In this document: one piece after another, positions 1-64,000 of the stretch
How the letters are laid out: each line of letters begins with the position of its first letter
How positions within the stretch are numbered: position 1 is the first letter of the stretch
Notes under the pieces: generated by a model
What the model was told of the DNA's origin: nothing
The model's input: only the letters and a program-made list of their open reading frames with translations
Databases searched by the model: none
DNA from: Frankia alni ACN14a
Lineage (GTDB): Bacteria > Actinomycetota > Actinomycetes > Frankiales > Frankiaceae
Direction: 5' to 3'
Assembly: GCF_000058485.1 (NCBI RefSeq)
Contig: NC_008278.1
Coordinates: 2,412,962-2,476,961, forward strand
DNA: 64,000 bases
Position numbers and translations under genes: made by a program

Positions 1-426
1 CCGACGATCCCGAGCGCCTCGGCCCGCGCGGCCCAGGCCGCGCCGCCGCCCCCGCCACCCCCGCCGCCGCCCACCCCCGCGCCGGTCCAGCCGGCCCCGC
101 CGACGCCGAGCTACCTGCAGACGCCGCCGTCACCGATCGCCCAGGCGAACGTCGGGCACTACCATCCCGAGCCGCTGCCGGGGGCGCCGGCCGCCCACGA
201 GCGCGTCTCGCCCGGCGAGTCGACGGTGATCCCGACGGTGGAGTCGCGCATCGCGCCGCCCGTGCGGGAACCCGTGGAGCCGGCGGCCGACCCCGGCTAC
301 GCCCAGCCGCACCGGGTCGACCCGCCACGGGCGACGGGGCCGCGACCGACCTACCCGCCGCCGCGCCGCCCCGTTCGGCCGGTGGCCGACGACGACGAGC
401 TGGACGTGCCGGACTTCCTCAAATAG
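1..426 (+). CDS. ftsZ: Cell division protein FtsZ, C-terminal part (5' truncated by window)
   Basis: The frame is open from base 1 and ends at TAG 424-426. What remains is a long Pro/Ala-rich linker closing with the acidic tail DDELDVPDFLK, the conserved actinobacterial FtsZ C-terminal peptide that binds partners such as SepF. The GTPase domain lies outside the window. FtsZ is the tubulin-like GTPase that forms the cytokinetic ring. The following genes (pgeF, yggS, sepF, yggT, divIVA) are the classic downstream neighbours of ftsZ in Actinobacteria, which supports the call. The linker is unusually proline-rich, in keeping with many other proteins in this window. Confidence 0.9.
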   Translation, partial: PTIPSASARAAQAAPPPPPPPPPPTPAPVQPAPPTPSYLQTPPSPIAQANVGHYHPEPLPGAPAAHERVSPGESTVIPTVESRIAPPVREPVEPAADPGYAQPHRVDPPRATGPRPTYPPPRRPVRPVADDDELDVPDFLK

Positions 427-450
427 CCCGCGCCGGGCAGACTTCCGGCC

Positions 451-1134
451 ATGCCGGTTCTCGTCACCTCCCGCGCGGGCGGGGTCAGCGTGCCGCCGTT
501 CGGCGGGCTCAATCTCGGTGATCATGTCGGCGACGCCGAGGATGCCGTCGCCGCCAACCGGCGCCGGCTGGCCGAGCGGCTGCGGATGCCGGTGCAGTAC
601 ATGCGCCAGGTACACGGCACGCGGGTCGTCGTCGCGCGCGAGCCGGCCCCACCGCCGGAGGCGGACGCCCTCGTGACCGACGTGCCGGGCCTCGCGCTGG
701 CGGTGATGGTCGCCGACTGCGCGCCGGTGCTGTTCGAGTCCCCGACGGCGGTGGGGGTCGCGCACGCCGGGCGGGCCGGCATGACCGACGGAGTGATCGA
801 CGCGACGCTGGCGGCGTTCGACCGGCTCGGTGTCCCGGCGGATCGGCTCACCGTCACCATCGGCCCGTGCGTCTGTGCGGGCTGCTACGAGGTGCCGGCG
901 GAGCTGCGCCGGGAGGTCGAGCAGCGGGTGCCGGGTAGCGCGGCGGCGACGCGGCGGGGGACCGCCGCGATCGACCTGCGGGCGGGCATCCACCATCAGC
1001 TCACCGCGGCGGGTGTGACCGACATCGCCGTCGCCACCCGCTGCACCGCGGAGGACCCGGAGCTCTACTCCTACCGCCGCGACGGTCGTACCGGTCGGTT
1101 CGCCGGGGTGGCGTGGCTCGGGTCGGCCGCGTGA
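451..1134 (+). CDS. pgeF: Purine nucleoside phosphorylase / laccase-domain protein (YfiH family)
   Basis: A 227-residue protein of the YfiH/PgeF (DUF152) family. Members are zinc enzymes acting on purine nucleosides; older annotation calls them polyphenol oxidase or laccase. Visible family signatures are VMVADCAPVLF and VAHAGRAG, supplying the Cys/His metal ligands, and GPCVCAGCYEV in the C-terminal half. It starts at ATG 451, 24 bases after ftsZ. Its TGA overlaps the GTG start of yggS, so the two are probably translationally coupled. The role in the division cluster is unclear. The gene order is conserved across Actinobacteria. Confidence 0.88.
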   Translation: MPVLVTSRAGGVSVPPFGGLNLGDHVGDAEDAVAANRRRLAERLRMPVQYMRQVHGTRVVVAREPAPPPEADALVTDVPGLALAVMVADCAPVLFESPTAVGVAHAGRAGMTDGVIDATLAAFDRLGVPADRLTVTIGPCVCAGCYEVPAELRREVEQRVPGSAAATRRGTAAIDLRAGIHHQLTAAGVTDIAVATRCTAEDPELYSYRRDGRTGRFAGVAWLGSAA

Positions 1135-2024
1135 TCGCGCGTCCGGACCCGCCCGCCGGGGTCGATCCGGCCGCGGCGGGAAGCGGCGACCCGGCGCGCC
1201 GGGCGGAGCTGGCCCGCCGGCTCAGCGTGATCGAGGAACGGATCGCCACCGCGGCCCGCACGGCCGGGCGCGATCCGGCCGGGCTAACCCTCATCGCTGT
1301 GAGCAAGACCTATCCGGCCGCGGATGTCGTGATGCTGCACACACTCGGGGCGCGCCAGTTCGCCGAGAACCGCGAGCAGGAGGCCGGCCCGAAGGTGACT
1401 ATGGTCACGCGTGAGCTCGCCCAGGTCTCCGGCGACCCGTCCGCGGGCGGCGGGGACGGGCTCGCCGGGGCGGGCGTGGCGCCGGGTGCGGCGGCGGACC
1501 CGGCGCCGGGTGAACCGAACGTCATCTGGCACTTCGTCGGCCAACTTCAGCGCAACAAGGCCCGATCCGTCCTGCGTTGGGCGGACTGGGTCCAGTCGGT
1601 GGACCGATCGGCCCTGGTCGGCGTCCTGTCCCGGCTCGCGGTCGAACGAGGCCGCCCGCTGTCGATCTGCCTGCAGGTCTCGTTGGACTCACGGAGTGAT
1701 TCCCGGGGGCGGGTGGGGTCCGTGGTCGCCGATTCGGGCCGGGGTGGCGTCGATCCAGGGGAGCTTCCGGCGCTGGCTGATCTTGTCGACGAGGCGCCCG
1801 GACTGACACTGCGCGGCGTCATGGCGGTTGCGCCCCGTGGTGAACCAGCACGTCCCGCGTTCGAGCGGCTGCGTGCCGTCGCCGAACGGCTGGTCGTGGA
1901 CCACCCTCAGGCCACCGTGATCAGCGCCGGCATGTCGAGCGATCTCGAGGCCGCGGTGGCCGAGGGCGCGACACACCTTCGGATCGGGACCGCTTTGTTC
2001 GGTGAACGGCCGGGTGTCCCTTAG
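1131..2024 (+). CDS. yggS: YggS-family pyridoxal-phosphate homeostasis protein
   Basis: A PLP-binding protein of the YggS/PROSC family (alanine-racemase-like TIM barrel) that manages free PLP. Recognisable segments are [10 protein letters not shown] with the PLP lysine, [21 protein letters not shown], and the C-terminal [22 protein letters not shown] phosphate-binding region. I choose GTG 1131 because it overlaps the pgeF stop (GTGA); an in-frame GTG lies at 1113. The protein (297 aa) is longer than the usual ~240 because of a Gly/Ala-rich insert at about residues 95-125 and a second one near residues 190-205. Other proteins here have similar low-complexity insertions. Confidence 0.88.
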
Positions 2025-2034
2025 AGTCGCGCCC

Positions 2035-2580
2035 ATGGGGCTCGGGCGCAGGGCGATGGTCTACCTCGGTCTGGCCGAGGAGGACGAGGACTATCTCGAC
2101 GACGACGACTACGACGACGGTCGTGCGGTCGGTCATGACGACCGGCGTGCCATGCACGAACCGGTCCCGATGGACCGCACGGTCCGTCGGATCGACGCAC
2201 GGGAGGAGCCGGTCGCCATGCCGCGACGTCCACCGGTCGAACCACTGCGCCCCGCCGGACCTGTGCCGATGCGGCGGGTGATGCCCGTCGAGGAGACGCA
2301 CCCCTACCGGATCACGACGCTTCAGCCACGTAGCTACAATGAGGCGCGGCAGATCGGCGAGGAGTTCAGGGACGGCACCCCCGTTATCATGAACCTCACC
2401 GACATGGACGACGTCGACGCCAAGCGGCTGGTCGACTTCGCCGCCGGGCTGATCTTCGGGCTGCGTGGCGACATCGAGAAGGTGACCAACAAGGTCTTCC
2501 TGCTCTCGCCGCACAACGTCGAGGTCACCGAGACGGACAAGCGACGCATCCGTGAGGGTGGGTTCTACAACCAGTCATGA
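2035..2580 (+). CDS. sepF: Cell division protein SepF
   Basis: SepF anchors FtsZ to the membrane in Actinobacteria, which lack FtsA. The N-terminal [16 protein letters not shown] matches the membrane-binding helix region. An acidic linker follows, then the DUF552 core: [41 protein letters not shown], and a tail ending NVEVTE...GGFYNQS. ATG 2035 is preferred over in-frame GTG 2002 because the upstream extension would overlap yggS and is not family-like; ATG 2053 is also possible. About 181 aa. Confidence 0.93.
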
Positions 2581-2640
2581 CGGGGAGCGCGGACCACTGA
2601 CGCGCCCCCCGGATCCCCAAGGTTTCCAGGAGAGAGCACC

Positions 2641-2925
2641 ATCAGCACACTAGGCGACTTGATCTCATGGGTGCTGCTGGTCTACTTCCTGTTCCTGATA
2701 GCGCGGTGGATCACCGACCTTGTTCTCGTCCTCGGTCGATCGTTCCGTCCGACCGGCCCACTGTTGTTGATCTTCGAATCCGTGTACACGGTGACTGACC
2801 CCCCGTTGCGGCTCATCCGCCGTATCCTGCCCCCGTTGAGGGTGGGTAGCGTATCGCTTGACCTCGGGTATCTGGTGCTCTTCCTGGTGATCTTGGTGCT
2901 GCGAAGCTATGCCCAGAGCCTGTGA
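2641..2925 (+). CDS. YggT-family membrane protein, probable ATC start
   Basis: A small integral membrane protein of the YggT (DUF751-like) family that sits between sepF and divIVA in Actinobacteria. There are two hydrophobic segments (about residues 8-27 and 68-90) and the family signature YTVTDPPLRLIRRILPPLRVG. There is no ATG or GTG near the expected N-terminus. A strong Shine-Dalgarno (AGGAGAG, 2628-2634) lies 6 bases before ATC 2641, which gives a 94-aa product aligning end to end with the N-terminal length known for streptomycete homologues. The next usable start, TTG 2659, is too far from that site and clips the protein. Confidence 0.85.
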   Translation: MSTLGDLISWVLLVYFLFLIARWITDLVLVLGRSFRPTGPLLLIFESVYTVTDPPLRLIRRILPPLRVGSVSLDLGYLVLFLVILVLRSYAQSL

Positions 2926-3018
2926 CGGGGTTGTGTGCACACCGCGAACGCGGGCGCGGCAGACTGCCCGCAGACCGCCCTCTCTTCGGGGAGCGGCGAT
3001 GCCGCACGAGGAGGCGAC

Positions 3019-4002
3019 GTGGCTCTGACACCACAGGACGTACAGAACAAGGTCTTCAGTCCGACGAGGTTCCGCACCGGCTACAACGAGGATGAGGTCG
3101 ACACCTTCCTCGACGAGGTCGAGGCGGAGCTGACCCGGCTGCTCGACGAGAACAGCGATCTGCGCCGGCAGCTCGACGAGGCCCGCCGCTCCGGCGGCGG
3201 CGGCCCCGGGGTCCCCGCGCAGATCCTCGAGGAGAACCAGGGGCTGCGTCGCCAGGTCGAGGAGACCCGTCGCCAGCTCGCCCAGGTCCAGGCGCAGGCC
3301 GCGCAGGCCGCCCAGGTCGCTGCCCGGGAGCGTGCGCAGCAGCAACAGCAGCCGGTGCCCCCGCCCGGCGTCCCGCAGGGCGGCGCCCCGACCACGGTGA
3401 TCCCCGCCGTCGGCTCGGGCGGCGGCGGCGTGCCGGCTCGTGCCGGCTCCGGCCAGGCCTCGGAGGCCGAGATCGAGCAGCGGGTCGCCCGCACGCTCGT
3501 GCTGGCCCAGCGCACCGCCGACGAGGCACTGCGCGAGGCGCGCGCCGAGTCCGAGCGGGCTCGCCGCGAGGCCCGCGCCGACGCCGACCGCATCATCGGC
3601 GAGGCCCGCGCCCACGTCGCCGAGCAGCTCGGCGGCCTGGAGGACGACAAGCGTCGCCTGGAGGGCCAGGTCGAGCAGCTTCGGGCCTTCGAGCGCGAGT
3701 ACCGCACGCGGCTGCGCGCCTACCTGGAGATGCAGCTTCGGGACCTGGACGGCATGCCGACCCAGCCGCCGGCCGTCGGCGCGGGCAACACCCCCCGCCC
3801 CGGCCTGAACCCCGGTGGGCCGACGCCGCCGCCGGCGGTGGGGATGGGCCCGAACGGCGGCCAGCAGAGCCCCGGCCACCAGCCGACGTTCCCGCCCGGC
3901 CCGCCCATGCCCGCCGGCGCCATCGCCCGGGACAACGGCCACGGCGGCCGCCCGGATCTGGACCCCAACCGGCGCGACGCGCCCGGCCTGCAGGAGTTCT
4001 GA
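3019..4002 (+). CDS. divIVA: Polar growth / septum protein DivIVA (Wag31-like)
   Basis: The N-terminus LTPQDVQNKVFSPTRFRTGYNEDEVDTFLDEVE is the DivIVA lipid-binding domain, followed by heptad coiled coil (about residues 28-110). A Gly/Pro/Gln-rich interruption precedes a second coiled coil (about 150-240), and the tail is a disordered Pro/Gly-rich segment ending DAPGLQEF. GTG 3019 follows the Shine-Dalgarno GAGGAGG, so the longer open frame from 2935 is not needed. DivIVA recognises negative membrane curvature and organises polar or septal wall growth. 327 aa. Confidence 0.93.
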   Translation: MALTPQDVQNKVFSPTRFRTGYNEDEVDTFLDEVEAELTRLLDENSDLRRQLDEARRSGGGGPGVPAQILEENQGLRRQVEETRRQLAQVQAQAAQAAQVAARERAQQQQQPVPPPGVPQGGAPTTVIPAVGSGGGGVPARAGSGQASEAEIEQRVARTLVLAQRTADEALREARAESERARREARADADRIIGEARAHVAEQLGGLEDDKRRLEGQVEQLRAFEREYRTRLRAYLEMQLRDLDGMPTQPPAVGAGNTPRPGLNPGGPTPPPAVGMGPNGGQQSPGHQPTFPPGPPMPAGAIARDNGHGGRPDLDPNRRDAPGLQEF

Positions 4003-4168
4003 TCCGTCGCGTCGCCGCACCCCGCCCCGTCGAGATCGTCTCTGCCATGGCCGCGTCGTCCGTGACCACGCCGCGTGCGGCCTGGCCCGTCGGTCCGGTG
4101 TCGGCGAGCACCGCCGTGGCCACCGCGGTGCCGCCGGACCCGCTGGCCCGCCCCGCCCGGACGCGCCC

Positions 4169-4324
4169 ATGCTGATGCTGTGCGGCCTGCTGCTCGCACT
4201 CTGCGCGGTGCTGGCGATCGTCGGGATCGTCGCCGGCAGCGGCTTCGTCTACGCCTCTCTGATTCTGACGCTCATCGCCGCGGCGCTGCTCCCGCTCGGC
4301 GCGCTGCGCCGAACGTCCTCCTGA
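4169..4324 (+). CDS. Small putative membrane protein (51 aa)
   Basis: A short reading frame from ATG 4169 encodes two hydrophobic stretches (about residues 2-22 and 25-44) ending LGALRRTSS. It lies between divIVA and the convergent ileS. I do not recognise a family. The upstream extension of the same frame is Arg-rich and looks non-coding, so the ATG is the most plausible start, but no clear ribosome-binding site is visible. It could be a chance frame in high-GC DNA. The clean transmembrane pattern is the only support. Confidence 0.45.
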   Translation: MLMLCGLLLALCAVLAIVGIVAGSGFVYASLILTLIAAALLPLGALRRTSS

Positions 4325-4354
4325 GCAGCGCCGCGGCGATCGTCGGCGCGGCGC

Positions 4355-7300
4355 CTAGCCGGCCGCGGGAGTGTGCCGCGCCAGGCTGAACGCCAGGCCC
4401 AGCTCCTGCGCCTCCGAACGCAGATCCGCCTCGCCCTCCGCGGCCTCGGTGAAGGAGACCGCGAGCACCTCCTCGGCCACGGTGTCCCCGTGGGTCCGCA
4501 GGGCGAGCGCGGTGGCCGCGCGGGTCGCCGACCAGCGCACGTCCACCCGGTCGGTGATCTCCAGGCCGGCGGCCTTGCGCGCGTCCTGCAGCACCCGCAC
4601 CACGTCGCGGGCGAGTCCGGCCCGGGCCAGCTCCGGGGTGATCTCCAGATCGAGCGCGACCGACAGGCCGGACTCGGCGGTGACGGCCCAGCCCTGCCGC
4701 GGCGTCTCCGTGATGATCAGTTCGTCGCCGGACAGCTCGACGGGTTCGCCGTCGACGGTGACGGTCAGCCGGCCGTCGACCGGCGTCCCGGCGGCGGGGA
4801 TCGCGGCCGCGACCGCCTTGGTGTTCTTGCCGAAGCGCCGGCCCAGGGCGCGGAAGTTCGGCTTCACGGTGATGTCGACGACGTCCGCGGTCGCGGCCTC
4901 GACGACGGTGACGTTGAGCTCCTCGGCGATCTGGGCGCGCAGCTCGGCGGACAGCTCGCCGAACGCGGCGGCGCCGACGACGGCCCGGGGCAGCGGCTGG
5001 CGGGTGCGCACCCCGCTGCCGGCCCGCGCGGCGCGGCCGAGCTCGACGATGCGGCGCACGAGGTCCATCTGCGTGGACAGGCGCTGCGAGTGCAGGCCGG
5101 CCGGCAGCTCGGGCCAGGCGGCCAGGTGCACCGAGTCGGGTGCCGTGGGGGACGCGTCGGCGAACAGCCGGGCCCACAGCCAGTCGGTCAGGAACGGCGT
5201 GAACGGGGCCATCACCCGGGTCAGCGCGTCCAGGCAGGTGTAGAGGGTGGTCAGGGCGTCCGGATCGCCGGCCCAGAACCGCCGCCGCGACCGGCGGACG
5301 TACCAGTTGGACAGGTCGTCGATGAACCGGGCGATCCGCCGCCCGGCGCGCAGCGAGTCGAAGCCGGCGAGCGACTCGTCCACCTCGGTCACCGTGGCCG
5401 CGAGCTCGGACAGCGCCCAGCGGTCCAGGACGTGCCGCTCGGCGGGCGCCGCCGCGGCCGGGCCCGCGCCGGGGTGCCAGCCGGCCGCGCCCGCATACAG
5501 GGCGAAGAAGGAGGCGGTGTTCCAGTAGGTCAGCAGGACCTTGCGGACGATGTCCTCGATCGCCTCGTGGCCGACCCGGCGGTCCGCCCACGGGGAGCCG
5601 CCGGCGAGCATCAGCCAGCGCACCGCGTCCGCGCCGTGCCGCTCGAACAGCTCGAACGGGTCGAGGACGTTGCCGACGTGCTTGCTCATCTTGCGGCCCT
5701 CGGCGTCGAGTAGCAGCCCGAGGCAGAGCACCGTCTCGTAGGAGGATCGGTCGAACACCAGGGTCCCGATCGCCATCAGGGTGTAGAACCAGCCCCGGGT
5801 CTGGTCGATCGCCTCGCAGATGTACTGCGCCGGGTACTGCCGGGCGAAGTCGTCGGCGTTCTGGTGCGGCGCGCCCCACTGGGCGAACGGCATCGCCCCG
5901 CTGTCGTACCAGACGTCGATCACCTCGGGCACCCGGTGCGCGGTCGCGCCGCAGGCCGGGCAGGAGATGGTGACCTCGTCGACGAAGGGGCGGTGCGGGT
6001 CGAGGGTGGCGAGATCGCGCCCGGCGAGCTCGGACAGCTCCGCGATCGACCCGACGCAGACCATGTGGTCCGGGTCGTCGTCGCAGCGCCAGATCGGCAG
6101 CGGCGTGCCCCAGTAGCGGTTGCGGGACAGCGCCCAGTCGACGTTGCCGCGCAGCCATTCGCCGTAGCGCCCGGTCTTGATCCGCTCGGGGTGCCAGTCC
6201 GTCGCCTCGTTCTGGGCCAGCAGCTGCTCGCGGATCGCGGTGGTGCGGATGTACCAGGACGGCAGCGGGTAGTAGATCAGCGGGGTGTGGCAGCGCCAGC
6301 AGTGCGGGTAGCTGTGCGTGAAGGTCAGCCCCCGCCACAGCCGGCCGCGCTCGCGCAGGTCCGCGGTCAGGGGGGCGTCGGCGTCCTTGAAGAACAGCCC
6401 GCCGACGAGCGGGGTGTCGGCGAGGAACCGGCCGTCGGTGCCGATGGGGTTGACCACCGGTAGGCCGGCGGCCCGGCAGACCGCGAGGTCCTCCGCGCCG
6501 AACGCCGGCGACTGGTGCACCAGGCCGGTGCCGTCGGTCGTGGTCACGTACTCGGCGAGGACCACCGAGTGCGGGGTGCCGGTGCCGGCGGCGAACCGCT
6601 CGGCGGCCAGCAGCTCGAACGGGCGGGTGTAGCGGGCGCCGGCGAGCGCGGTGCCGCGGAAGCGCTCGACGACCTCGGCGTCCTCACCGACGGCGGCGGC
6701 GACCAGCGGCTCGGCGACGACGAACAGCTCGCCGCCGGCGGCGCGGACCAGGGCGTAGTCGACGTCCGGGTGGGCGGCGACGGCGGTGTTCGACACCAGC
6801 GTCCACGGCGTCGTCGTCCAGACCAGCAGCTCCGCGCCACGCGCGGCGAGCCCGAGGTCGTCGGCGACCAGCGGGAAACGGACGTAGACCGAGGGGTCGT
6901 CCACGTCGGCGTAGCCCTGGGAGACCTCGTGGTCGCTCAGCGGCGTCTCGTCGCGCGGGCAGTACGGGGTGACGCGGAAGTCCTCGACGAGCAGACCCTT
7001 GTCGAAGATCTGCTTCAGCGACCACCAGACGCTCTCGATGTAGCTGGTGTCCATCGTGCGGTAGGCGCTGTCGAGGTCGACCCAGTAGCCCATCCGCTCC
7101 GTCATCGCGGAGAAGTCGGCGACGTGGCGCAGCACCGACTCGCGGCAGCGGGCGTTGAACTCGGCGATCCCGTAGGCCTCGATGTCGTTCTTGCTGGTGA
7201 AGCCGAGCTCCTTCTCCACCGCGAGCTCGACGGGCAGCCCGTGGCAGTCCCAGCCGGCGCGGCGGGGGACGTGGAAGCCCTTCATCGTCCGGTAGCGCGG

Positions 7301-7546
7301 GAACAGGTCCTTGAAGACCCGCGCCTCGACGTGGTGGGCGCCCGGCTTGCCGTTCGCGGTCGGCGGCCCCTCGTAGAAGACCCACAGCGGGCGGTCCGCG
7401 GTGGACTCCAGCGAGCGGTGGAAGACCTTCGCGTCGCGCCAGCGGGCGAGTGTCTCGCGTTCGAAGGCGGGGAGGTCCACCTGCCCGGGCAGCGGGGCGA
7501 AGGTGGGGGTACGCGGGGCGCTGGGGGTACGCGGGGCGGTGGTCAT
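4355..7546 (-). CDS. ileS: Isoleucyl-tRNA synthetase
   Basis: Class I aminoacyl-tRNA synthetase that charges tRNA-Ile, 1063 aa. Visible features are the N-terminal catalytic signature PPTANGKPGAHHVE (about residues 61-74), the editing domain with WTTTPWTLVSNTAVAA, the KMSKH form of the KMSKS loop, and an anticodon-binding C-terminal region. The length and the GAHHVE variant fit the actinobacterial, eukaryote-like IleS branch. I choose ATG 7546 (MTTAPRTP); the extension to 7591 is basic and poorly conserved in style. A T-box leader lies upstream, so expression should respond to uncharged tRNA-Ile. It is convergent with the divIVA cluster. Confidence 0.96.
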   Translation of the reverse strand: MTTAPRTPSAPRTPTFAPLPGQVDLPAFERETLARWRDAKVFHRSLESTADRPLWVFYEGPPTANGKPGAHHVEARVFKDLFPRYRTMKGFHVPRRAGWDCHGLPVELAVEKELGFTSKNDIEAYGIAEFNARCRESVLRHVADFSAMTERMGYWVDLDSAYRTMDTSYIESVWWSLKQIFDKGLLVEDFRVTPYCPRDETPLSDHEVSQGYADVDDPSVYVRFPLVADDLGLAARGAELLVWTTTPWTLVSNTAVAAHPDVDYALVRAAGGELFVVAEPLVAAAVGEDAEVVERFRGTALAGARYTRPFELLAAERFAAGTGTPHSVVLAEYVTTTDGTGLVHQSPAFGAEDLAVCRAAGLPVVNPIGTDGRFLADTPLVGGLFFKDADAPLTADLRERGRLWRGLTFTHSYPHCWRCHTPLIYYPLPSWYIRTTAIREQLLAQNEATDWHPERIKTGRYGEWLRGNVDWALSRNRYWGTPLPIWRCDDDPDHMVCVGSIAELSELAGRDLATLDPHRPFVDEVTISCPACGATAHRVPEVIDVWYDSGAMPFAQWGAPHQNADDFARQYPAQYICEAIDQTRGWFYTLMAIGTLVFDRSSYETVLCLGLLLDAEGRKMSKHVGNVLDPFELFERHGADAVRWLMLAGGSPWADRRVGHEAIEDIVRKVLLTYWNTASFFALYAGAAGWHPGAGPAAAAPAERHVLDRWALSELAATVTEVDESLAGFDSLRAGRRIARFIDDLSNWYVRRSRRRFWAGDPDALTTLYTCLDALTRVMAPFTPFLTDWLWARLFADASPTAPDSVHLAAWPELPAGLHSQRLSTQMDLVRRIVELGRAARAGSGVRTRQPLPRAVVGAAAFGELSAELRAQIAEELNVTVVEAATADVVDITVKPNFRALGRRFGKNTKAVAAAIPAAGTPVDGRLTVTVDGEPVELSGDELIITETPRQGWAVTAESGLSVALDLEITPELARAGLARDVVRVLQDARKAAGLEITDRVDVRWSATRAATALALRTHGDTVAEEVLAVSFTEAAEGEADLRSEAQELGLAFSLARHTPAAG

Positions 7547-7599
7547 CGTGACGGACCCGGTCTTCCTCGGTCGTGGCTGGCGTCGGACCAACGGAGGGA

Positions 7600-7880
7600 C
7601 GACGCCTCACCGGCCGCGCGTGACGACGGCCGACGGGCCTGCCCGCCGCCGCGTCCCGCCCGGGACCGGGGGTACCGCGGTACCACCCTCCTTGCACGCC
7701 CCGGCTCGGCCGATCCGCCGGGGCGGAGCGGGCCGTGGGGCGGCCTCTCGTCAGAGCTCGCGGCGGCCGGGTCTACTGGGGACTCCGCCGGCTCGCGCCC
7801 GCGGGGTCCCGTTCTGCCGGCGGCTCGGGGGTGATCTTCGCGACGCGCTGACCACCGGGCTTCCACCAACCCCGGCTCGC
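7600..7880 (-). promoter_or_regulatory. T-box riboswitch upstream of ileS
   Basis: Read on the minus strand, 7691-7672 contains GGGTGGTACCGCGG, the conserved T-box sequence that pairs with the tRNA acceptor end. Upstream, in the expected stem I area, an ATC triplet (complement of 7833-7835) lies in AAGATCACC. It is a good candidate Ile specifier, with an AGTAGA element downstream. No oligo-U terminator follows, and the ATG is about 125 bases away. This agrees with the known actinobacterial class of ileS T-boxes that control translation initiation. The boundaries are approximate. Confidence 0.85.
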
Positions 7881-8013
7881 TCGGGCTGCGCCCGCCGCTA
7901 CTCGTCCCCGTCGACGCCGTGCCGCTGTCGGTGCAGTCTAGTCGACCGCTCGGCGGCTCGGCCGGTGCCCGGCGGGGATCCATCGGGGCGCCCCGTGCGG
8001 GCTGGCCCGTAGA

Positions 8014-8802
8014 GTGGATCGGGTGGGGGCGGAGACGACCATCGGGAGCAGTGTGTCCGAAGATCCCGCCGACCGTGGGTCGGCCGCCACGGGGGGCGCC
8101 GCGGGCACAGCCCGGCGTCCGGTCGTCACGCTGACGGTCGCGGCCCTGGTGATCCTGCTGCTGGACATCGTGACCAAGCACCTCGCGGTGGCCACGTTGT
8201 CCGACCGTGGTCCGGTCGACATCATTCCCGGCGTTCTGGACCTGCGGCTCACCCGCAACTCCGGAGCCGCGTTCAGCCTCGCGGGAGGGGCGACGGTCGT
8301 GCTCAGCCTCGTCGCCCTGGCCGTGATCTCGGTCGTGGTCTTCACCGCCCGCCGGCTGCGGTCGGTGGCCTGGGCGGTCGTGCTCGGCGCCCTGCTCGGC
8401 GGCGCGCTGGGCAACCTGACCGACCGGATCTTCCGTGCGCCCGGCCCGCTGCGCGGCCACGTCGTCGACTTCGTCTACCTGCACCACTGGCCGATCTTCA
8501 ACGCCGCCGACTCGGCGATCGTCTGCGGCGGCGTCCTCGCCGTCGTGCTGTCGCTGCGAGGCATCGGGCTGGACGGCACCCGCTACGGCGACCCCGACCC
8601 CGACCCCGACCCGGCCGCGGCCACCGGTGGGGTGGCCGCGAGCGGGGTGGCCGTCGGTGGCATGGCCGTCTCGGCTGACGGCGCCGGCGCTGCCGGCGCC
8701 GACGACCGCGGCGGCGCGGCCGTCGGCGGAGACGGCGGCGCACTGCGGGCCGAGCCGCCCGCCGACGCCGGCCGAGGCGGCACCGGGCCGGGGGGCCAGT
8801 GA
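8014..8802 (+). CDS. lspA: Lipoprotein signal peptidase (signal peptidase II)
   Basis: A membrane aspartyl protease that removes signal peptides from prolipoproteins. Four hydrophobic segments and the family motifs are visible: [27 protein letters not shown] (first catalytic Asp) and the [18 protein letters not shown] block (second catalytic Asp). GTG 8014 gives 262 aa. In-frame GTG 8053 is an equally possible start after GGGAG. The protein is longer than the usual ~165-200 aa because of a C-terminal low-complexity tail (DPDPDPDP then Gly/Val/Ala repeats). The stop overlaps the rluD start. Confidence 0.93.
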
Positions 8803-9776
8803 CCCGCGCCGGGGAAGACGTGAGCGCCGGGGGAGACCTGGGCGCCGGGGGCGACCTGCGTTCGCTGCCGGTTCCGGACGGGCTCGACGGCATCCGCCTG
8901 GACGCCGCTATCGCGCGGATGTTCGGGCTTTCGCGGACCGCCGCCGCCACCCTCGTCGACGACGGCCAGGCCAGCCTCGACGGCCGGATCCGCGGCCGGT
9001 CCGACCGGGTCAGCGGCGGCGCGTGGCTGGAGGTGCGGCTGCCCGCCCCGCCGCGCCCGGTCACCGTGGAGCCGACTCCGGTGGCGGGCCTCGGCATCCT
9101 GTACGACGACGACGACATCGTGGTGGTCGACAAGCCGCCCGGCGTGGCCGCCCATCCGGCTCCCGGCTTCACCGGGCCGACCGTGATCGGGGCGTTGGCC
9201 GCGGCCGGCTACCGCATCTCCACCTCGGGTGCCGCGGAGCGGCAGGGGGTCGTGCACCGCCTCGACGTCGGCACCTCCGGGGCCATGGTCGTCGCCAAGA
9301 GCGAGCGTGCCTACACGCTGCTGAAGCGGGCCTTCCGCGAGCGCCAGGTGGACAAGCGCTACCGCGCCGTCGTGCAGGGCCATCCCGACCCGCTCAGCGG
9401 CACCGTCGACGCGCCGACCGACCGCCATCCCCGCCGACCGGGCCTGTTCGCCGTCGTCGCGGACGGCAAGCCCAGCGTGACCCACTACGACCTGGTGGAG
9501 GCGTTCCGTTCGGCGTCGCTGCTGTCGATCCGTCTGGAGACCGGCCGGACCCACCAGATCCGGGTGCACATGTCGGCCCTGCGCCATCCCTGCGTCGGCG
9601 ACCTCGCCTACGGCGCCGATCCCACCCTCGCCGAGCGCCTCGGCCTGACCCGGCAATGGCTGCACGCGGCCCGCCTGTCGTTCGACCATCCCGGTCACGG
9701 CGGCCCCGTCGAGTTCACCAGCCCGGACCCGGCCGACCTGGCGGAGGCGGTGGAACGGCTGCGGGAACAGGCATGA
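8799..9776 (+). CDS. rluD: 23S rRNA pseudouridine synthase, RluD type
   Basis: An RluA-family pseudouridine synthase with an N-terminal S4 RNA-binding domain (about residues 20-85) and a catalytic domain carrying [18 protein letters not shown], where the Asp is the nucleophile. The signature [19 protein letters not shown] follows. GTG 8799 overlaps the lspA stop; GTG 8820 is an alternative. The lspA-rluD pairing is very common in bacteria. 325 aa. The C-terminal stop overlaps the ATG of the next gene, suggesting a three-gene operon. Confidence 0.93.
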
Positions 9777-10924
9777 CCGAACCGGTGGCGGCCGCGTTGC
9801 CGGCCCCGCCCACCCCCGCGGCCCCGCCGATCGCTGGAGCCCGGCCGCCCGTGCTGGCCGACGCCGAGCCGTCCGCCGCGCCCGCCGAAGCCGGCCCGTC
9901 CGCCGAGGCCGATTCGGCCGCCGTGTCGGCGTCGGCGGACGCAGGGCCGCCGACGGCCGCCCGCCCTGCAGCCGTCGAGGCGCGGTCCATGGCGCCCCGG
10001 CCCGCCGTGAACCCGTTCGACCGGCTCGACAACGCCGCGCTGCCGACCGTGTTCCGCATCCTCGACGCCGCCCGGTCCCACCTCGCCGGCACCGCCGATC
10101 GCGAGGCCTGCCGGGCTCGCCGGCTGGCCGAACGGGCCCGGGGCGGGCGGGCGGGCCGGGACGGGCCGGCCGAGCCCGGGGCGGAGGGCTCGCCGGCCCT
10201 GCTCGACGTGGTCGGCGTCGCGCCCGGTGGCGTGGTGGACCGGGGAGCGCGGGTGCTCGTCCTCGGCCTGGTCGCGTTGATCGTGGTGAGCGCGGCGGCG
10301 GCGATGCTGCAGAGCGTCGACCGGGACCGGCCGTCCAGGGCGACGGCGCCCGCCGACGTGCCGGCCGCCTCCCCGCCGGCGGGGCAGCCCGTCGCGCCGA
10401 CGGTCACGATCGGCCCCGGTGCCAACGACTCGGTCGCCGAGTACCTCGGGGCGAGCCGGCAGAACCTCGCGTCCCTGACCGCCGCCGCCCCCGCCGCGGA
10501 CCTCTACGCCGTCGCGAGCCTCACCGCCCCGGTCACCCCCGACGAGATGCTCGGAGTGCTCGGCGCCTACCGGGCCGTGCAGGTGTTCTTCACCGCCGGG
10601 GTCGGCGGGGAGGTCGAGCAGGCCACCGTGCGCGACCCGGTCACCGACGTCCACGCTGCCTTCGCCTCGGCGGCGACCCAGGCGCAGGCGCGGGCCGCGG
10701 CCGAGGCGGGAGCCGGCGAGGCCGGCGCGAACGACCGGGACCGCCTGGCCGCGCAGCAGCTACGGGCCGGGTGCGCGTGCCTGTTCGCCGCCGTGGTCCG
10801 GGCTCCGGCCGGGCGGTTGTCGCAGCTCGCGGCCGATCCCCGGGTCCGGGTCGTCGATCCCGCGCCGCCCGGCGCCGGGCCGCCTGGGGTGAGATTCCTC
10901 CCACTGTCGCCGGATCGCCGCTGA
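9773..10924 (+). CDS. Hypothetical single-pass membrane protein
   Basis: A 383-residue protein starting at ATG 9773, overlapping the rluD stop (ATGA). The first ~130 residues are Ala/Pro-rich and probably cytoplasmic. A hydrophobic helix [19 protein letters not shown] (about residues 158-176) is the only membrane segment, followed by an extracellular domain with [21 protein letters not shown] and a CACLFAAVV segment near residue 340. I recognise no family. The topology (long disordered N-terminus, one helix, outer domain) suggests an envelope protein. The coupling with lspA and rluD may be positional only. Confidence 0.7.
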
Positions 10925-11241
10925 CCTCGGGCGCGCCGTCCCTCATCATCTGGCCGAGTTGGTGCCATCCGGTGGACGGGGCGCGGGCCGTCGTGGCCGC
11001 CGTCGTCGTCGGCCCCCGTACCGGTCGCGACGGCGACAAGGCAGGATGAGGCGCGAAGCCCTCGTCGGCGCGGTGTCGGGGGGCCCGGACGACGCCGGTC
11101 GCGGCGTAACGGCGTAGCCGGCAGGCAGCTCCGGACGGCACCAGTGATGATCACGGCTACGGCGACGACCACGATGACGGCGACGATCACGATCACGATG
11201 ACGGCGACGATCACGACAACAGGACGGTTAGGAGCTCAGGG
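10925..11241 (+). other. Intergenic region with Asp/His-codon repeat
   Basis: No gene is evident. From 11146 to about 11229 the DNA is built from GATCAC, GACGAC and GACGGC words. Read in the frame of the following gene these give a run of Asp, His and Gly codons. The frame is open from 11110, but it has no ATG, GTG or TTG before 11242 and a stop at 11107-11109. As it stands the run is therefore untranslated leader. AGGAG at 11230-11234 then serves GTG 11242. Confidence 0.6.
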
Positions 11242-11886
11242 GTGAAGTTGGCGAAAGGCACCCGGGAGGTTTTCGACGCGGAGAGCCTGGTGGAGGAGTA
11301 CCTGGGTCCCCGCAAGCGCGGGCTGCGTTACGCCTACCCCTACTACGACGGACTGGTCACCAACGACGACCCGGATCTGCTGTGCACGGGCGACCTGCTG
11401 GCGCCCAGCCTGCTCGGCGTGCACGTCGACGTCGACCGGATGCACACCCTGACCGCGCTCACGCCGCTGTTGCAGCGGGCGCTGGACAAGCTGCCGCCCG
11501 GCATCGAGCTGATCGAGGCCGACGAGGTGACCCTCGACCTGGTGGCCGCCCTCTACGACCCGCTCGACGACCCCGACGTCTCCGACCGGGACGTCAAGGG
11601 CTCGCTGATCGCCAAGGTGCTGCACCGCAAGAGGCCCGCGCTCGTCCCCCTGTTCGACTCGAAGGTCCGGATCTTCTACCAGCACGAGGACTGCGTCCCG
11701 CCGTCCCCGCGCGACGGTCGCAGCTGGCGGCAGTACATGGGGTTGCTCGTCCGGGCCATGCAGTACGACCTTCGGGAGAACGCCGAGGAGTTCCGTCGGC
11801 TCGCCGCACTGGTGCCGCAGAGCGGCCCGCCGGTCACCCCGCTGCGCATGCTTGACGTCGTGGTGTGGATGAGCAGCGCAGTGTGA
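11242..11886 (+). CDS. DUF6308-like hypothetical protein
   Basis: A 214-residue soluble protein. The segment SLVEEYLGPRKRGLRYAYPYY near the N-terminus, the middle DVKGSLIAKVLHRKRPALVPLFDSKV and the C-terminal WRQYMGLLVRAMQYDL resemble the DUF6308 family of actinobacterial proteins of unknown function. That family assignment is from memory. GTG 11242 sits 7 bases after AGGAG. No catalytic motif is obvious. The gene stands alone between a hypothetical membrane protein and an ABC transporter pair. In-frame upstream DNA encodes an Asp/His repeat with no start codon. Confidence 0.65.
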   Translation: MKLAKGTREVFDAESLVEEYLGPRKRGLRYAYPYYDGLVTNDDPDLLCTGDLLAPSLLGVHVDVDRMHTLTALTPLLQRALDKLPPGIELIEADEVTLDLVAALYDPLDDPDVSDRDVKGSLIAKVLHRKRPALVPLFDSKVRIFYQHEDCVPPSPRDGRSWRQYMGLLVRAMQYDLRENAEEFRRLAALVPQSGPPVTPLRMLDVVVWMSSAV

Positions 11887-11934
11887 CTCGTCCCGACGCC
11901 GGCCCGGGGCCATCGCCCGCAGCGGGCTGCGAGA

Positions 11935-12897
11935 ATGGGTGACGTGCTGAGCTACGCCGTCCGCGGGCTCACCCGACGACACGGGGTGGGCGGGCACTCC
12001 GTCCTCGCCAACGACCGGATCGATCTCGACGTCCGGCAGGGCGAGGTGTTCGGGGTGCTCGGCCCGAACGGCGCCGGGAAGACCACGCTGGTTCGCCAAC
12101 TGATGGGGCTGCTGCGCCCCGACGCCGGCACGATCATGATGTTCGGTCGCGACGTCCGCGCCGCGCCGGACCTGCCCGCCCGGCTGGCCGGCTATCTCGG
12201 TCAGGACGACCTCGCGCTGGCGGAGCTGCCCGTCGCCACCGCGGTGGCGACCACGGCGCGGATGCGCGGCGTTCCCCGCGCGGCCGTGCGGGAGGTCCGC
12301 GACGACATCCTCGACGAGCTCGGCCTCACCGCCGTCGCCGACCGGCCGCTGGCCCGGCTCTCCGGCGGCCAGCGGCGGCTGGCCTGCGTGGCCACGGCAC
12401 TGGTCGGCGACCGGCCGGTCCTCGTCCTCGACGAGCCGACCACCGGGCTCGACCCGGTCGCCCGCCGCGCGGTGTGGGGGGCCTTACAGCGCCGCCGGGA
12501 CGCGGCCGGCACCACCGTCGTGCTGATCACGCACAACGTGCTGGAGGCGGAGTCGGTACTCGACCGGGTCGCCGTCCTGGAGTCCGGGCGGGTGATCGCC
12601 TGCGACACCCCCGGCCAGCTCAAGGCGTCGGTGTCCGGCGACGTCCGGCTCGATCTCGCCTGGCGTCACGAACCCCCCGCCGACGACCCCACCGTCGCCA
12701 TGCTCGCCGGCCTCGCGACGACCAACGGCCGGCGCTGGACGGTCCGCCTGGACCCGGCGACCGCCCGCGAGGCCCTCGGCCGGCTGACCACCGGCGCGGC
12801 CCTCGCCGCGCTGGACGACTTCAGCCTCGCCACCCCATCCCTGGAGGACGTCTACCTCACCCTCGGCGGGGCGTCCCGAGACCTGGAGCGGACATGA
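11935..12897 (+). CDS. ABC transporter ATP-binding protein (DrrA-like)
   Basis: An ATPase subunit of an ABC-2 type exporter. Walker A GPNGAGKTTLV (about residue 45), signature LSGGQRRLACVAT and Walker B VLVLDEPTTGLDP are all present, with the H-loop in LITHNVLEAE. 320 aa including a C-terminal regulatory extension ending LEDVYLTLGG, typical of the DrrA/CcmA group. It starts at ATG 11935; GTG 11944 is possible. Its TGA overlaps a 15-codon mini-frame that runs into the permease start. The substrate is unknown. Confidence 0.92.
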   Translation: MGDVLSYAVRGLTRRHGVGGHSVLANDRIDLDVRQGEVFGVLGPNGAGKTTLVRQLMGLLRPDAGTIMMFGRDVRAAPDLPARLAGYLGQDDLALAELPVATAVATTARMRGVPRAAVREVRDDILDELGLTAVADRPLARLSGGQRRLACVATALVGDRPVLVLDEPTTGLDPVARRAVWGALQRRRDAAGTTVVLITHNVLEAESVLDRVAVLESGRVIACDTPGQLKASVSGDVRLDLAWRHEPPADDPTVAMLAGLATTNGRRWTVRLDPATAREALGRLTTGAALAALDDFSLATPSLEDVYLTLGGASRDLERT

Positions 12898-12937
12898 CTG
12901 TGCACGTGCGTCGTCCGGGCCAGCAGGTGTGGACCCG

Positions 12938-13858
12938 ATGACCATCGTCCCGGACGCGCGCGACGCGTCGGTGATCCTCGCGGCACTGCAGCCGGAGCCG
13001 TCGCCGACGCCGTCGGCGGAGTCGGCCCTGGCACCGTCGTCGGGGCCGTCCACGGTGCCGCTGCCGTTGCCCATCCCCATGCCGGCGCGGCTCGGGCCGC
13101 CGAGGATGCCGCTGGCCACCCGGTTCGGCACCGCGTTCGGCGCGGTCTACCGCGGGCAGCTCGCCCGGTCGAAGGTCGGCCGCATCCCGTTGCTGTTCGT
13201 GGCGTCGTTCCAGTCGATCGGGATCCTGGTCCTGCTGCGCGGCATCCTCGACGTCGACAACACCACCGCCGCCGGCCAGGTGGTCGCCGGCTCCACCGTG
13301 CTGGTGGTCGCGTTCGTCGCGCTGAACCTGCTCGCCCAGCGCTTCGGTGCCCTGCGGGCGGCCGGCGCGCTGGACTACTACCTGACCCTGCCGATCCCGC
13401 CGGCGGCGGTCGTGCTGGGTACGGCCGCCTCCTACGCGACGTTCGCCGCGCCCGGCACGGTCATCACGGCCGTGCTCGGCGCCCTGCTCTACAACCTGCC
13501 GATCACGGGGCTGTGGCTGCTCCTGCCCGTCGTCGTGCTCTCCGGGGTGTGCCTGGCGGGTCTGGGGGCCGTGGTCGGCCTGCTCGCCCCGCGCCCGGAG
13601 CTGGCGACCATCGCCGGCCAGCTCGGGATGAGCATCGTGCTGTTCCTCGGGGTCATCCCGGCCGACCGACTGCCCGAGATCGGCCGGGTCGCGCGGGACG
13701 TGCTGCCCAGCAGCTACGCCGTGGACGCCCTCGCGGCCGCCTTCCAGCCCGGCGTGGACTGGTCGAAGGTGGTCGTCGATCTCGCCGTCTGCGCCGCCGT
13801 GGGGATTGCGGCGCTGGCCGTCGCGGCGGTGACGCTGCGCCGCGTCGGCACCTCCTGA
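12938..13858 (+). CDS. ABC-2 type transporter permease
   Basis: The membrane partner of the preceding ATPase, about 306 aa. The N-terminal 40 residues are a Pro/Ser-rich extension; six hydrophobic segments follow between about residues 85 and 300. The core matches ABC-2 permeases by topology (FVASFQSIGILVLLRGILD near the first helix, VLPSSYAVDALAAAF near the last). I choose ATG 12938, which overlaps the TGA of a short frame beginning at ATG 12894; GTG 12929 is in frame too. Probably an efflux system for a lipid, antibiotic or other hydrophobic compound. Confidence 0.85.
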   Translation: MTIVPDARDASVILAALQPEPSPTPSAESALAPSSGPSTVPLPLPIPMPARLGPPRMPLATRFGTAFGAVYRGQLARSKVGRIPLLFVASFQSIGILVLLRGILDVDNTTAAGQVVAGSTVLVVAFVALNLLAQRFGALRAAGALDYYLTLPIPPAAVVLGTAASYATFAAPGTVITAVLGALLYNLPITGLWLLLPVVVLSGVCLAGLGAVVGLLAPRPELATIAGQLGMSIVLFLGVIPADRLPEIGRVARDVLPSSYAVDALAAAFQPGVDWSKVVVDLAVCAAVGIAALAVAAVTLRRVGTS

Positions 13859-14019
13859 CCGGGAGCGCAACCGTCCGGGGTCGCGCCGTCCCGGACCACC
13901 GTCGCACCAGTGTGGCCGGGGTGACCGCCCAGCACGATAGTGTCAACCGTCCGCGGTGGCCGGCGACGCCGCCGATGGTGCGGACGAGGAGACGGACACC
14001 TCTTGGCGGGACGGGCGAC

Positions 14020-14763
14020 GTGACGGAGCATTCTTCGGAGTTTCGGGGGGTCCCGACGGACAGCCCCGCAGCCGAGCCGTCCCCGACCTCCCCGCTGCCG
14101 GCCCGCTCGCGGTGGCCCCTGTCGCTCGGGCTGCGCCCGGACCTGATCGCCGGCCTGATCTGCGCGGCGGCGATGGCGGTCGCCGGCTTCCCGCTCGGCC
14201 TGCTGTGGGCCGCCGTCGCGCCGCACCTCGACGTCGCCGGCGCGCTGCACGGCAACGAGTCGGCGTTCGCGGTCCAGAGTGACATCGACGCCCGCTTCGC
14301 GCTGATCTGCGCGGTCGCCGGGCTCGTCGGCGGCCTGCTGGCCTTCTGGCGGGCCCGGGAGGCGGGCCTCGGGGTGCCGCTCGGGCTCGCCGCGGGGGGT
14401 CTCGGTGGCGCGCTGATCGCCGGCTGGATCGGTCATCTCCGCCGTTCCCCGGACCTGCTCCACAGCCTGCCGGCCAACGCCTCGCCGGTGTTGGTCGACC
14501 TGGTCGACCTGCGCGTCCGCGCGCACGGGCTCTACCTGGTGATGCCGGTGGTCGCCCTGGGCGTCTTCGCGATCGGCCTGTGGGCGACCTCCCGCCCCCG
14601 CCGGGCTCCGCGCGACGAGCGGCCGCCCGCCCCCGGTCCCGGCAGCGCCGCCCCCGGTCCCGGCGGCGACGAGTCCGGACCTGTGGGCGGCAGCTCGGGG
14701 CCGCAGAGTCCGGGGGACGTCACCGCCCGCCAGGTCCCGGCGCGCGGAGACGCCGGAGGCTGA
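14020..14763 (+). CDS. DUF2567-type membrane protein
   Basis: A 247-residue protein with a disordered N-terminus, four hydrophobic segments (about residues 38-62, 88-106, 115-132 and 162-182) and a Pro/Gly-rich C-terminal tail. The arrangement (ABC ATPase, ABC permease, this protein, then a LON-domain gene) is a recurrent actinobacterial neighbourhood in which the membrane protein is annotated DUF2567. The family call rests on that and on the topology. It starts at GTG 14020; no strong ribosome-binding site decides between this and further upstream starts. Confidence 0.7.
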   Translation: MTEHSSEFRGVPTDSPAAEPSPTSPLPARSRWPLSLGLRPDLIAGLICAAAMAVAGFPLGLLWAAVAPHLDVAGALHGNESAFAVQSDIDARFALICAVAGLVGGLLAFWRAREAGLGVPLGLAAGGLGGALIAGWIGHLRRSPDLLHSLPANASPVLVDLVDLRVRAHGLYLVMPVVALGVFAIGLWATSRPRRAPRDERPPAPGPGSAAPGPGGDESGPVGGSSGPQSPGDVTARQVPARGDAGG

Positions 14764-14873
14764 CCCCGGAGGCTGACACCCGAGGCTGAGGACGGTTGTC
14801 GGGCCGGCAGCGGTGACCGACCTCCCGCACCGGGCGCCGTGCCGCAATGGGCGCCGTGCCCGCCGGCCGCGGC

Positions 14874-15548
14874 TCAGTTGGGGCTCGGGTCCACCCGGCG
14901 CAGCTCGCTGGACCCGATCGTGGTGATCTTCTGGAGCAGGCCGACCTCCCGGTGCAGCAGTGCCCGCTCGACGCGCAGCCGGGTGGCCGCGTCGGCCGCC
15001 GCAAGCAGGCCCTGGCGCTCGGTGAGATCGGTGACGGCCGCCGCGGCGATCACGTAGGACAGGGCGACGGGATCGTCGGGCAGGTCCGGCAGGGAGATCT
15101 GCACCGTGCCGGTGGCGGCCAGCCGCTCGGCGTAGGCGCGCATCAGCCGCTGCACCGGCGCGACGGACTCGCGGGCCCCCTCGGCGTCACCGACCTCGTC
15201 GGGCAGGAACTCGACCTCCCCCACCAGATAGGGCGCGCTGTGCTGGTCCACCGTGCCGATGCGGAACCGCTGCCCGCCGACGGTGATCAGGGAGAACCGG
15301 CCGTCGGGATGCTCCTGCACCCGCCGCAGCACGGCCGTGCAGCCGACCTCGTGGATCGCCGGCAGCGCCGGCCCCGTCTCGCGGCCCCGCCGAATGGCCA
15401 CGACCCCGAAGCTGCGCGCCTCGTCGGCGGGCTGGGCGAGCAGCTCCCGGACCAGCGCCCGGTACCGCTCCTCGAAGATCTCCAGCGGCAGCACGAGCCC
15501 GGGAAGCAGGACGGTTCCGAGCGGGAACAGCGGGAGTCGCGCGCTCAT
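14874..15548 (-). CDS. LON N-terminal (substrate-binding) domain protein
   Basis: A 224-residue stand-alone LON substrate-binding domain, lacking the ATPase and protease parts of Lon. The N-terminus LPLFPLGTVLLPGLVLPLEIFEERY is the family hallmark, with VVAIRRGRE and FLPDEVGD further on and a helical C-terminal half. ATG 15548 is chosen because the family starts right at this motif; the longer upstream frame is low-complexity. Such proteins are widespread in Actinobacteria and their substrate is unknown. It is convergent with the DUF2567 gene. Confidence 0.88.
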   Translation of the reverse strand: MSARLPLFPLGTVLLPGLVLPLEIFEERYRALVRELLAQPADEARSFGVVAIRRGRETGPALPAIHEVGCTAVLRRVQEHPDGRFSLITVGGQRFRIGTVDQHSAPYLVGEVEFLPDEVGDAEGARESVAPVQRLMRAYAERLAATGTVQISLPDLPDDPVALSYVIAAAAVTDLTERQGLLAAADAATRLRVERALLHREVGLLQKITTIGSSELRRVDPSPN

Positions 15549-15896
15549 CGCCGGTGCCCCTCTCCTTCTGGCCCATCCGGATTCCGCCCCGGCCCGTGCG
15601 GGACCCTGCCCTTGCCCGAGCGTGCCGTGCCCTTGCCCGAGCGTGCCGTGCCCTCGCCCGAGCCGCCACCGGTCGGGCTCGGCCAACCGGCCGCCGGGGT
15701 GACGCACCGCGGCGGGTCCCTGTGCCGGAAGACGGGCGTTCGACCCAACCTTGTCCCGCGCCGGCCGCGGTGTCCATCGGCCGACCCCTGTGATTCTCGC
15801 CGAACGGGGGCGTGTCGGCGCCGTCCGTGGTCCGCGCGGGGTGGCGCCACCGGGCCCTGGTCCTCCTTCGCGGCGCATTCGGGCGAGAATGGGCCG
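15549..15896 (+). other. Divergent intergenic region with 21-bp repeats
   Basis: No gene is supported here. About 15605-15664 contains three copies of a 21-bp unit close to CCGTGCCCTTGCCCGAGCGTG, just upstream of the LON-domain gene on its 5' side. The rest should carry the divergent promoters for that gene and the small gene starting at 15897. I could not identify -35/-10 elements with confidence. Confidence 0.5.
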
Positions 15897-16331
15897 GTGT
15901 GGGGAACCGAACCGGAGCTGCTGGTCGTCCTCGAAGGAGCGGGCCGCACCGAGGGGCCGCTGAGCGCGCTGAGCGCGCTGGCCGAGTTCGGACGGGTGAC
16001 CTCGGCGCTGCCGCCGCGGCTGGCACTGCTGGCGGTGCCCGTGTCGCGGGCGGCGGAGCTGGCGGCCCGCGCGGGCGTGCGCGGTGTCTTCGTCGACGGG
16101 GTGCCCCCGGCGCTGCGCGAGACCCTCAGCCCCGCCGAGGCCCTGTTCGTCGACGGCTGGTTGGCCCGCCGCATCGCCAAGGACCGGCCAGCCGAGGGAC
16201 GCCCATGGGACGCCCCCGGCGCCTCACCGCCCGACCCGCCGCCGGTGGCTGATCCACCACCGGCGGCCGACCCACCACCTGCCGACCCACCACCTGCCGA
16301 CCCACCACCAGCCGACTGCGCGGCCGACTAG
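15897..16331 (+). CDS. Hypothetical protein with C-terminal PPPAD repeats
   Basis: A 144-residue protein from GTG 15897 (VWGTEPELLVVLEG). The first ~100 residues look like a compact alpha/beta domain (LLVVLEGAG, ALLAVPVSRAAELAARAGVRGVFVDGVP, EALFVDGWLARRI). The C-terminus is a run of PPPAD pentapeptides from a 15-bp tandem repeat at about 16256-16316. I do not recognise a family. The gene is divergent from the LON-domain gene and convergent with the metalloprotease gene. Confidence 0.6.
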   Translation: MWGTEPELLVVLEGAGRTEGPLSALSALAEFGRVTSALPPRLALLAVPVSRAAELAARAGVRGVFVDGVPPALRETLSPAEALFVDGWLARRIAKDRPAEGRPWDAPGASPPDPPPVADPPPAADPPPADPPPADPPPADCAAD

Positions 16332-16421
16332 GTCGCCCCTGTCCCCGCCGGCAACCTGCCACCGCGACGACGTGACAGGTCATTCGGACTCTGCGAAGCC
16401 GCGCACCGGTGGGCGTACGGC

Positions 16422-18647
16422 CTAGAACACGCGGCGCGGGGTCGACCAGGTTGCCCCGGCTCCGGAGGTACGCCACACCATGTGCAGCTCGTCGCCGACG
16501 CGGGCGAGGACCTCCAGGTGGCCGTCGAAGTTGCTCTGGATCATCGAGACGGCGTCGACGGTGCCCAGGCTGGCGGCGAACGGGCGCGGGCCGCTCCAGA
16601 ACGGCGTGGGCGCGCCGTTGTTGCGGTAGTAGTGGATGAGCCCGCCGCCGGCGGCGGGGACGACCACCTCGAAGTTGCGCGCCCCGTCGGCGAAGGAGCT
16701 CTGGATCAGCGCCGGGTTGCCCGCGACCCCCTCGCCGAAGACCGGTCCGGTCCGCCACACCGCGGTGTTGTCCCGAGTCAGGTGCACCAGCCGGCTGCCG
16801 ACCCGGGCCACGGCCTCGAGCATGCCCGCACCGCCGCCGAGGGTGCCGTGGATGAGGCTGACCGCGTCGACCCGGCCCAGGTTCGCGCCGAACAGCTTCG
16901 GCGCGCTCCAGGGGTAACCGTGGACGTCGTGGTTGCGCCACAGGTGCAGGATGCCGACGTCCGCGGCGGGGATGAGCAGCTCGAAGTTGCCCTTCGTCCC
17001 CAGCCGGCTCTGGACGAGCGACGGCACCCCGCCGACGCCCTGGGTGAGCTGCTTGGGGTCGTGCCAGGCGAACGCCCCGGTGCTGTCGCGCCACAGGAAG
17101 GACAGCGTCGAGCCGACCCGGACGGCGACCTCCAGCGGCCCGGGGTTGGCCAGGGTGCTCTGGACCATCGTGAGGGCGTCGACGCGGCCGAGGGACTGCG
17201 CGGTCTGCCACGGGTCGCGCCAGGGGAAGCCGGTGGCGTCGTTGTCCCGCCACACGTGGGTGATCCCCGCGAACGCCGACGGCACGACGGCGTCGAAGTT
17301 GCCGGTGCGGCCCAGCCCCTTCGACTGGACCAGCGCCGGGTTGCCGCCGACGCCGTGGCCCCAGCCGATCTGGCCGGGGGTGTAGCGGCACAGCGCGAAG
17401 CTGTTGGAGCGCATCAGGCAGTCCGCCGGCGCGGGCGCGCAGGTGTCGCAGTTGCCGTTCGGGACGCCGAACGCCCCCCACGCGCCGCCGCAGTCGCAGC
17501 CCGCGCCGCCATACTCGTCCGGGGCACCGAAGATGTGCCCGGTCTCGTGGGTGAAGACGCGGTCGATGTTGTCGGGACCCCAACCGTCGTTGGCGTAGGA
17601 CATGACGATCCGAGGCCCGCCGACCGACGAGTAGGCGAAGTAGCCCAGCGGGTACTTGGTGAAGAACGCGCAGTAGGCCCACCGGGTGCCGAGCCGGGCG
17701 CGCAGCGCGTCGACGTAGTCGTAGACGCCGTCGAAGGTGGCCGCGTAACCGAGCCGGCTCATCGCCGGGTCCCGCCACAGGGCCTCCAGATCGTTCGCCT
17801 TCGGGTCCGCCGGCACGGACAGGCGCACGAGCTGGATGTCGTAGGAGAACGTGAGGTCGGCCGCCGGGTTCGTGGTGGCGTACCAGGACAGCCCGTTCTG
17901 CACCTCGGCCACGACCTTGGTCCGCTCGGCCGCCGCGAACTGCAGGTCGGCGGTCGGCCCCTCGACGAGGATCAGCCCGATGGCGACGGAGCCCTCCAGC
18001 TTCGAGCTGGTCGGGGAGCCGGCGGTGTTGGCCGCGAGGCCCGCGGCGGGGCCGCTGTCGCCGGTGGCGTCCGCGGCGCCCGCGGCGGTCAGCGTCATCA
18101 GCGGGCTCTGCAGGAGCGACTGGCCGTTGGCCACGGCGCGCGGCCCCGGGCGGTCCGGGCCCGGCCCGGTGGACCCCCGCGGCGGCGGGACGTCGGTGCA
18201 GGGGCGATCCATGTCCCACGCATGGCCGTCGCGCGGGCGATCCTGCTTCAGTCGGCGGTAGGCGGCGCTGGCGCGCAGCCGGAAGGCGTCCAGACCCAGC
18301 GTCTCGGCCCGGTTCAGGCCGGGGGAGACGCCCGTGGTCGACACGACGCTGCCGTCGGCCGGGGGCAGCAGGCCCGCGCCGGCGCGGGCCGCGAGCAGCC
18401 GCGGCCCGTCGGGTGCGTCGTCCCGCGGCCGGCCGAGTACCTGGACCCGGCCGTAGCGGTGCAGGGTCCGTTCGCCGCCGTCGGCGCCGGTGGGCCGGGC
18501 GGGCGTGGCGCCGTCGGTCGCCGCGTCGCCGCCCGTGGCCGGGTCCCCCGCGTCGGTCCTCGCGGGAGCGGCCCGCAGCGAACGGGTGGTCGCCGCGTCG
18601 GCCGGGGTGATCAGGGCGCGTTCGTCGACCGGTACGTCCCCCGCCAT
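16422..18647 (-). CDS. Large zinc metalloprotease with lectin-like repeat domain
   Basis: A 741-residue protein. A zinc-peptidase signature HETGHIFGAPDEY (His367, Glu368, His371 by position) matches HExxHxxGxxD, as in metzincins. A Cys-rich stretch (CDCGG, CDTC, CLM) follows directly. From about residue 430 to the end there are repeated ~50-60-residue modules with VWR/LWR, PW and 'GNFE/LEVV' themes, resembling a fucose-lectin or sialidase-like beta-propeller. The first ~200 residues are low-complexity, and no standard signal peptide is visible, although the Cys pairs and lectin-like domain suggest an exported enzyme. It starts at ATG 18647 and has no operon partner. Domain calls are from motif reading. 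Confidence 0.8.
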   Translation of the reverse strand: MAGDVPVDERALITPADAATTRSLRAAPARTDAGDPATGGDAATDGATPARPTGADGGERTLHRYGRVQVLGRPRDDAPDGPRLLAARAGAGLLPPADGSVVSTTGVSPGLNRAETLGLDAFRLRASAAYRRLKQDRPRDGHAWDMDRPCTDVPPPRGSTGPGPDRPGPRAVANGQSLLQSPLMTLTAAGAADATGDSGPAAGLAANTAGSPTSSKLEGSVAIGLILVEGPTADLQFAAAERTKVVAEVQNGLSWYATTNPAADLTFSYDIQLVRLSVPADPKANDLEALWRDPAMSRLGYAATFDGVYDYVDALRARLGTRWAYCAFFTKYPLGYFAYSSVGGPRIVMSYANDGWGPDNIDRVFTHETGHIFGAPDEYGGAGCDCGGAWGAFGVPNGNCDTCAPAPADCLMRSNSFALCRYTPGQIGWGHGVGGNPALVQSKGLGRTGNFDAVVPSAFAGITHVWRDNDATGFPWRDPWQTAQSLGRVDALTMVQSTLANPGPLEVAVRVGSTLSFLWRDSTGAFAWHDPKQLTQGVGGVPSLVQSRLGTKGNFELLIPAADVGILHLWRNHDVHGYPWSAPKLFGANLGRVDAVSLIHGTLGGGAGMLEAVARVGSRLVHLTRDNTAVWRTGPVFGEGVAGNPALIQSSFADGARNFEVVVPAAGGGLIHYYRNNGAPTPFWSGPRPFAASLGTVDAVSMIQSNFDGHLEVLARVGDELHMVWRTSGAGATWSTPRRVF

Positions 18648-19062
18648 GCGTGATCATTTTCCCTTCGGTGAGTAATGGCTGTGCGGAGTTGTATCGTGTT
18701 GCGGCTTTGTTGTGTCGGCTTTTACGGAAGCAAGCGCCGGGAGTACCGGTCCGTCTTATACGACCCGGTTTGTCCGCATGCGGCCGGGTGGCATTCCGGT
18801 CCGGGTGCCTGCCGGCGTGACCGGACGATCGGAGCCGGCCGTCCCTGCGGCGTCGCCCGGGGGCCGGCAGGCCGGCAGACCGCCGGCGGGCGGCCCAGGT
18901 CCCTCGGACGGACGAGCGGCCCCGGCGGTCTGCGGCGAGCCCCTCAGGCGGGCTCGGACCCTCGGGGTGCGGCCAACGCTCGGGATGCGGCCAACGCTCG
19001 GAATGCGCTCGACGCTCGGGATGCGGTCGACGTCCGGAGTGGGGTCGACGCTGGGAGTGGGG
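18648..19062 (-). other. Intergenic region, gene-free, upstream of the metalloprotease
   Basis: No coding gene is supported. The first ~110 bases next to the metalloprotease start are less GC-rich (GTTGTATCGTGTTGCGGC, TTATACGACC) and probably hold its promoter. The rest is GC-rich, and a minisatellite occupies 18961-19068. Confidence 0.5.
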
Positions 19063-19068
19063 TCAACG
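18961..19068 (+). repeat. Six-unit 18-bp minisatellite
   Basis: Six consecutive 18-bp units, the first four close to CTCGGGATGCGGCCAACG (18961, 18979, 18997, 19015) and the last two more diverged (19033, 19051). All preserve length exactly. The array abuts and overlaps by a few bases the 3' end of the 81-aa gene on the minus strand. It keeps open frames on both strands, but nothing suggests it is translated. Confidence 0.9.
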
Positions 19069-19308
19069 CTCGGGGGGGAAGGAGTTCTGCCCGGGGTTGA
19101 CGTCCGGCCAGCCGGAGCCGACGGCCGACCGGTCCGGCCCACCCATCGCGGGACCGCCCAGTCCGGAACCACCCCCCGCAGAGGCGGCCATCGCGTCGGC
19201 GACCTTGCGCATGATGGCCTCGACGAGGCGGACGGCCTGGGGGGTCGAGAGGTTCAGCACGATCTCCGAATCCCCCGCGACCTGGAATCGCACCGAAACG
19301 TCCGCCAT
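19063..19308 (-). CDS. Hypothetical 81-aa protein
   Basis: ATG 19308 follows GAGGAAGGGGAA, a good ribosome-binding site. The N-terminal half (ADVSVRFQVAGDSEIVLNLS, then TPQAVRLVEAIMRKVADAMAA) looks like a small beta-hairpin plus helix. The C-terminal half is Gly/Ser-rich. I recognise no family. Its stop lies inside the end of the 18-bp repeat array. It is divergent from the Nif3-like gene. Confidence 0.65.
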   Translation of the reverse strand: MADVSVRFQVAGDSEIVLNLSTPQAVRLVEAIMRKVADAMAASAGGGSGLGGPAMGGPDRSAVGSGWPDVNPGQNSFPPER

Positions 19309-19465
19309 GACGAGTTCCCCTTCCTCGTGGCTCGCCACCCCTGCGCAGGTGCGTTGCCAGAGGTGACGTTACGGGGCGAAGGGTGCGTCGCGTGCGGGAC
19401 CTCGTCACCTCGGCGGGCAGCGTGACCGGCTGACAGACGCCCGCGACCGTGCGGGTAGGGTCACC

Positions 19466-20395
19466 GTGGTGAGCACTAGGGTGGCGACGGTCGGTGACTG
19501 CGTGGCCGTGCTGGAGGAGGCGTTCCCGCCGGCCTGGGCGCAGTCGTGGGACGCGGTGGGCCTGGCGGTCGGCGACCCTGAGGCCCCCGTCACCACGGTG
19601 CTGTTCGCCGTCGATCCCACCGTCGAGGTGGCCGTCGAGGCGGCGGCCGGCGCTCAGTTGCTCGTCACTCACCATCCCCTGTTCCTGCGCGGGACCCACG
19701 GGGTGGCCGAGACCGGATCCGGCGGGCGGGTCGTCGCCACTCTCATCCGCGCCGGGGTGGCGTTGTACACGGCGCACACCAATGCCGACGTCGCCGACCC
19801 CGGAGTCAGCGACGCGCTGGCCGCGGCCCTCGGGCTGCGCCGGGTCGGCCCGCTGGACCCGGCACAGCCGGCCGACGCTCAGCTGGATGGAGCGCAGGCG
19901 CCCGGAGTCGAGCCGGCCGGAGCGGAACCGGCCGGAGTCGAGCCGGCCGGAGAGGGCGCGGCGGCGCCGGTGTGCCGGGGGCTGGGGCGCATAGGCGAGC
20001 TGCCCGAGCCCGAGCCGCTCGAGCGTTTCTGCGCTCGCGTCGCCCGGGCGCTGCCCGCGACGGCCGGCGGGGTGCGCGCGACCGGGGCCGCGGACCGGCT
20101 CGTGCGCCGGGTCGCGGTCTGTGGGGGCTCCGGCGGGGAACTGGCCGGCGCCGCGCGGGCCGCCGGCGCGGACGTGCTGGTCACCGCGGACGGGCGGCAT
20201 CACCACGTGCTCGACACGGTGGGGGAGCATCCGATCGCCGTCGTCGACGTCGCCCACTGGGCGAGCGAGTGGCCGTGGCTCGCGCACGCCGCCGCGCGTC
20301 TGGAGGCCGGTCTGCGGACCCGGGGACGTACGGTGAGTGCATCGGTGTCCGCTATCGTGACCGATCCCTGGCGGTTGCACGTTCCGTCCCGGTAG
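19466..20395 (+). CDS. Nif3-like dinuclear metal centre protein (GTP cyclohydrolase I type 2 family)
   Basis: An NGG1-interacting-factor-3/DUF34 family protein. Metal ligands are visible in VTHHPLFLRGT (two His), HTNADVA (His, Asp) and the C-terminal DGRHHHVLD and WASEWPW (His, Glu). Many bacterial members carry a ~100-residue PII-like insert; here that position is short and filled by PAGVEPAGAE-type repeats from 15-bp units at about 19902-19950. GTG 19466 or GTG 19469 is the start. About 309 aa. It precedes the zinc-ribbon gene, a common pairing. The reaction is not established for this group. Confidence 0.88.
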   Translation: MVSTRVATVGDCVAVLEEAFPPAWAQSWDAVGLAVGDPEAPVTTVLFAVDPTVEVAVEAAAGAQLLVTHHPLFLRGTHGVAETGSGGRVVATLIRAGVALYTAHTNADVADPGVSDALAAALGLRRVGPLDPAQPADAQLDGAQAPGVEPAGAEPAGVEPAGEGAAAPVCRGLGRIGELPEPEPLERFCARVARALPATAGGVRATGAADRLVRRVAVCGGSGGELAGAARAAGADVLVTADGRHHHVLDTVGEHPIAVVDVAHWASEWPWLAHAAARLEAGLRTRGRTVSASVSAIVTDPWRLHVPSR

Positions 20396-20544
20396 CCGGC
20401 GTCGCAGGCGGATGCCCGGCTCGCCGGGCCGGGTCCGTCCCGGGTCCCGCCGACCGCTCGGCTCGCGGGCCGGGCGGCGCGGTACCGGCAAGGGCGTCGT
20501 CGATCGCGGCCGACGCCGATGAAGGACATACCGGTGAGGAGTCC

Positions 20545-21288
20545 ATGAAGGCCGACCCAGCAATCCAGCTCCGCCTGCTTGACCTGCAGGCCCTCGACGC
20601 CGGCCTCGACCGGCTGGCCGCCCGCCGCCGCGGGCTGCCCGAACTCGCCGTCATCACCGAACGCACCGCCGCCCTGGGCACCATCGACGACGATGTCGTC
20701 GAGGTGCGCACCGAGCTGGGGGACGTCACCCGCGCCCAGCGCAAGCTGGAGAACGAGATCGAGCTCGTCCGGACCCGCTCCGCCCGCGACTCGCAGCGGC
20801 TGGAGTCCGGAGCGGTGACGAACTCCCGCGAGCTGGAGAACCTTCAGGCGGAGCTGGCCTCCCTGGCCCGCCGCCAGGGTGTTCTCGAGGACGACGCGCT
20901 GGAGAAGATGGAGGCCGTCGAGGGCCTGGAGGGACGGCTTGCGGCCCTCGACCAGCGCCGCGCCGACCTGCAGGCGGAGATCGACGCCGCGATCACCGCC
21001 CGCGACAAGGCGTACGCCGAGATCGACACCGAGTCCGCCCGAATGCGTCAGGACCGCCAGGCCCTCGCCCCGACGCTGCCCGAGGCGCTCGTGACGTTGT
21101 ACGAGCGGATCCGGGCGTCCTCCGGCGGGGTCGGCGCGGCACCGTTGCTGCGCCGGCGCTGCCAGGGCTGCCATCTCGAGCTCTCCGGCGGCGATCTGCG
21201 GGCGGTCGCCGCGGCACCCGTCGACGAGGTCGTGCGGTGCGAGGAATGTCGGCGCATCCTGGTCCGTACCCCCGAGTCGGGGCTGTAG
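20545..21288 (+). CDS. C4-type zinc-ribbon, coiled-coil protein
   Basis: A 247-residue protein of the DUF164/zinc-ribbon family. Residues ~20-170 are strongly helical coiled coil (KLENEIELVRTRSARDSQRLE), ending in a zinc ribbon CQGCHLEL ... CEECRRIL with the CxxC/CxxC pattern. It starts at ATG 20545 after GAGGAG. It is often encoded between Nif3 and RNase H/phosphatase genes in Actinobacteria, exactly as here. Thought to bind nucleic acid; its role is uncertain. Confidence 0.88.
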   Translation: MKADPAIQLRLLDLQALDAGLDRLAARRRGLPELAVITERTAALGTIDDDVVEVRTELGDVTRAQRKLENEIELVRTRSARDSQRLESGAVTNSRELENLQAELASLARRQGVLEDDALEKMEAVEGLEGRLAALDQRRADLQAEIDAAITARDKAYAEIDTESARMRQDRQALAPTLPEALVTLYERIRASSGGVGAAPLLRRRCQGCHLELSGGDLRAVAAAPVDEVVRCEECRRILVRTPESGL

Positions 21289-21369
21289 CGGCAGGTCGGT
21301 TCGGGCAGGTCGGTTCGGGCAGTGCGGTTCGGGCTGGGCGCGAGGCGGTCAGGGCGAGGGGAGCGGCAG

Positions 21370-22506
21370 ATGAGCACGGTGCGCAGGCTGGTCGTCGAGG
21401 CCGACGGCGGATCCCGGGGCAATCCGGGCCCGGCCGGCTACGGCGCCGTGGTCCGTGACGCCGCGGACGGGACGGTGCTCGCCGAGCGGGCCGCGTCGAT
21501 CGGCCATGCCACGAACAACGTCGCCGAGTATTCGGGTCTCATCGCCGGGCTGCGGGCCGCCGCCGAGATCGCCCCGGACGCCGAGGTGGAGGCCCGGCTG
21601 GACTCCAAGCTCGTCGTCGAGCAGATGAGCGGCCGCTGGAAGGTCAAGCACCCGGCGATGCGCCCCCTGGCCGACGAGGCCGCCGCACTCGCCCGCACCT
21701 TCCCCGCCGTGCGCTACCAGTGGGTGCCCCGCGCCCGCAACGCCGATGCGGACCGCCTCGCCAACGAGGCGATGGACGCCGCCGCGGCCGGGCGCAGCTG
21801 GGAGCCGTCGGTCCCGCAGTCACCGGATCCGGCGCCGCACCGAGCCCCCACCACCAACCGCCTCTCCGGCTGGATGGCCCCGCCCGCCCCACCGACGACG
21901 ACGGTGCTGCTGCGCCACGGCCAGACACCGCTGTCGGTGGACAAGCGGTTCAGCGGGACGGTGGAGGCGTCGCTGACCGACCTGGGGATGAGTCAGGCCG
22001 CCGCGGTCGCCGACCGGCTGCGTGACGAGCCGTTCGACCTGATCGTCAGCTCGCCGCTCAAGCGCGCCCGGCAGACCGCCGAGGCGCTGGGCCGCGACTA
22101 CGTCGTCGACGACGACCTGCGGGAGACCAGCTTCGGCGCCTGGGAGGGGATGACCTTCGGCGAGGTGCGCGAACGCTTCCCCGACGAGCTCAACGCCTGG
22201 CTCGCCGACCCGAACGTCCCGCCGCCCGGCGGGGAGAGCCTGATCTCGACCGTGACCCGGGTGGCCCGGGTCCGCGACCGGCTGCTCGCCGAGCAGCCCG
22301 GCAAGCGGGTCCTCGTCGTCTCGCACGTCACGCCGATCAAGGGCCTCACCCAGCTCGCGCTGGCCGCGGAGCCGACCGTCCTGTACCGCCTGCACCTGGA
22401 CCTGGTCTCGCTGACCACGATCGACTGGTACTCCGACGGCCCCGCCGTGCTGCGCGGCTTCAACGACACACACCACTCCGCCAACCTGACCACCTACGGC
22501 GAATAG
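21370..22506 (+). CDS. Bifunctional RNase H / acid phosphatase
   Basis: A two-domain fusion known from mycobacteria (Rv2228c type). The N-terminal RNase HI domain contains EADGGSRGNPGPAGYGAVV with the first catalytic Asp, NNVAEYSGLIAGL with Glu, and ARNADADRLANEAMD. After a Pro-rich linker (about residues 145-175) the histidine-phosphatase domain begins VLLRHGQTPLSVDKRFSG (RHG) and contains SPLKRARQTAEAL and VSHVTPIKGL. ATG 21370 follows GGGGAGCGG. 378 aa. In mycobacteria the C-terminal domain relates to alpha-ribazole phosphatase; that activity is inferred here. Confidence 0.93.
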   Translation: MSTVRRLVVEADGGSRGNPGPAGYGAVVRDAADGTVLAERAASIGHATNNVAEYSGLIAGLRAAAEIAPDAEVEARLDSKLVVEQMSGRWKVKHPAMRPLADEAAALARTFPAVRYQWVPRARNADADRLANEAMDAAAAGRSWEPSVPQSPDPAPHRAPTTNRLSGWMAPPAPPTTTVLLRHGQTPLSVDKRFSGTVEASLTDLGMSQAAAVADRLRDEPFDLIVSSPLKRARQTAEALGRDYVVDDDLRETSFGAWEGMTFGEVRERFPDELNAWLADPNVPPPGGESLISTVTRVARVRDRLLAEQPGKRVLVVSHVTPIKGLTQLALAAEPTVLYRLHLDLVSLTTIDWYSDGPAVLRGFNDTHHSANLTTYGE

Positions 22507-23317
22507 TCACCGCAGGTCTGTCACTGGGCTGCCTGCCAGGCCAGGCGGCAGCCCACCAGGCAGCCCGATCGCGGGTGCCGACGTCAAAGACGGGGCGGTC
22601 GGCGAGGGGTCGGGCGAGGGCGACGCCGATCCACCATCGCCGTTGAACTCCACCGTGGCGGGCGCTCCGGCCGTGAGCCGTACCAGGCACCTTCCTGATA
22701 CGGATCGGTCGTGGCGGCTGTTGCCGGTCGATGCCGACGCGGACGCGTACCTCGACCCGGTCGCCGAATTCCGCGACGTCGACGCCGGCCGGGATCTCGC
22801 CGCGGTCCGTGGCGACGCACAACCGGAGTTCGCGTCCGTCGTGACTGACCCGTGCGCGGTCGACGGTAGTCTCCCAGGGTTGAGAGGCGGTCGGGTCGCA
22901 CGGGAGGGTGGCGAGCCGCGCGAGGAGACGCCGGATGAGCCATTCCGGTGCGATGGCCGGCTCGAGGAGCGTGCCGCCCGGCTGGCGGATGGTGGGATCT
23001 TCGTTGGGCGAGGGGAGATGGACGAAGACCCGTCCCGGGCGGAACTGTTCGGCTATCTGCGGGCGTGCGGTGAGAAGCGGCGGCCCGGTGGGCTGATCGA
23101 GCTTTTCCTGACCGAGTGCGACCGGCCAGACGGCCCATGAGGAGGAGTCGGCCGCGTCTTTGTCGAACACGAAGCTGGTGGCCGGAGGAATCTGATTGGA
23201 GGTGAGAAACGCCTCTGCCTGGATCAGCGCCGGTCCGCCGTCGGTCGCGGTGAACGACCAGGTCACGAACCACGGCGGAGGGTCGATCGACACCTCCAGA
23301 CGTCTCCCTGCGCCCAC
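22460..23317 (-). CDS. Hypothetical protein in toxin-like module (285 aa, full-length copy)
   Basis: A protein of unknown family, about 285 aa from GTG 23317 (GTG 23293 is an alternative). The central region contains PGGTLLEPAIAPEWLIRRLLARLATLP and VDRARVSHDGRELRLCV, and a C-terminal basic tail contains RRWWIGVALARPLADRP. It overlaps the convergent RNase H gene by 47 bases. It lies directly downstream, same strand, of the putative immunity gene and toxin-like gene. A second, 5'-truncated copy lies upstream of the toxin-like gene. The sandwiching suggests a role tied to that module, but no function can be read. Confidence 0.6.
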   Translation of the reverse strand: MGAGRRLEVSIDPPPWFVTWSFTATDGGPALIQAEAFLTSNQIPPATSFVFDKDAADSSSWAVWPVALGQEKLDQPTGPPLLTARPQIAEQFRPGRVFVHLPSPNEDPTIRQPGGTLLEPAIAPEWLIRRLLARLATLPCDPTASQPWETTVDRARVSHDGRELRLCVATDRGEIPAGVDVAEFGDRVEVRVRVGIDRQQPPRPIRIRKVPGTAHGRSARHGGVQRRWWIGVALARPLADRPVFDVGTRDRAAWWAAAWPGRQPSDRPAVTIRRRWSGWRSGVCR

Positions 23318-23346
23318 CCCATCACCGTCCCGCTTTCAGTCCGTAA

Positions 23347-23733
23347 TTACTGCGATCGGAGTGCGTCGGCCGCTGCCGTAATCTGTTCTTTCGTGGGCGC
23401 CACGTACGTGAAGTTCCGGCCGCGGAGATATTCGAGAAACTCTGGTTCGGGTGGAAGATCGTGCGCTTCCAGATAGTAGGCGACGGAGGCGTCCCAGATC
23501 CAGAGTCCATCCGTCAGGAGTGCCATGGGCACCTGCCGCGGTCGGGCCGGGTCGAGCTGGTCGACGTCGAGGCCGGCGGCCCGTAGGATGACTGCCGCGT
23601 GTCGCAGATAGGCCAGAACCTCGCTGCGTTCGCGACCGGGGGGCAGCTCTGGGCGGTCGGTTATGAAGGGGGTGCCGTCCGTTGTGCCATCGAAGACCTT
23701 GGCCACCTTCAGATCACCGATAATCTGGGGCAT
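23347..23733 (-). CDS. Putative immunity protein of the toxin-like gene
   Basis: A 128-residue acidic protein. ATG 23733 has AAAGGTG at good distance; a second ATG at 23739 is only slightly upstream. Segments: MPQIIGDLKVAKVFDGTTDG, SEVLAYLRHAAVILRAAGLD, MALLTDGLWIWDASVAYYLE and FLEYLRGRNFTYVAPTKEQI. It looks like a small single-domain cytoplasmic protein. Its start overlaps the 3' end of the toxin-like gene by 20 bases. Close coupling immediately behind a toxin domain is the standard place for an immunity gene; that role is inference. No family is recognised with certainty. Confidence 0.6.
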   Translation of the reverse strand: MPQIIGDLKVAKVFDGTTDGTPFITDRPELPPGRERSEVLAYLRHAAVILRAAGLDVDQLDPARPRQVPMALLTDGLWIWDASVAYYLEAHDLPPEPEFLEYLRGRNFTYVAPTKEQITAAADALRSQ

Positions 23734-24523
23734 TGCCATCACCTTTGGTTGTCGGGTGGAAATCGATCCAATGGCCGTCGTGTGGTCGGGTTGCCACCAG
23801 GATTCCGAACTCGTTCCGTCGCCTTGACGTTGTGACGACATTACCTCTCTCGTCGTTGAAGGCGAGTTCGGTCGGTGCGGTCACGGTGACGCCGAGTTCG
23901 TCGGCGACCTTCTGGGCGACGGGGTCGTCGCCCTGTCCAGTCTCGCAGGACACCAGCCGCACCGGTCGGCCGCGCCAGTTCTCGTCCGCGCGGATGAGCG
24001 CGCTGAGCTGCCGGGCGTCGAGTCGTGTCCGGCCGACCCGGAATTCCGAGGGGGTGCCGTGCAGGTCGGCGGTGTACTGCCCCGGGGCCGGTCTAGCTTC
24101 CGCGGCGGTTGTGCGCATCTCCACGTCGGACTTCTCGTAGAAGGCCCGTCCGTCGGTGGTCGGCAGGCTGTCCCGCCAGATGCGGGTCAGCTTCCAACCG
24201 AGCCTCTCCGGTCCGTCGGAGCCGTCTCGCTTCCTGGCTGCCGTGTCCAGGCTCGCATCGCCGACCGGATCGCGGGGCGCGGCGCTGTCGAGCAGCGCCA
24301 GCTTGCGTTCCATCGGCGAGAGGGGGGCGTCGGGTGCGACTGCCGTCCGGCGCTCGGGCGGCCGTGGCCGGTCATCCGACAGTGCGCGACGTTCGAGGGC
24401 ATCCACCTTTGTCTCGATGCTCGACCGTCCAGTGGGCTCCGGGGGGCGGTCGACGCGCGACTCTGCGGACTGGTCCGGCGCCGGCGACTGCTCGGGACTC
24501 GTCGCCGGCCGCTCGATAGACAT
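23714..24523 (-). CDS. Orphan caspase-like (C80/CHAT-type) polymorphic-toxin domain protein
   Basis: A 269-residue protein from ATG 24523. Residues 1-100 are disordered and polar. The C-terminal ~130 residues carry YTADLHGTP (His155) and, after a helix, GRPVRLVSCETGQGDD (Cys193) followed by VAQKVADELGVTVTAPTE. A buried His then Cys at the end of a hydrophobic strand is the layout of caspase-fold cysteine peptidases such as CHAT (ACETG) and the C80 toxin self-processing domain. The same pattern occurs at C-termini of actinobacterial polymorphic toxins (recollection). Here no secretion or WXG100 domain precedes it. Confidence 0.65.
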   Translation of the reverse strand: MSIERPATSPEQSPAPDQSAESRVDRPPEPTGRSSIETKVDALERRALSDDRPRPPERRTAVAPDAPLSPMERKLALLDSAAPRDPVGDASLDTAARKRDGSDGPERLGWKLTRIWRDSLPTTDGRAFYEKSDVEMRTTAAEARPAPGQYTADLHGTPSEFRVGRTRLDARQLSALIRADENWRGRPVRLVSCETGQGDDPVAQKVADELGVTVTAPTELAFNDERGNVVTTSRRRNEFGILVATRPHDGHWIDFHPTTKGDGNAPDYR

Positions 24524-24637
24524 CGTCACCCAAAGTAGCAGTGTCACCACATTCGCGTAGGTACTGTCTGTGAGCCGACAGGTCTGCGCAGCCACGAATC
24601 GCAGGCGTGACGTGGGCGGCCGGGATTCCACACGGGC

Positions 24638-25332
24638 TCAGTGGGCTTCCTGCCAGGCAAGACGGGCAGCCCACCAGGCAAGACGGGCAGCCCACCAGGC
24701 GGCCCGATCGCGGGTGCCGACGTCGTGGACGGTGCGGTCGGCGAGGGGGCGGGTGAGGGCGACGCCGATCCACCATCGCCGTGCAACCCCACCGTGGCGG
24801 GCGTCGCGACCGTGCGCGGTATCGGGCACCTTCCTGATACGGATCGGTTGTGGCGGCTGTTGCCGGTCGATGCCGACGCGGACGCGCACCTCGACCCGGT
24901 CGCCGAATTCCACGACGTCGACGCCGGCCGGGACCTCGCCGCGGTCGGTGGAGACACACAACCGCAGTTCGCGTCCGTCGTGACTGACCCGTGCGCGGTC
25001 GACGGTGGTTTCCCAGGGTCGAAAGGCGGTTGGGTCGCACGGCAGGGTCACGAGCCGTGCGAGGAGACGCCGGACGAGCCATTCCGGTTCGGTGGCCGGC
25101 TCGAGGAGCGTGCCGGCCGGCTGGCGGATGGCGGGACTTGCGCAGGGCCCGGGAAGGTGGTCTAAGGCCCGTCCCGGGCGGAACTGTTCGCCGATGCGGG
25201 GGCGCGCCGTGAGAAGGGCCGGCCCGATGAGCTGACCGTCCTGGTCCTGGTCGGGTGCGACCGGCCAGGCGGCCCACGGGGAGGAGTCGGCCGCGTCATC
25301 GTCGAACACGAAGCTGGTGGCCGGAGGAATCT
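24638..25332 (-). pseudogene. 5'-truncated duplicate of the 285-aa gene
   Basis: This region repeats most of the gene at 22460-23317. Shared protein segments include VDRARVSHDGRELRLCV, FGDRVEVRVRVGIDRQQPP and WWIGVAL, with scattered substitutions. Similarity stops abruptly near 25332, inside the codons for NQIPPATS, after which the DNA is unrelated, so the first ~35 residues are missing. A GTG at 25309 could start a shortened product. The 3' end differs: a 21-bp unit is amplified, giving AWWAARLAWWAARLAW. Best read as a decayed duplicate, though an expressed short form cannot be excluded. Confidence 0.75.
24651..24705 (+). repeat. 21-bp direct repeats at the end of the duplicate
   Basis: Two copies of GGCAAGACGGGCAGCCCACCA followed by a third diverged copy. 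They encode the LAWWAAR repetition in the truncated duplicate. The full-length copy near 22540 has a single unit, so the expansion occurred after duplication. Confidence 0.8.
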
Positions 25333-25598
25333 GGCGACCTGATCTAGCAGGATTGCCACGGCTTGGCGGGTAAACGGTGTGTAAGCAGCCTTCGTTGCGG
25401 CGGAGTGTTGATCGGCGCGGGTCGGGTCCGAGTGGAGACTGACTCGAGCCGGGGATCAGCCCGGACAGGAGGCACAGCTCCGCGGGAACACCGTGATTTC
25501 CAGGCTCGGGCTGGCATCAGGCTTGGACGTGTGGGAGTGGTTCCGTGTTCGTCACGCTGACACCCCATCGGCGACCACGAGCAGCCCACCAGGCCTCT

Positions 25599-25703
25599 TT
25601 ACGCCTCGCCTCGATGGACGACGCGGACGATCGTGACGAGGATTCGGCCGTCGTCGGCATGGTAGATCACGCGATGGTTGCCGACTCTGATCGTGGGACC
25701 CCG
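25599..25703 (-). pseudogene. RelE/ParE-type toxin remnant (C-terminal third)
   Basis: Minus-strand codons ending at TAA 25599-25601 read GPTIRVGNHRVIYHADDGRI and then VTIVRVVHRGEA. This is the characteristic C-terminal core of RelE/ParE toxins (R.g.yRviY..dd..i.v..v.hR..). About 34 residues remain. Upstream the frame becomes unrelated Arg/Pro-rich sequence, with no start or N-terminal helices, and no antitoxin is recognisable. The flanks (25333-25598 and 25704-25881) contain nothing else I can support. Confidence 0.7.
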
Positions 25704-25881
25704 GCAGGCTGACCGGCGAGGGCGCGAGCGCCGGGCGGGCGCGGCTCGGCGGCGAGCGGAGTCACACTGATCCCCGAGTTGTACAAACTGGGGAGGACTC
25801 GGTGGCGCGGCTCAGGTCGAACAGGACCGGGCGGCGGGGTCGGGTCCGGGCGGGTGAGCAGCCCGCCGACACCGGCCGGCT

Positions 25882-26190
25882 TCAGGCGTCGGCGAGCTGC
25901 CGGGCCTCTGCGGTCATCTTCTGGATCAGGTGTTCCCAGCCCGCAGTGGCGCCGCCGGCAGCGTGAATTGCGGTCCGTACCGCGGAGAGGCTTTTGAAGG
26001 CTGCATCGGGGATGGTGTCGGCCTCGATGGTCATCGTGATGTCCATCCGACCCTCGGCGAGGTTGCCGCCCACGTCGGGGTCGATGAGATCTTCGAGGGT
26101 GAGCAGGGCATCCATGAGCTGGTCGGTGTGAGTCTCGAAATCGGCGATGGAGCCGGTCACTGTGAGCTCGACAAGCCCTTCGTACTTCAC
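25882..26190 (-). CDS. Putative antitoxin/partner of HicA-like protein
   Basis: A 102-residue acidic protein. GTG 26190 follows GGAGGGC and overlaps the stop of the upstream HicA-like gene (GTGA). Composition: a beta-rich first half (LVELTVTGSIADFETHTDQL) and helical second half (AAFKSLSAVRTAIHAAGG, LIQKMTAEARQLADA). The size, tight coupling and position behind a HicA-like gene suggest an antitoxin or cognate partner. It does not show a clear HicB DNA-binding segment, so the role is inference. Confidence 0.6.
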   Translation of the reverse strand: MKYEGLVELTVTGSIADFETHTDQLMDALLTLEDLIDPDVGGNLAEGRMDITMTIEADTIPDAAFKSLSAVRTAIHAAGGATAGWEHLIQKMTAEARQLADA

Positions 26191-26411
26191 GATCCGCCCT
26201 CCTTCCAGCAGGTCCTGCTCCTCAAGTAGCTCCGTAGGTTCCGTTCGTACCGCGGGTTCGAGGGTGTGAGATGCACCCACTTGTAGTGGCCATCGCCGCA
26301 CGTACAGAACATTCGGAAGTACCCGCTACCCTTGGTGACGTTCCATCCTTGGGCTTCCCCGCTTCGGAGGACTGCCTCCAACTCCTTGACCGGGTGCCGC
26401 GGCCGTGGCAT
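26187..26411 (-). CDS. HicA-like small protein (putative toxin)
   Basis: A 74-residue basic protein from ATG 26411 after GGGAGG. VKELEAVLRSGEAQGWNV, then KGSGYFRMFC and WVHLTPSNPRYERNLRSYLR fit the HicA/YcfA-type double-stranded-RNA-binding fold: a helix, then a 'GW.v.....gs...' strand pair, then a helix. HicA toxins are translation-independent mRNases with a catalytic His; here the candidate is H in GHYKWVH. A CTCGDGH motif may add a metal-binding twist. Coupled to the downstream gene. Confidence 0.6.
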   Translation of the reverse strand: MPRPRHPVKELEAVLRSGEAQGWNVTKGSGYFRMFCTCGDGHYKWVHLTPSNPRYERNLRSYLRSRTCWKEGGS

Positions 26412-26637
26412 CCATCGACCTCCCCTCGAACCTACCTGGGCATCGCCGCTGGGACTTGGACTGGTGGCGAACTACACCACCGTAGTTCGCTCCGGGTGAC
26501 CGGTACGTGGTCTTCGTGGCGGACCGGCAGTGGCGTTGCTGTGGTGTGCGGATGCCGGATCCAGACCTTCGGTATCGCGGTCCGGATTTCCAGACATCCG
26601 GGCGCGTCCTCGGGCTGCCGGTCGTGCGACGGCCAGG

Positions 26638-26892
26638 TCAACGCGGCCGAGCTGTGGGGGTCGGGTCCGGGCGGGTGAGCAGCCACTGGGCGACGAGCAG
26701 GTTGGGGACCCAGCAGAGGAACGGGACCACGTGGTAGGCGCGGTCGAAGGCGACCTCCGGGTCGGTGCCCGCCCCGATCTGCACGGCGCTCATGACGAAC
26801 ATCCACAGCCGCAGCGTCACCGCGGCGTAGGTCAGTGCGAAGGTGCGGATCGCCCACCGGCGATGCGCGCGGACGTCGCCTCGCCGGATCGT
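26638..26892 (-). pseudogene. DUF2306 membrane protein remnant (C-terminal part)
   Basis: Minus-strand codons ending at 26638 give VRAHRRWAIRTFALTYAAVT, then LRLW, AYHVVPFLCWVPNLLVAQWL. This matches the final helices of DUF2306 proteins, where RRW.iRs.a.t.aavtlRlw and cWvpNl are characteristic. Only ~85 residues remain, and the N-terminal helices are absent. The break coincides with the broken 5' end of the histidine kinase on the other strand, implying one deletion removed both 5' ends. The remaining frame extends upstream by chance. Confidence 0.7.
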
Positions 26893-26933
26893 CCATACGC
26901 ACTCGGCCTCCGCGCGAGTCGGACGTCGCCGGG

Positions 26934-27313
26934 TCGCCTGACCTGGACGACCTGCCGGCGCTCGTGGAGCGGATCCGGGCGATGGGGCGGGAGGTCGACC
27001 TGGCGCCAAACCCGTCGCGCTGTCGCCGTCGGGCAGCCGGACGGCGTACCGGATCGTGCAGGAGGCGCTGACGAACGCCGTGCGGCACACCCGCTCGGGT
27101 CGGATCCGGGTCCGAGTCGGCCCAGCGGCGGACCTGGTCCGGATCGAGGTGGTCAACGAGGGCGTCGGGTTCGTCGTGCCGGTGGCGGGGCGGGGTCTGG
27201 TCGGCATGCGGAAACGGGCCCGGCTGGAGGGTGGCTCGTTCGACGCCGGTCCGGTGGGAGGCGGCTTTCGCGTCCTGGCCACGCTGCCCGCCCGTCCGGA
27301 CGGCATCACATGA
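26934..27313 (+). pseudogene. Sensor histidine kinase remnant, frameshifted (NarL-type)
   Basis: Two frames together reconstruct the end of a two-component kinase: LDDLPALVERIRAMGREVDLA in one frame, then PVALSPSGSRTAYRIVQEAL and TNAVRHT in another, with the switch near 27003-27012. The rest is a HATPase domain with N box (NAVRH), G1 (VNEGVGF) and G2 (GRGLVGMRKRA). The sensor and dimerisation regions are missing. The stop overlaps the response-regulator ATG (ATGA), so the pair was once an operon. Confidence 0.8.
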
Positions 27314-27566
27314 TCACCGTGTTCCTCGCGGACGACGACGGCCTGGTCCGCAGCGGTCTGCGGGCGCTGCTGGACGCCGAGCCGGGCATCACCGTCGCCG
27401 GTGAGGCGGCCACGGCGACGAGGCGGTGGCCGAGCTGACCGTGTCCGCGGAGACGGTGCGCTCCCAGCTCAAGCGGGTGCTGAGCAAGCTCGGCGTTCGG
27501 GACCGCACCCAGGCGGTGGTGTGGGCCTACCGCAGCGGCTTCGTCGCCACCGCAGACCCGGACTAG
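27310..27566 (+). pseudogene. LuxR-family response regulator with internal deletion
   Basis: ATG 27310 starts a receiver domain (ITVFLADDDGLVRSGLRALL, then DAEPGITVAGEA) that breaks off near 27420. The continuation, in another frame, is the end of a LuxR-type helix-turn-helix: ELTVSAETVRSQLKRVLSKL, then GVRDRTQAVVWAYRSGF, stopping at TAG 27564-27566. The phosphorylated Asp region, the linker and the first HTH helix are lost, about 130 residues. The product cannot be functional. The stop overlaps the convergent kinase stop (CTAG). Confidence 0.85.
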
Positions 27567-29230
27567 CCGCGTCCGCCGCCGCCGTGCCCGTCGCCGCCGT
27601 GCCCGCTGGTCCGGGGCCACTGCGAGCGAGACGTCCTGGCGTGCTGGTCGCCCGCCTGCTCACGGGTGGCGCGCTCGGGCTGCCCGAAGATGATCGGGAC
27701 GCACCGGCCGTCGGCGCCGAGCCACGGCAGGAGCCGCCGCGCGTCGGGCTCGGCGCAGGTGCTCGGCGAGTCGACCCGGCCGGACGGGCCCCGCGGCGGG
27801 GTGGTGTTCGGGCGCGTGCCGGCGGGCCGCGGTCGCACTGCGGGCACGACGCGGGCCACGGCCGGTTCGACGGCCGGTGCGGCGGCCGCTCCGGCTGCGG
27901 TGGGCCGAGGCCCGGTGGACAGGGGCAGGGGCCGCGTGGCTGTCGCGCCGACCAGGAGGACCGATGCCGGGCTCGGCGCGGCGGAGCTGGCCGCGGGCGG
28001 GACCGGGGTGGGGGTCACCGCCGCGGGGCGCGCGGCGGCGCCGGTGGGGGAGGGCGGCGTGCTGGCGGTGGACCGAGCCGTCTCCCCCGGCGCCGCCACG
28101 AGGACGGCGGTGATCGCGCCCGCTGCGGCGAGGACCGTCGCCGTCGCGGCGATCCCCCGGCGGTGCACGGGGCGCAGCGTGGGAAGCAGGGCGAGGACGG
28201 GGGCGGCGAGGGCGGCCCGGCGGCCGCGGTCCACCGGTGACCTGGCGCCGGCGGGCGACGGGTGCGCCTGCGTGCCGTCGAGGCCGGTCGTGGCGTCCAA
28301 CGGCAGCAGAACGGCCTTGGTAGCCGCAGCCGCAGCCGCAGCCGCAGCCGCCGCGGTCGCCGTCGTGGCCGTCGTGGCCGCGGTCGCCGTCGTGGCCGGG
28401 CTGAGGGCTGCGGCCGGCGGAAGCGGGACGGCGGGGAGGCGGTCGAGGAGCTGGCGGGCGGTGGGCCGGCGGTCGGGCCTCTTGTCGAGGGCCTTGGAGA
28501 CGACCTTCCCGAGCCGGTTGGGCAGCCCGTCGACCGGGACGTTGTCGTGCAACGTCCGCAGGAGCATGGCCTGGAGCGGACCCTCCCCGAACGGCGGTCG
28601 CCCGCTGGCGGCGAACGCCAGGGTCAGGGCCCAGGAGAAGACGTCGGCGGCCGGCCCGGGCGTGCCGGTCGTGGTGAGCAGTTCGGGCGCCATGTAGCCG
28701 ACGCTGCCGAGGACCACGCCGGTGACGGTGACGGTCCCGGGCACCCCGGCCGCGATCCCGAAGTCGATCACCTTGGCGCCGTCCTCGGCCAGCATCACGT
28801 TGCCGGGCTTGAGGTCGCGATGCACCACGCCGGCGCCGTGGATGGCGACCAGGGCCATCGCCAGCTCCACCGCGAGGGTCTGCAGCGCCGCGGCCGACAG
28901 CGGACCGTTGCGTCCCACCTCGGCCGTCAGGGTCGGGCCCTCGATGTACTCGGTTGCGAGCCACGGAGTCTCCGCCTCCGGGTCGGCGTCCACCAGCCGC
29001 GCCACCCGGGGGCTGTCGACCGCCGCGGCGGCCCGGACCTCCCGGGCGAACCGGCGCAGGAAGAGCTGGTCGCCGGCGTGTTCGTCGCGCAGCACCTTCA
29101 CCGCGCTGCGCCGGCCGGCGGCGTCCTCGCCGAGGTAGACGATCCCCATGCCGCCGCTACCCAGGCGCGCGGTCAGCCGGTACGGCCCCACCACCCGCGG
29201 ATCGACGGCGCGCAACGGCCTCACCGGCAT
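27563..29230 (-). CDS. Receptor-type Ser/Thr protein kinase (PknB-like), 555 aa
   Basis: ATG 29230 follows GGAGGG. The kinase domain (about residues 12-270) is complete: GSGGMGIVYLG loop, AVKVL lysine, HRDLKPGN catalytic loop, DFGIA and GSVGYMAPE. An Ala/Thr-rich spacer with long alanine runs follows, then one transmembrane helix at about 355-380 (GIAATATVLAAAGAITAVLVA). The outer region is Pro/Ala-rich with a small end domain containing CAEPDARRLLPWLGADGRCV. Typical of actinobacterial membrane kinases sensing envelope signals. A larger paralogue lies at 33870-37508. Confidence 0.9.
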   Translation of the reverse strand: MPVRPLRAVDPRVVGPYRLTARLGSGGMGIVYLGEDAAGRRSAVKVLRDEHAGDQLFLRRFAREVRAAAAVDSPRVARLVDADPEAETPWLATEYIEGPTLTAEVGRNGPLSAAALQTLAVELAMALVAIHGAGVVHRDLKPGNVMLAEDGAKVIDFGIAAGVPGTVTVTGVVLGSVGYMAPELLTTTGTPGPAADVFSWALTLAFAASGRPPFGEGPLQAMLLRTLHDNVPVDGLPNRLGKVVSKALDKRPDRRPTARQLLDRLPAVPLPPAAALSPATTATAATTATTATAAAAAAAAAAATKAVLLPLDATTGLDGTQAHPSPAGARSPVDRGRRAALAAPVLALLPTLRPVHRRGIAATATVLAAAGAITAVLVAAPGETARSTASTPPSPTGAAARPAAVTPTPVPPAASSAAPSPASVLLVGATATRPLPLSTGPRPTAAGAAAAPAVEPAVARVVPAVRPRPAGTRPNTTPPRGPSGRVDSPSTCAEPDARRLLPWLGADGRCVPIIFGQPERATREQAGDQHARTSRSQWPRTSGHGGDGHGGGGRG

Positions 29231-29509
29231 AGAGCCCTCCGCTCGTGACTCACCGTCACCGGTGAGCTGGTGGATCGCGGCCTGCCCGCGCAGGGCATCG
29301 CCACGATGCCCGCGTCGCACTGTCGATGGGCGCGAACGAGGTGCGCTCGCTGCCGGATCCGGCGTGCACGTCCCCGTGAGTGCACCCACCTAATCCAACT
29401 ATGTCGGGCGAATATGCGGAGGGCCTCACACATTTCGTCCGACTGACAGGGCGCCGGACGTGGTTCGACGCCCGGTGCCGAGGACGAATCCCGCTCGGCG
29501 TGCGGGCGA

Positions 29510-29782
29510 TCAGCCGGTGGCGCGCGGGCTGGGGTCCCGCCAGCCGGGGCGATGCCCGTCCAGCCACTCCTCGACGTCCGCGCGCAGCCACAGCCGCAGC
29601 CGCGGATGCTCGACCAGCGGGTCGGGAAAGCCCTTCGAGTTGCTGATGCTGTCGGCATAGCTGCGGGCGACCCGTTCGCCCCGCCGCGAGGTGCGCCCGA
29701 GGAGGGTCCGTAGTTCGTCGATGTCGACGAGATCATGCAGCGCGGAGCGGCGGACCGACTCGTCGCTCTCGGGTGGCGGCAT
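29510..29782 (-). CDS. Excisionase/AlpA-like small DNA-binding protein, copy 1
   Basis: A 90-residue protein from ATG 29782. Residues ~18-85 fit the winged-helix 'helix_turn_helix_17' pattern of excisionases: LVDIDELRTLLG, then GFPDPLVEHPRLRLWLRADV and EEWLDGHRPGW. The last segment is the hallmark W-R-ADVe-Wl. A close paralogue is at 30329-30616. Such proteins usually regulate integrated elements or phage genes. No integrase is present nearby, so the original context is lost or the protein has another job. Confidence 0.65.
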   Translation of the reverse strand: MPPPESDESVRRSALHDLVDIDELRTLLGRTSRRGERVARSYADSISNSKGFPDPLVEHPRLRLWLRADVEEWLDGHRPGWRDPSPRATG

Positions 29783-29933
29783 GCTGTGGACACTAGGGAT
29801 GGGTGTGGTCTCAGTGCTCACGCACTGTACGCACGTCCACGGGATCGCTACCGTGCGGCAGACATACGTAACAGGATGGCCCCGTCCGGTCTGTCGCGTC
29901 GCCATCGGGGCCTCGAGCGCGGGAGAGACCCAC

Positions 29934-30191
29934 ATGATCGAAGTGTCCGGCTCGGCGGTCGCGGTGCCGAGCGATGGCATGCAGAATCTCTGCCGGGTCT
30001 CGGTGGTCGTGCACTCGATGCGGACCCCTGATTCCTTCGAGCTCTGCCTGGACGCAGGCCTTGACATCGGCGAGGTGATGCAGGCCCTGCTGGACCACGT
30101 GCCGTCCGGCTCCGTCCTCACCGGTGCCGGCCAGCAGCGGGACAACCTGCTGCTCACCTTCCGCGGGCCGCGCCCGTTCCCACCGGCGTAG
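29934..30191 (+). CDS. Hypothetical 85-aa protein
   Basis: ATG 29934 follows GGGAGAG. The sequence MIEVSGSAVAVPSDG, CRVSVVVHSMRTPDSFELCL, and DIGEVMQALLDHVP suggests a small alpha/beta protein. No family is recognised. It lies between the two excisionase-like genes and is divergent from the first. The 150-base gap 29783-29933 is comparatively AT-rich and could carry divergent promoters. Confidence 0.5.
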   Translation: MIEVSGSAVAVPSDGMQNLCRVSVVVHSMRTPDSFELCLDAGLDIGEVMQALLDHVPSGSVLTGAGQQRDNLLLTFRGPRPFPPA

Positions 30192-30328
30192 CCGGGAGTC
30201 CGGCCGGAGCTGGTGGATCGATGCCCTGGCCGGGACGCGGGAAACGTCCCTGCGCGTCGGTCTGCCCTGGTCCGGCGCGACGTGCGCCGGGTTCAGGGCC
30301 TGCGCCGGGCCGGTGGCAGGTGCCGCGG

Positions 30329-30616
30329 CTACGGCACGTCCCGTCGCCAGCCGGGGCGGTTCGTGTCCAACCAGCCCTCGACGTCGGCGCGCAGCCACAG
30401 CCGCATCTGCGGGTCCTCGGCGGACGGGTGGCTGATCAGCGGGTCCGGAAAGCCCTTCATGCCGGCGATCACCTGCGCCCGCGTTCGGGACACCGGCTCG
30501 CCGCGTACCCGGCCGAGCATCGCCTGAAGCTGCGCGATGCCCACCAGGTCCCGCAGGTCGGCACGACGGATCAGGTCATCGTCATCGGCGGGTGACACGA
30601 TGAGTACGATAGGCAT
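30329..30616 (-). CDS. Excisionase/AlpA-like small DNA-binding protein, copy 2
   Basis: A 95-residue paralogue of the protein at 29510-29782. From ATG 30616: DLVGIAQLQAMLGR, SRTRAQVIAGMKGFPDPLIS, MRLWLRADVEGWLDTNRPGW. The shared FPDPL and LWLRADVe.WLD..RPGW blocks show common ancestry; the first ~15 residues differ. It is likely a winged-helix DNA-binding protein. It lies just downstream of rnpB on the same strand. Confidence 0.65.
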   Translation of the reverse strand: MPIVLIVSPADDDDLIRRADLRDLVGIAQLQAMLGRVRGEPVSRTRAQVIAGMKGFPDPLISHPSAEDPQMRLWLRADVEGWLDTNRPGWRRDVP

Positions 30617-30776
30617 GCATGGTCGCCGTGCCCGCACGCTGTTGGCAGTCGTACACAGGCTCGCTGACCTGTCCCGCGACACACCGCACTGAACCGGTTC
30701 CGTCCGAGTTGCGATCGTGGCGCGGCCCCCGGGCCACGCCGGACCTGCCCCGATCTGCGCAGGTCGGGCGGGGTGC

Positions 30777-31199
<423 letters not shown>

Positions 31200-31304
31200 T
31201 CTTCAGCATAGGGCACGCACCCGCCTACAATCCCTGGGCACAGGGGACGGCACTGGACGGTGCGGGGCACGGCCGTGCGGGCGATCATGATGGATGGGGC
31301 GACG

Positions 31305-31850
31305 ATGGCGGGATCCGACCAGCCGGGCAAGAGGATCGACTACACCCGCCCCGCGAGCCCGCCGCCTCCCGGCGGCCCCGCGGTTGCGGCGCCGGGCGCG
31401 GCACCGGTCGGCCCGGGTGCCTCGCCGGGTGCGGTGCCCGCGCCCTACCCGGCGGGCGCCGCCTACCCCACCGGGCCCGGCGGAGTTCCCGGGGTTCCGG
31501 GGATGCCGGGGGTTCCGGGGACGGCGGGTGGTCCGGCGGCGCCGGGGACGCCGCCGGCGCCCGGCGCGCCGGGCGAGGGCCCGCCGCGGCGGCGCGGGGT
31601 CGCCTACACCACGTACGCGATCACGGTGCTGGTCCTGGTCATCGCCATTGCCGTCGTCGTGTTCGTCGTCAAGAACGACGCCCGGGTGAGTATCTGGCTT
31701 TTCGGCTCCACCCAGCGGATGTCGGTTGCCGCGGCGCTTGCCGCCTCGGCCGCCGCGGGGCTCGTCATCGGCCTGCTCATCGGGGTGATTCCGCAGATCC
31801 GGCTGCGCCGCGAGCTGCGTCAGCTACGCAAGGCGGCTCGCGGCCGGTAG
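31305..31850 (+). CDS. LapA-domain (DUF1049) membrane protein
   Basis: About 181 aa from ATG 31305; in-frame ATGs at 31287 and 31290 are alternatives. Residues 1-95 are Pro/Gly/Ala-rich with PGVPGMPGVPG-type repeats. Two helices follow: AITVLVLVIAIAVVVFVVK and, after NDARVSIWLFGSTQRMSVAAA, a second ending GLLIGVIPQIRLRREL. This helix-short loop-helix pattern with a basic tail is characteristic of LapA/YciS proteins, linked to envelope assembly in other bacteria. The N-terminal disordered extension is not part of the family. Confidence 0.8.
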   Translation: MAGSDQPGKRIDYTRPASPPPPGGPAVAAPGAAPVGPGASPGAVPAPYPAGAAYPTGPGGVPGVPGMPGVPGTAGGPAAPGTPPAPGAPGEGPPRRRGVAYTTYAITVLVLVIAIAVVVFVVKNDARVSIWLFGSTQRMSVAAALAASAAAGLVIGLLIGVIPQIRLRRELRQLRKAARGR

Positions 31851-32960
31851 GACGCCGAACCCGGGAAACGCCCTTCTGCGTGGGCGGCCGGTGATGCGAT
31901 GGGCGTCGCGCGGGTATTCCGCTTATCCTCGGCACCGGGATATCCCCGTCGCCCCGAACCCCGATGCCGGCCCGTGGTACCGGCGCGCGGGACGACGGGT
32001 CGATGCCGGCCTTTCCGGCCGCCGTCGCCGACCTCGACCAGCCACTCATCCTGCCGCGACACAAGCACGGGGCTCCCGTCCGGTCGGCTGCCGACGGGTT
32101 GCCGTCCCCTCCCTCGCCACCGCCCGACCATCCGCGCGGGTGAACAATCGGGTCCGGGCGGAGCGGGAGAACCCGATGAGGACCCGTTTCCGCCCGTCGG
32201 TGAAACGCGGCCGCACCGGTAGCGGCCGAGCCGCCGAGGTGCCGAGGCATCGTATTCCGGCGACGGCACGCGCATCTTCACGACCATCGACTTCACGACC
32301 ATCGAGTGGCCTCCGGTTCGGCGACTTTCCACGCGGTCACGTCGTCCATGGCCGCCCCGGTCGATCGCCCCACGCGGTCGCGCCGAGGCAGCGCCGCCAC
32401 TGCCCCGTCCCCCGGCCGGGGTGACCCGGGACGTCCGGCTCCGACGCGGCAGGACGGACGGCCCGCGGGCACCGGGCCGCGCGGCAGGACCGTGCGCGGA
32501 CCACCCATACGGGCCATCGGCGCAGGGTGAGCAGGGCTCACCGGCCTCGGCGGCGCGAGATGTCCGTTGCTAGGGCGGATGGGGTGCGGGTGTAGCCCAG
32601 GGGCGTTCTGGTGGGGTGGCCAAGCCCGTCTCGTGGGTGATCCTTGTGAACGCTCCTGCGCCTGCGTCACACCGGGACGGGGGGTCGAACGGCTCCCGCG
32701 GGGGTGTCGGTGGCGCGCCCGGTCGGGATGTGACGTCGGGTGCGGGACGGGCGTCCGGCGCGTCGTAGAACCCCGTGGACCTCGCGTTCCACCGTCGGCA
32801 CGAGCGTGGCAGCGAACATTGCGCCGGCGGAGAACCGGGGACGCGGTCGGTGCCGGTGGATCACTGGTTGCCTCGGATTCACCGGAGCCGACCGGGTGGG
32901 CGCTCGTCGTTCTCTCGTTGTCGGGTAATGTTTCGAACAACTTTGGATCTGGGAGGTTTC
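31851..32960. other. Long gene-poor stretch
   Basis: About 1.1 kb with no gene I can support. Open frames exist on both strands but have Arg/Pro/Gly-rich, shadow-like composition, no ribosome-binding site and no recognisable motif. A short direct repeat, CTTCACGACCATCGA, occurs twice near 32276-32305. The last ~40 bases before 32961 are AT-richer and look like a promoter and leader for the next small gene. It may be a graveyard of deleted genes. Confidence 0.5.
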
Positions 32961-33197
32961 ATGGCAGAAACGAGGGCCATTCGCCGACTGGGTCGGACCG
33001 CCTGTGCGGGAATCACCGGTTCGGGCGTCCCGGTCGCCGCCGCCGGCCGGAATGCAAGGATCATCGTGCGCGGCGGTGTCGGCAGCGAGGCCGGTCACAC
33101 CTCGTCGCCGAGTGCGCCCGTCGTCTCCGAGGAGCGGGTCGAACTCGTTGATCGAGTCATTCTCGTGAGGGTGCGGCGAGACATCCCCGAAAGCTGA
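32961..33197 (+). CDS. Hypothetical 78-aa protein
   Basis: ATG 32961 is preceded by GGGAGG at 5 bases, and a strong hairpin follows the stop, so this looks like a complete small transcription unit. Sequence features: MAETRAIRRLGRTACAGITG, AGRNARIIVRGGVGSEAG, and a C-terminal VELVDRVILVRVRRDIPES. No family is recognised and no membrane segment is clear. Ribosome-binding site plus terminator are the reasons for the call. Confidence 0.5.
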   Translation: MAETRAIRRLGRTACAGITGSGVPVAAAGRNARIIVRGGVGSEAGHTSSPSAPVVSEERVELVDRVILVRVRRDIPES

Positions 33198-33204
33198 TCA
33201 AAGT

Positions 33205-33250
33205 CGCGGCGGAGAAGCCTCCGAGTGGCGCCACCGGCTTCTCCGCCGCG
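33205..33250 (+). terminator. Strong GC-rich hairpin after the 78-aa gene
   Basis: A perfect 15-bp inverted repeat, CGCGGCGGAGAAGCC at 33205-33219 and GGCTTCTCCGCCGCG at 33236-33250, with a 16-base loop. It is followed by GTTTGGGG rather than a long T run. It begins 7 bases after the TGA at 33197. Probably a terminator or 3' stabiliser typical of high-GC Actinobacteria. Confidence 0.75.
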
Positions 33251-33866
33251 GTTTGGGGACGTTTTCGGCCGAAGGCCTTGGGGGCCGCCGGGAGAAGTGG
33301 CCGGTTGGGGTAACCGATAGGTGGCTGTCCGGGGAGTCGAATGGCCGGGTAGCTGCGGTTCCATCGGTACAGTCCAATTTGTGACACCGCAGCGCATCGT
33401 TCCGTCTCCGGGGGCACACCTCCCGCCGCTTCCGGCGAAGGTAGTGGGGCCCAATACCCCCTGCCGCCGCGCTTTGTCCATTGCTTTGACGGCGGTGAGC
33501 GGCCGGACTTCCGGCCCGCGCCCTCGGGACGGCGGAGCGGAGCTGCGCGAACGGCGGCGTCAGGGATCCCGGTGCCCGGCGGTGATGCGTGGCACCTCCG
33601 GTCGGGTCACGCCCAGTCGTGTCAGGTCGGGTCATCCCACGTCCGGTGACGGAACTTCCCCGACCCCCGGAGTCGTCTGATGAGGGCGTGGGACGCGTGG
33701 CCCGACCGGCGCACATGCGCACCACAGGTTGCGCGGGCACGGTGGGGTGATGCCGGCGACCGGACCTTCGGCCCTGCCGGGAGTGGGCCGGCGCCGGCCG
33801 ACCCCTTAGCCGTCCGGCGGGTGGGCCGACGATCGCCGAAGCTGGAAAGAACGACGTAAGGAGGGC
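33251..33866 (+). other. Intergenic region upstream of the large kinase
   Basis: No gene is supported in these ~600 bases. Short frames on both strands have no ribosome-binding site or motif. TGTCAGGTCGGGTCATCCC words near 33616-33640 and an AAAGAACGACGTAAGGAGG leader just before the kinase are the only notable elements. Confidence 0.45.
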
Positions 33867-33869
33867 GTG

Positions 33870-36800
33870 GTGCCGCCCAGGCCGCTGCGCTCGGGTGACC
33901 CCGAGCGGGTCGCCCGGTTCGCGCTGACCGCGCGGCTCGGCTCCGGCGGGATGGGCATCGTGTACCTCGGCGCCGACGATGACACCGGCCAGTTGGTCGC
34001 GCTGAAGGTGATCCGGTCGGATTTCGCGGCCGAGCCGGAGTTCCGCGCCCGCTTCCGCCGCGAGATCGAGGCGGCCAGGGCGGTCGGCGGCGCCTGCACG
34101 GCCCGGCTGGTCGACGCCGACCCCGACGCCGAGGAACCGTGGATGGCCACCGAGCTCATCCCCGGGCAGAGCCTCGCCGAGACGATCGCCACCCGGGGCG
34201 CGATGGAGACGCCGGTCGTCATCGCGCTGGCCGCCGGCCTCGCGGAGGCGCTGACCGCCATCCACGGCGCCGGCATCGTCCACCGCGACCTCAAGCCCGG
34301 CAACGTCATCCTCAGCGGTGACGGCCCCAAAGTGATCGATTTCGGCATCGCGGCGGCGGTCGACGCCACGGTTGCCACCCGCACCGGGGTTCTGCTCGGC
34401 AGCCCCGGCTACATGGCGCCCGAGCAGGTCACCGGGCACGGCGAGGTCGGTCCCGCGGCCGACGTCTTCGCCTGGGGCCTGACCGTGCTGTATGCGGCGA
34501 CCGGCCGTCCCCCGTTCGGCACCGGCCGCGCCGACGCCCTGCTCTACCGGGTGGTGCACAGCGAGGCCGACACCGGTGACGTCCCCGCCGAGCTGCGGCC
34601 GTCGGTGATCGCGGCGCTGGTGAAGGAGCCCGCCGGGCGGCCCAGCGCCGACGACCTGCTGCGCGGGCTGATCGGGCCCACCGACGATCCGGCCACGGGT
34701 ACCCGGCGGCTGCTGCGCGAGGCCTGGAACCCGCCGCCCATCGACCCCGCGGCCTACGTCCACGTGCCGACGCTCACCCCGTCGCCGACGTCGTCGCGGG
34801 CCGGTGACCGGCTGCGCGACGGCGACTTCCACGACAGCCAGACGCTGGTCGGGCTGCCCTCGCCGCGCCCTTCGGTCAGCTTCGTCGCTCCGGTCCAGCG
34901 CGCCCCCGAGCCCAGTCGCCCCACGACACGCGCGGCCCGACGCCTGCGTGGCTGGGCGCCGGGCATGTTCGCGGGGCCGACCGGAACGCCCGCCCCGGCC
35001 GACAGCCCGTGGCAACGTCCGGACCCCTCGCCGTCCGCCCTGGACGCCCGCTCGTCGGTGCCCGACGTCCCGTCCGCACCACCCGACCCTTCCGCCAGGC
35101 CGGACGGCTCCCCGCGGCCTGACGCTTCGGCACGGTCTTTCGGCTCTGTGCAGTCCTTCGGTTCCGCGCGCCCTGACGGATCCTCGCGGTCCGACGTCTT
35201 CGGGGAGATCACGCGGCCGCCGGTGCCGGTCACCCCGGGAACCTCGGCCTCGCCGGCCGGGCGGCGCGCCGGGATCGGCCGGCGGGTCGGCGCCGACGAG
35301 CGTGCGGCGGCGGGCCGCGCCGTGGACGGCTCCGCGCCGGCACACGGCGACCAGGATCCGGCCGCGGCCGCCGAGCCGACCTCGGGCCGCGGCCGCGGGC
35401 CGGGCAACGCGATGACCCCCTGGGCACCCCTCGGCGCACCGGCAGACCGTACGGAGCGGGATCCGATGGCGGCGGCCGGCACCGGCCTCGACCTGGACTC
35501 ACCTGGCGAGGACCGGGCGGCTGCGGCTGCGGCAGCCGACCCCTGGCGGCGGGTGCCCGGTTCCGGTGTCCCGGACGGGTCGGCGGCGGCGGTCGACGCC
35601 GCGCCGCCGGCTGCCGCCGCGCTCGGGCGAGGCCCGAACCCTGCCGACCCGGGGTCACCGATGTCGAGCGCGCCGATGTCGAGTGCGCCGATGCCGATGC
35701 CGATGCCGAGGGCGCCGATGCTGCCGCGCTGCGCGACGGAAGCGGGGGAGCCGTCGTCGGGGGGACCGGCACCGGCCGGCGCGCACAGTGGCGGTGTCGG
35801 GGCCGAGAACCTGATGGGCGCCGAGGCGTGGGAGGGATCGGGACCGGTGGCTCGTGCCGCCGGTCCGGACAGGCCCGGCGGTCCGGACGAGCGGCCCGGC
35901 TCCGGAGGGACTGCCCGCGCGGGCCTGGCGCGGTTGGGCGCGGGGCGCCGGGCAAGGTCCAGCCCACCGACGCCCGCGGGCGCGGCGTCCCCGCCGCCGG
36001 GCGCCGTCGCGGGTGCTGTGGGTTACCTGCCGGCGACGGACAGGGCCGATCTGCCCGCGCAGGCGCCTGCCCCGCTCGGTTCGGACGGTTCGTTCGTCTG
36101 GAGAGGCCCGGCCGGGTGGGAGGGGTCGGCCGGGCCGGAACTCGCGGCCGGCCAGGCTCACCCCGGCGCGGCGGAGCCGGCGCGAGGCTTGGCGGGTCGC
36201 CCGGGCGAGGGCACCTCGACCGCGGCGCCCTGCCCGGCCGATGCGGCGGGCCCGCCCGGCCCGACCGGGGCGACACAGACTGCGCGGGCTCGGACGTCCG
36301 CCGGAGCCGGGGCGCAGGCAGATGGGTCGACGGCGAACGGTGCTGGAGCCGGCGGTGCTGGAGCCGGCGGTGCCGGTGGACCCGTCGGGCCCCGGCCTGG
36401 CGCGCGAGCCGCGGGGCGGACCGCGGAGCAGGTGTGGGCCGCGCCGCAGGTCGGACCGGCGCCGGGCGATGGTCAGGGCAGCCCGGGCGCGACGGGCCGG
36501 GGAACTCCGGTGGGCCAGGCGTCCGCGCTCGGCTCGGGAGAGCCGGCCGACGCCGGGAGGCGCGAGGTCGCCCTCGGGCGAGAGGGGCGCGAGGCCGCCG
36601 GGGGGCACGAGGCCGCCGGGGAGCGGGAGGCCGGGGAGCCGGACATCGCCGAAGGGCCGGGGGGGACCGGCGAGTCGCGCGGCCGGGCTGGTCAGGCAGC
36701 CCGCTATCCCAGGCGGACGGCGGCCCTGGCCGCGTTGGCCGCGGCGGTCGCGGGGCTGGCCGCGCTGGGCGCCGCCCATGCCGCCGACGAGCCCGACCAC

Positions 36801-37508
36801 ACCCCGTCCCGGCAACCCGCGGTGCCGCGGGTGATCCAGGTCAACCCCTCCGGTGTTCCCGGCCCCGGCGCCGGGCTGGGCCTGCGATCCCGGTCGGGCC
36901 CGGGCCGGCCGGCCTCCGTGCCCGACGGGCGCTCGTCCCCGGCCGCCGCGTCCTCGACTACTCCGTCCTCGCGTGCTCCGTCCTCGGGCGCCGGGTCCTC
37001 GGGCGCCGGGTTCCCGGGTGCTGCGTTCGCGGGTGCCGGGTCCCCGGTCGTCACCGCCCTGAGCGCGGCGCAGATGGTGCCCCTGTCGGCGGTCCCGGCG
37101 TTCCGCGGGGCGATCGGACAGCTCGCGCAGGGCCGGCAGTTCGGCGACTTCGTCGCCGCTCACAACACCGGCGTCGTCTTCCTGGAGGTCCTCGCACCGG
37201 GCCAGGACAATGCCCGGGCCTTCTTCCCCGGCCCGGATCTCGGGAGCGACCCGCTGCCGAACTTCACCCTGTTCGCGTCGTGCCCGGCGCCGGGCGGTGG
37301 GCAGAAGCCGGGCTTCGGTCCCGGCCAGGGCTGCACCGGCACCACCTACCGGCTGGCCGGGTTGACCGGCGGCGGAGCCAGTTTCGACTTCGCGCAGGGC
37401 TTCTACCGGCTACACGGATACTTCCTCGTCGATGTGCTCCCCGGTGTGCATCAGGGTCTGCAGACCGTCAATCTGCATGCGGTCGACGCCCGGATTCTGC
37501 CGCGCTGA
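33870..37508 (+). CDS. Very large receptor-type Ser/Thr protein kinase (1212 aa)
   Basis: AAGGAGG (33858-33864) favours GTG 33870 over the adjacent GTG 33867. The kinase domain (about residues 10-270) has GSGGMGIVYLG, VALKVIR, HRDLKPGN, DFGIA and GSPGYMAPEQ. Residues ~280-945 are a huge disordered Pro/Ala/Gly/Ser-rich region. A single helix (AALAALAAAVAGLAALGAAHA, about 950-970) precedes an outer part ending in a ~150-residue globular C-terminal domain with VPAFRGAIGQLAQGRQFGDF and a Cys pair (FASCPAPGG, GQGCTGTTYRL). The outer domain is presumably the sensor and I do not recognise it. Paralogue of the kinase at 27563-29230. Confidence 0.9.
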   Translation: MPPRPLRSGDPERVARFALTARLGSGGMGIVYLGADDDTGQLVALKVIRSDFAAEPEFRARFRREIEAARAVGGACTARLVDADPDAEEPWMATELIPGQSLAETIATRGAMETPVVIALAAGLAEALTAIHGAGIVHRDLKPGNVILSGDGPKVIDFGIAAAVDATVATRTGVLLGSPGYMAPEQVTGHGEVGPAADVFAWGLTVLYAATGRPPFGTGRADALLYRVVHSEADTGDVPAELRPSVIAALVKEPAGRPSADDLLRGLIGPTDDPATGTRRLLREAWNPPPIDPAAYVHVPTLTPSPTSSRAGDRLRDGDFHDSQTLVGLPSPRPSVSFVAPVQRAPEPSRPTTRAARRLRGWAPGMFAGPTGTPAPADSPWQRPDPSPSALDARSSVPDVPSAPPDPSARPDGSPRPDASARSFGSVQSFGSARPDGSSRSDVFGEITRPPVPVTPGTSASPAGRRAGIGRRVGADERAAAGRAVDGSAPAHGDQDPAAAAEPTSGRGRGPGNAMTPWAPLGAPADRTERDPMAAAGTGLDLDSPGEDRAAAAAAADPWRRVPGSGVPDGSAAAVDAAPPAAAALGRGPNPADPGSPMSSAPMSSAPMPMPMPRAPMLPRCATEAGEPSSGGPAPAGAHSGGVGAENLMGAEAWEGSGPVARAAGPDRPGGPDERPGSGGTARAGLARLGAGRRARSSPPTPAGAASPPPGAVAGAVGYLPATDRADLPAQAPAPLGSDGSFVWRGPAGWEGSAGPELAAGQAHPGAAEPARGLAGRPGEGTSTAAPCPADAAGPPGPTGATQTARARTSAGAGAQADGSTANGAGAGGAGAGGAGGPVGPRPGARAAGRTAEQVWAAPQVGPAPGDGQGSPGATGRGTPVGQASALGSGEPADAGRREVALGREGREAAGGHEAAGEREAGEPDIAEGPGGTGESRGRAGQAARYPRRTAALAALAAAVAGLAALGAAHAADEPDHTPSRQPAVPRVIQVNPSGVPGPGAGLGLRSRSGPGRPASVPDGRSSPAAASSTTPSSRAPSSGAGSSGAGFPGAAFAGAGSPVVTALSAAQMVPLSAVPAFRGAIGQLAQGRQFGDFVAAHNTGVVFLEVLAPGQDNARAFFPGPDLGSDPLPNFTLFASCPAPGGGQKPGFGPGQGCTGTTYRLAGLTGGGASFDFAQGFYRLHGYFLVDVLPGVHQGLQTVNLHAVDARILPR

Positions 37509-37635
37509 CCGCATTTCCGGCCCGGCCTCGACGGTGAACCGGCCGGTTTATTCCCATTGTCCGGTCGTGTCGGATGGGTTTGTGGCCGGGTGGTGACGGA
37601 GAAAACCAGGGCAGGCTCTTCATTGGGGGTGTGCG

Positions 37636-37941
37636 GTGTTTCAAATCATCTGGATCGTTCTTGCCGGCCTGGTGATCGGCCTGCTGGCCCGGCTGATCCT
37701 CCGGGGTAGGCAGGACATTCCGATCTGGCTGACGGTCGTCCTCGGCATCGTGGGCGCACTGGTCGGCAACGTGATCGCCAGCGCGATCGGGGTGCGCCAT
37801 ACCGGCGGCGTCGACTGGATCCGGCACGTTCTGCAGGTCGGTGTCGCGGTCGCGCTGATCGCCGTCGTCGCGCCGATGTGGGCGACGCGGCACACCCACG
37901 GTGGTGATCGCCGTCAGCGGCACACGGCGGGACGGCTGTGA
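37636..37941 (+). CDS. GlsB/YeaQ/YmgE-family stress-associated membrane protein
   Basis: A 101-residue protein from GTG 37636. Three hydrophobic helices are visible: IIWIVLAGLVIGLLARLIL, IWLTVVLGIVGALVGNVI and VLQVGVAVALIAVVAPM. The first carries the family's G..iG..a..i..g pattern. The C-terminus is basic (RHTHGGDRRQRH). Members are small inner-membrane proteins of unknown function often linked to stress. It is convergent with the metallo-hydrolase gene. Confidence 0.82.
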   Translation: MFQIIWIVLAGLVIGLLARLILRGRQDIPIWLTVVLGIVGALVGNVIASAIGVRHTGGVDWIRHVLQVGVAVALIAVVAPMWATRHTHGGDRRQRHTAGRL

Positions 37942-37948
37942 CCGGCCG

Positions 37949-38599
37949 TCAGCGGCCCCGGCGCACCCAGTCGTCGTAGTCGACGCCCTCCTCGCCGATG
38001 GTCGTGTCGTCGCCGTGGCCGGTGTGCACGACGGTGTTCGCCGGCAGGATGAGCAGCTTCGTGCGGATCGAGGCGAGGATCGTCGGGAAGTCCGAGTAGG
38101 ACCGCCCGGTGGCCCCCGGACCGCCCCGGAACAGCGTGTCCCCGCTGAACAGCACCGGTTCGCCGGTCAGCTCGCCGAACAGGCAGATCCCGCCGGGGGA
38201 GTGACCCGGGGTGTGCAGCACCCGCAGCGATCCGCCGCCGGGCAGCGCGACGAGCTGTCCGTCGGCGAGCGAGCGGTCGGGAGCGCGGTGCGGGTAGATC
38301 GTCCGCCACAGCATCACGTCGGCCGGGTGCAACGCGATCGGCGCGCGCACCAGGTCGGCGAGCTCCGCCGCCGCGTTGATGTGGTCGTTGTGGCCGTGGG
38401 TGGCGATGATGGAGGTCACGACGCGGGCGCCGACCGCCGCCGCGATCACCGATGGGTCGTGCGCCGCGTCGATGACCAGGACCTCCTGGTCGTTGCCGAC
38501 GAGCCAGACGTTGTTGTCGACGGTGAACGTCTGGCCGTCCAGGGTGAAGTCGCCGCGGGTGATCACGCGGTCCACCCGAAGTCCCGCATTGCCGGTCAT
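37949..38599 (-). CDS. MBL-fold metallo-hydrolase, mycothiol pathway partner
   Basis: A 216-residue metallo-beta-lactamase-fold hydrolase from ATG 38599. The metal site is clear: THGHNDHINAA (HxHxDH), HTPGHSPGG, and FSGDTLFRGGPG, with a final HTGHGDDTTIGEE. It is a glyoxalase-II-like architecture. In Actinobacteria this gene accompanies S-(hydroxymethyl)mycothiol dehydrogenase, as here, and probably hydrolyses or handles the S-formylmycothiol product. That substrate is inferred from context. A gap of 329 bases separates it from the dehydrogenase gene. Confidence 0.9.
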   Translation of the reverse strand: MTGNAGLRVDRVITRGDFTLDGQTFTVDNNVWLVGNDQEVLVIDAAHDPSVIAAAVGARVVTSIIATHGHNDHINAAAELADLVRAPIALHPADVMLWRTIYPHRAPDRSLADGQLVALPGGGSLRVLHTPGHSPGGICLFGELTGEPVLFSGDTLFRGGPGATGRSYSDFPTILASIRTKLLILPANTVVHTGHGDDTTIGEEGVDYDDWVRRGR

Positions 38600-38928
38600 G
38601 GCGCCCGCTCCTCTGTTCCCGAATTCCCGATCGGGTCGGAAACCCGGATGGTCCGCCCGCCGTGCGCCGGGGGCCGCCGGCCGGCGGCGATCCCCGACGC
38701 GTCGACCGTATCGGGCGCCTGCGGGATTCGAACCGCCCCGCCACCCGTGCGGTAGCGCGGCGGACGGCGCCCCCCCGCCGCCACCCTCGGCGGAGCGGCG
38801 GCGGTCCCGCTCGCGGGGGCACCCGCGGCCGCGGGCGTCCCCCGGACGCGGCGCGCCCGGGGGACGCGGCACCGGTCGGCGGACGCCTGATCAGACGGTG
38901 CCGCCGGTGTCGGACGGCGCCGTCGTGG
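38600..38928 (-). other. Gap between mscR and the hydrolase gene
   Basis: No gene is supported. The sequence is GC-rich with CGGCCGGCGG-type words. A GGTTCGAATCCCGC word on the minus strand near 38725 resembles a tRNA T-arm but lacks the rest of a tRNA. Confidence 0.45.
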
Positions 38929-40017
38929 TCAGAGGACGACGACGCTGCGCAGCACGTCGCCGCGGCGCATCCGGGTGAACGCCTCCTCCACGTCGCCGAT
39001 CCCGACCGTCTCGGTGACGAAGGCGTCGAGGTCGAGGCGGCCCCGGCGGTACAGGTCGATGAGGATCGGGAAGTCGCGGCTCGGCAGGCAGTCGCCGTAC
39101 CAGGACGACGACAGGTGGCCGCCGCGGCCGAAGACCTCCGCGAGCGGCAGCTCCACGGTCATCGTCGGGTCCGGCACCCCCACCAGGACCAGCCGCCCGG
39201 CCAGGTCACGGGCGTCGAACGCCTGCCGGTACGTCTCGGGCCGGCCCACCGCCTCGATGACGACGTCGGCGCCGAAGCCGTCGGTGAGCGCGCGCACCGC
39301 CTGCACGGGGTCGGCCGAGCGGGCGTCCACGGTGTCGGTGGCTCCGAAGTGGCGGGCCCAGGTCAGCTTGCGCTCGTCGACGTCCACCGCGATGATCGTG
39401 CGGGCGCCCGCGATGGCGGCGCCGGCGATCGCCGCGTTCCCGACACCCCCGCAGCCGATGACCGCCACCGTCTCCCCGCGGGTGACCCGCCCGGTGTTCA
39501 CCGCCGCGCCGAAGCCGGCCATCACCCCGCAGCCGATCAGGCCGGCCGCCTCCGGTCGCGCCGCCGGGTCCACGGGCACGCACTGGCCGGCGGCGACCAG
39601 GGTGAGCGGGGTGAACGCCCCGATGCCCAGCGCCGGCGCCAGCGGCGTGCCGTCCTCGAGCGTCATCGGCTGAGCGGCGTTGCGGGAGTCGAAGCAGTAC
39701 CAGGCCATCCCGCGTCGGCAGGCCCGACAGGTGCCGCACGGCGCCCGCCAGGCCAGCACCACGTAGTCGCCGGGGGCGACTTCCGTCACGCCCTCGCCGA
39801 CCGACTCGACCGTTCCGGCCGCCTCGTGGCCGAGCAGAAACGGATAGTCGTCGTTGATCGCGCCCTCGCGGTAGTGCAGATCGGTGTGGCACACGCCGCA
39901 CGCACGCACCCGCACGCGGGCCTCGCCCGGCCCCGGGTCCGGGACGATGATCCGCTCCAGACCGACCGGCGCGCCCTTGTACCGGGCCACCACCGCTTCC
40001 ACCGTCTGTGCGCCCAT
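38929..40017 (-). CDS. mscR: S-(hydroxymethyl)mycothiol dehydrogenase
   Basis: A class III zinc alcohol dehydrogenase, 362 aa, from ATG 40017 after GGGAGC. Catalytic zinc ligands are in [10 protein letters not shown] and LGHEAAG; the structural zinc cluster is [16 protein letters not shown]; the Rossmann motif is [14 protein letters not shown]. It oxidises the formaldehyde-mycothiol adduct with NAD, the actinobacterial counterpart of glutathione-dependent formaldehyde dehydrogenase. The assignment over other ADHs rests on sequence style and the neighbouring MBL hydrolase. Confidence 0.88.
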
Positions 40018-40410
40018 AGGAAGAGCTCCCTTCACTCGAAAAAACGCCTCATCGCCACCACACCGGGATCGCCACCCGGCGCACATCACCACGGGACCCA
40101 CATCGCCACGGACCCACATCGCCACGGACCCACATCACGGCGCGACCCACATCACGGCGCGACCGGCAAGACCACCGAACCGGCGGGCCTGCGCGCGGGC
40201 CGCCTCCGAAGCGGTGCAAGCCTGACCGAACCCCATCGGTGACCCCTGGTGCATGATTTCGTACCCCTGCGAGCGTGACCCGTCCAACGCGCACCGCCCC
40301 CGATGGCGCGACACGCCGCTTTACGGCCACCCAGCGCCGCCGGGAACGGGTGAGTGTCGGTACGCTCCTACCGGTCCGTTTCTGCTCTTTGTAGAAGGAG
40401 CAACCCCTCC
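40018..40410. other. Divergent intergenic region between mscR and parA
   Basis: About 390 bases hold divergent promoters and a tandem repeat at 40101-40164. Close to parA, AGAAGGAG at about 40393-40400 is the ribosome-binding site. No gene is supported. Confidence 0.5.
40101..40164 (+). repeat. Short tandem repeat array upstream of mscR
   Basis: Two perfect 16-bp units CATCGCCACGGACCCA (40101, 40117) are followed by a 17-bp unit CATCACGGCGCGACCCA (40133) and its 15-base partial copy (40150-40164). The array lies in the 5' leader or promoter area of mscR on the minus strand. Confidence 0.85.
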
Positions 40411-41400
40411 GTGGTCCGATTTGCCGACGCTCCCTCCGTCGATTCCCCGAAACGCCGCACCTACGGTGAGGTGACCGTCGGTGACCCCCGGTTGTCCGAG
40501 GACGGGCGGCTCGAAGCCGGCGGCGAGAGCGTCGACGAGGGGGTGGGGCAGCCCGGCCCCACCGGCCGGCCGCTGCCGTCGTTCCCCGTCCCCGCCCCGC
40601 TGACCGCCCACGGTCCCGCCTGGATCGTGGCCATGTGCAACCAGAAGGGCGGCGTCGGCAAGACCACCAGCACGATCAACCTCGGCGCCGCCCTCGCCGA
40701 GTACGGCCGCCGCGTGCTGCTGGTCGACTTCGACCCGCAGGGCGCGCTGTCGGTCGGCCTCGGCATCAACCCGATGCAGTTCGACCTGACCGTGCACGAC
40801 CTGCTGCTCGGCGGGGACTCCGACGTCCGCGACGTCATCGTCGAGACCCAGGTCGACAACCTCGATCTGCTGCCGAGCAACATCGACCTGTCCGCCGCCG
40901 AGGTGCTGCTGGTCACCGAGGTGGGCCGCGAGCACAGCCTCGCCCGCGCGCTCGCTCCCATCCTCGACGACTACGACGTGATCCTCGTCGACTGCCAGCC
41001 CTCGCTCGGTCTGCTGACCGTGAACGCGCTGACCGCGGCGGACGCCGTCATCGTCCCGCTGGAATGCGAGTACTTCGCGCTGCGCGGCGTCGCGCTGCTG
41101 CTGCAGACGATCGACAAGGTGCGCGAGCGGCTCAACTCGCGCCTCGAGCTCGCCGGCATCCTCGCCACCATGTACGACGCCCGCACGCTGCACGCCCGCG
41201 AGGTGCTGGCCCGGGTCGTGGAGCGGTTCCCCGACGAGGTGTTCCACACGGTGATCAACCGCACGGTCCGCTTCCCGGAGACGACCGTGGCCGGCGAGCC
41301 GATCACGACCTACGCGCCCACCTCGGTCGGCGCCGCCGGCTACCGGCGGCTGGCCCGCGAGCTGATGGTCCGGCACAACACGCCGCCGCTCGTCGGCTGA
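40411..41400 (+). CDS. ParA/Soj-family chromosome partition ATPase
   Basis: A 329-residue deviant-Walker ATPase. The ~75-residue N-terminal extension is disordered. Walker A is CNQKGGVGKTTSTINLG, Walker A' is LLVDFDPQGALS, Walker B is VILVDCQPSLG. GTG 40411 sits ~10 bases after AGAAGGAG. It belongs to the copy encoded beside scpA and scpB, not the oriC parAB locus (no parB follows). Likely works with condensin in chromosome segregation. Confidence 0.93.
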   Translation: MVRFADAPSVDSPKRRTYGEVTVGDPRLSEDGRLEAGGESVDEGVGQPGPTGRPLPSFPVPAPLTAHGPAWIVAMCNQKGGVGKTTSTINLGAALAEYGRRVLLVDFDPQGALSVGLGINPMQFDLTVHDLLLGGDSDVRDVIVETQVDNLDLLPSNIDLSAAEVLLVTEVGREHSLARALAPILDDYDVILVDCQPSLGLLTVNALTAADAVIVPLECEYFALRGVALLLQTIDKVRERLNSRLELAGILATMYDARTLHAREVLARVVERFPDEVFHTVINRTVRFPETTVAGEPITTYAPTSVGAAGYRRLARELMVRHNTPPLVG

Positions 41401-41439
41401 ATCCGGGCTTTTGCATGATCGGGGCGAAAAGGTAGCAAC

Positions 41440-42129
41440 GTGCTCTTCCATCTCGCCGAGCCGGCGGCGCTGCTCGGGATCGTCGTCGCGTTCCTGATCG
41501 GGGTGTTCGCGCACGACGCCGCCCAGGTCCTCACCGCGCGGGTCGTCCGGGACCCGACTCCGCTGCGCAGCGGCCGGCTCACCACCGGCGTCAAGGACCG
41601 GCTGAGCCCCTTCAGTGGGCTCGCCGTGTTCATCGTCGGCCACGGCTGGGCCGAGTCGGTGCCGATGAACGACGTGTGGCGGCGGCGGCGCTTCCACGTC
41701 GCGGCCGCGGTGCTCGCCGGCCCGCTGGCCTACCTGCTGCTGGCGCTCGGCTCGCTCGCGCTGTTCCAGGTGGTCGGCGACCCGGCTCGGATCTACCTCG
41801 GCGACCGGGTGACCGAGGTGACCGTGCCGGACAGCTTCGCCGCCGAGCTCACCCTGTGGCTGGCGATCACCTTCGGTTCGATGTTCATCGTCAGCCTCAT
41901 CCCGGTCCCGCCGACGGACGGCGGGCGCCTCGTGTTCCTGCTCGGTGGGACGTCGTCGGGCTGGCGCAGCGCCCATCATCGGCTCACCGACGGCAACATC
42001 GGCCTGGTGATCCTGCTGGCGCTGCTGTTGCTGCCGGTGTTGTTCGTCGGGTTCCCCTCGGTCGTCGGCCAGCTCATCGGCCCGCTGCTGCGCGGGCTCG
42101 CCTCCCTGATCGGCCTCAACCTGGCCTGA
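41440..42129 (+). CDS. Site-2-protease-like membrane protein lacking the HExxH motif
   Basis: A 229-residue polytopic membrane protein (about five helices) from GTG 41440. Topology and the C-terminal VPPTDGGRLVFLLGG (matching the M50 N/PxDG motif) indicate a site-2-protease relative. The helix-1 motif that should be HExxH reads FAHDAAQ: Glu is replaced by Asp and the second His by Gln. The protein may be catalytically dead or use altered metal ligands. It is conserved in position between parA and scpA in some Actinobacteria (recollection). Confidence 0.75.
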   Translation: MLFHLAEPAALLGIVVAFLIGVFAHDAAQVLTARVVRDPTPLRSGRLTTGVKDRLSPFSGLAVFIVGHGWAESVPMNDVWRRRRFHVAAAVLAGPLAYLLLALGSLALFQVVGDPARIYLGDRVTEVTVPDSFAAELTLWLAITFGSMFIVSLIPVPPTDGGRLVFLLGGTSSGWRSAHHRLTDGNIGLVILLALLLLPVLFVGFPSVVGQLIGPLLRGLASLIGLNLA

Positions 42130-42171
42130 CGCCGAGATCATCGCCGGCCGACCTGGGCGTAACGTGACGTC

Positions 42172-43116
42172 ATGAACGGGTCCCGAGCCGATGCCGATGC
42201 CGACGCCGGTGCAGCTGGCACCGGCGCGGCCGGCGGTGGCGCGGCCGGTGCCGGCGAGCCGGCGACGCCGACCGCCCGCGGCGGGCGGACCACGCCCTTC
42301 GTCGTCGAGCTCGCCAACTTCACCGGCCCGTTCGACCTGCTGCTCTCGCTGATCGCCAAGCACCGCCTCGACGTGACCGAGGTTGCGCTGTCCCAGGTCA
42401 CCGACGAGTTCGTCGCGCACATCCGCCGGCTGGGGGACCGGTTCGACCTCGGTCAGGCCACCGAGTTCCTCGTGATCGCCGCGACCCTGCTCGACCTCAA
42501 GGCCGCCCGGCTGCTGCCCGGCGCGCTGTCCGAGGACGAGTCCGAGGACCTCGCCCTGCTCGAGGCCCGCGACCTGCTGTTCGCCCGGCTGCTGCAGTAC
42601 CGGGCGTACAAGGAGGCCTCGGCGCTGTTCGCCGGGCTGATGGCCCTGGAGGCCCGGCACGTGCCCCGCGCCGTGCCGCTGGAGCCCCGCTACGCCGCGG
42701 CCCTGCCCGAGGTGCAGATCGGCATCGGCCCCACCGAGCTCGCGGCACTGGCCGCGAAGCTGCGCGAGCCACCCCTGCCGCCGCTGGTCGCCACCGACCA
42801 CGTGCACCTGCCCCGGATCAGCGTCCGCGAGCACATGCTCGCCATCATCATGGCGCTGCGGGAGCTCGGCGCCGCGGACTTTCGCACCCTGTGCGCGGGC
42901 TGCCAGCAGACGATCGAGGTGGTCGCGCGCTTCCTCGCCCTGCTGGAGCTGTTCCGCGAAGGCCGGATCTCCTTTGACCAGGAGATCCCCCTCGGGGAGC
43001 TGACGGTGCGCTGGATCGCCGTCGACCCGGCCGCGGACGGCGACCTGCTCTCCGTCGGCCGGGGGTTGTACGGCGAGGATTCGGCCGACGACGAACCGCG
43101 GGAGGCGGCATCGTGA
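42172..43116 (+). CDS. scpA: Segregation and condensation protein ScpA
   Basis: The kleisin subunit of the SMC condensin, 314 aa. After a disordered Ala/Gly start comes the hallmark FTGPFDLLLSLIAKHRLDV, then QATEFLVIAATLLDLKAARLLPG, and the C-terminal winged-helix segment ELFREGRISFDQE. It starts at ATG 42172. Its TGA overlaps the scpB start (GTGA). It binds the Smc head and ScpB. Confidence 0.95.
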   Translation: MNGSRADADADAGAAGTGAAGGGAAGAGEPATPTARGGRTTPFVVELANFTGPFDLLLSLIAKHRLDVTEVALSQVTDEFVAHIRRLGDRFDLGQATEFLVIAATLLDLKAARLLPGALSEDESEDLALLEARDLLFARLLQYRAYKEASALFAGLMALEARHVPRAVPLEPRYAAALPEVQIGIGPTELAALAAKLREPPLPPLVATDHVHLPRISVREHMLAIIMALRELGAADFRTLCAGCQQTIEVVARFLALLELFREGRISFDQEIPLGELTVRWIAVDPAADGDLLSVGRGLYGEDSADDEPREAAS

Positions 43117-43811
43117 GCGAACAGCCGGACGCCGGTGCAGGTGGCGAGGCGCCGGACGCACCGCCGCAAGCGCCGGGGGAGACCGCGGCCGGGGCCGCCG
43201 GGGCGGGAGAGACCGCGGCCGGGGCCGCCGCGGGTGGGGCACGACCGCCGCGGGGCGTCGAGGCGGACCGACCGCCGCTGGCGGCGCTGCTGGAGGCGGT
43301 GCTCATGGTCGCGGAGCGGCCGGTCGGCGTCGCGGAGCTCGCCACCGGGCTCGGCGCCTCGGCCCGCGAGATCGAGCGACTGCTTCCCGACCTCGCCGAG
43401 AACTACGTCCGCGACGGCCGAGGTTTCCGGCTGCGCCACGTCGGCGCCGGCTGGCGGTTCTACACCGCCGACGAGTGTGCCCCCTGGGTGGAGGGCTTCG
43501 TGCTCGCCGGGCAGTCCGCCCGGCTGTCCCAGGCGGCGCTGGAGACCCTCGCCGTCGTCGCCTACCAGCAGCCCGTCAGCCGCGGGCGGATCGCCGCAGT
43601 GCGTGGCGTCTCCGCGGACGGCGTGATCCGCACCCTGACCGCCCGCCGGCTCGTCGAGGAGATCGGGCACGATCCCGAAACCGGTGCCATCCTGTATGGA
43701 ACGACTGACTACTTCCTGGAACGGATGGGCCTGCGCGGGCTCGACGAGCTGCCGCCCCTGGCCCCCCTGCTGCCCGGACTCGACGATCTGGATGACATCG
43801 TTGCCCCATGA
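43113..43811 (+). CDS. scpB: Segregation and condensation protein ScpB
   Basis: Partner of ScpA, 232 aa. Tandem winged-helix domains begin at LAALLEAVLMVAERPVGVAEL and continue with LSQAALETLAVVAYQQPVSRG and VDGVIRTLTARRLVEE-like sequence (SADGVIRTL). The end, YGTTDYFLERMGLRGLDELP, is typical. The N-terminal ~50 residues are an Ala/Gly-rich extension with GETAAGAA repeats. The stop overlaps the rluB ATG. Confidence 0.95.
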   Translation: MSEQPDAGAGGEAPDAPPQAPGETAAGAAGAGETAAGAAAGGARPPRGVEADRPPLAALLEAVLMVAERPVGVAELATGLGASAREIERLLPDLAENYVRDGRGFRLRHVGAGWRFYTADECAPWVEGFVLAGQSARLSQAALETLAVVAYQQPVSRGRIAAVRGVSADGVIRTLTARRLVEEIGHDPETGAILYGTTDYFLERMGLRGLDELPPLAPLLPGLDDLDDIVAP

Positions 43812-45193
43812 ACGCTGCTGCTGACCGCCCCCGCGCGCCGCGCGACGCCCGCGCCCGCCGGGACGGCCGCCCACCCGCGGACGGCCGCCCCACCCGGGAG
43901 GCCCGCCCCGCCCGAGGGGAAGCCCGCCCCTCCCGCGAGGCCCGGCCCGCCCGCGGGGAAGTCCGTCCTGCCCGCGGGGAGGTCCGCCCTGCCCGCGGGG
44001 ATGCTCGGCCGAGCTGGGAAGCTCGTCCGGTCCGTGGCGAGGGCCGCCCCGCACCCGGGGAGGGCCGTCCGGTCCGTGGGGACGCTCGGCCGGCTCGTGG
44101 CGAGGGCCGTCCCGCCCGCGGGGATGCTCGATCGACCTGGGAGGCTCGCCCGGCTCGTGGCGAGGGCCGTCCCGCCCGTGGCGAGGACCGTGGGGAGGCT
44201 CGCCCCGTTCGAGGGGAAGGCCGTCCGGTCCGTGGGGAGGGTCGACCCGTGCGTGGGGAGGCCCGTCCGGTCCGTGGGGAGGGTCGTCCCGTGCGTGGGG
44301 AGGGTCGTCCCGTGCGTGGGGAGGGTCGTCCGGCACGTGGGGAGGCCCGGCCCGTCCGTGGGGAGGGCCGACCCGGCGGGGAGGCGCGGCCGGCTCCGGA
44401 CGCGCGATCGGACCGCCCGGAGCGTCCAGTGCGTCCGCCGCGGGACCCGGCGTCCGCCGCGGACGAGGGCATCCGGCTGCAGAAGGTGCTCGCCTCGGCC
44501 GGCATCGGCTCCCGTCGGCGCGGCGAGGAGCTCATCGCCGAGGGCCGGGTCAGCGTGGACGGTGTCGTCGTGCGCGAACAGGGCCGCCGGGTCAACCCGG
44601 AGACGGCGATCATCGAGGTCGACGGCGACCGGATCGTCACCCGTACCGGCCTGGTCCACCTGGCGCTGAACAAGCCTCGCGGGGTGCTGTCGGCCATGTC
44701 CGACGACCGCGGCCGGCCCACCATCGCCGACCTGCTCACCGAGTTCGACGGCGGTGGCGGGCTGTTCCACGTGGGTCGCCTCGACGGTGACAGCGAGGGG
44801 CTGCTGCTGGTCACCAACGACGGCGAGCTCGCCCACCGGCTGACCCATCCGTCCTTCGAGGTGCCGAAGACCTACCTGGTCGAGGTCTCCGGGCCGCTGC
44901 GCCGCGAGGTGCCGCGCACGCTGCGCACCGGCGTCGAGCTCGAGGACGGTCCGGCCCGGGCGGACTCGGTGCAGCTCGTCGATCAGGCGAACGGCCGGGT
45001 GATGCTGGAGATCGTCATCCACGAGGGACGCAACCGCATCGTCCGCCGGATGATGGAGACCGTCGGGTATCCGGTGCACCGGCTGGTCCGCACCCGGCTC
45101 GGCGCGGTGCATCTCGGCACCCTGCGCTCCGGGCGGGCCCGCCACCTCACCCGCGGCGAGGTCGGCGCCCTCTACCGCAACGTCGGGCTCTAG
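43808..45193 (+). CDS. rluB: Pseudouridine synthase RluB with repeat-rich N-terminus
   Basis: A 461-residue protein. Residues ~20-200 are imperfect repeats of VRGEGRP/ARGEARP. The S4 domain starts near residue 220 (IRLQKVLASAGIGSRRRGEE) and the catalytic domain has VGRLDGDSEGLLLVTNDGE, with the Asp nucleophile in GRLD. It modifies 23S rRNA by family analogy. Start ATG 43808 overlaps the scpB stop. The repeats come from expanding 15-21-base words (43900-44380) and give an Arg/Glu/Gly-rich, RNA-binding-like tail. Confidence 0.92.
   Translation: MNAAADRPRAPRDARARRDGRPPADGRPTREARPARGEARPSREARPARGEVRPARGEVRPARGDARPSWEARPVRGEGRPAPGEGRPVRGDARPARGEGRPARGDARSTWEARPARGEGRPARGEDRGEARPVRGEGRPVRGEGRPVRGEARPVRGEGRPVRGEGRPVRGEGRPARGEARPVRGEGRPGGEARPAPDARSDRPERPVRPPRDPASAADEGIRLQKVLASAGIGSRRRGEELIAEGRVSVDGVVVREQGRRVNPETAIIEVDGDRIVTRTGLVHLALNKPRGVLSAMSDDRGRPTIADLLTEFDGGGGLFHVGRLDGDSEGLLLVTNDGELAHRLTHPSFEVPKTYLVEVSGPLRREVPRTLRTGVELEDGPARADSVQLVDQANGRVMLEIVIHEGRNRIVRRMMETVGYPVHRLVRTRLGAVHLGTLRSGRARHLTRGEVGALYRNVGL
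43900..44380 (+). repeat. In-frame minisatellite in rluB
   Basis: About 480 bases made of variants of a ~21-base word (CGTGGGGAGGGTCGTCC and relatives) plus shorter derivatives. Always a multiple of three, so the reading frame is kept. Copies between 44220 and 44340 are nearly identical, indicating recent expansion. Confidence 0.88.
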
Positions 45194-45257
45194 GCCGAGG
45201 CTGCGTCCGTCCGGCCGCCTGCCGTGGGGCGACGGATGTGGCCATAGGCTGTGGGTC

Positions 45258-46373
45258 ATGGTCGGATCGGGCTGGGACGACGCCCAGTTGCCGCGGCTGC
45301 GCCGGGTCGGTGTGGTCGGGACGGGGCTCATCGGCGCCAGCATCGGGCTGGCGCTGTCCGCGCAGGGCGTGGAGGTCCTGCTCCGCGACGCCGACGAGGC
45401 GCAGGTCGCGATCGCCGCGAAGATGGGCGCGGGGCAGCCCTGGGCGGCGGGGGAGCGGGTGGAGCACGCCGTCGTCGCCACCCCGCTGCCGACGATTCCC
45501 GCCGAGGTCAGGGCCCTGGCCCGCGCCGGGCTGGCCGACACGGTCAGCGACGCCGGCAGTGTCAAGGTCCGTCCGCTGGTCGAGGGCGTCCAGCTCGGCT
45601 GCGACCTGTCGACCTGGTGCCCGGCGCATCCCATCGCCGGGCGGGAGCGCCACGGCGCGGTCTCGGCGCGTGCGGACCTGTTCGCCGAGCGGGTGTGGGC
45701 GGTCTGCCCGGTCCCGCACACCGGCGCCGCGGCCCTGCACGCCACCGTGGCGTTGGCCCTGGCCTGCGGCGCCACTCCCGTGCGGACCACCCCGCAGCGC
45801 CACGACGAGGCGATGGCGACCGTCTCGCACGTGCCCCAGCTCGTCGCCAGCGCGCTCGCCGGGGTGCTGGTGGGGCTCGCGCCGGGGGAGGTGCCGCTGG
45901 CCGGGCAGGGGTTCCGGGACACCACCCGGCTCGCCGACAGCGACGCCGAGCTGTGGGCGGGGATCGTCGAGGGCAACCGGGGGCCGATCGCCCGGCGGGT
46001 GCGCGACCTCGGCTCCCGGCTGACGGCCCTGGCCGACGTCCTCGACGCCGCCGGTGCCGACGATGTCACCACGGCGGTCACCCGGCTCATGCGGGACGGG
46101 CACGCGGGGCGCGCGCTGCTGCCGCGTAAGGCCGGCGCCACGGCGCGGTCGTGGGGCTGGGTCGGCGTGGTGCTCGACGACCGGCCCGGGCAGCTCGCCG
46201 CGATCGTCGGCCTCATCAGCAGGTGGGACGTCAACATCGAGGACGTCGGTCCGTTCGAGCACAGCCTGGACGCACCGGCCGGCATCGTCGAACTCGCCGT
46301 CGATCCGGCGGTCGCGGACAGTCTCGTCGACCGGCTCACAGCCACCGGATGGACGGCATACCGACGATCCTGA
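45258..46373 (+). CDS. tyrA: Prephenate dehydrogenase with ACT domain
   Basis: An enzyme of tyrosine biosynthesis, 371 aa, from ATG 45258. The NAD-binding start VGVVGTGLIGASIGLALS and HPIAGRERHGAV are family signatures; TVSHVPQLVASALAG marks the C-terminal helical domain. A C-terminal ACT-like segment (RPGQLAAIVGLISRWDVNIEDVG) suggests feedback control, probably by tyrosine. It sits in the common actinobacterial order rluB-tyrA-cmk-der. Confidence 0.93.
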   Translation: MVGSGWDDAQLPRLRRVGVVGTGLIGASIGLALSAQGVEVLLRDADEAQVAIAAKMGAGQPWAAGERVEHAVVATPLPTIPAEVRALARAGLADTVSDAGSVKVRPLVEGVQLGCDLSTWCPAHPIAGRERHGAVSARADLFAERVWAVCPVPHTGAAALHATVALALACGATPVRTTPQRHDEAMATVSHVPQLVASALAGVLVGLAPGEVPLAGQGFRDTTRLADSDAELWAGIVEGNRGPIARRVRDLGSRLTALADVLDAAGADDVTTAVTRLMRDGHAGRALLPRKAGATARSWGWVGVVLDDRPGQLAAIVGLISRWDVNIEDVGPFEHSLDAPAGIVELAVDPAVADSLVDRLTATGWTAYRRS

Positions 46374-46628
46374 TGCGGTACCGAGTAGCCTGATCCGGGT
46401 TGCCCGCGACGGTCCCCGCCGCGGCGCGACCGACGGGTTGACGCCACCGGCCCGCCCTTCGGCCCGGTTCGCGTGCCGGGAGTCGTCCGACGGTCATCGT
46501 CCGGTGATCGTGGCCGGCGGGCCGGCCACCGCCCTCGCGGTGGGCGAGGGTCGGGGCGGACGCGGCGCGGTAAGGGGTCCGCGGGGCGCGACCCGACGAT
46601 TCTCAGGTGTCCGGGACGGAGGAATCGG

Positions 46629-47432
46629 GTGAAGCCCGAGCACGGGTCTGCGCTGTCGGCGGGCGGGAGCGCCGCCGACGGGGTGAAGGGAACGTCCGCG
46701 CCGCTCGGGTCCGAGGCAGGCGCGTCCGCGCTTGCCGACGGCCCGGTCGAGGGGCTGATCGTGGCGGTCGACGGTCCCGGCGGATCGGGAAAGAGCACGG
46801 TGGCCCGCGAGCTCGCGCGGCGCCTCGGGCTGCGCTATCTCGACACCGGGGCGATGTACCGCGCCGTCACCCAGCTCGCGCTGGAGCGGCGCATCGACAT
46901 CGAGGATCCGCAGGCGGTCGCGGAGCTCGCCGAGCGGGCCGTGCTCTCCGTCGGCACCGACCCGGACGAGCCGTCGATCGCCGTCGACGGGGTCGGCGTC
47001 GACGCCGAGATCCGCACCAGGGCGGTCACCAACGCGGTCAGCGCCATCGCCGCGGTGCCCGCGGTGCGGGCGCGCCTCGTCGCCCAGCAGCGCCAGGTGA
47101 TCGCCGCCACCCGGCCCGGGGGCATCGTCGTCGAGGGCCGCGACATCGGTTCCGTCGTTGCGCCGGACGCCCAGATCAAGGTGTTCCTCACCGCGTCGAC
47201 GGAGGTGCGGGCGCTGCGCCGGTCGCGTCAGCTCGGCGAGAAGGGCGTCGACGACGTCGCGCGGACGCTGGCCGAGCTGGACCGCCGCGACGCGCTCGAC
47301 TCGAGCCGCGCCGCCGACCCGCTGGCCGTCCCCGAGGGGGCGATCGTGCTGGACTCGACGGCCCTGTCCGTCCCCGAGGTGGTCGACGAGGTCCTCAAGC
47401 GCTGCGGGCAGTCGTCGAACGTGGCGACGTGA
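46629..47432 (+). CDS. cmk: Cytidylate kinase
   Basis: Phosphorylates CMP/dCMP. The P-loop VDGPGGSGKSTVARELA lies at about residues 47-63, followed by RYLDTGAMYRAVTQLAL, VVEGRDIGSVV and KVFLTAS. GTG 46629 has GGACGGAGG upstream and adds a ~40-residue low-complexity N-terminus, longer than usual for Cmk. The stop overlaps the plsC-like start. 267 aa. Confidence 0.95.
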   Translation: MKPEHGSALSAGGSAADGVKGTSAPLGSEAGASALADGPVEGLIVAVDGPGGSGKSTVARELARRLGLRYLDTGAMYRAVTQLALERRIDIEDPQAVAELAERAVLSVGTDPDEPSIAVDGVGVDAEIRTRAVTNAVSAIAAVPAVRARLVAQQRQVIAATRPGGIVVEGRDIGSVVAPDAQIKVFLTASTEVRALRRSRQLGEKGVDDVARTLAELDRRDALDSSRAADPLAVPEGAIVLDSTALSVPEVVDEVLKRCGQSSNVAT

Positions 47433-48247
47433 CGGGCCCCGACCAGGCCGCGGACGACACGACCACCCGGCCGACCCCCGAGGCCATCCTGCCGGCGCCC
47501 GAGACCGTTCGGCCGGCGCCCGAGTCCACCCGGCCGACCCCCGAGTCCACGCGGCCGGCCTCCGGGACGGGGCTGCTGCACCGGGGCGCCGCCTCGCCGG
47601 TCTACAACGACCTGCCGCACCGCGTGCTCAAGCCCGGCGTGCGGCAGGTCATCAACCGGCTGATCATGCGGGTGACCCTGGAGGGACTCGAACACGTCCC
47701 CCGGGACGAGCCGCTGATCTTCGCCGGCAACCACAGCAGCTGGCTGGACGGCCCGCTGGTGGTCATCGAGTCGCCGCGCACCGTGCGCTGCCTGGTCAAG
47801 TCGGAGATGTACACCCGGATCGTCGGCCGCCTGCTGCTGATCAGCGGGCAGATCCCGATCGACCGGGGCCGCCCCGACCGCGAGGCGCTGCACACCGCGC
47901 TCGACGAGCTGTCCCGCGGCGGCGCGATCGGCGTCTTCCCGGAGGGCACCCGGGGCAGCGGGGAGATGGCCGCGGTCCAGCACGGCATCGCCTACCTCGC
48001 CGTCCACGGCCGCTGCCGGGTGCTCCCCGTAGCCTGTATCAACACCGGCGACGCCCTGCCCAAGGGCGCGCGCTGGCCGCGCCGCTCGGTGCAGGTCAGG
48101 GTGGTCTTCGGTAAGCCGTTCGAGGTCGACGTGCCGGCGAACCCGCGCTCGCGCCGGGCGCTCGCCGCCGTCGCCGAGGACATCCGGGTGCGGTTGCTCG
48201 ATCATCTCGAGACCGCCCGCGCCTCCCCGGGCGCATCCGCCGCGTGA
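47429..48247 (+). CDS. 1-acyl-sn-glycerol-3-phosphate acyltransferase family protein
   Basis: A PlsC-family acyltransferase of ~272 aa. Motif I is NHSSWLDGP (HX4D), motif III FPEGTRG, with [10 protein letters not shown] between. Residues ~12-45 are RPTPEST-type repeats, an extension absent from the family core. GTG 47429 overlaps the cmk stop. In Actinobacteria a PlsC-like gene between cmk and der is common; it should make phosphatidic acid. Confidence 0.9.
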
Positions 48248-48287
48248 TCATCGTAGATCACCGGTCCCGACGACAGGTGTGGCAGTG

Positions 48288-49787
48288 ATGGCAGTGATGA
48301 GCAGACAGGACGCAGCGATGGACGGCGCCGAGGCGGCATCCGGCGACGACCTTCGGAACGCCGACCTTCGAGGCGCCGAGCTGGGAGCCGACGAGCTGGG
48401 AGCCGACGAGCTGGGAGCCGACGAGCTGGGAGCCGACGAGCTGGGCCCGGTCACCGGCCAGCCGGTCGTGGCCGTCGTCGGGCGGCCCAACGTGGGCAAG
48501 TCGACGCTGGTCAACCGGATCCTCGGCCGCCGCGCCGCCGTGGTCGAGGACGTGCCCGGGGTGACCCGCGACCGCATCGCCTACGACGCGGTGTGGAACG
48601 GCCGCCGGTTCACCCTCGTCGACACCGGCGGGTGGGAACCCGACGCCTCCGGGCTCGCCGCGCAGGTCTCCGAGCAGGCGTCGGCGGCGCTCGACACCGC
48701 CGACGCGGTGCTGTTCATCGTCGACGTGACGACCGGGGCCACCGACGCCGACGAGGCCGTCGCCCGGGTGCTGCACCGCAGCGGCCTGCCGGTGATCCTG
48801 GTGGCGAACAAGGTCGACGACAACCGGTTCGAGTCCGACGCCGCCGCCCTGTGGGGGCTCGGGCTCGGCGAGCCCCACCCCGTCTCGGCGCTGCACGGCC
48901 GTGGCAGCGGTGACCTGCTCGACGCCGTGCTCGCCGTGCTGCCCGAGGCGCCGCGCGAGGTTTTCACCGAGACCGACGGCCCGCGCCGGGTCGCCCTGAT
49001 CGGCCGACCCAACGTCGGCAAGTCCAGCCTGCTCAACAAGATCGCCGGTAGCCGCCGCTCGCTCGTCCACGACGTGGCCGGCACCACCCGCGACCCGGTG
49101 GACGAACTCGTCACCGTCGGCGGCGAGGAGTGGATGTTCATCGACACCGCCGGCCTGCGCCGGCGGATCCGCGAGGCGTCCGGCGCCGAGTACTACTCGT
49201 CGCTGCGCACGGCCGCGGCGCTGGAGGCCGCGGAGGTCGCGATCGTCCTGCTCGCCGCGGACGAGCCGCTCACCGAGCAGGACCAGCGGGTCATCACCAT
49301 GGTGATCGAGGCGGGCCGGGCGCTCGTCATCGCCTTCAACAAGTGGGACCTCGTCGACGAGGACCGCCGGTACACCCTCGAACGGGAGATCGACCGCGAC
49401 CTCGGCCGGATCGCCTGGGCCCCGCGGGTGAACATCTCCGCCCGCACCGGGCGGGCCACCGACCGGCTGGCCCCGGCGCTGCGCACCGCGCTGGAGTCCT
49501 GGGGCACCCGGATCCCGACGGGCCGGCTCAACACCTGGCTCGGCGAGGTCGTCGGCGCCACCCCGCCGCCCGCGCGCGGCGGCAAGGTGCCGAAGATCCT
49601 GTTCGCCACCCAGGCCGGCGTGCGCCCCCCACGCTTCGTGGTGTTCACCACCGGCTTCCTGGAGCCGGCCTACCGCCGCTTCCTGGAGCGCCGCCTGCGC
49701 GAGGATTTCGGCTTCGCCGGCTCACCCATCGCCATCTCGGTCCGCGTCCGTGAACGCGGCGACCGCCGCAGCCCCACCGCCGGCTGA
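48288..49787 (+). CDS. der: Ribosome-assembly GTPase Der (EngA)
   Basis: The two-GTPase-domain protein for 50S assembly. First P-loop [17 protein letters not shown], second [18 protein letters not shown], with NKVDD and NKWDL specificity motifs and a C-terminal KH-like domain. ATG 48288 lies 8 bases after AGGTG; GTG 48279, ATG 48297 and ATG 48318 are also in frame. The N-terminus carries four to five ELGAD pentapeptides from a 15-bp repeat, not part of the family. Confidence 0.95.
48378..48437 (+). repeat. Four perfect 15-bp units in the der 5' end
   Basis: GAGCTGGGAGCCGAC repeated four times without change (48378, 48393, 48408, 48423), followed by a partial unit. Encodes ELGAD repeats ahead of the first GTPase domain. 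Perfect identity suggests recent slippage. Confidence 0.95.
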
Positions 49788-49822
49788 CCCGCGGCGCAGG
49801 CGCGGGACGCACCAGGTGTCCC

Positions 49823-50236
49823 GTGCCTGCCCGGACGTGGAACGTCGTGGGATGGACGCTGCCCGACGGGGTGCGTGCCCGGTGGGTCCTTGCCTGGCGC
49901 CGAATCTCTGGTGCGGTGCTGAGACCCGATCAGCGCGCCGCCTTCCTGGGGGCACGAGCTCTGTTCGTGGAGGGCTTGGTCGCCGGCGTGTTCCACCCGT
50001 CGTTACGGGTGAAGGGATACCAGTCGAAGCCGGGCTGGTACGGGATGACCTGGGCACCAGACGGCCGAGCCCTGTGGCGCTACGGCGACCTCATCCCGGG
50101 GCAGCCTGGCCCGCATAGCGAGTGGCTCCAGATCGGCACCCACAAGATCTTCCGCTGGACGACCTCGGCCAAGATCCAGCACGTCTTCGCGCTCAGCTCT
50201 GTTCGAAGTAGTGGCCGTGCGTCAGGTCGTCGATGA
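49823..50236 (+). CDS. Hypothetical protein, accessory (ParE-like?)
   Basis: A 137-residue basic protein, start uncertain. The stretch VKGYQSKPGWYGMTWAPDGR, then RYGDLIPGQPGP and WLQIGTHKIF resembles small accessory proteins of actinobacterial integrated elements. A strand-rich 'W.MTWapDGRa...yG....p..iw..iGtH.iF' core is reminiscent of RelE/ParE-like toxin folds, but this is weak. Its end overlaps the convergent SDR gene by 44 bases, so the last ~15 residues (SSVRSSGRASGRR) may be junk. Confidence 0.5.
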   Translation: MPARTWNVVGWTLPDGVRARWVLAWRRISGAVLRPDQRAAFLGARALFVEGLVAGVFHPSLRVKGYQSKPGWYGMTWAPDGRALWRYGDLIPGQPGPHSEWLQIGTHKIFRWTTSAKIQHVFALSSVRSSGRASGRR

Positions 50237-51104
50237 GTCCTGGGTGCGCAGGCTCCCATCCGAGCAGCTTCCGCGTCACCTCGCTGGAGGTCGGGTTGTC
50301 CACCCCGACGAACGCGCCGAGGAAGGCGAAGCGCTCGGCGGCGTCGGAGGCGGCGATGCTGACCGTGGGGACGCCGGCCCCGCGCCCGATGGCGGCGGCG
50401 ATGTCGCGGAAGGGGATGCCCTCGTCCGCGACCGCGTGCAGGCGGCTCCCGGCCGGGGCGTCCTGCAGGGCCAGCAGGTAGACCCGTGCCGCGTCGAGCG
50501 TGTGCACCGAAGGCCACCGGTTGGCCCCGTCTGCCACGTAGCCCGACACGCCGGACTGCCGGGCGATGCCGATCAGGATGTGCGCGAAGCCGTGGTGATC
50601 GAGCGAGCTGTGCACGATCGGAGGCAGCCGGACGATCGACGACCGTACCCCGCGGTCGGCGAGCCCGATCACGAAGTTCTCCGCGTCGACCCGCGGACCG
50701 CCGCTGGCGACGTCGGCCTCGGTTCCCGGTCGTCCGACGATGCCCGCGAGGGTGAGCATGAGCGTGCCGGAGGAGGTGACCAGCGGCTTGCCCGTCCCCT
50801 CGAGCGCCGATGCGAGCGCGGTGATGGCGGCGAGGTCGGCGGCGACCGCGGCGGCGAAGTTGCCGGCCCCCATCAGGTCGTGCTTGAAGGCGAGGTGGAT
50901 GACGCCGTCGGCCGCCGCGGCGGCCACGCGCAGCCCGTCGAGATCGTCCAGGTCGCCGCGGCAGACGTCGGCGCCGGCGGCCGTGAGTGCCTCGGCCGAG
51001 CTGTCCGAACGAGCCAGCCCCACGACCTGATGTCCCGCCCGCAGCAGCTCGGGCACGACCGCCGAACCGATGTGCCCGGACGCGCCGGTCACGAAAACAC
51101 GCAT
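50193..51104 (-). CDS. SDR-family NAD(P)-dependent oxidoreductase (epimerase-like)
   Basis: An extended short-chain dehydrogenase, ~303 aa, from ATG 51104 preceded by GAGAGGG. The N-terminal RVFVTGASGHIGSAVVPELL is the GxxGxxG dinucleotide site; ARSDSSAEAL after the second strand suggests NADP preference. The middle has HLAFKHDL and VTSSGT. The substrate is unknown. It is divergent from a TetR regulator with an inverted repeat between them, the usual sign of repressor control. Confidence 0.88.
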   Translation of the reverse strand: MRVFVTGASGHIGSAVVPELLRAGHQVVGLARSDSSAEALTAAGADVCRGDLDDLDGLRVAAAAADGVIHLAFKHDLMGAGNFAAAVAADLAAITALASALEGTGKPLVTSSGTLMLTLAGIVGRPGTEADVASGGPRVDAENFVIGLADRGVRSSIVRLPPIVHSSLDHHGFAHILIGIARQSGVSGYVADGANRWPSVHTLDAARVYLLALQDAPAGSRLHAVADEGIPFRDIAAAIGRGAGVPTVSIAASDAAERFAFLGAFVGVDNPTSSEVTRKLLGWEPAHPGLIDDLTHGHYFEQS

Positions 51105-51126
51105 GGGAAACCCTCTCGGAACGACT

Positions 51127-51177
51127 GATGTCACCTGGTGCCATCACCCTAACATGGTCATGACGCCAGGTGACATC
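51127..51177. promoter_or_regulatory. Inverted repeat, probable TetR operator
   Basis: GATGTCACCTGG (51127-51138) and CCAGGTGACATC (51166-51177) are perfect 12-base inverted arms around 27 bases that include TAACAT, a possible -10. It lies exactly in the 87-base gap between the divergent SDR and TetR starts. A second, shorter TGACA/TGTCA pair reaches to 51191. Likely the binding site for the TetR protein controlling both genes. Confidence 0.75.
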
Positions 51178-51191
51178 GCTAGGCTTGTCAC

Positions 51192-51758
51192 ATGGGCAGA
51201 TGGCAGCCGGATGCGCGCGTGCGGTTGCAGGAGGCGGCCCTGGCCCTCTACGGCGAGCGTGGGTACGAGGAGACGACCGTCGCGGAGATCGCGCAACGCG
51301 CCGGGCTGACCAAGCGCACGTTCTTCCGGTATTTCGCGGACAAGCGCGAGGTGCTGTTCTGGGGCTCCGAGTTGCTGGAGCAGCAGATGGTGGCCGCCAT
51401 CGAGGCCGCCCCCGCGCCCGTGTCGCTCCTGCGCCTGATCGCCGCGGCGCTGGAGGCCGCCGCCGTCCGGTTCGAGGAGGTCCGCGAGTTCGCCGGCCCG
51501 CGGCACCGGATCATCGCCGCCAGCCCCGAGCTACGGGAACGCGAGCTGATCAAGGCGGCCTCCCTGGCCGCCGCCATGGCACAGGCCCTGCGCGCACGGG
51601 GATTCGGCGACACCGCCGCCACCCTCGCCGCCCACCTGGGCACGACCGTCATGCACGTCGCCTTCACCCAGTGGATCGACGACCCGGCCCGCAGACCCTT
51701 CCAGCAGATCGCCGGGGACGCCCTGGCGCACCTGCGGGAGATCGCCTCCGCCGAGTAG
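51192..51758 (+). CDS. TetR-family transcriptional regulator
   Basis: A 188-residue regulator from ATG 51192. The N-terminal helix-turn-helix YEETTVAEIAQRAGLTKRTF then FRYFADKREVLFWG is the TetR signature. The C-terminal ligand domain is not diagnostic. It probably represses itself and the divergent oxidoreductase gene. Confidence 0.93.
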   Translation: MGRWQPDARVRLQEAALALYGERGYEETTVAEIAQRAGLTKRTFFRYFADKREVLFWGSELLEQQMVAAIEAAPAPVSLLRLIAAALEAAAVRFEEVREFAGPRHRIIAASPELRERELIKAASLAAAMAQALRARGFGDTAATLAAHLGTTVMHVAFTQWIDDPARRPFQQIAGDALAHLREIASAE

Positions 51759-51829
51759 TCCGGGCCGGCTGCGCCACGGAGACCGGCGGCGACTACCCCG
51801 TCGGCGTGGGTCTGACCCGTCGGCGTGGG

Positions 51830-52777
51830 TCAGACCCGTCGGTCCGGACGGGCGGGCCCCTCCGGGTCGGCCGCGGCGTAGGCGCGGGCGAGGTGGTCGC
51901 CGAGTCCGGTGATCGCCTCCCGGGCCGTCTCGACGGGTGGCTTGTGGGTGTAGCCGTGGTCGACGTCGGGGAAGCGGTGATAGGTGACGTCGGCCCCGGT
52001 GGCGCGCAGCTTCTCGGCGAAGATCTGACCGTCGGCCTCGAGGGAGTCGAGCCCGCCGGTGGTGACCAGGGTCGGCGGGAAGCCGGAGAGGTCCGGGGCG
52101 AGCGCGGGAGAGGCGAGGGGTTCGGCGCGGGTGGCCGGGTCGGGGAAGTAGGCCTTCTGCACAAGCCGCAGCAGCCGCGGGCCGATGGCGGGAAACCTCT
52201 TCGGCGAGGTGCGGGCGTGCGGGTCGAGGCCCACGTCGGTGACGCCGAACCCGACGGCCAGGGCGACCGGCAGGAACGCCCCGGCGTCGCGGGCCTGCTG
52301 GACGACGTTGATCGCGAGTTTCGCGCCGGCGCTGTAGCCGCCGACGGACAGCCGTTCGCCGTCCCAGCCCCGCTCGGCGCCGTGCGTATGGGCCCAGGCG
52401 GCCACGTCGTAGGCCTGGTGCTCGGCGACGGGGTAGGTGACGTCGGGGGCGGTGTCGTAGTCGGGGACGAGGACCGCGGCGCCGACGTCGGCGGCGAGGT
52501 AGCGGCAGACGTGGTCGTCCTGCTCGGGCCTGCGGACGATGAACGCGCCGCCATGGAGCTGCACGTGCACCGGCGGGGGCGCTGCGGTGCCCGCGGGCCG
52601 GTAGAGCAGGCAGCGGACGGGGCCGTGCCGGGTGGGCACCGTCACGGTCTCGGGGTCGGCAACCGTCCCGCTGGCGAACCGCAGGGACTTCGGCGGGCGT
52701 GCGACGAGGGTGAAACCCGTGCGCATGACGCGGGCGGCCAGGCGGGTCCCGAGGCCGGGGGTGGGGCCGGTGGTCAA
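51830..52777 (-). CDS. Alpha/beta hydrolase (HSL-type esterase)
   Basis: A 315-residue hormone-sensitive-lipase family hydrolase. The oxyanion motif is HLHGG-like (VQLHGGAFIV), the nucleophile elbow GGYSAGAK, and the acid/base residues probably lie in TTGGLDSLE and DVDHGY. The start is TTG 52777, decided by CAGGAGACAG 6 bases upstream. Faces the TetR gene convergently and may share its control. Confidence 0.88.
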   Translation of the reverse strand: MTTGPTPGLGTRLAARVMRTGFTLVARPPKSLRFASGTVADPETVTVPTRHGPVRCLLYRPAGTAAPPPVHVQLHGGAFIVRRPEQDDHVCRYLAADVGAAVLVPDYDTAPDVTYPVAEHQAYDVAAWAHTHGAERGWDGERLSVGGYSAGAKLAINVVQQARDAGAFLPVALAVGFGVTDVGLDPHARTSPKRFPAIGPRLLRLVQKAYFPDPATRAEPLASPALAPDLSGFPPTLVTTGGLDSLEADGQIFAEKLRATGADVTYHRFPDVDHGYTHKPPVETAREAITGLGDHLARAYAAADPEGPARPDRRV

Positions 52778-53703
52778 GGTCTGTCTCCTGGGGCGGGTCC
52801 GGGCTCCGGTGGCGGGTCCGGATCCGGCGTCGAGCGTGCGGGGCAGCGGCGCTGTCTGTCACTTCTACAGGCGTCGCGGCCATCGCTGCCATCCGCTGTC
52901 TGCTGCGCCTCGCTGCCGTCGGCTGCCGACGGCTCAGCAGGGTCGGACGATCGCGTCGTACGCCGCGTAGCCGCCGGCCACGATGTCCTGCACGTCTCGC
53001 GGTCGCTGCGGCGCGCGGAAGGAGTTGCGGTGCGGTGGGCACAGTTCTCGGGCTCGGACCGCACAGAACGCACCGCAATCGGCCCCGCACCGGCAGACCC
53101 CCGACCACCGCAAACGACCGGATGTGGCGGCACTGCTGGTGGCAGAAGAAATCGCCCCGGAACCGGTCCGGCGGCACCCAGTGGTCCGGCTCATCGTTCG
53201 AGATCTGCACCAAGAACCGGTGCGGCGCGTCAACATGAAGGAAAGGTGAGGCCGCGGCACATGAGAGCCCGTTGGGGTCCCAGCCAAGGGCGGGCCCGAG
53301 GACCGCTGCGAATTCGGGGCGAGTCAGCCCAAGCGTTTGAAGCGCATTACACCGGCCGGCTTGGTCCTCGTCCTCGATCAGACCATCCGGGGCAGCCTGA
53401 TGGACAGGAGCCCGGCCAGGACCGGCGGGCAACAGAAGGAGGACCGCCGCACGGAGGGAGAACGGGACGAACGCCGTTCGGGCGATCTTCTTTACGGTAA
53501 GAAGTCGCGGCGAGCCCCGCGAGGCGGAGCGCCGCCCACGCTGCCTTGGGATTCAGCCCGAGCAGTCCCGCCAAAGACCGCCAACCACGCTTCGCCACCG
53601 ATCCCGCGAGGGGCTTCGCCACCGATCCCGCGAGGGGAGGGGGAGCGCGAGGGTGGAGCGAAGCTCCCCCTCGCCCCGCGAGGCGAAGCCGAGCAATGAA
53701 TAA
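52778..53703. other. Gene-poor region before tRNA-Pro
   Basis: No convincing gene in ~920 bases. A minus-strand frame near 53351-53261 reads LQTLGLTRPEFAAVLGPALG, like part of an XRE-type helix-turn-helix, but nothing complete surrounds it. At about 53590-53640 a 24-base unit (ACCGATCCCGCGAGGGGCTTCGCC) is repeated. The location beside a tRNA gene and the debris of regulators suggest remains of an integrated element. Confidence 0.4.
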
Positions 53704-53704
53704 A

Positions 53705-53747
53705 GGGTGAGGCCCCAGCCTGCGCTCTCCGCAGGCACACCTCACCC
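53705..53747 (-). terminator. Nested hairpin terminator downstream of tRNA-Pro
   Basis: GGGTGAGG (53705-53712) pairs with CCTCACCC (53740-53747), and inside it CCTGCG (53719-53724) pairs with CGCAGG (53730-53735) around a 5-base loop. On the minus strand, the direction of the tRNA, it is followed at once by TTTATTCATTG. A rho-independent terminator. Confidence 0.85.
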
Positions 53748-53758
53748 CTCACCCGTGT

Positions 53759-53831
53759 CGGGACGACAGGATTTGAACCTGCGACCCCCAGACCCCCAGT
53801 CTGGTGCGCTACCAAGCTGCGCCACGTCCCG
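53759..53831 (-). tRNA. tRNA-Pro (GGG anticodon)
   Basis: On the minus strand the sequence runs CGGGACG (acceptor), GCGC..TTGGTAG..GCGC (D arm), CCAGA-CTGGGGG-TCTGG (anticodon arm, GGG), GCAGG-TTCAAAT-CCTGT (T arm) and CGTCCCG. All stems pair. CCA is not encoded. The anticodon GGG reads CCC and CCU proline codons. Confidence 0.97.
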
Positions 53832-53993
53832 TACGTCGACAACATTACCGGATCGGCGGCCGGGTGTGGTGACCGGGGGTCGCGTCAGCGTCGACGCGAC
53901 CCCCGACCCTCGTGCGCGGGCCCCGCGTGGGACCAGGCCGAGGCCATCACCCACGAGGGTGTTCGTGCGGCTGCCGGCCGCGACGGGGAAGGG

Positions 53994-54605
53994 TCAGGCC
54001 GCACCCTGGGCGCGTCGCCGAGCCACCCCCGCACCGATCAGCAGGGCGCCGACGGTGGCACCGGCCAGTGGGAGCAGGGGCGAGGACCCGCGGTCGGCCA
54101 TGCCGCCGCCGCCGGCGGCCACACCGCCCGGGCCGCCGGCGCCGACGACGCCGACACCCACGCCGGCGACGACGCCGACCGGGCAGTCGCGGTTGCGGTC
54201 CTTGTCCTTGTCCTTGTCATCCCAGTTGAACCAGTCGTCGTCCTTGCCGTCCCGGCCGTCCCGGCCGTCCCGGCCGTCCCGGTCGTCCTTGCCGTCCCGG
54301 CCGTCCCGGCCGTCCCGGTTGCCGTCCAGGTTGTCGGCACGCCTCTGCTTGTCACCGCCGTCCCTGTTGTCGAAGCCATCCCTGTTGTCGAAGCCGTCCC
54401 GGCCGTCCCGGCCGTCCTTGCCGTCCCTGTTGCCCTTGTCGCCGAAGATGTCCCAACCGTCGTCCTTCTTGTCGTCGCAACGGTTGTTTCTGTCCTTGTC
54501 GTCGAAGGCGTGGGCGGCGGCCAGGCCGGGCCCGAAGGTGAGGGCGACGCTCGCTGCACTCGACATCGCGAGAACGGCGGCGCTCCGGCCCATACCCTTC
54601 TTCAT
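53994..54605 (-). CDS. Secreted Asp/Gly/Arg repeat surface protein
   Basis: A 203-residue protein from ATG 54605. It starts with a signal peptide (MKKGMGRSAAVLAM, then AASVALTFGPGLAAAHA). Residues ~35-145 are highly charged repeats of DGRDGRDGKDD and DNRDGFDNRDG. A Gly-rich hinge and a C-terminal helix PLAGATVGALLIGAGVARRR follow. Signal, low-complexity stalk, membrane helix and basic tail is the plan of a wall-anchored protein, but no LPxTG is present. A sortase gene is divergent next door, separated by about 350 bases. Confidence 0.78.
   Translation of the reverse strand: MKKGMGRSAAVLAMSSAASVALTFGPGLAAAHAFDDKDRNNRCDDKKDDGWDIFGDKGNRDGKDGRDGRDGFDNRDGFDNRDGGDKQRRADNLDGNRDGRDGRDGKDDRDGRDGRDGRDGKDDDWFNWDDKDKDKDRNRDCPVGVVAGVGVGVVGAGGPGGVAAGGGGMADRGSSPLLPLAGATVGALLIGAGVARRRAQGAA
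54230..54430 (-). repeat. 9-bp repeats encoding DGR/DGK triplets
   Basis: Runs of CCGTCCCGG and close variants (on the + strand) repeat every 9 bases through 54250-54320 and again at 54390-54430. They produce the DGRDGRDGK pattern of the overlapping surface protein. The frame is preserved throughout. Confidence 0.85.
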
Positions 54606-54959
54606 CTGGTCCCCTCTCTCACTTACGGTGATCCGTTTGTCACTGCGAGTGACACCATAGCGACTGCGTGTGGGGATGCGCGGCAAGCGGGCCGGGCGTG
54701 GTGCGAGCGGCCCGGCCGGCGCGAGAAACGCCTGGCCGGCTGGATTTCACGGTCTGTCCCGCCGTCGACCGGGATGGCGGGCGTGGGCGACGGCCGGCTC
54801 TCGGCTCGTCGGTGCAGGATCACCGATTGTGTTCGGCTTGCTCGCTACAGTGACGGTCGGTGAAGGGGCTGCGGCCGGGGCGCAGGCAGAACCGGTGGCG
54901 CGTACGGCAGACGGCCAGCGGCCAGCGGCGTGCGGCGTGTGGATCGGGCGGGAGGGACT

Positions 54960-56087
54960 GTGGAAGGCGAGACCAACGACGGCCACCGGAAGCCTGCCAG
55001 CGGACCGGTCCCCGTCGCCGCGGCCACGCGGCGCCCCCTGCTGTGGCGCGGGCTGCTCCTCGTGGGCCTGGTGCTCATCGTCGGCAGCGGATTCCGGCTG
55101 GCGGAACCGGCACTCGACGCCGTCCGCGGCGGTTCCGGGACGGATGCGGCGGCCGACCTGCCGGACATCCCGCCGCCCCCGCCCCCGCCGCCGGCGGCCT
55201 CCGCGGGACCCGCGATCGGTCTGCCGCCCGCGCTGGTCGAGCAGCCGGTGGTCGTCATCAACGATCCCGTCCGACTGCGTATCCGGCGGATGGGGATCGA
55301 CGCGCCGATCACCCATCTCGGCCTGAGCCCGGACGGTTCGGTCGCGGTACCGAAGGCGTGGGGCGACGTCGGCTGGTTCGACCGCGGTCCCGCGCCGGGT
55401 GGCATCGGACCGGCCGTCCTCGTCGGCCACTACGACTCCACCACGGGGCCGGCGGTCTTCTACCGCCTGCCCCAGCTCGTCCCCGGCGACCGGATCGAGG
55501 TCGCCGGGCGGACCGGGGCCGCCCAGGCGTTCATCGTCGACCGCAAGGAGGACGTGTCGAAGGCGGCGTTCCCGAGCCAGCGCGTCTACGGACCGGTGGC
55601 CCGGCCGGAGCTGCGCCTGATCACCTGCGGCGGCGCCTTCGACCACAAGACCAAGCACTACCTCAACAACGTCGTGGTCTACGCGCATGCGGACACGTTC
55701 GCGGGCCCCGCTCCCGGCGCGCCCGCGGGACCCGCCCCGGCGGCGCCGGCGACGGGCGGGAAGCCGGCCGCCCCGCCGAGCAGCGCCCCGCTGGGCAGCG
55801 CCCCGCTGGGCAGCGTCCCGCCGGGCGCCGCCATCGGGCCGACCCGCACCGCGGCCGTTGCGCCGGCCGGTGGCGGTACCGGCCCGTCGGCCGGCGCGGC
55901 GGGCGCACTCACCCACGCGCCCGCCGTCCCGCCCGCTCGGGCCGCCCGCCCGCCGGCCGGCGCGGCCGCCGTGCCGCCCGCAGGCGCCGCCGCGGTTCCC
56001 GCTTCGACGGCGCATGCTGGCACGTTGGTGCTGCCGGGCGCGAGTTCGGGCGGTGGGTCACCGGCGGCGGGGGGTCCGTTCCGGTAG
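54960..56087 (+). CDS. Sortase (class E/F-like) with long Ala/Pro C-terminal tail
   Basis: 375 aa from GTG 54960 after GGGAGGGA. An N-terminal helix (LLWRGLLLVGLVLIVGSGF) anchors the protein. The sortase barrel (about residues 95-245) has IRRMGIDAPITHLGL, VLVGHYDSTTGPAVFYRLPQ (catalytic His), and LRLITCGGAFDHKTKHY (catalytic Cys, later Arg region). Beyond residue ~255 is an unusual ~120-residue Ala/Pro-rich tail with PLGSAPLGS repeats. Covalently attaches surface proteins; the neighbouring repeat protein is a possible client. Confidence 0.88.
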   Translation: MEGETNDGHRKPASGPVPVAAATRRPLLWRGLLLVGLVLIVGSGFRLAEPALDAVRGGSGTDAAADLPDIPPPPPPPPAASAGPAIGLPPALVEQPVVVINDPVRLRIRRMGIDAPITHLGLSPDGSVAVPKAWGDVGWFDRGPAPGGIGPAVLVGHYDSTTGPAVFYRLPQLVPGDRIEVAGRTGAAQAFIVDRKEDVSKAAFPSQRVYGPVARPELRLITCGGAFDHKTKHYLNNVVVYAHADTFAGPAPGAPAGPAPAAPATGGKPAAPPSSAPLGSAPLGSVPPGAAIGPTRTAAVAPAGGGTGPSAGAAGALTHAPAVPPARAARPPAGAAAVPPAGAAAVPASTAHAGTLVLPGASSGGGSPAAGGPFR

Positions 56088-56819
56088 GTCCCGGCGGTGC
56101 GGTCCCGGCGGCACCGGGCGTCCCCGCAGCGGGTGCGGGCGCGGCCGCGGGGACTCCCTGAGCCGCACCGGCGGCCCGGCGGCGGCAGGGGTAGCGGATG
56201 TCCCCGGCCCACGCCGGCGGCCTCGCGGCGGTGACGGCGAGGGCGAGGGTGAGGGAATTCCCCCGGGTCGATCCGGCGGCTGACCGTTCCGCTTTTCGCC
56301 GGCGCCGCGCGGGGCGGGAGGACACCCGTCCTTCGATACGCCTACGGCGTCCGGCAAGGGCGTGGCGGCGGCCCGTCCGGTCCCGGAACGATGCCTTTCC
56401 CGCGGTTCGCGGAACCGGCGGGGACCCCGATTCCGGCCGCCCCGGGGTGGCTCGCCGGATCACCTGCGCAGCGTCACCCGAGACGCGGATCAGTACACCG
56501 CTGGTCGCGGCCCACCCAACCGACTGTCACGGCGGCAGGGGTCGAGGGGTGTCGCAGCCCGACCGTCGTCACGAGACGTGAGTGCGGTGGCACATCTTGC
56601 TGAGGAGGGGGTGCTTTCCGGTGGCGTGTCCGAGCGTTGGGTTCGGGGTGGTTGCCGACCCTGCTGGTATGTCCATTATGGTCGTCGACAGCACTTCTGT
56701 TCCGGCCGTTCATCGCAGTCTGGAATATGAAGTGCTGGTTACGTGCCATGCGAACAGCGATACCCGTCGGACCGATGCGCCTAGTCCTGCCCCCGGTTCG
56801 GCGGCCCCTCCGAGTATGT
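56088..56819. other. Gene-poor region upstream of the riboswitch
   Basis: No gene is supported in ~730 bases. Short frames exist but none has both a ribosome-binding site and recognisable sequence. The stretch 56640-56760 is less GC-rich (TGTCCATTATGG, TCTGGAATATGAAGTG) and probably contains the promoter for the riboswitch-controlled gene. Confidence 0.45.
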
Positions 56820-56970
56820 CGGGGCAGGCGCGGGGGACCCATGGTCCTGGAGGTGGCTGCCGCAGGCGGCGCCGTCCCCAGGGGTGGAGCCGATAGGTCC
56901 GCGCGGCCGGCACCGGGCTCCCCGGCCCGACTCCCGGCAGCTCACCTCGTAGGCGCACGGGAAGGACACG
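56820..56970 (+). promoter_or_regulatory. c-di-AMP riboswitch (ydaO/yuaA type)
   Basis: The leader contains GCGGGGGACCCATGG at about 56829-56843, CCCAGGGGTGGAGCCGATAGG at about 56877-56898, and near the 3' end CCGGCAGCTCACCTCGTAGGC. These are the conserved ydaO blocks (GGGGGA.., GGGGUGAAUCC-like, cagCUcACCUCGUAGGC). It lies just upstream of an NlpC/P60 hydrolase, the standard actinobacterial context, where c-di-AMP binding turns the gene off. Ends are approximate. Confidence 0.82.
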
Positions 56971-56972
56971 CC

Positions 56973-58082
56973 TTGCCCCGTCGTGGTATGGCCTGGCTAC
57001 CGGAGGACTGGGAACAGTTCGTTCGCAGCCGCCAGCGGCCGCCGGCGCCCCGCGCCTCCTCAGGCTCCGGCGCGGTCCGCCGCCGTACCACCCCTCCGCC
57101 CCGGCGGGCCGCCACCATCGCCGCGTTCACGACCGGGACGCTCGCCGCGTCGACGGCCGCCTTCGCCGCGACCGTGCCTGCCGGGACCGACGGTGCGGCC
57201 TCCCTGGACGCGGGCACGCCGATCCACGAGGCCGCGATGGTCGACGGGCACGGGCACGGGCACGGGGACGTCGGCGACCTGACCGGGGCGCGCACCCTCG
57301 CGCCGCTGGCCACCGCGATCGCCGACCACGACCCGGTGTTCACCAACGTCTCCATCAGCGCGGACAAGTCGACCGTCGCGCCGAACACCCCCGTCGTGCT
57401 GACGGTGCGCGCCACCGAGGCCGACACCGGCGCCCCCCTGTCGGGCCAGGACGTTCGCATCGTGGTCGTGAACGGGCCGCAGTGGCAGACCTCGACGCGC
57501 CTGCACACCGACGCCAACGGGACCGCCCAGATCACCGCCCGGCTGCTGTCCACCACGACCATCACCGCCGTCTTCGACGGGTCGAGCGCGCTGCGGCCAT
57601 CCCTCGCCGGCGCCGCCACCGTGACGATCGCCAGCCCGGTGCGGGGCGCGGGCGGGCTCGGCGGGTTCGGCTCCGGTTCCGGTTCCGGGTCGGTCATCGA
57701 CCAGGCCATCCCCACGGTGATCCCGGGCAGTTCGATCGGCGAGAAGGCCGTCTACCTGGCCTCGCTGAACAAGGGCAAGCCGTACGTGTGGGGCGCCGAG
57801 GGGCCCTACTCCTTCGACTGCTCGGGCCTGGTCCAGTACGTGTTCAAGCAGCTCGGCCGGTCCCTGCCGCGCACCGCGCAGGGGCAGTACAACGTCTCGA
57901 CGAAGGTGCCGCAGTCCGGCAAGCAGCCCGGCGACCTGATCTTCTACGGCACCCCGGGCAACATCTACCATGTCGGCATCTACGCCGGGAACGGCTACAT
58001 GTGGGCCGCGCCGCAGACCGGCGGCGTCGTCTCGCTGCGTCCGATCTACAGCTCCACCTACAAGGTCGGCCGCATCCACTGA
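56973..58082 (+). CDS. NlpC/P60 peptidoglycan hydrolase
   Basis: A secreted cell-wall endopeptidase of ~369 aa. TTG 56973 is chosen because GGAAGGA lies ~6 bases before it; ATG 56988 is the alternative. An N-terminal basic region and hydrophobic segment (about 50-75) act as signal. An Ig-like/big domain follows (SISADKSTVAPNTPVVLTVR). The C-terminal C40 domain has the catalytic Cys in FDCSGLVQYVFKQLG, the His in YHVGIYAGNGYMW. Under c-di-AMP control by the upstream riboswitch. Confidence 0.93.
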   Translation: MPRRGMAWLPEDWEQFVRSRQRPPAPRASSGSGAVRRRTTPPPRRAATIAAFTTGTLAASTAAFAATVPAGTDGAASLDAGTPIHEAAMVDGHGHGHGDVGDLTGARTLAPLATAIADHDPVFTNVSISADKSTVAPNTPVVLTVRATEADTGAPLSGQDVRIVVVNGPQWQTSTRLHTDANGTAQITARLLSTTTITAVFDGSSALRPSLAGAATVTIASPVRGAGGLGGFGSGSGSGSVIDQAIPTVIPGSSIGEKAVYLASLNKGKPYVWGAEGPYSFDCSGLVQYVFKQLGRSLPRTAQGQYNVSTKVPQSGKQPGDLIFYGTPGNIYHVGIYAGNGYMWAAPQTGGVVSLRPIYSSTYKVGRIH

Positions 58083-58368
58083 CGGCGCCGGCTCGGCGCC
58101 GGGCGACGCCGATCCGCGCGGGGCGGTGCCGGGCAGCCGTGCCGAGCGGCCCTGCCGGGTCCGACGGACCCGTGGCGACGGCCATCCGCTAGCGTCAGCG
58201 CTGTCCGGACTGCCGATCGGGCGGCCCACGCGCGACCGGGCGGCCCCGGCGGCGCCGTGCCCGCGGGGCAAACCCGCGGGTGCACCGGGCGCGGTGGGCG
58301 CCCGCTCACCGCACCCCGCGGCACCTGCCGCCGAGCCGGTCGAAGCGCCGGTGGAGGAGGGACGTCGC

Positions 58369-59022
58369 ATGACCGCGCCCACCCCGCAGCCCACGGCGTC
58401 CGAGCCGGTGCCGCCGGACCGGGTGTGGACGATCCCCAACGCGCTGTCGGCACTGCGGCTGCTCGGCGTGCCGGTGTTCCTCTGGCTGGTGCTCGGGCCG
58501 GAGGCGGACGGCGCGGCGCTGGGGATCCTCGCGTTCGCCGGGGTCAGCGACTACCTCGACGGCAAGCTCGCCCGCGCGCTCAACCAGACCAGCCGCCTCG
58601 GCGTGCTGCTCGACCCGCTCGCCGACCGCCTCTACATCCTGTCCACGATCATCGCGCTGACCGTGCGCGAGATCGTGCCGATCTGGCTGGCCGTCCTGCT
58701 GCTGGCCCGCGACGTGGCGCTGCTCGCCCTGCCGCCGCTGCTGCGGCGCATCGGCGCGGGGGTCGCCCTGCCCGTGCACTACCTGGGCAAGGCGGCGACG
58801 TTCAACCTGCTCTACGCCTTCCCGCTGTTGCTGCTCTCCGCCGGTGACTCGTGGCTGGCGACCGCGGCCCGCCCGCTCGGATGGGCGTTCGCGATCTGGG
58901 GTACTGCTCTGTACTGGTGGTCCGGCCTGCTCTACTTCGTCCAGGCCGGCCAGCTCGCCCGGCGCTACCGGGCCCACACCCGGACCGGTGCCCACCCCGG
59001 GGCCGGCGAGAGCGGGAGGTAA
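58369..59022 (+). CDS. CDP-alcohol phosphatidyltransferase
   Basis: A membrane phospholipid synthase of 217 aa from ATG 58369, with GGAGGAGGG 7 bases upstream. The family motif DGxxARxxxxxxxxGxxxDxxxD is seen as YLDGKLARALNQTSRLGVLL then DPLADR. Several helices follow. It could make phosphatidylglycerophosphate or a phosphatidylinositol lipid; the sequence does not decide. It stands 3 bases before the nucleotidyltransferase gene. Confidence 0.9.
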   Translation: MTAPTPQPTASEPVPPDRVWTIPNALSALRLLGVPVFLWLVLGPEADGAALGILAFAGVSDYLDGKLARALNQTSRLGVLLDPLADRLYILSTIIALTVREIVPIWLAVLLLARDVALLALPPLLRRIGAGVALPVHYLGKAATFNLLYAFPLLLLSAGDSWLATAARPLGWAFAIWGTALYWWSGLLYFVQAGQLARRYRAHTRTGAHPGAGESGR

Positions 59023-59025
59023 GCG

Positions 59026-61524
59026 GTGAGAGCCGTCGTCATGGCGGGCGGCGAGGGCACCCGGCTGCGTCCCCTGACCGCCAACCTGCCCAAGCCGCTG
59101 CTGCCCGTCGTCAACCGTCCGATCATGGAGCATGTGCTGCGGCTGCTCAAGCGGCACGGCTTCGACGAGACGGTCGTGACGGTCCAGTTCCTGGCCTCGA
59201 TGATCCGCACCTACTTCGGCGCCGGCGACGAGCTCGGCATGCACCTGTCCTACGCCACCGAGACGACCCCGCTGGGCACCGCCGGCAGCGTGAAGAACGC
59301 CGAGGACGCCCTGCGTGACGAGGCGTTCCTCGTCATCAGCGGCGACGCGCTGACCGACATCGACCTCACCGACCTCGTCGCCTTCCACCGCCGCCAGGGC
59401 GCACTCGTCACCGTGGCGCTCAAGTCGGTGCCCGACCCGCTGGAGTTCGGCATCGTCATCACCGGCGAGGACGGGCGCATCCAGCGCTTCCTGGAGAAGC
59501 CGACCTGGGGGCAGGTCTTCTCCGACACGGTCAACACCGGGATCTACGTGATGGAACCCGAGGTCCTCGCGCACGTGCCGCCCGGCGAGGCGGTCGACTG
59601 GTCCGGCGACGTCTTCCCCCGCCTCGTCGAGGCCGGCGCGCCGGTGTTCGGTTACGTCGCGGCCGGCTACTGGGAGGACGTCGGCACCATCGCGAGCTTC
59701 CTGCGCGCCCAGGCCGACGTGCTCAACCGGCAGGTCGACGTCGAGATCGACGGCTTCGAGGTCTCGCCCGGCGTGTGGGTCGGCGAGGACGCCGAGGTGC
59801 ACCCCGACGCCATCCTCAAGGGCCCGCTCGTCGTCGGCGACTACAGCAAGGTCGAGGCCGGCGCCGAGCTGCGCGAGTTCACGGTGCTCGGCAGCAACGT
59901 CCTGGTCAAGAGCGGTGCCTTCCTGCACCGGGCGATCGTCCAGGACAACGCGCTGATCGGTCCGCAGACCAACCTGCGCGGCTGCGTGATCGGCAAGAGC
60001 ACCGACGTGCTGCGGGCGGCCCGGATCGAGGAGGGCGCCGTCATCGGCGACGAGTGCGTCGTGCGGGAGGAGGCGTTCGTCTCCCACGACGTGAAGGTCT
60101 ACCCGTTCAAGACGATCGAGGCCGGGGCGGTCGTCAACACCTCGGTCATCTGGGAGTCCCGCGGGCAGCGTTCCCTGTTCGGCCCGCGCGGCGTGTCCGG
60201 CCTGATCAACGCCGAGATCACCCCCGAGCTCGTCGTGCGCATCGCCGGCGCCTACGCCACGACCCTGAAGAAGGGCGCCACCGTCACCACGGCGCGCGAC
60301 GGTTCGCGGGCCGCCCGCGCTCTCAAACGGGCCGTCATCAGCGCGCTGACCGCCGGGGCCATCAACATCCGCGACCTCGAGGTGTCGCCGATGCCCGTCA
60401 CCCGGTTCGACGTCCGCTCCTCCAACGCGGCCGGCGGGATCATGGTGCGCACCGCCCCGGGCGACCCCGAACGCATCGACATCCTCTTCCTCGACGCCGA
60501 CGGCGACGACCTGTCCCCGGCCGCCCAGCGCAAGCTCGACCGGGTCTTCTCCCGGCAGGACTTCCGCCGCGCCTTCCCCGGCGAGATCGGCGACCTGCGC
60601 TTCCCCGCCCGCACCCTGGACCTCTACATCCAGGACCTGCTCGACCGCGTCGACACCACCGGCCTCGCCGAGGCGGACCTGAAGATCGTCGTCGATCCGT
60701 CCGGCGGCTCCGCCTCGCTCGTGCTGCCCACCCTGCTCGGCCGGCTCGGCGTCGACGTGCTGACCGTCAACGGGCGGGTCGACGAGATCATCCCTGCGCA
60801 CAGCGCCGCCGACGACCTGCGGGCGACCGACCGCCTCGGCGCGCTGGTCGCCAGCTCCGGCGCGGCCTTCGGGGTGCGCTTCGACCACGTCGGCGAGCGC
60901 ATCGCCATCGTCGACGAGCGGGGCGACCTCATCGACGACCGGGCGCTGTTGGTCTTCCTCGACCTCGTGGCCGCCGAGAACCGGGGCGCCGAGGTCGCCC
61001 TGCCGGTCACCACCACCCGGGTGGCCGACCAGGTGACCCACTTCCACGGACTGACCGTGCGGCGGACCTCCCTGTCGGCGGCGGCCCTGACCCGCGTCGC
61101 CCGCGAGGAGGGCGTCGTGTTCGCCGCCGACGGCCGGGGCGGCTTCGTCGTCGGCGAGTTCGCCCCCGCCATCGACGGGCTCGCGGCGTTCGTGAAGCTG
61201 CTGACCCTCGTCGCGCGGACCCGGCTGACGCTGTCCGCGATCGACGCCCGGATCCCGTCCATCGCCATCCTGCGCCGCTCCGTGCCCACCCCCTGGGCGG
61301 CGAAGGGCACGGTCATGCGGCGCATCGTGGAGTCCGTCGATCCCGACGCCGGCCAGACCCTGGACACCACCGACGGCGTGCGCATCGTCTCCCCGGACGG
61401 TTCCTGGGTGCTGGTGCTGCCCGATCCCAGCGAGGCCGTCACACACCTGTGGGCCGAGGGGGCGGACCTGAGCGAGGCCCACCAGCTCCTGCGCCACTGG
61501 GCCGAAGTGGTCGAGGCGCCGTAG
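59026..61524 (+). CDS. Nucleotidyltransferase-phosphomannomutase fusion
   Basis: 832 aa from GTG 59026. The N-terminal sugar-1-phosphate nucleotidyltransferase domain begins VVMAGGEGTRLRPLTANLPK. Left-handed hexapeptide repeats (about 250-370) follow, e.g. GPLVVGDYSKVEAGAEL. From ~residue 380 a phosphoglucomutase/phosphomannomutase domain has GVSGLINAEIT. The usual active-site serine loop and metal-binding DGDGDR are replaced or degenerate (DADGDDLSPA), so mutase activity is uncertain. Typical of an actinobacterial family annotated mannose-1-phosphate guanylyltransferase. Confidence 0.88.
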   Translation: MRAVVMAGGEGTRLRPLTANLPKPLLPVVNRPIMEHVLRLLKRHGFDETVVTVQFLASMIRTYFGAGDELGMHLSYATETTPLGTAGSVKNAEDALRDEAFLVISGDALTDIDLTDLVAFHRRQGALVTVALKSVPDPLEFGIVITGEDGRIQRFLEKPTWGQVFSDTVNTGIYVMEPEVLAHVPPGEAVDWSGDVFPRLVEAGAPVFGYVAAGYWEDVGTIASFLRAQADVLNRQVDVEIDGFEVSPGVWVGEDAEVHPDAILKGPLVVGDYSKVEAGAELREFTVLGSNVLVKSGAFLHRAIVQDNALIGPQTNLRGCVIGKSTDVLRAARIEEGAVIGDECVVREEAFVSHDVKVYPFKTIEAGAVVNTSVIWESRGQRSLFGPRGVSGLINAEITPELVVRIAGAYATTLKKGATVTTARDGSRAARALKRAVISALTAGAINIRDLEVSPMPVTRFDVRSSNAAGGIMVRTAPGDPERIDILFLDADGDDLSPAAQRKLDRVFSRQDFRRAFPGEIGDLRFPARTLDLYIQDLLDRVDTTGLAEADLKIVVDPSGGSASLVLPTLLGRLGVDVLTVNGRVDEIIPAHSAADDLRATDRLGALVASSGAAFGVRFDHVGERIAIVDERGDLIDDRALLVFLDLVAAENRGAEVALPVTTTRVADQVTHFHGLTVRRTSLSAAALTRVAREEGVVFAADGRGGFVVGEFAPAIDGLAAFVKLLTLVARTRLTLSAIDARIPSIAILRRSVPTPWAAKGTVMRRIVESVDPDAGQTLDTTDGVRIVSPDGSWVLVLPDPSEAVTHLWAEGADLSEAHQLLRHWAEVVEAP

Positions 61525-61742
61525 CCCTGGCCGAGTGCGGCCGAGCCCGGGTGAAGCCGCTTGCGGTGCGGTTCGCGCGGACTGGAGCCGGCGGACGATA
61601 CACCTCGCACCGCACACGCCTCGCGCGTACCGCGACCGGCGGGTCACCGGTGACACGCCCCGCCCAACCGGGGGCGTGCCGACGACCCACGGCACGCGCG
61701 GGACGACCGCGGTCGGCGATGGCGGGCCGCCGGTCGGTCAGA

Positions 61743-62729
61743 ATGCCGAATGTGCGGGATCGGACCGGATGGCGATGGCCAGAGGCGATTTACCCCGCCG
61801 GCGGCTGTGCACTGCCCGGGTCCGCCGTGCTCCGCGGCACCTCCGAGCCCCTGCCGGCGGAGCTCGCCATGCTCCTCGACGACCCGCCGCGCCGACTCCC
61901 CCCGCGCGCCGAGCCGGGCCCGGGCGCCGAGCCGGGCCCGGGGGGTCGGGGATGGTTGCGGCCGGTGGCGCTGGTGCTGGCGTTGGCGCTGCTCGGCGGG
62001 GTGATCGCGATCGGGGCGCGGCGTGCCGCCGTCACCGCCGACGCCCGCGACCGGCTCGTGGCGACCCTGCGCGTGCAGGTCGGCGAGCGTTCCGTGGCGC
62101 TGGCGGGCACGCAGGACCGGGTCGGGCGGCTGCGGTCGCAGCTCGCGGTGGCCCGCGAACAGCGCCGCCGCGCCGAGCGCGACCAGGCCGGTGCTGCCGC
62201 GGACGTCGCGGCGCTCGGACCCGTGACGGGCTCGGCCGCCGTGACGGGCCCCGGCGTGCGCATCACCATCACCGACCGGCTGGCCGGCGGCTCCGGCGGC
62301 GCAGACCCCCGGGTGTCGGCGTCCGGCACCCCCCGACCGCGCCAGACCGGCCCGACGACCGCCCCGGGCGTGGTCGCCCCGGGACGCATCCAGGATCACG
62401 ACCTGGCCGACCTGGTGAACGTGCTGTGGATCTCCGGAGCCGAGGCGATCGCGATCAACGGAGTGCGGCTGACGGCGCTCAGCGCGATCCGGGCGGCGGG
62501 GGACATCGTGCTGATCAACTTTGTCCCGGTGCTGGCGCCGTACGCGGTCGAGGCCGTCGGTGACCCGCTTCGGCTGGTGCGGCGGGTGGATCAGTCGGCG
62601 GTGGTCGACCGGCTGCGCCACCGTCCCGGCTCTCCCGTGACCTCCCTGACGGCGTCCGCCGCCGCGTCCCTGACCCTGCCCGCGGCGCCGTCACCGGTGC
62701 TGCGCCATGCCCGACGGAGCGGATCATGA
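61743..62729 (+). CDS. DUF881-family membrane-anchored protein
   Basis: About 328 aa from ATG 61743 (ATG 61719 also possible). A disordered start, one helix (ALVLALALLGGVIAIGARR, about 75-95), a coiled coil (QDRVGRLRSQLAVAREQRRR) and an extracellular DUF881 domain with GPGVRITITDR, LADLVNVLWISGAEAIAING and LINFVPVLAPYAVEAVGDP. Conserved near division genes in Actinobacteria. Its stop overlaps the next ATG. Confidence 0.85.
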   Translation: MPNVRDRTGWRWPEAIYPAGGCALPGSAVLRGTSEPLPAELAMLLDDPPRRLPPRAEPGPGAEPGPGGRGWLRPVALVLALALLGGVIAIGARRAAVTADARDRLVATLRVQVGERSVALAGTQDRVGRLRSQLAVAREQRRRAERDQAGAAADVAALGPVTGSAAVTGPGVRITITDRLAGGSGGADPRVSASGTPRPRQTGPTTAPGVVAPGRIQDHDLADLVNVLWISGAEAIAINGVRLTALSAIRAAGDIVLINFVPVLAPYAVEAVGDPLRLVRRVDQSAVVDRLRHRPGSPVTSLTASAAASLTLPAAPSPVLRHARRSGS

Positions 62730-63058
62730 TTGCCCTGCTGGCCCTCGTGCTCGGTGTGGTGGCCGGACTGCTGCTGGGACCGAGTGCCCCGGACTGGTTG
62801 GACCCCTATCTGCCGGTCGCGGTCGTCGCGGCGGTCGACGCCGCCCTCGGCGCCGCGCGATCGCTGGTCGAGCGGACGTTCGACGACCGGGAGTTCATCG
62901 TCTCCTTCCTCTCCAACGTGGTGATCGCCGTTCTGCTCGTGCTGCTCGGCGATCTGATCGGCTTCGGCGGTGCGCTGTCGACGGCGGTCGTCGTCGTGCT
63001 GGGCATCCGGATCTTCACGACCGCGACGGTCCTGCGCCGTGCGCTGATCAGGCTCTGA
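62726..63058 (+). CDS. Small basic membrane protein (DUF1290/SBP)
   Basis: 110 residues with three helices: LLALVLGVVAGLLLG, IVSFLSNVVIAVLLVLLGDL, STAVVVVLGIRIFTTATV. The conserved center YLPVAVVAAVDAALGAARSL and DDREFIVSFLSN identify the sbp family found between DUF881 genes. ATG 62726 overlaps the preceding stop (ATGA). Function unknown. Confidence 0.9.
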   Translation: MIALLALVLGVVAGLLLGPSAPDWLDPYLPVAVVAAVDAALGAARSLVERTFDDREFIVSFLSNVVIAVLLVLLGDLIGFGGALSTAVVVVLGIRIFTTATVLRRALIRL

Positions 63059-63060
63059 CG

Positions 63061-64000
63061 ATGACGGCGAGCGCGGCGCAGCCCCCGCGACCCGAGTCCG
63101 CCGGCGAGTCCTCGGCCGAGCCGCCTGCCGGCGCCCGCACGGACCCGGCGCCGCCGGCGTCCGGCGAGCCCGCCGCCGCACAGTCCGACGCCGCACAGCC
63201 CGCTGTCCCGGAGTCCGCCGTCCCGGAGCCCGACAGCCCCGAGTCCGCCGTCCCGGAGCCTGACAGCCGAGAGCCCGCCGCCCCCGAGCCCGCCGCCCCC
63301 GAGCCCGCCGCCCCCGAGCCCGCCGGCCCCGAGCCCGCCGGCCCCGAGCCCGCCGGCCCCGAGCCCGCCGGCCCCGAGCCCGCCGGCCCCGAGCCCGCCG
63401 GCCCCGAGCCCGCCGGCCCCGAGCCCGCCGGCCCGGGGCCTGAGCCGGGCATCGGCGACGTGGCCGCGGCGGCGGCTGCCGCGCCGTCCGGGGCGGGACC
63501 GAGGCCTCGCGGGATGCGGCTGAGCCGGGCGGTGACCCTCGTCCTGCTGGCCGCGCTCGGCTTCGGCGGGGTCGTCGCGGCGCGTTCGGCGGACCCCTCG
63601 TTCTCCCTGGCCACGGCCCGCCCGGACGAGCTCGCCGCCAGCCTCGGCGCGATCGGCGCCGAGGATCGGGCGCTCGCGTCGCAGGAGGCGCGCCTGCGCC
63701 GCGAGGCAGCCGGCGCGGGTGGGGCGGCATCGCCCGGGGCGTCGCCGGCACCGGGCGGGAGCTCGGGGCCGGGCCGCGGGCCGGGGGCCACAGCGGATGC
63801 GGCGTCGGGCGCCGGGGCCGGCGCCGGTGCCGCTGGCGGGGCGGACGCCGAGCGTGCGCGGGCCGACGAGCTGGCGATCCTGGCCGGGACGGTGCCGGTC
63901 GGCGGGCCCGGGCTGGAGCTGACCATCCGGGACCCCCACCGGGCGGTCGACGCCTCGGTGCTCGTCGACGCGCTGCAGGAACTGCGCGACGCGGGCGCGG
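63061..64000 (+). CDS. Second DUF881-family protein (cut by window end)
   Basis: ATG 63061 lies two bases after the sbp stop, and the frame is open to the end of the window. Residues ~40-125 are EPAGPEP repeats, then one helix (AVTLVLLAALGFGGVVAAR) and the beginning of the DUF881 outer domain (LAILAGTVPVGGPGLELTIR, ALQELRDAG at the edge). The triplet DUF881-sbp-DUF881 is a standard actinobacterial arrangement. The C-terminal part is missing. Confidence 0.85.
   Translation, partial: MTASAAQPPRPESAGESSAEPPAGARTDPAPPASGEPAAAQSDAAQPAVPESAVPEPDSPESAVPEPDSREPAAPEPAAPEPAAPEPAGPEPAGPEPAGPEPAGPEPAGPEPAGPEPAGPEPAGPGPEPGIGDVAAAAAAAPSGAGPRPRGMRLSRAVTLVLLAALGFGGVVAARSADPSFSLATARPDELAASLGAIGAEDRALASQEARLRREAAGAGGAASPGASPAPGGSSGPGRGPGATADAASGAGAGAGAAGGADAERARADELAILAGTVPVGGPGLELTIRDPHRAVDASVLVDALQELRDAGA
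63258..63436 (+). repeat. 15-bp repeats encoding EPAGP
   Basis: GAGCCCGCCGGCCCC and its variant GAGCCCGCCGCCCCC repeat about a dozen times, units 15 bases long and mostly identical. They create a Pro/Glu-rich stalk before the membrane helix of the DUF881 protein. Confidence 0.93.

Follow-up and report, generated by a model that had tools for sequence, protein, structure and literature searches.

A leaderless protein of Frankia alni with a metzincin zinc motif and a predicted six-bladed β-propeller

The metzincin clan of metallopeptidases carries the zinc motif HExxHxx(G/N)xx(H/D). As set out in PMC12237041, the igalysin IgAse of Thomasclavelia ramosa (family M64) uses an aspartate as third zinc ligand, followed by a glutamate and then by the tyrosine switch. 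According to that paper, this glutamate, the Met-turn cysteine and two helix cysteines bind a structural zinc, and cysteines at comparable places hold a structural zinc in archaemetzincins and igalysins (PMC12237041). The archaemetzincin (M54) motif is given in PMC3427221 as HEXXHXXGXXHCX4CXMX17CXXC.

Here we describe a 741-aa protein of Frankia alni ACN14a, encoded in a 64,000-nucleotide stretch of the genome (the window). The protein possesses the metzincin zinc motif between H367 and D377 and a Met-turn sequence downstream, with C410 and M412 present in 17/17 aligned sequences. PMC2266912 lists, for three Frankia strains, a conserved 'Metalloprotease-like protein' that may or may not be the 741-aa protein. 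Term searches of the main texts of PMC8951365, PMC5768760, PMC9956245 and PMC10520049 found nothing on the gene, a weak negative with the locus tag guessed to lie near FRAAL22xx, and among the papers listed by literature searches none, judged by title and abstract opening, describes the protein or its domain combination.

Gene and domain architecture

The reading frame and its N-terminal parts are:
16422..18647, minus strand: coding sequence of the 741-aa protein, stop included (open reading frame, relatives, GC by codon position).
18480..18647, minus strand: residues 1–56, with conserved first residues MAGDVPVDERALI, variable thereafter and with no evident signal peptide.
18177..18479, minus strand: residues 57–157, constrained N-terminal segment and candidate latency propeptide (alignment, dN/dS).
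18198..18200, minus strand: Cys150 in RPCTD, candidate cysteine-switch residue (17/17 sequences, the window protein included).
18012..18176, minus strand: residues 158–212, linker, little constrained and variable in length (spacing, dN/dS).

The open reading frame is considered coding because its GC content by codon position is 0.70/0.57/0.96 and because orthologues of 727–793 aa could be extracted from nine other loci. Its ATG start codon is supported by the start MAGD(V/I)P common to 18 upstream regions, although these regions were picked by that start itself, and by a conserved block that precedes it. The host genome, a single contig of 7,497,934 bases, has one match to the protein. The domain order comprises the constrained segment (57–157), a free linker, the zinc-peptidase domain (213–431) and six modules of 52 residues (432–741). 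Residues 1–56 show dN/dS values of 0.89–3.4 against four relatives, on small counts.

Peptidase domain

The catalytic half of the protein comprises:
17355..18011, minus strand: residues 213–431, metzincin-like zinc-peptidase domain (motif, sub-threshold profiles, model).
17511..17549, minus strand: residues 367–379, HETGHIFGAPDEY, zinc site with inferred roles.
17388..17498, minus strand: residues 384–420, six invariant cysteines and the Met-turn C410-L-M412-R (alignment).

The zinc site reads HETGHIFGAPD at positions 367–377; 2 of 20,000 shuffled versions of the protein contained the pattern HExxHxxGxxD, and the gene is the only stop-to-stop frame of at least 100 aa in the window with HExxHxxGxx[HD]. 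Conservation was read from an alignment of 17 sequences from five genera, the window protein included. Frames entered the alignment through a pattern that contains both the start and the zinc motif. Each of the 17 loci supplied passed it; two further loci, L010 and L038, are ended by contig edges and were left out. In this motif-selected set, H367, E368, H371, G374, D377, E378 and Y379 are each present in 17/17 sequences, as are C384, C386, C400, C403, C410, C420 and M412. The zinc site and the Cys-rich patch behind it, both proposed in the first-pass annotation, are thus borne out by the sequences. The domain has dN/dS values of 0.08–0.33 in four pairs.

By comparison with metzincins, H367, H371 and D377 would hold the catalytic zinc, E368 would act as general base, E378 would occupy the family position, Y379 would be the switch tyrosine that supports the transition state, and M412 would form the Met-turn.

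No Pfam or NCBIfam peptidase model reaches its cut-off on the protein, and no M64 family appears among the Pfam matches at an E value of 1. The best Pfam model, Reprolysin_5, belongs to the adamalysins (M12B) and is sub-threshold in 11/11 members (best E 3.4 × 10⁻⁵; 22.0 bits against a cut-off of 27). Pfam Peptidase_M7 is sub-threshold in 8/11 members (18.9 against 25 bits), and the M6dom and snapalysin models in 10/11. The NCBIfam scores are 22.7 against 300 bits for snapalysin and 23.7 against 110.8 bits for M6 (TIGR03296). Snapalysin (M7) and the M6 peptidases of the immune inhibitor A type (thuringilysins) share HExxHxxGxxD and match weakly at the zinc site, but score far under the cut-offs; these matches end at the zinc-site region and therefore cover neither the N-terminal segment nor the propeller, nor the remainder of the Cys patch. 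The M12B adamalysins carry HExxHxxGxxH, with histidine as third ligand. They resemble the Frankia domain in profile ranking and in the helices between β2 and β3 of a weak model; however, the third ligand in Frankia is Asp377 (17/17), and all M12B scores are sub-threshold.

The structural models of this domain are of low confidence. AlphaFold2 on the full-length protein predicts the order β-α-β-α-α-β-β-β followed by a short helix (residues 362–365) that ends before HExxH; the element order up to this helix fits the metzincin expectation. The domain folded alone is no better than within the whole protein (mean pLDDT 49), and the HETGH region lies below 50 in both models. Foldseek with the peptidase model returned nothing below an E value of 0.001, the first match being a venom adamalysin (E 0.055). 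With VIA, the best match was an Argonaute protein (Z-score of 6.5), with ADAM17 at 6.3, within the stated noise range of the tool; the best 50 matches comprise 9 Argonaute/Piwi entries and 40 that are ADAM, ADAMTS or venom proteins by title, the latter at Z-scores of 6.3 or less. The metzincin reading is therefore based on the motif, the Met-turn and the element order rather than on fold searches, since the models are weak and the fold matches insignificant. On these grounds, residues 213–431 are probably a metzincin-like peptidase of no named family.

A close described counterpart around the zinc site is IgAse. As reported, its D550-E551-Y552, C606-I-M608-R and C616 correspond to D377-E378-Y379, C410-L-M412-R and C420 of the Frankia protein (PMC12237041). 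The two also share a distance of ten residues from the Met-turn cysteine to the next cysteine, and both are multidomain proteins (PMC12237041). In contrast, IgAse has an extra residue before the glycine, HExxHxxxGxxD, which is missing from HETGHIFGAPD; its signal peptide, its larger catalytic domain and its helix cysteine C619, described in the same paper, have no Frankia counterpart. The archaemetzincin motif differs in its third ligand, which is Asp in Frankia, and in cysteine spacing.

The six-Cys patch may be a structural metal site. In such an arrangement, which igalysins also have, E378, C410, C420 and another cysteine of the patch would bind a structural zinc beneath the Met-turn; alternatively, the six cysteines would form three disulfides. 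The first-pass annotation had taken the lack of a standard signal peptide, despite apparent disulfides, as a hint of non-classical export. Given that the Cys/Glu pattern is also compatible with a structural zinc site, the step from disulfides to export is not compelling.

N-terminal segment and linker

Residues 57–157 show dN/dS values of 0.14–0.31 between the window protein and four relatives, whereas the linker shows 0.56–0.86 in four pairs. The segment is therefore a selected element, separated from the peptidase by a freer stretch. Purifying selection is seen on this segment, on the peptidase domain and on the propeller, and hardly on the linker. The linker measures 43–93 residues between CT[DE] and [LM]EG in the 16/17 sequences in which both marks were found, and in one orthologue (L017) it consists in part of tandem QPTPHA repeats, a sign that it varies freely.

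Cys150 is the odd cysteine. The invariant cysteines of the peptidase domain are even in number, which makes Cys150 the natural candidate for a cysteine switch, and C326 is kept in only 14/17 sequences, so that a C150–C326 disulfide cannot be general. The segment that holds Cys150 is as constrained as the catalytic domain and may be a latency propeptide controlled by a cysteine switch, a reading drawn from the alignment. Residues 57–157 would keep the enzyme latent, with Cys150 placed on the zinc until the propeptide or the linker is cut. In the full-length model, the blocks of the N-terminal 210 residues have pLDDT values of 19–31.

Across 24 genomes, no second confident copy of the segment was found. 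In its own genome, where 150 of 354 first-look candidates received a score, the next match has an E value of 0.046 and contains a stop. On this coverage, a shared export module carried by this segment was rejected.

Propeller

The C-terminal feature is:
16425..17354, minus strand: residues 432–741, six-bladed β-propeller of three A/B pairs with about 52 aa per module (AlphaFold2, repeats).

The repeat self-identity is 0.29 at a lag of 104 residues; in 500 shuffles, no lag from 30 to 129 exceeded 0.15. There are six modules, as three A/B pairs, instead of the five or so counted at first pass. AlphaFold2 predicts a propeller, in 27/32 ten-residue blocks with mean pLDDT 73–96 (lowest 57), and dN/dS is 0.19–0.30 in four pairs.

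In the Foldseek search of the PDB, the first 17 matches are PLL/PHL lectins of Photorhabdus (E 4.5 × 10⁻¹⁴ to 1.8 × 10⁻¹², 19–21% identity). These lectins resemble the Frankia protein in being leaderless; however, PLL has seven blades against the six of the Frankia propeller, and sequence searches provide no link. The best VIA match is the AofleA lectin (Z-score of 29.1 and r.m.s.d. of 2.9 over 287 aligned residues), and the first 14 VIA matches are AAL-type lectins (Z-scores of 27.4–29.1, 279–292 residues). These fucose lectins likewise have six blades, but are 9–14% identical to the Frankia propeller. The predicted model and both searches thus agree with the earlier proposal of a lectin-like propeller, and a lectin-type fold is supported at the level of the model. 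Sialidases, which are enzymes, reach VIA Z-scores of about 26–27, and no PLL lectin is among the best 50 VIA matches; the fold alone is therefore no proof of sugar binding. Profile and phmmer searches of PDB sequences with the propeller returned no lectin. Within the proposed mechanism, the predicted propeller would bind a glycan or glycoprotein and bring the peptidase there.

Sequence relatives of the propeller were found in four plasmid records, namely a Paenibacillus matrixin, a Streptomyces protein, a galactose-oxidase-like Burkholderia protein and a short Rhodococcus match, and in 2/198 genomes of the phylum, one of which is the host's own. The Paenibacillus sonchi plasmid matrixin (L043, 4206–5924) has a peptidoglycan-binding domain and three near-identical A/B pairs. 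In P. sonchi WP_202677761.1, a peptidase is followed by three A/B pairs that are 43.8% identical to the Frankia propeller over 95% of its length. By eye this protein also lacks an evident signal peptide, but unlike the Frankia protein it has a true M10 domain (E 3 × 10⁻⁴⁵) and a PG_binding_1 domain. A 644-aa actinobacterial protein (L058, 244–2178) carries the same propeller followed by a Gly-Ser-rich tail; its N-terminal domain has no Pfam match and, by eye, no HExxH. Visual inspection of the protein starts showed no evident signal peptide in those from Paenibacillus and Streptomyces or in L058, and a seeming one in the Burkholderia protein.

The N-terminal domain of L058 bears on whether the Frankia protein could be a pseudo-enzyme that keeps the fold and has binding as its only function. 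That one propeller relative appears to do without HExxH speaks for this reading, but every zinc-site residue is retained in 17/17 Frankia-type sequences, and we regard it as barely credible. The peptidase is probably active, to judge from its sequence.

Location and export

No signal peptide is evident: within the first 60 aa, the highest 15-residue Kyte–Doolittle mean is 0.33, and the first 40 aa contain no RR. The first-pass statement on this point stands. No transmembrane segment is evident either (highest 19-residue mean 1.33).

Two marker families for export systems were followed across genomes. The phage-sheath family PF04984, the single marker used for contractile systems and positive in 3/14 control genomes, has no match in the host genome; it occurs in 4/24 genomes, three of which are among the 12 carriers of the peptidase gene. 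EccB, the single type VII marker and positive in 0/14 control genomes, occurs in 14/40 genomes, the host's own among them. It is found in 9/18 carriers and absent from the other 9/18, including G002, G017 and G021, which are assembled in one or two contigs. Neither marker tracks the peptidase gene, a second result that counts against the earlier hint of non-classical export. These observations leave it highly improbable that the protein is a contractile injection system payload or a type VII (ESX) substrate: such a role would suit a leaderless protease in a genome with EccB, but no phage-sheath family is found in this genome, half of the carriers lack EccB, and the N-terminal segment is without a second confident copy in 24 genomes.

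A stronger competitor is an intracellular metzincin-like peptidase, in which the cysteines would hold structural zinc and the propeller would serve as a scaffold for protein interactions rather than as a lectin. The missing signal peptide and transmembrane segment, export markers that do not follow the gene, the structural zinc that archaemetzincins and igalysins hold with cysteines at comparable places, and a propeller with no sequence link to PDB lectins all agree with it. Against it, the six invariant cysteines are also compatible with disulfides, the variable linker and single spare cysteine resemble a zymogen, and leaderless PLL lectins of similar fold are reported as extracellular. We consider this intracellular reading quite possible, if short of probable. 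On the leaderless lectins, PMC12203525 states that no signal peptide is recognised in the N-terminal tails of PLL lectins, and that the extracellular fraction was nevertheless reported to contain PLL2 and PLL3. Because of this precedent, we lean slightly towards an enzyme that would act outside the cytoplasm after release by lysis or by some other route; action in the cytosol is nearly as likely as release.

Distribution and genomic context

Nine related loci were found in named genomes, all of Frankia: eight are near-complete, 72–93% identical in their best segment, and one is cut short. In its own genus the protein is present in 10/13 genomes, sometimes aligning in two segments of a single frame; the other three are G005, G009 and G010. 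In G010, the small gene that lies upstream of the peptidase gene sits at the edge of a contig, past which the peptidase gene would be expected, and G009 has only distant copies of that small gene. At L010 the peptidase gene leaves the contig end after 62 residues. Of 40 related genomes, 18 encode the protein; these carriers represent 5/23 genera, all five in one family. In a draw of 198 genomes of the phylum, with at most 15 candidates scored per genome, only the host genome gave a strong match to the peptidase profile; five genomes of one other genus matched weakly (E 8.6 × 10⁻⁵ to 9.9 × 10⁻⁴) in zinc-site parts. With confidence, the family is found only in Frankiaceae among the Actinomycetota sampled. 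A pattern scan of genome contigs with the whole protein, which extended beyond Actinomycetota, returned Frankia only, and plasmids and viral contigs yielded no relatives of the peptidase. A mobile or viral origin was rejected, with no viral or plasmid relative of the peptidase and no match in PHROGs or PADLOC.

A second, divergent member of the peptidase family is encoded at L042 (from 1093 on, genome G021). It is 31% identical over the domain, has the zinc motif HELAHLFDAPDEY and four of the six cysteines, and carries a TIG domain.

Two features lie 5′ of the gene:
18677..18695, minus strand: core of a conserved block 5′ of the start codon, candidate promoter/operator (upstream alignment, genome scan).
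19063..19308, minus strand: small upstream gene, 81 aa, starting MADVSVRFQVAGDSEIVLNL (neighbour in 16/16 loci tested).

In the comparison of 18 upstream regions, the 19-base core is identical in all 11 rows from the own genus, has few changes in four others and is loose in three (L037, L040 and L041). It occurs once in the host genome when up to 3 mismatches are allowed, and a regulon sharing this core was rejected on that count.

Searches of Pfam, PHROGs and PADLOC with the 81-aa upstream protein gave no match. With its profile, 22/24 genomes of the family show 2 to 6 matches each (the host genome three), and a single weak match lies in another family. Six stretches of 12–14 kb around its paralogues in three genomes contained no HExxHxx[GN]xx[HD] frame of at least 100 aa and no tblastn relative of the 741-aa protein, and the idea that the small gene is a cognate partner of such peptidases is weakened as a result.

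Other neighbours include a DUF34/NIF3 gene, matched in 16/18 peptidase loci, and a LON-substrate-binding-domain gene, matched in 12/18; these counts include several loci that are truncated. One locus (L003) extends 2.8 kb past the peptidase gene and has no LON match. The neighbours shared at most loci argue for vertical inheritance of the gene, short of proof.

The first-pass annotation had linked the protein to life with plants. That emphasis is not supported: the gene is present in five of the family's genera, in most cases with the same neighbours, and related propellers sit on proteins of other bacteria. A plant-specific effector as the default reading was rejected because of this spread and shared setting.

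Implications

The account that explains the observations best, to which we give about an even chance, is that of a zinc endopeptidase, leaderless and probably latent, that carries a domain for docking. A more far-reaching version is possible, though on the whole unlikely. The protein would found a new metzincin family, kept at one locus throughout a bacterial family and formed by a leaderless cysteine-switch zymogen with an aspartate as third ligand, a second metal site and a six-bladed propeller aimed at glycans; together with the Paenibacillus matrixin and L058, it would mark a recurring bacterial design in which a leaderless peptidase or peptidase-like domain is joined to the same propeller.

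The protein is a conserved protease-like component of a nitrogen-fixing lineage that lives in symbiosis with plants, and secretome surveys based on signal peptides would be expected to miss it. If the peptidase is active, it would add to the metzincins a family with an aspartate zinc ligand and a zymogen switch; if the propeller binds glycans, the 741-aa protein would be a glycan-aimed protease.
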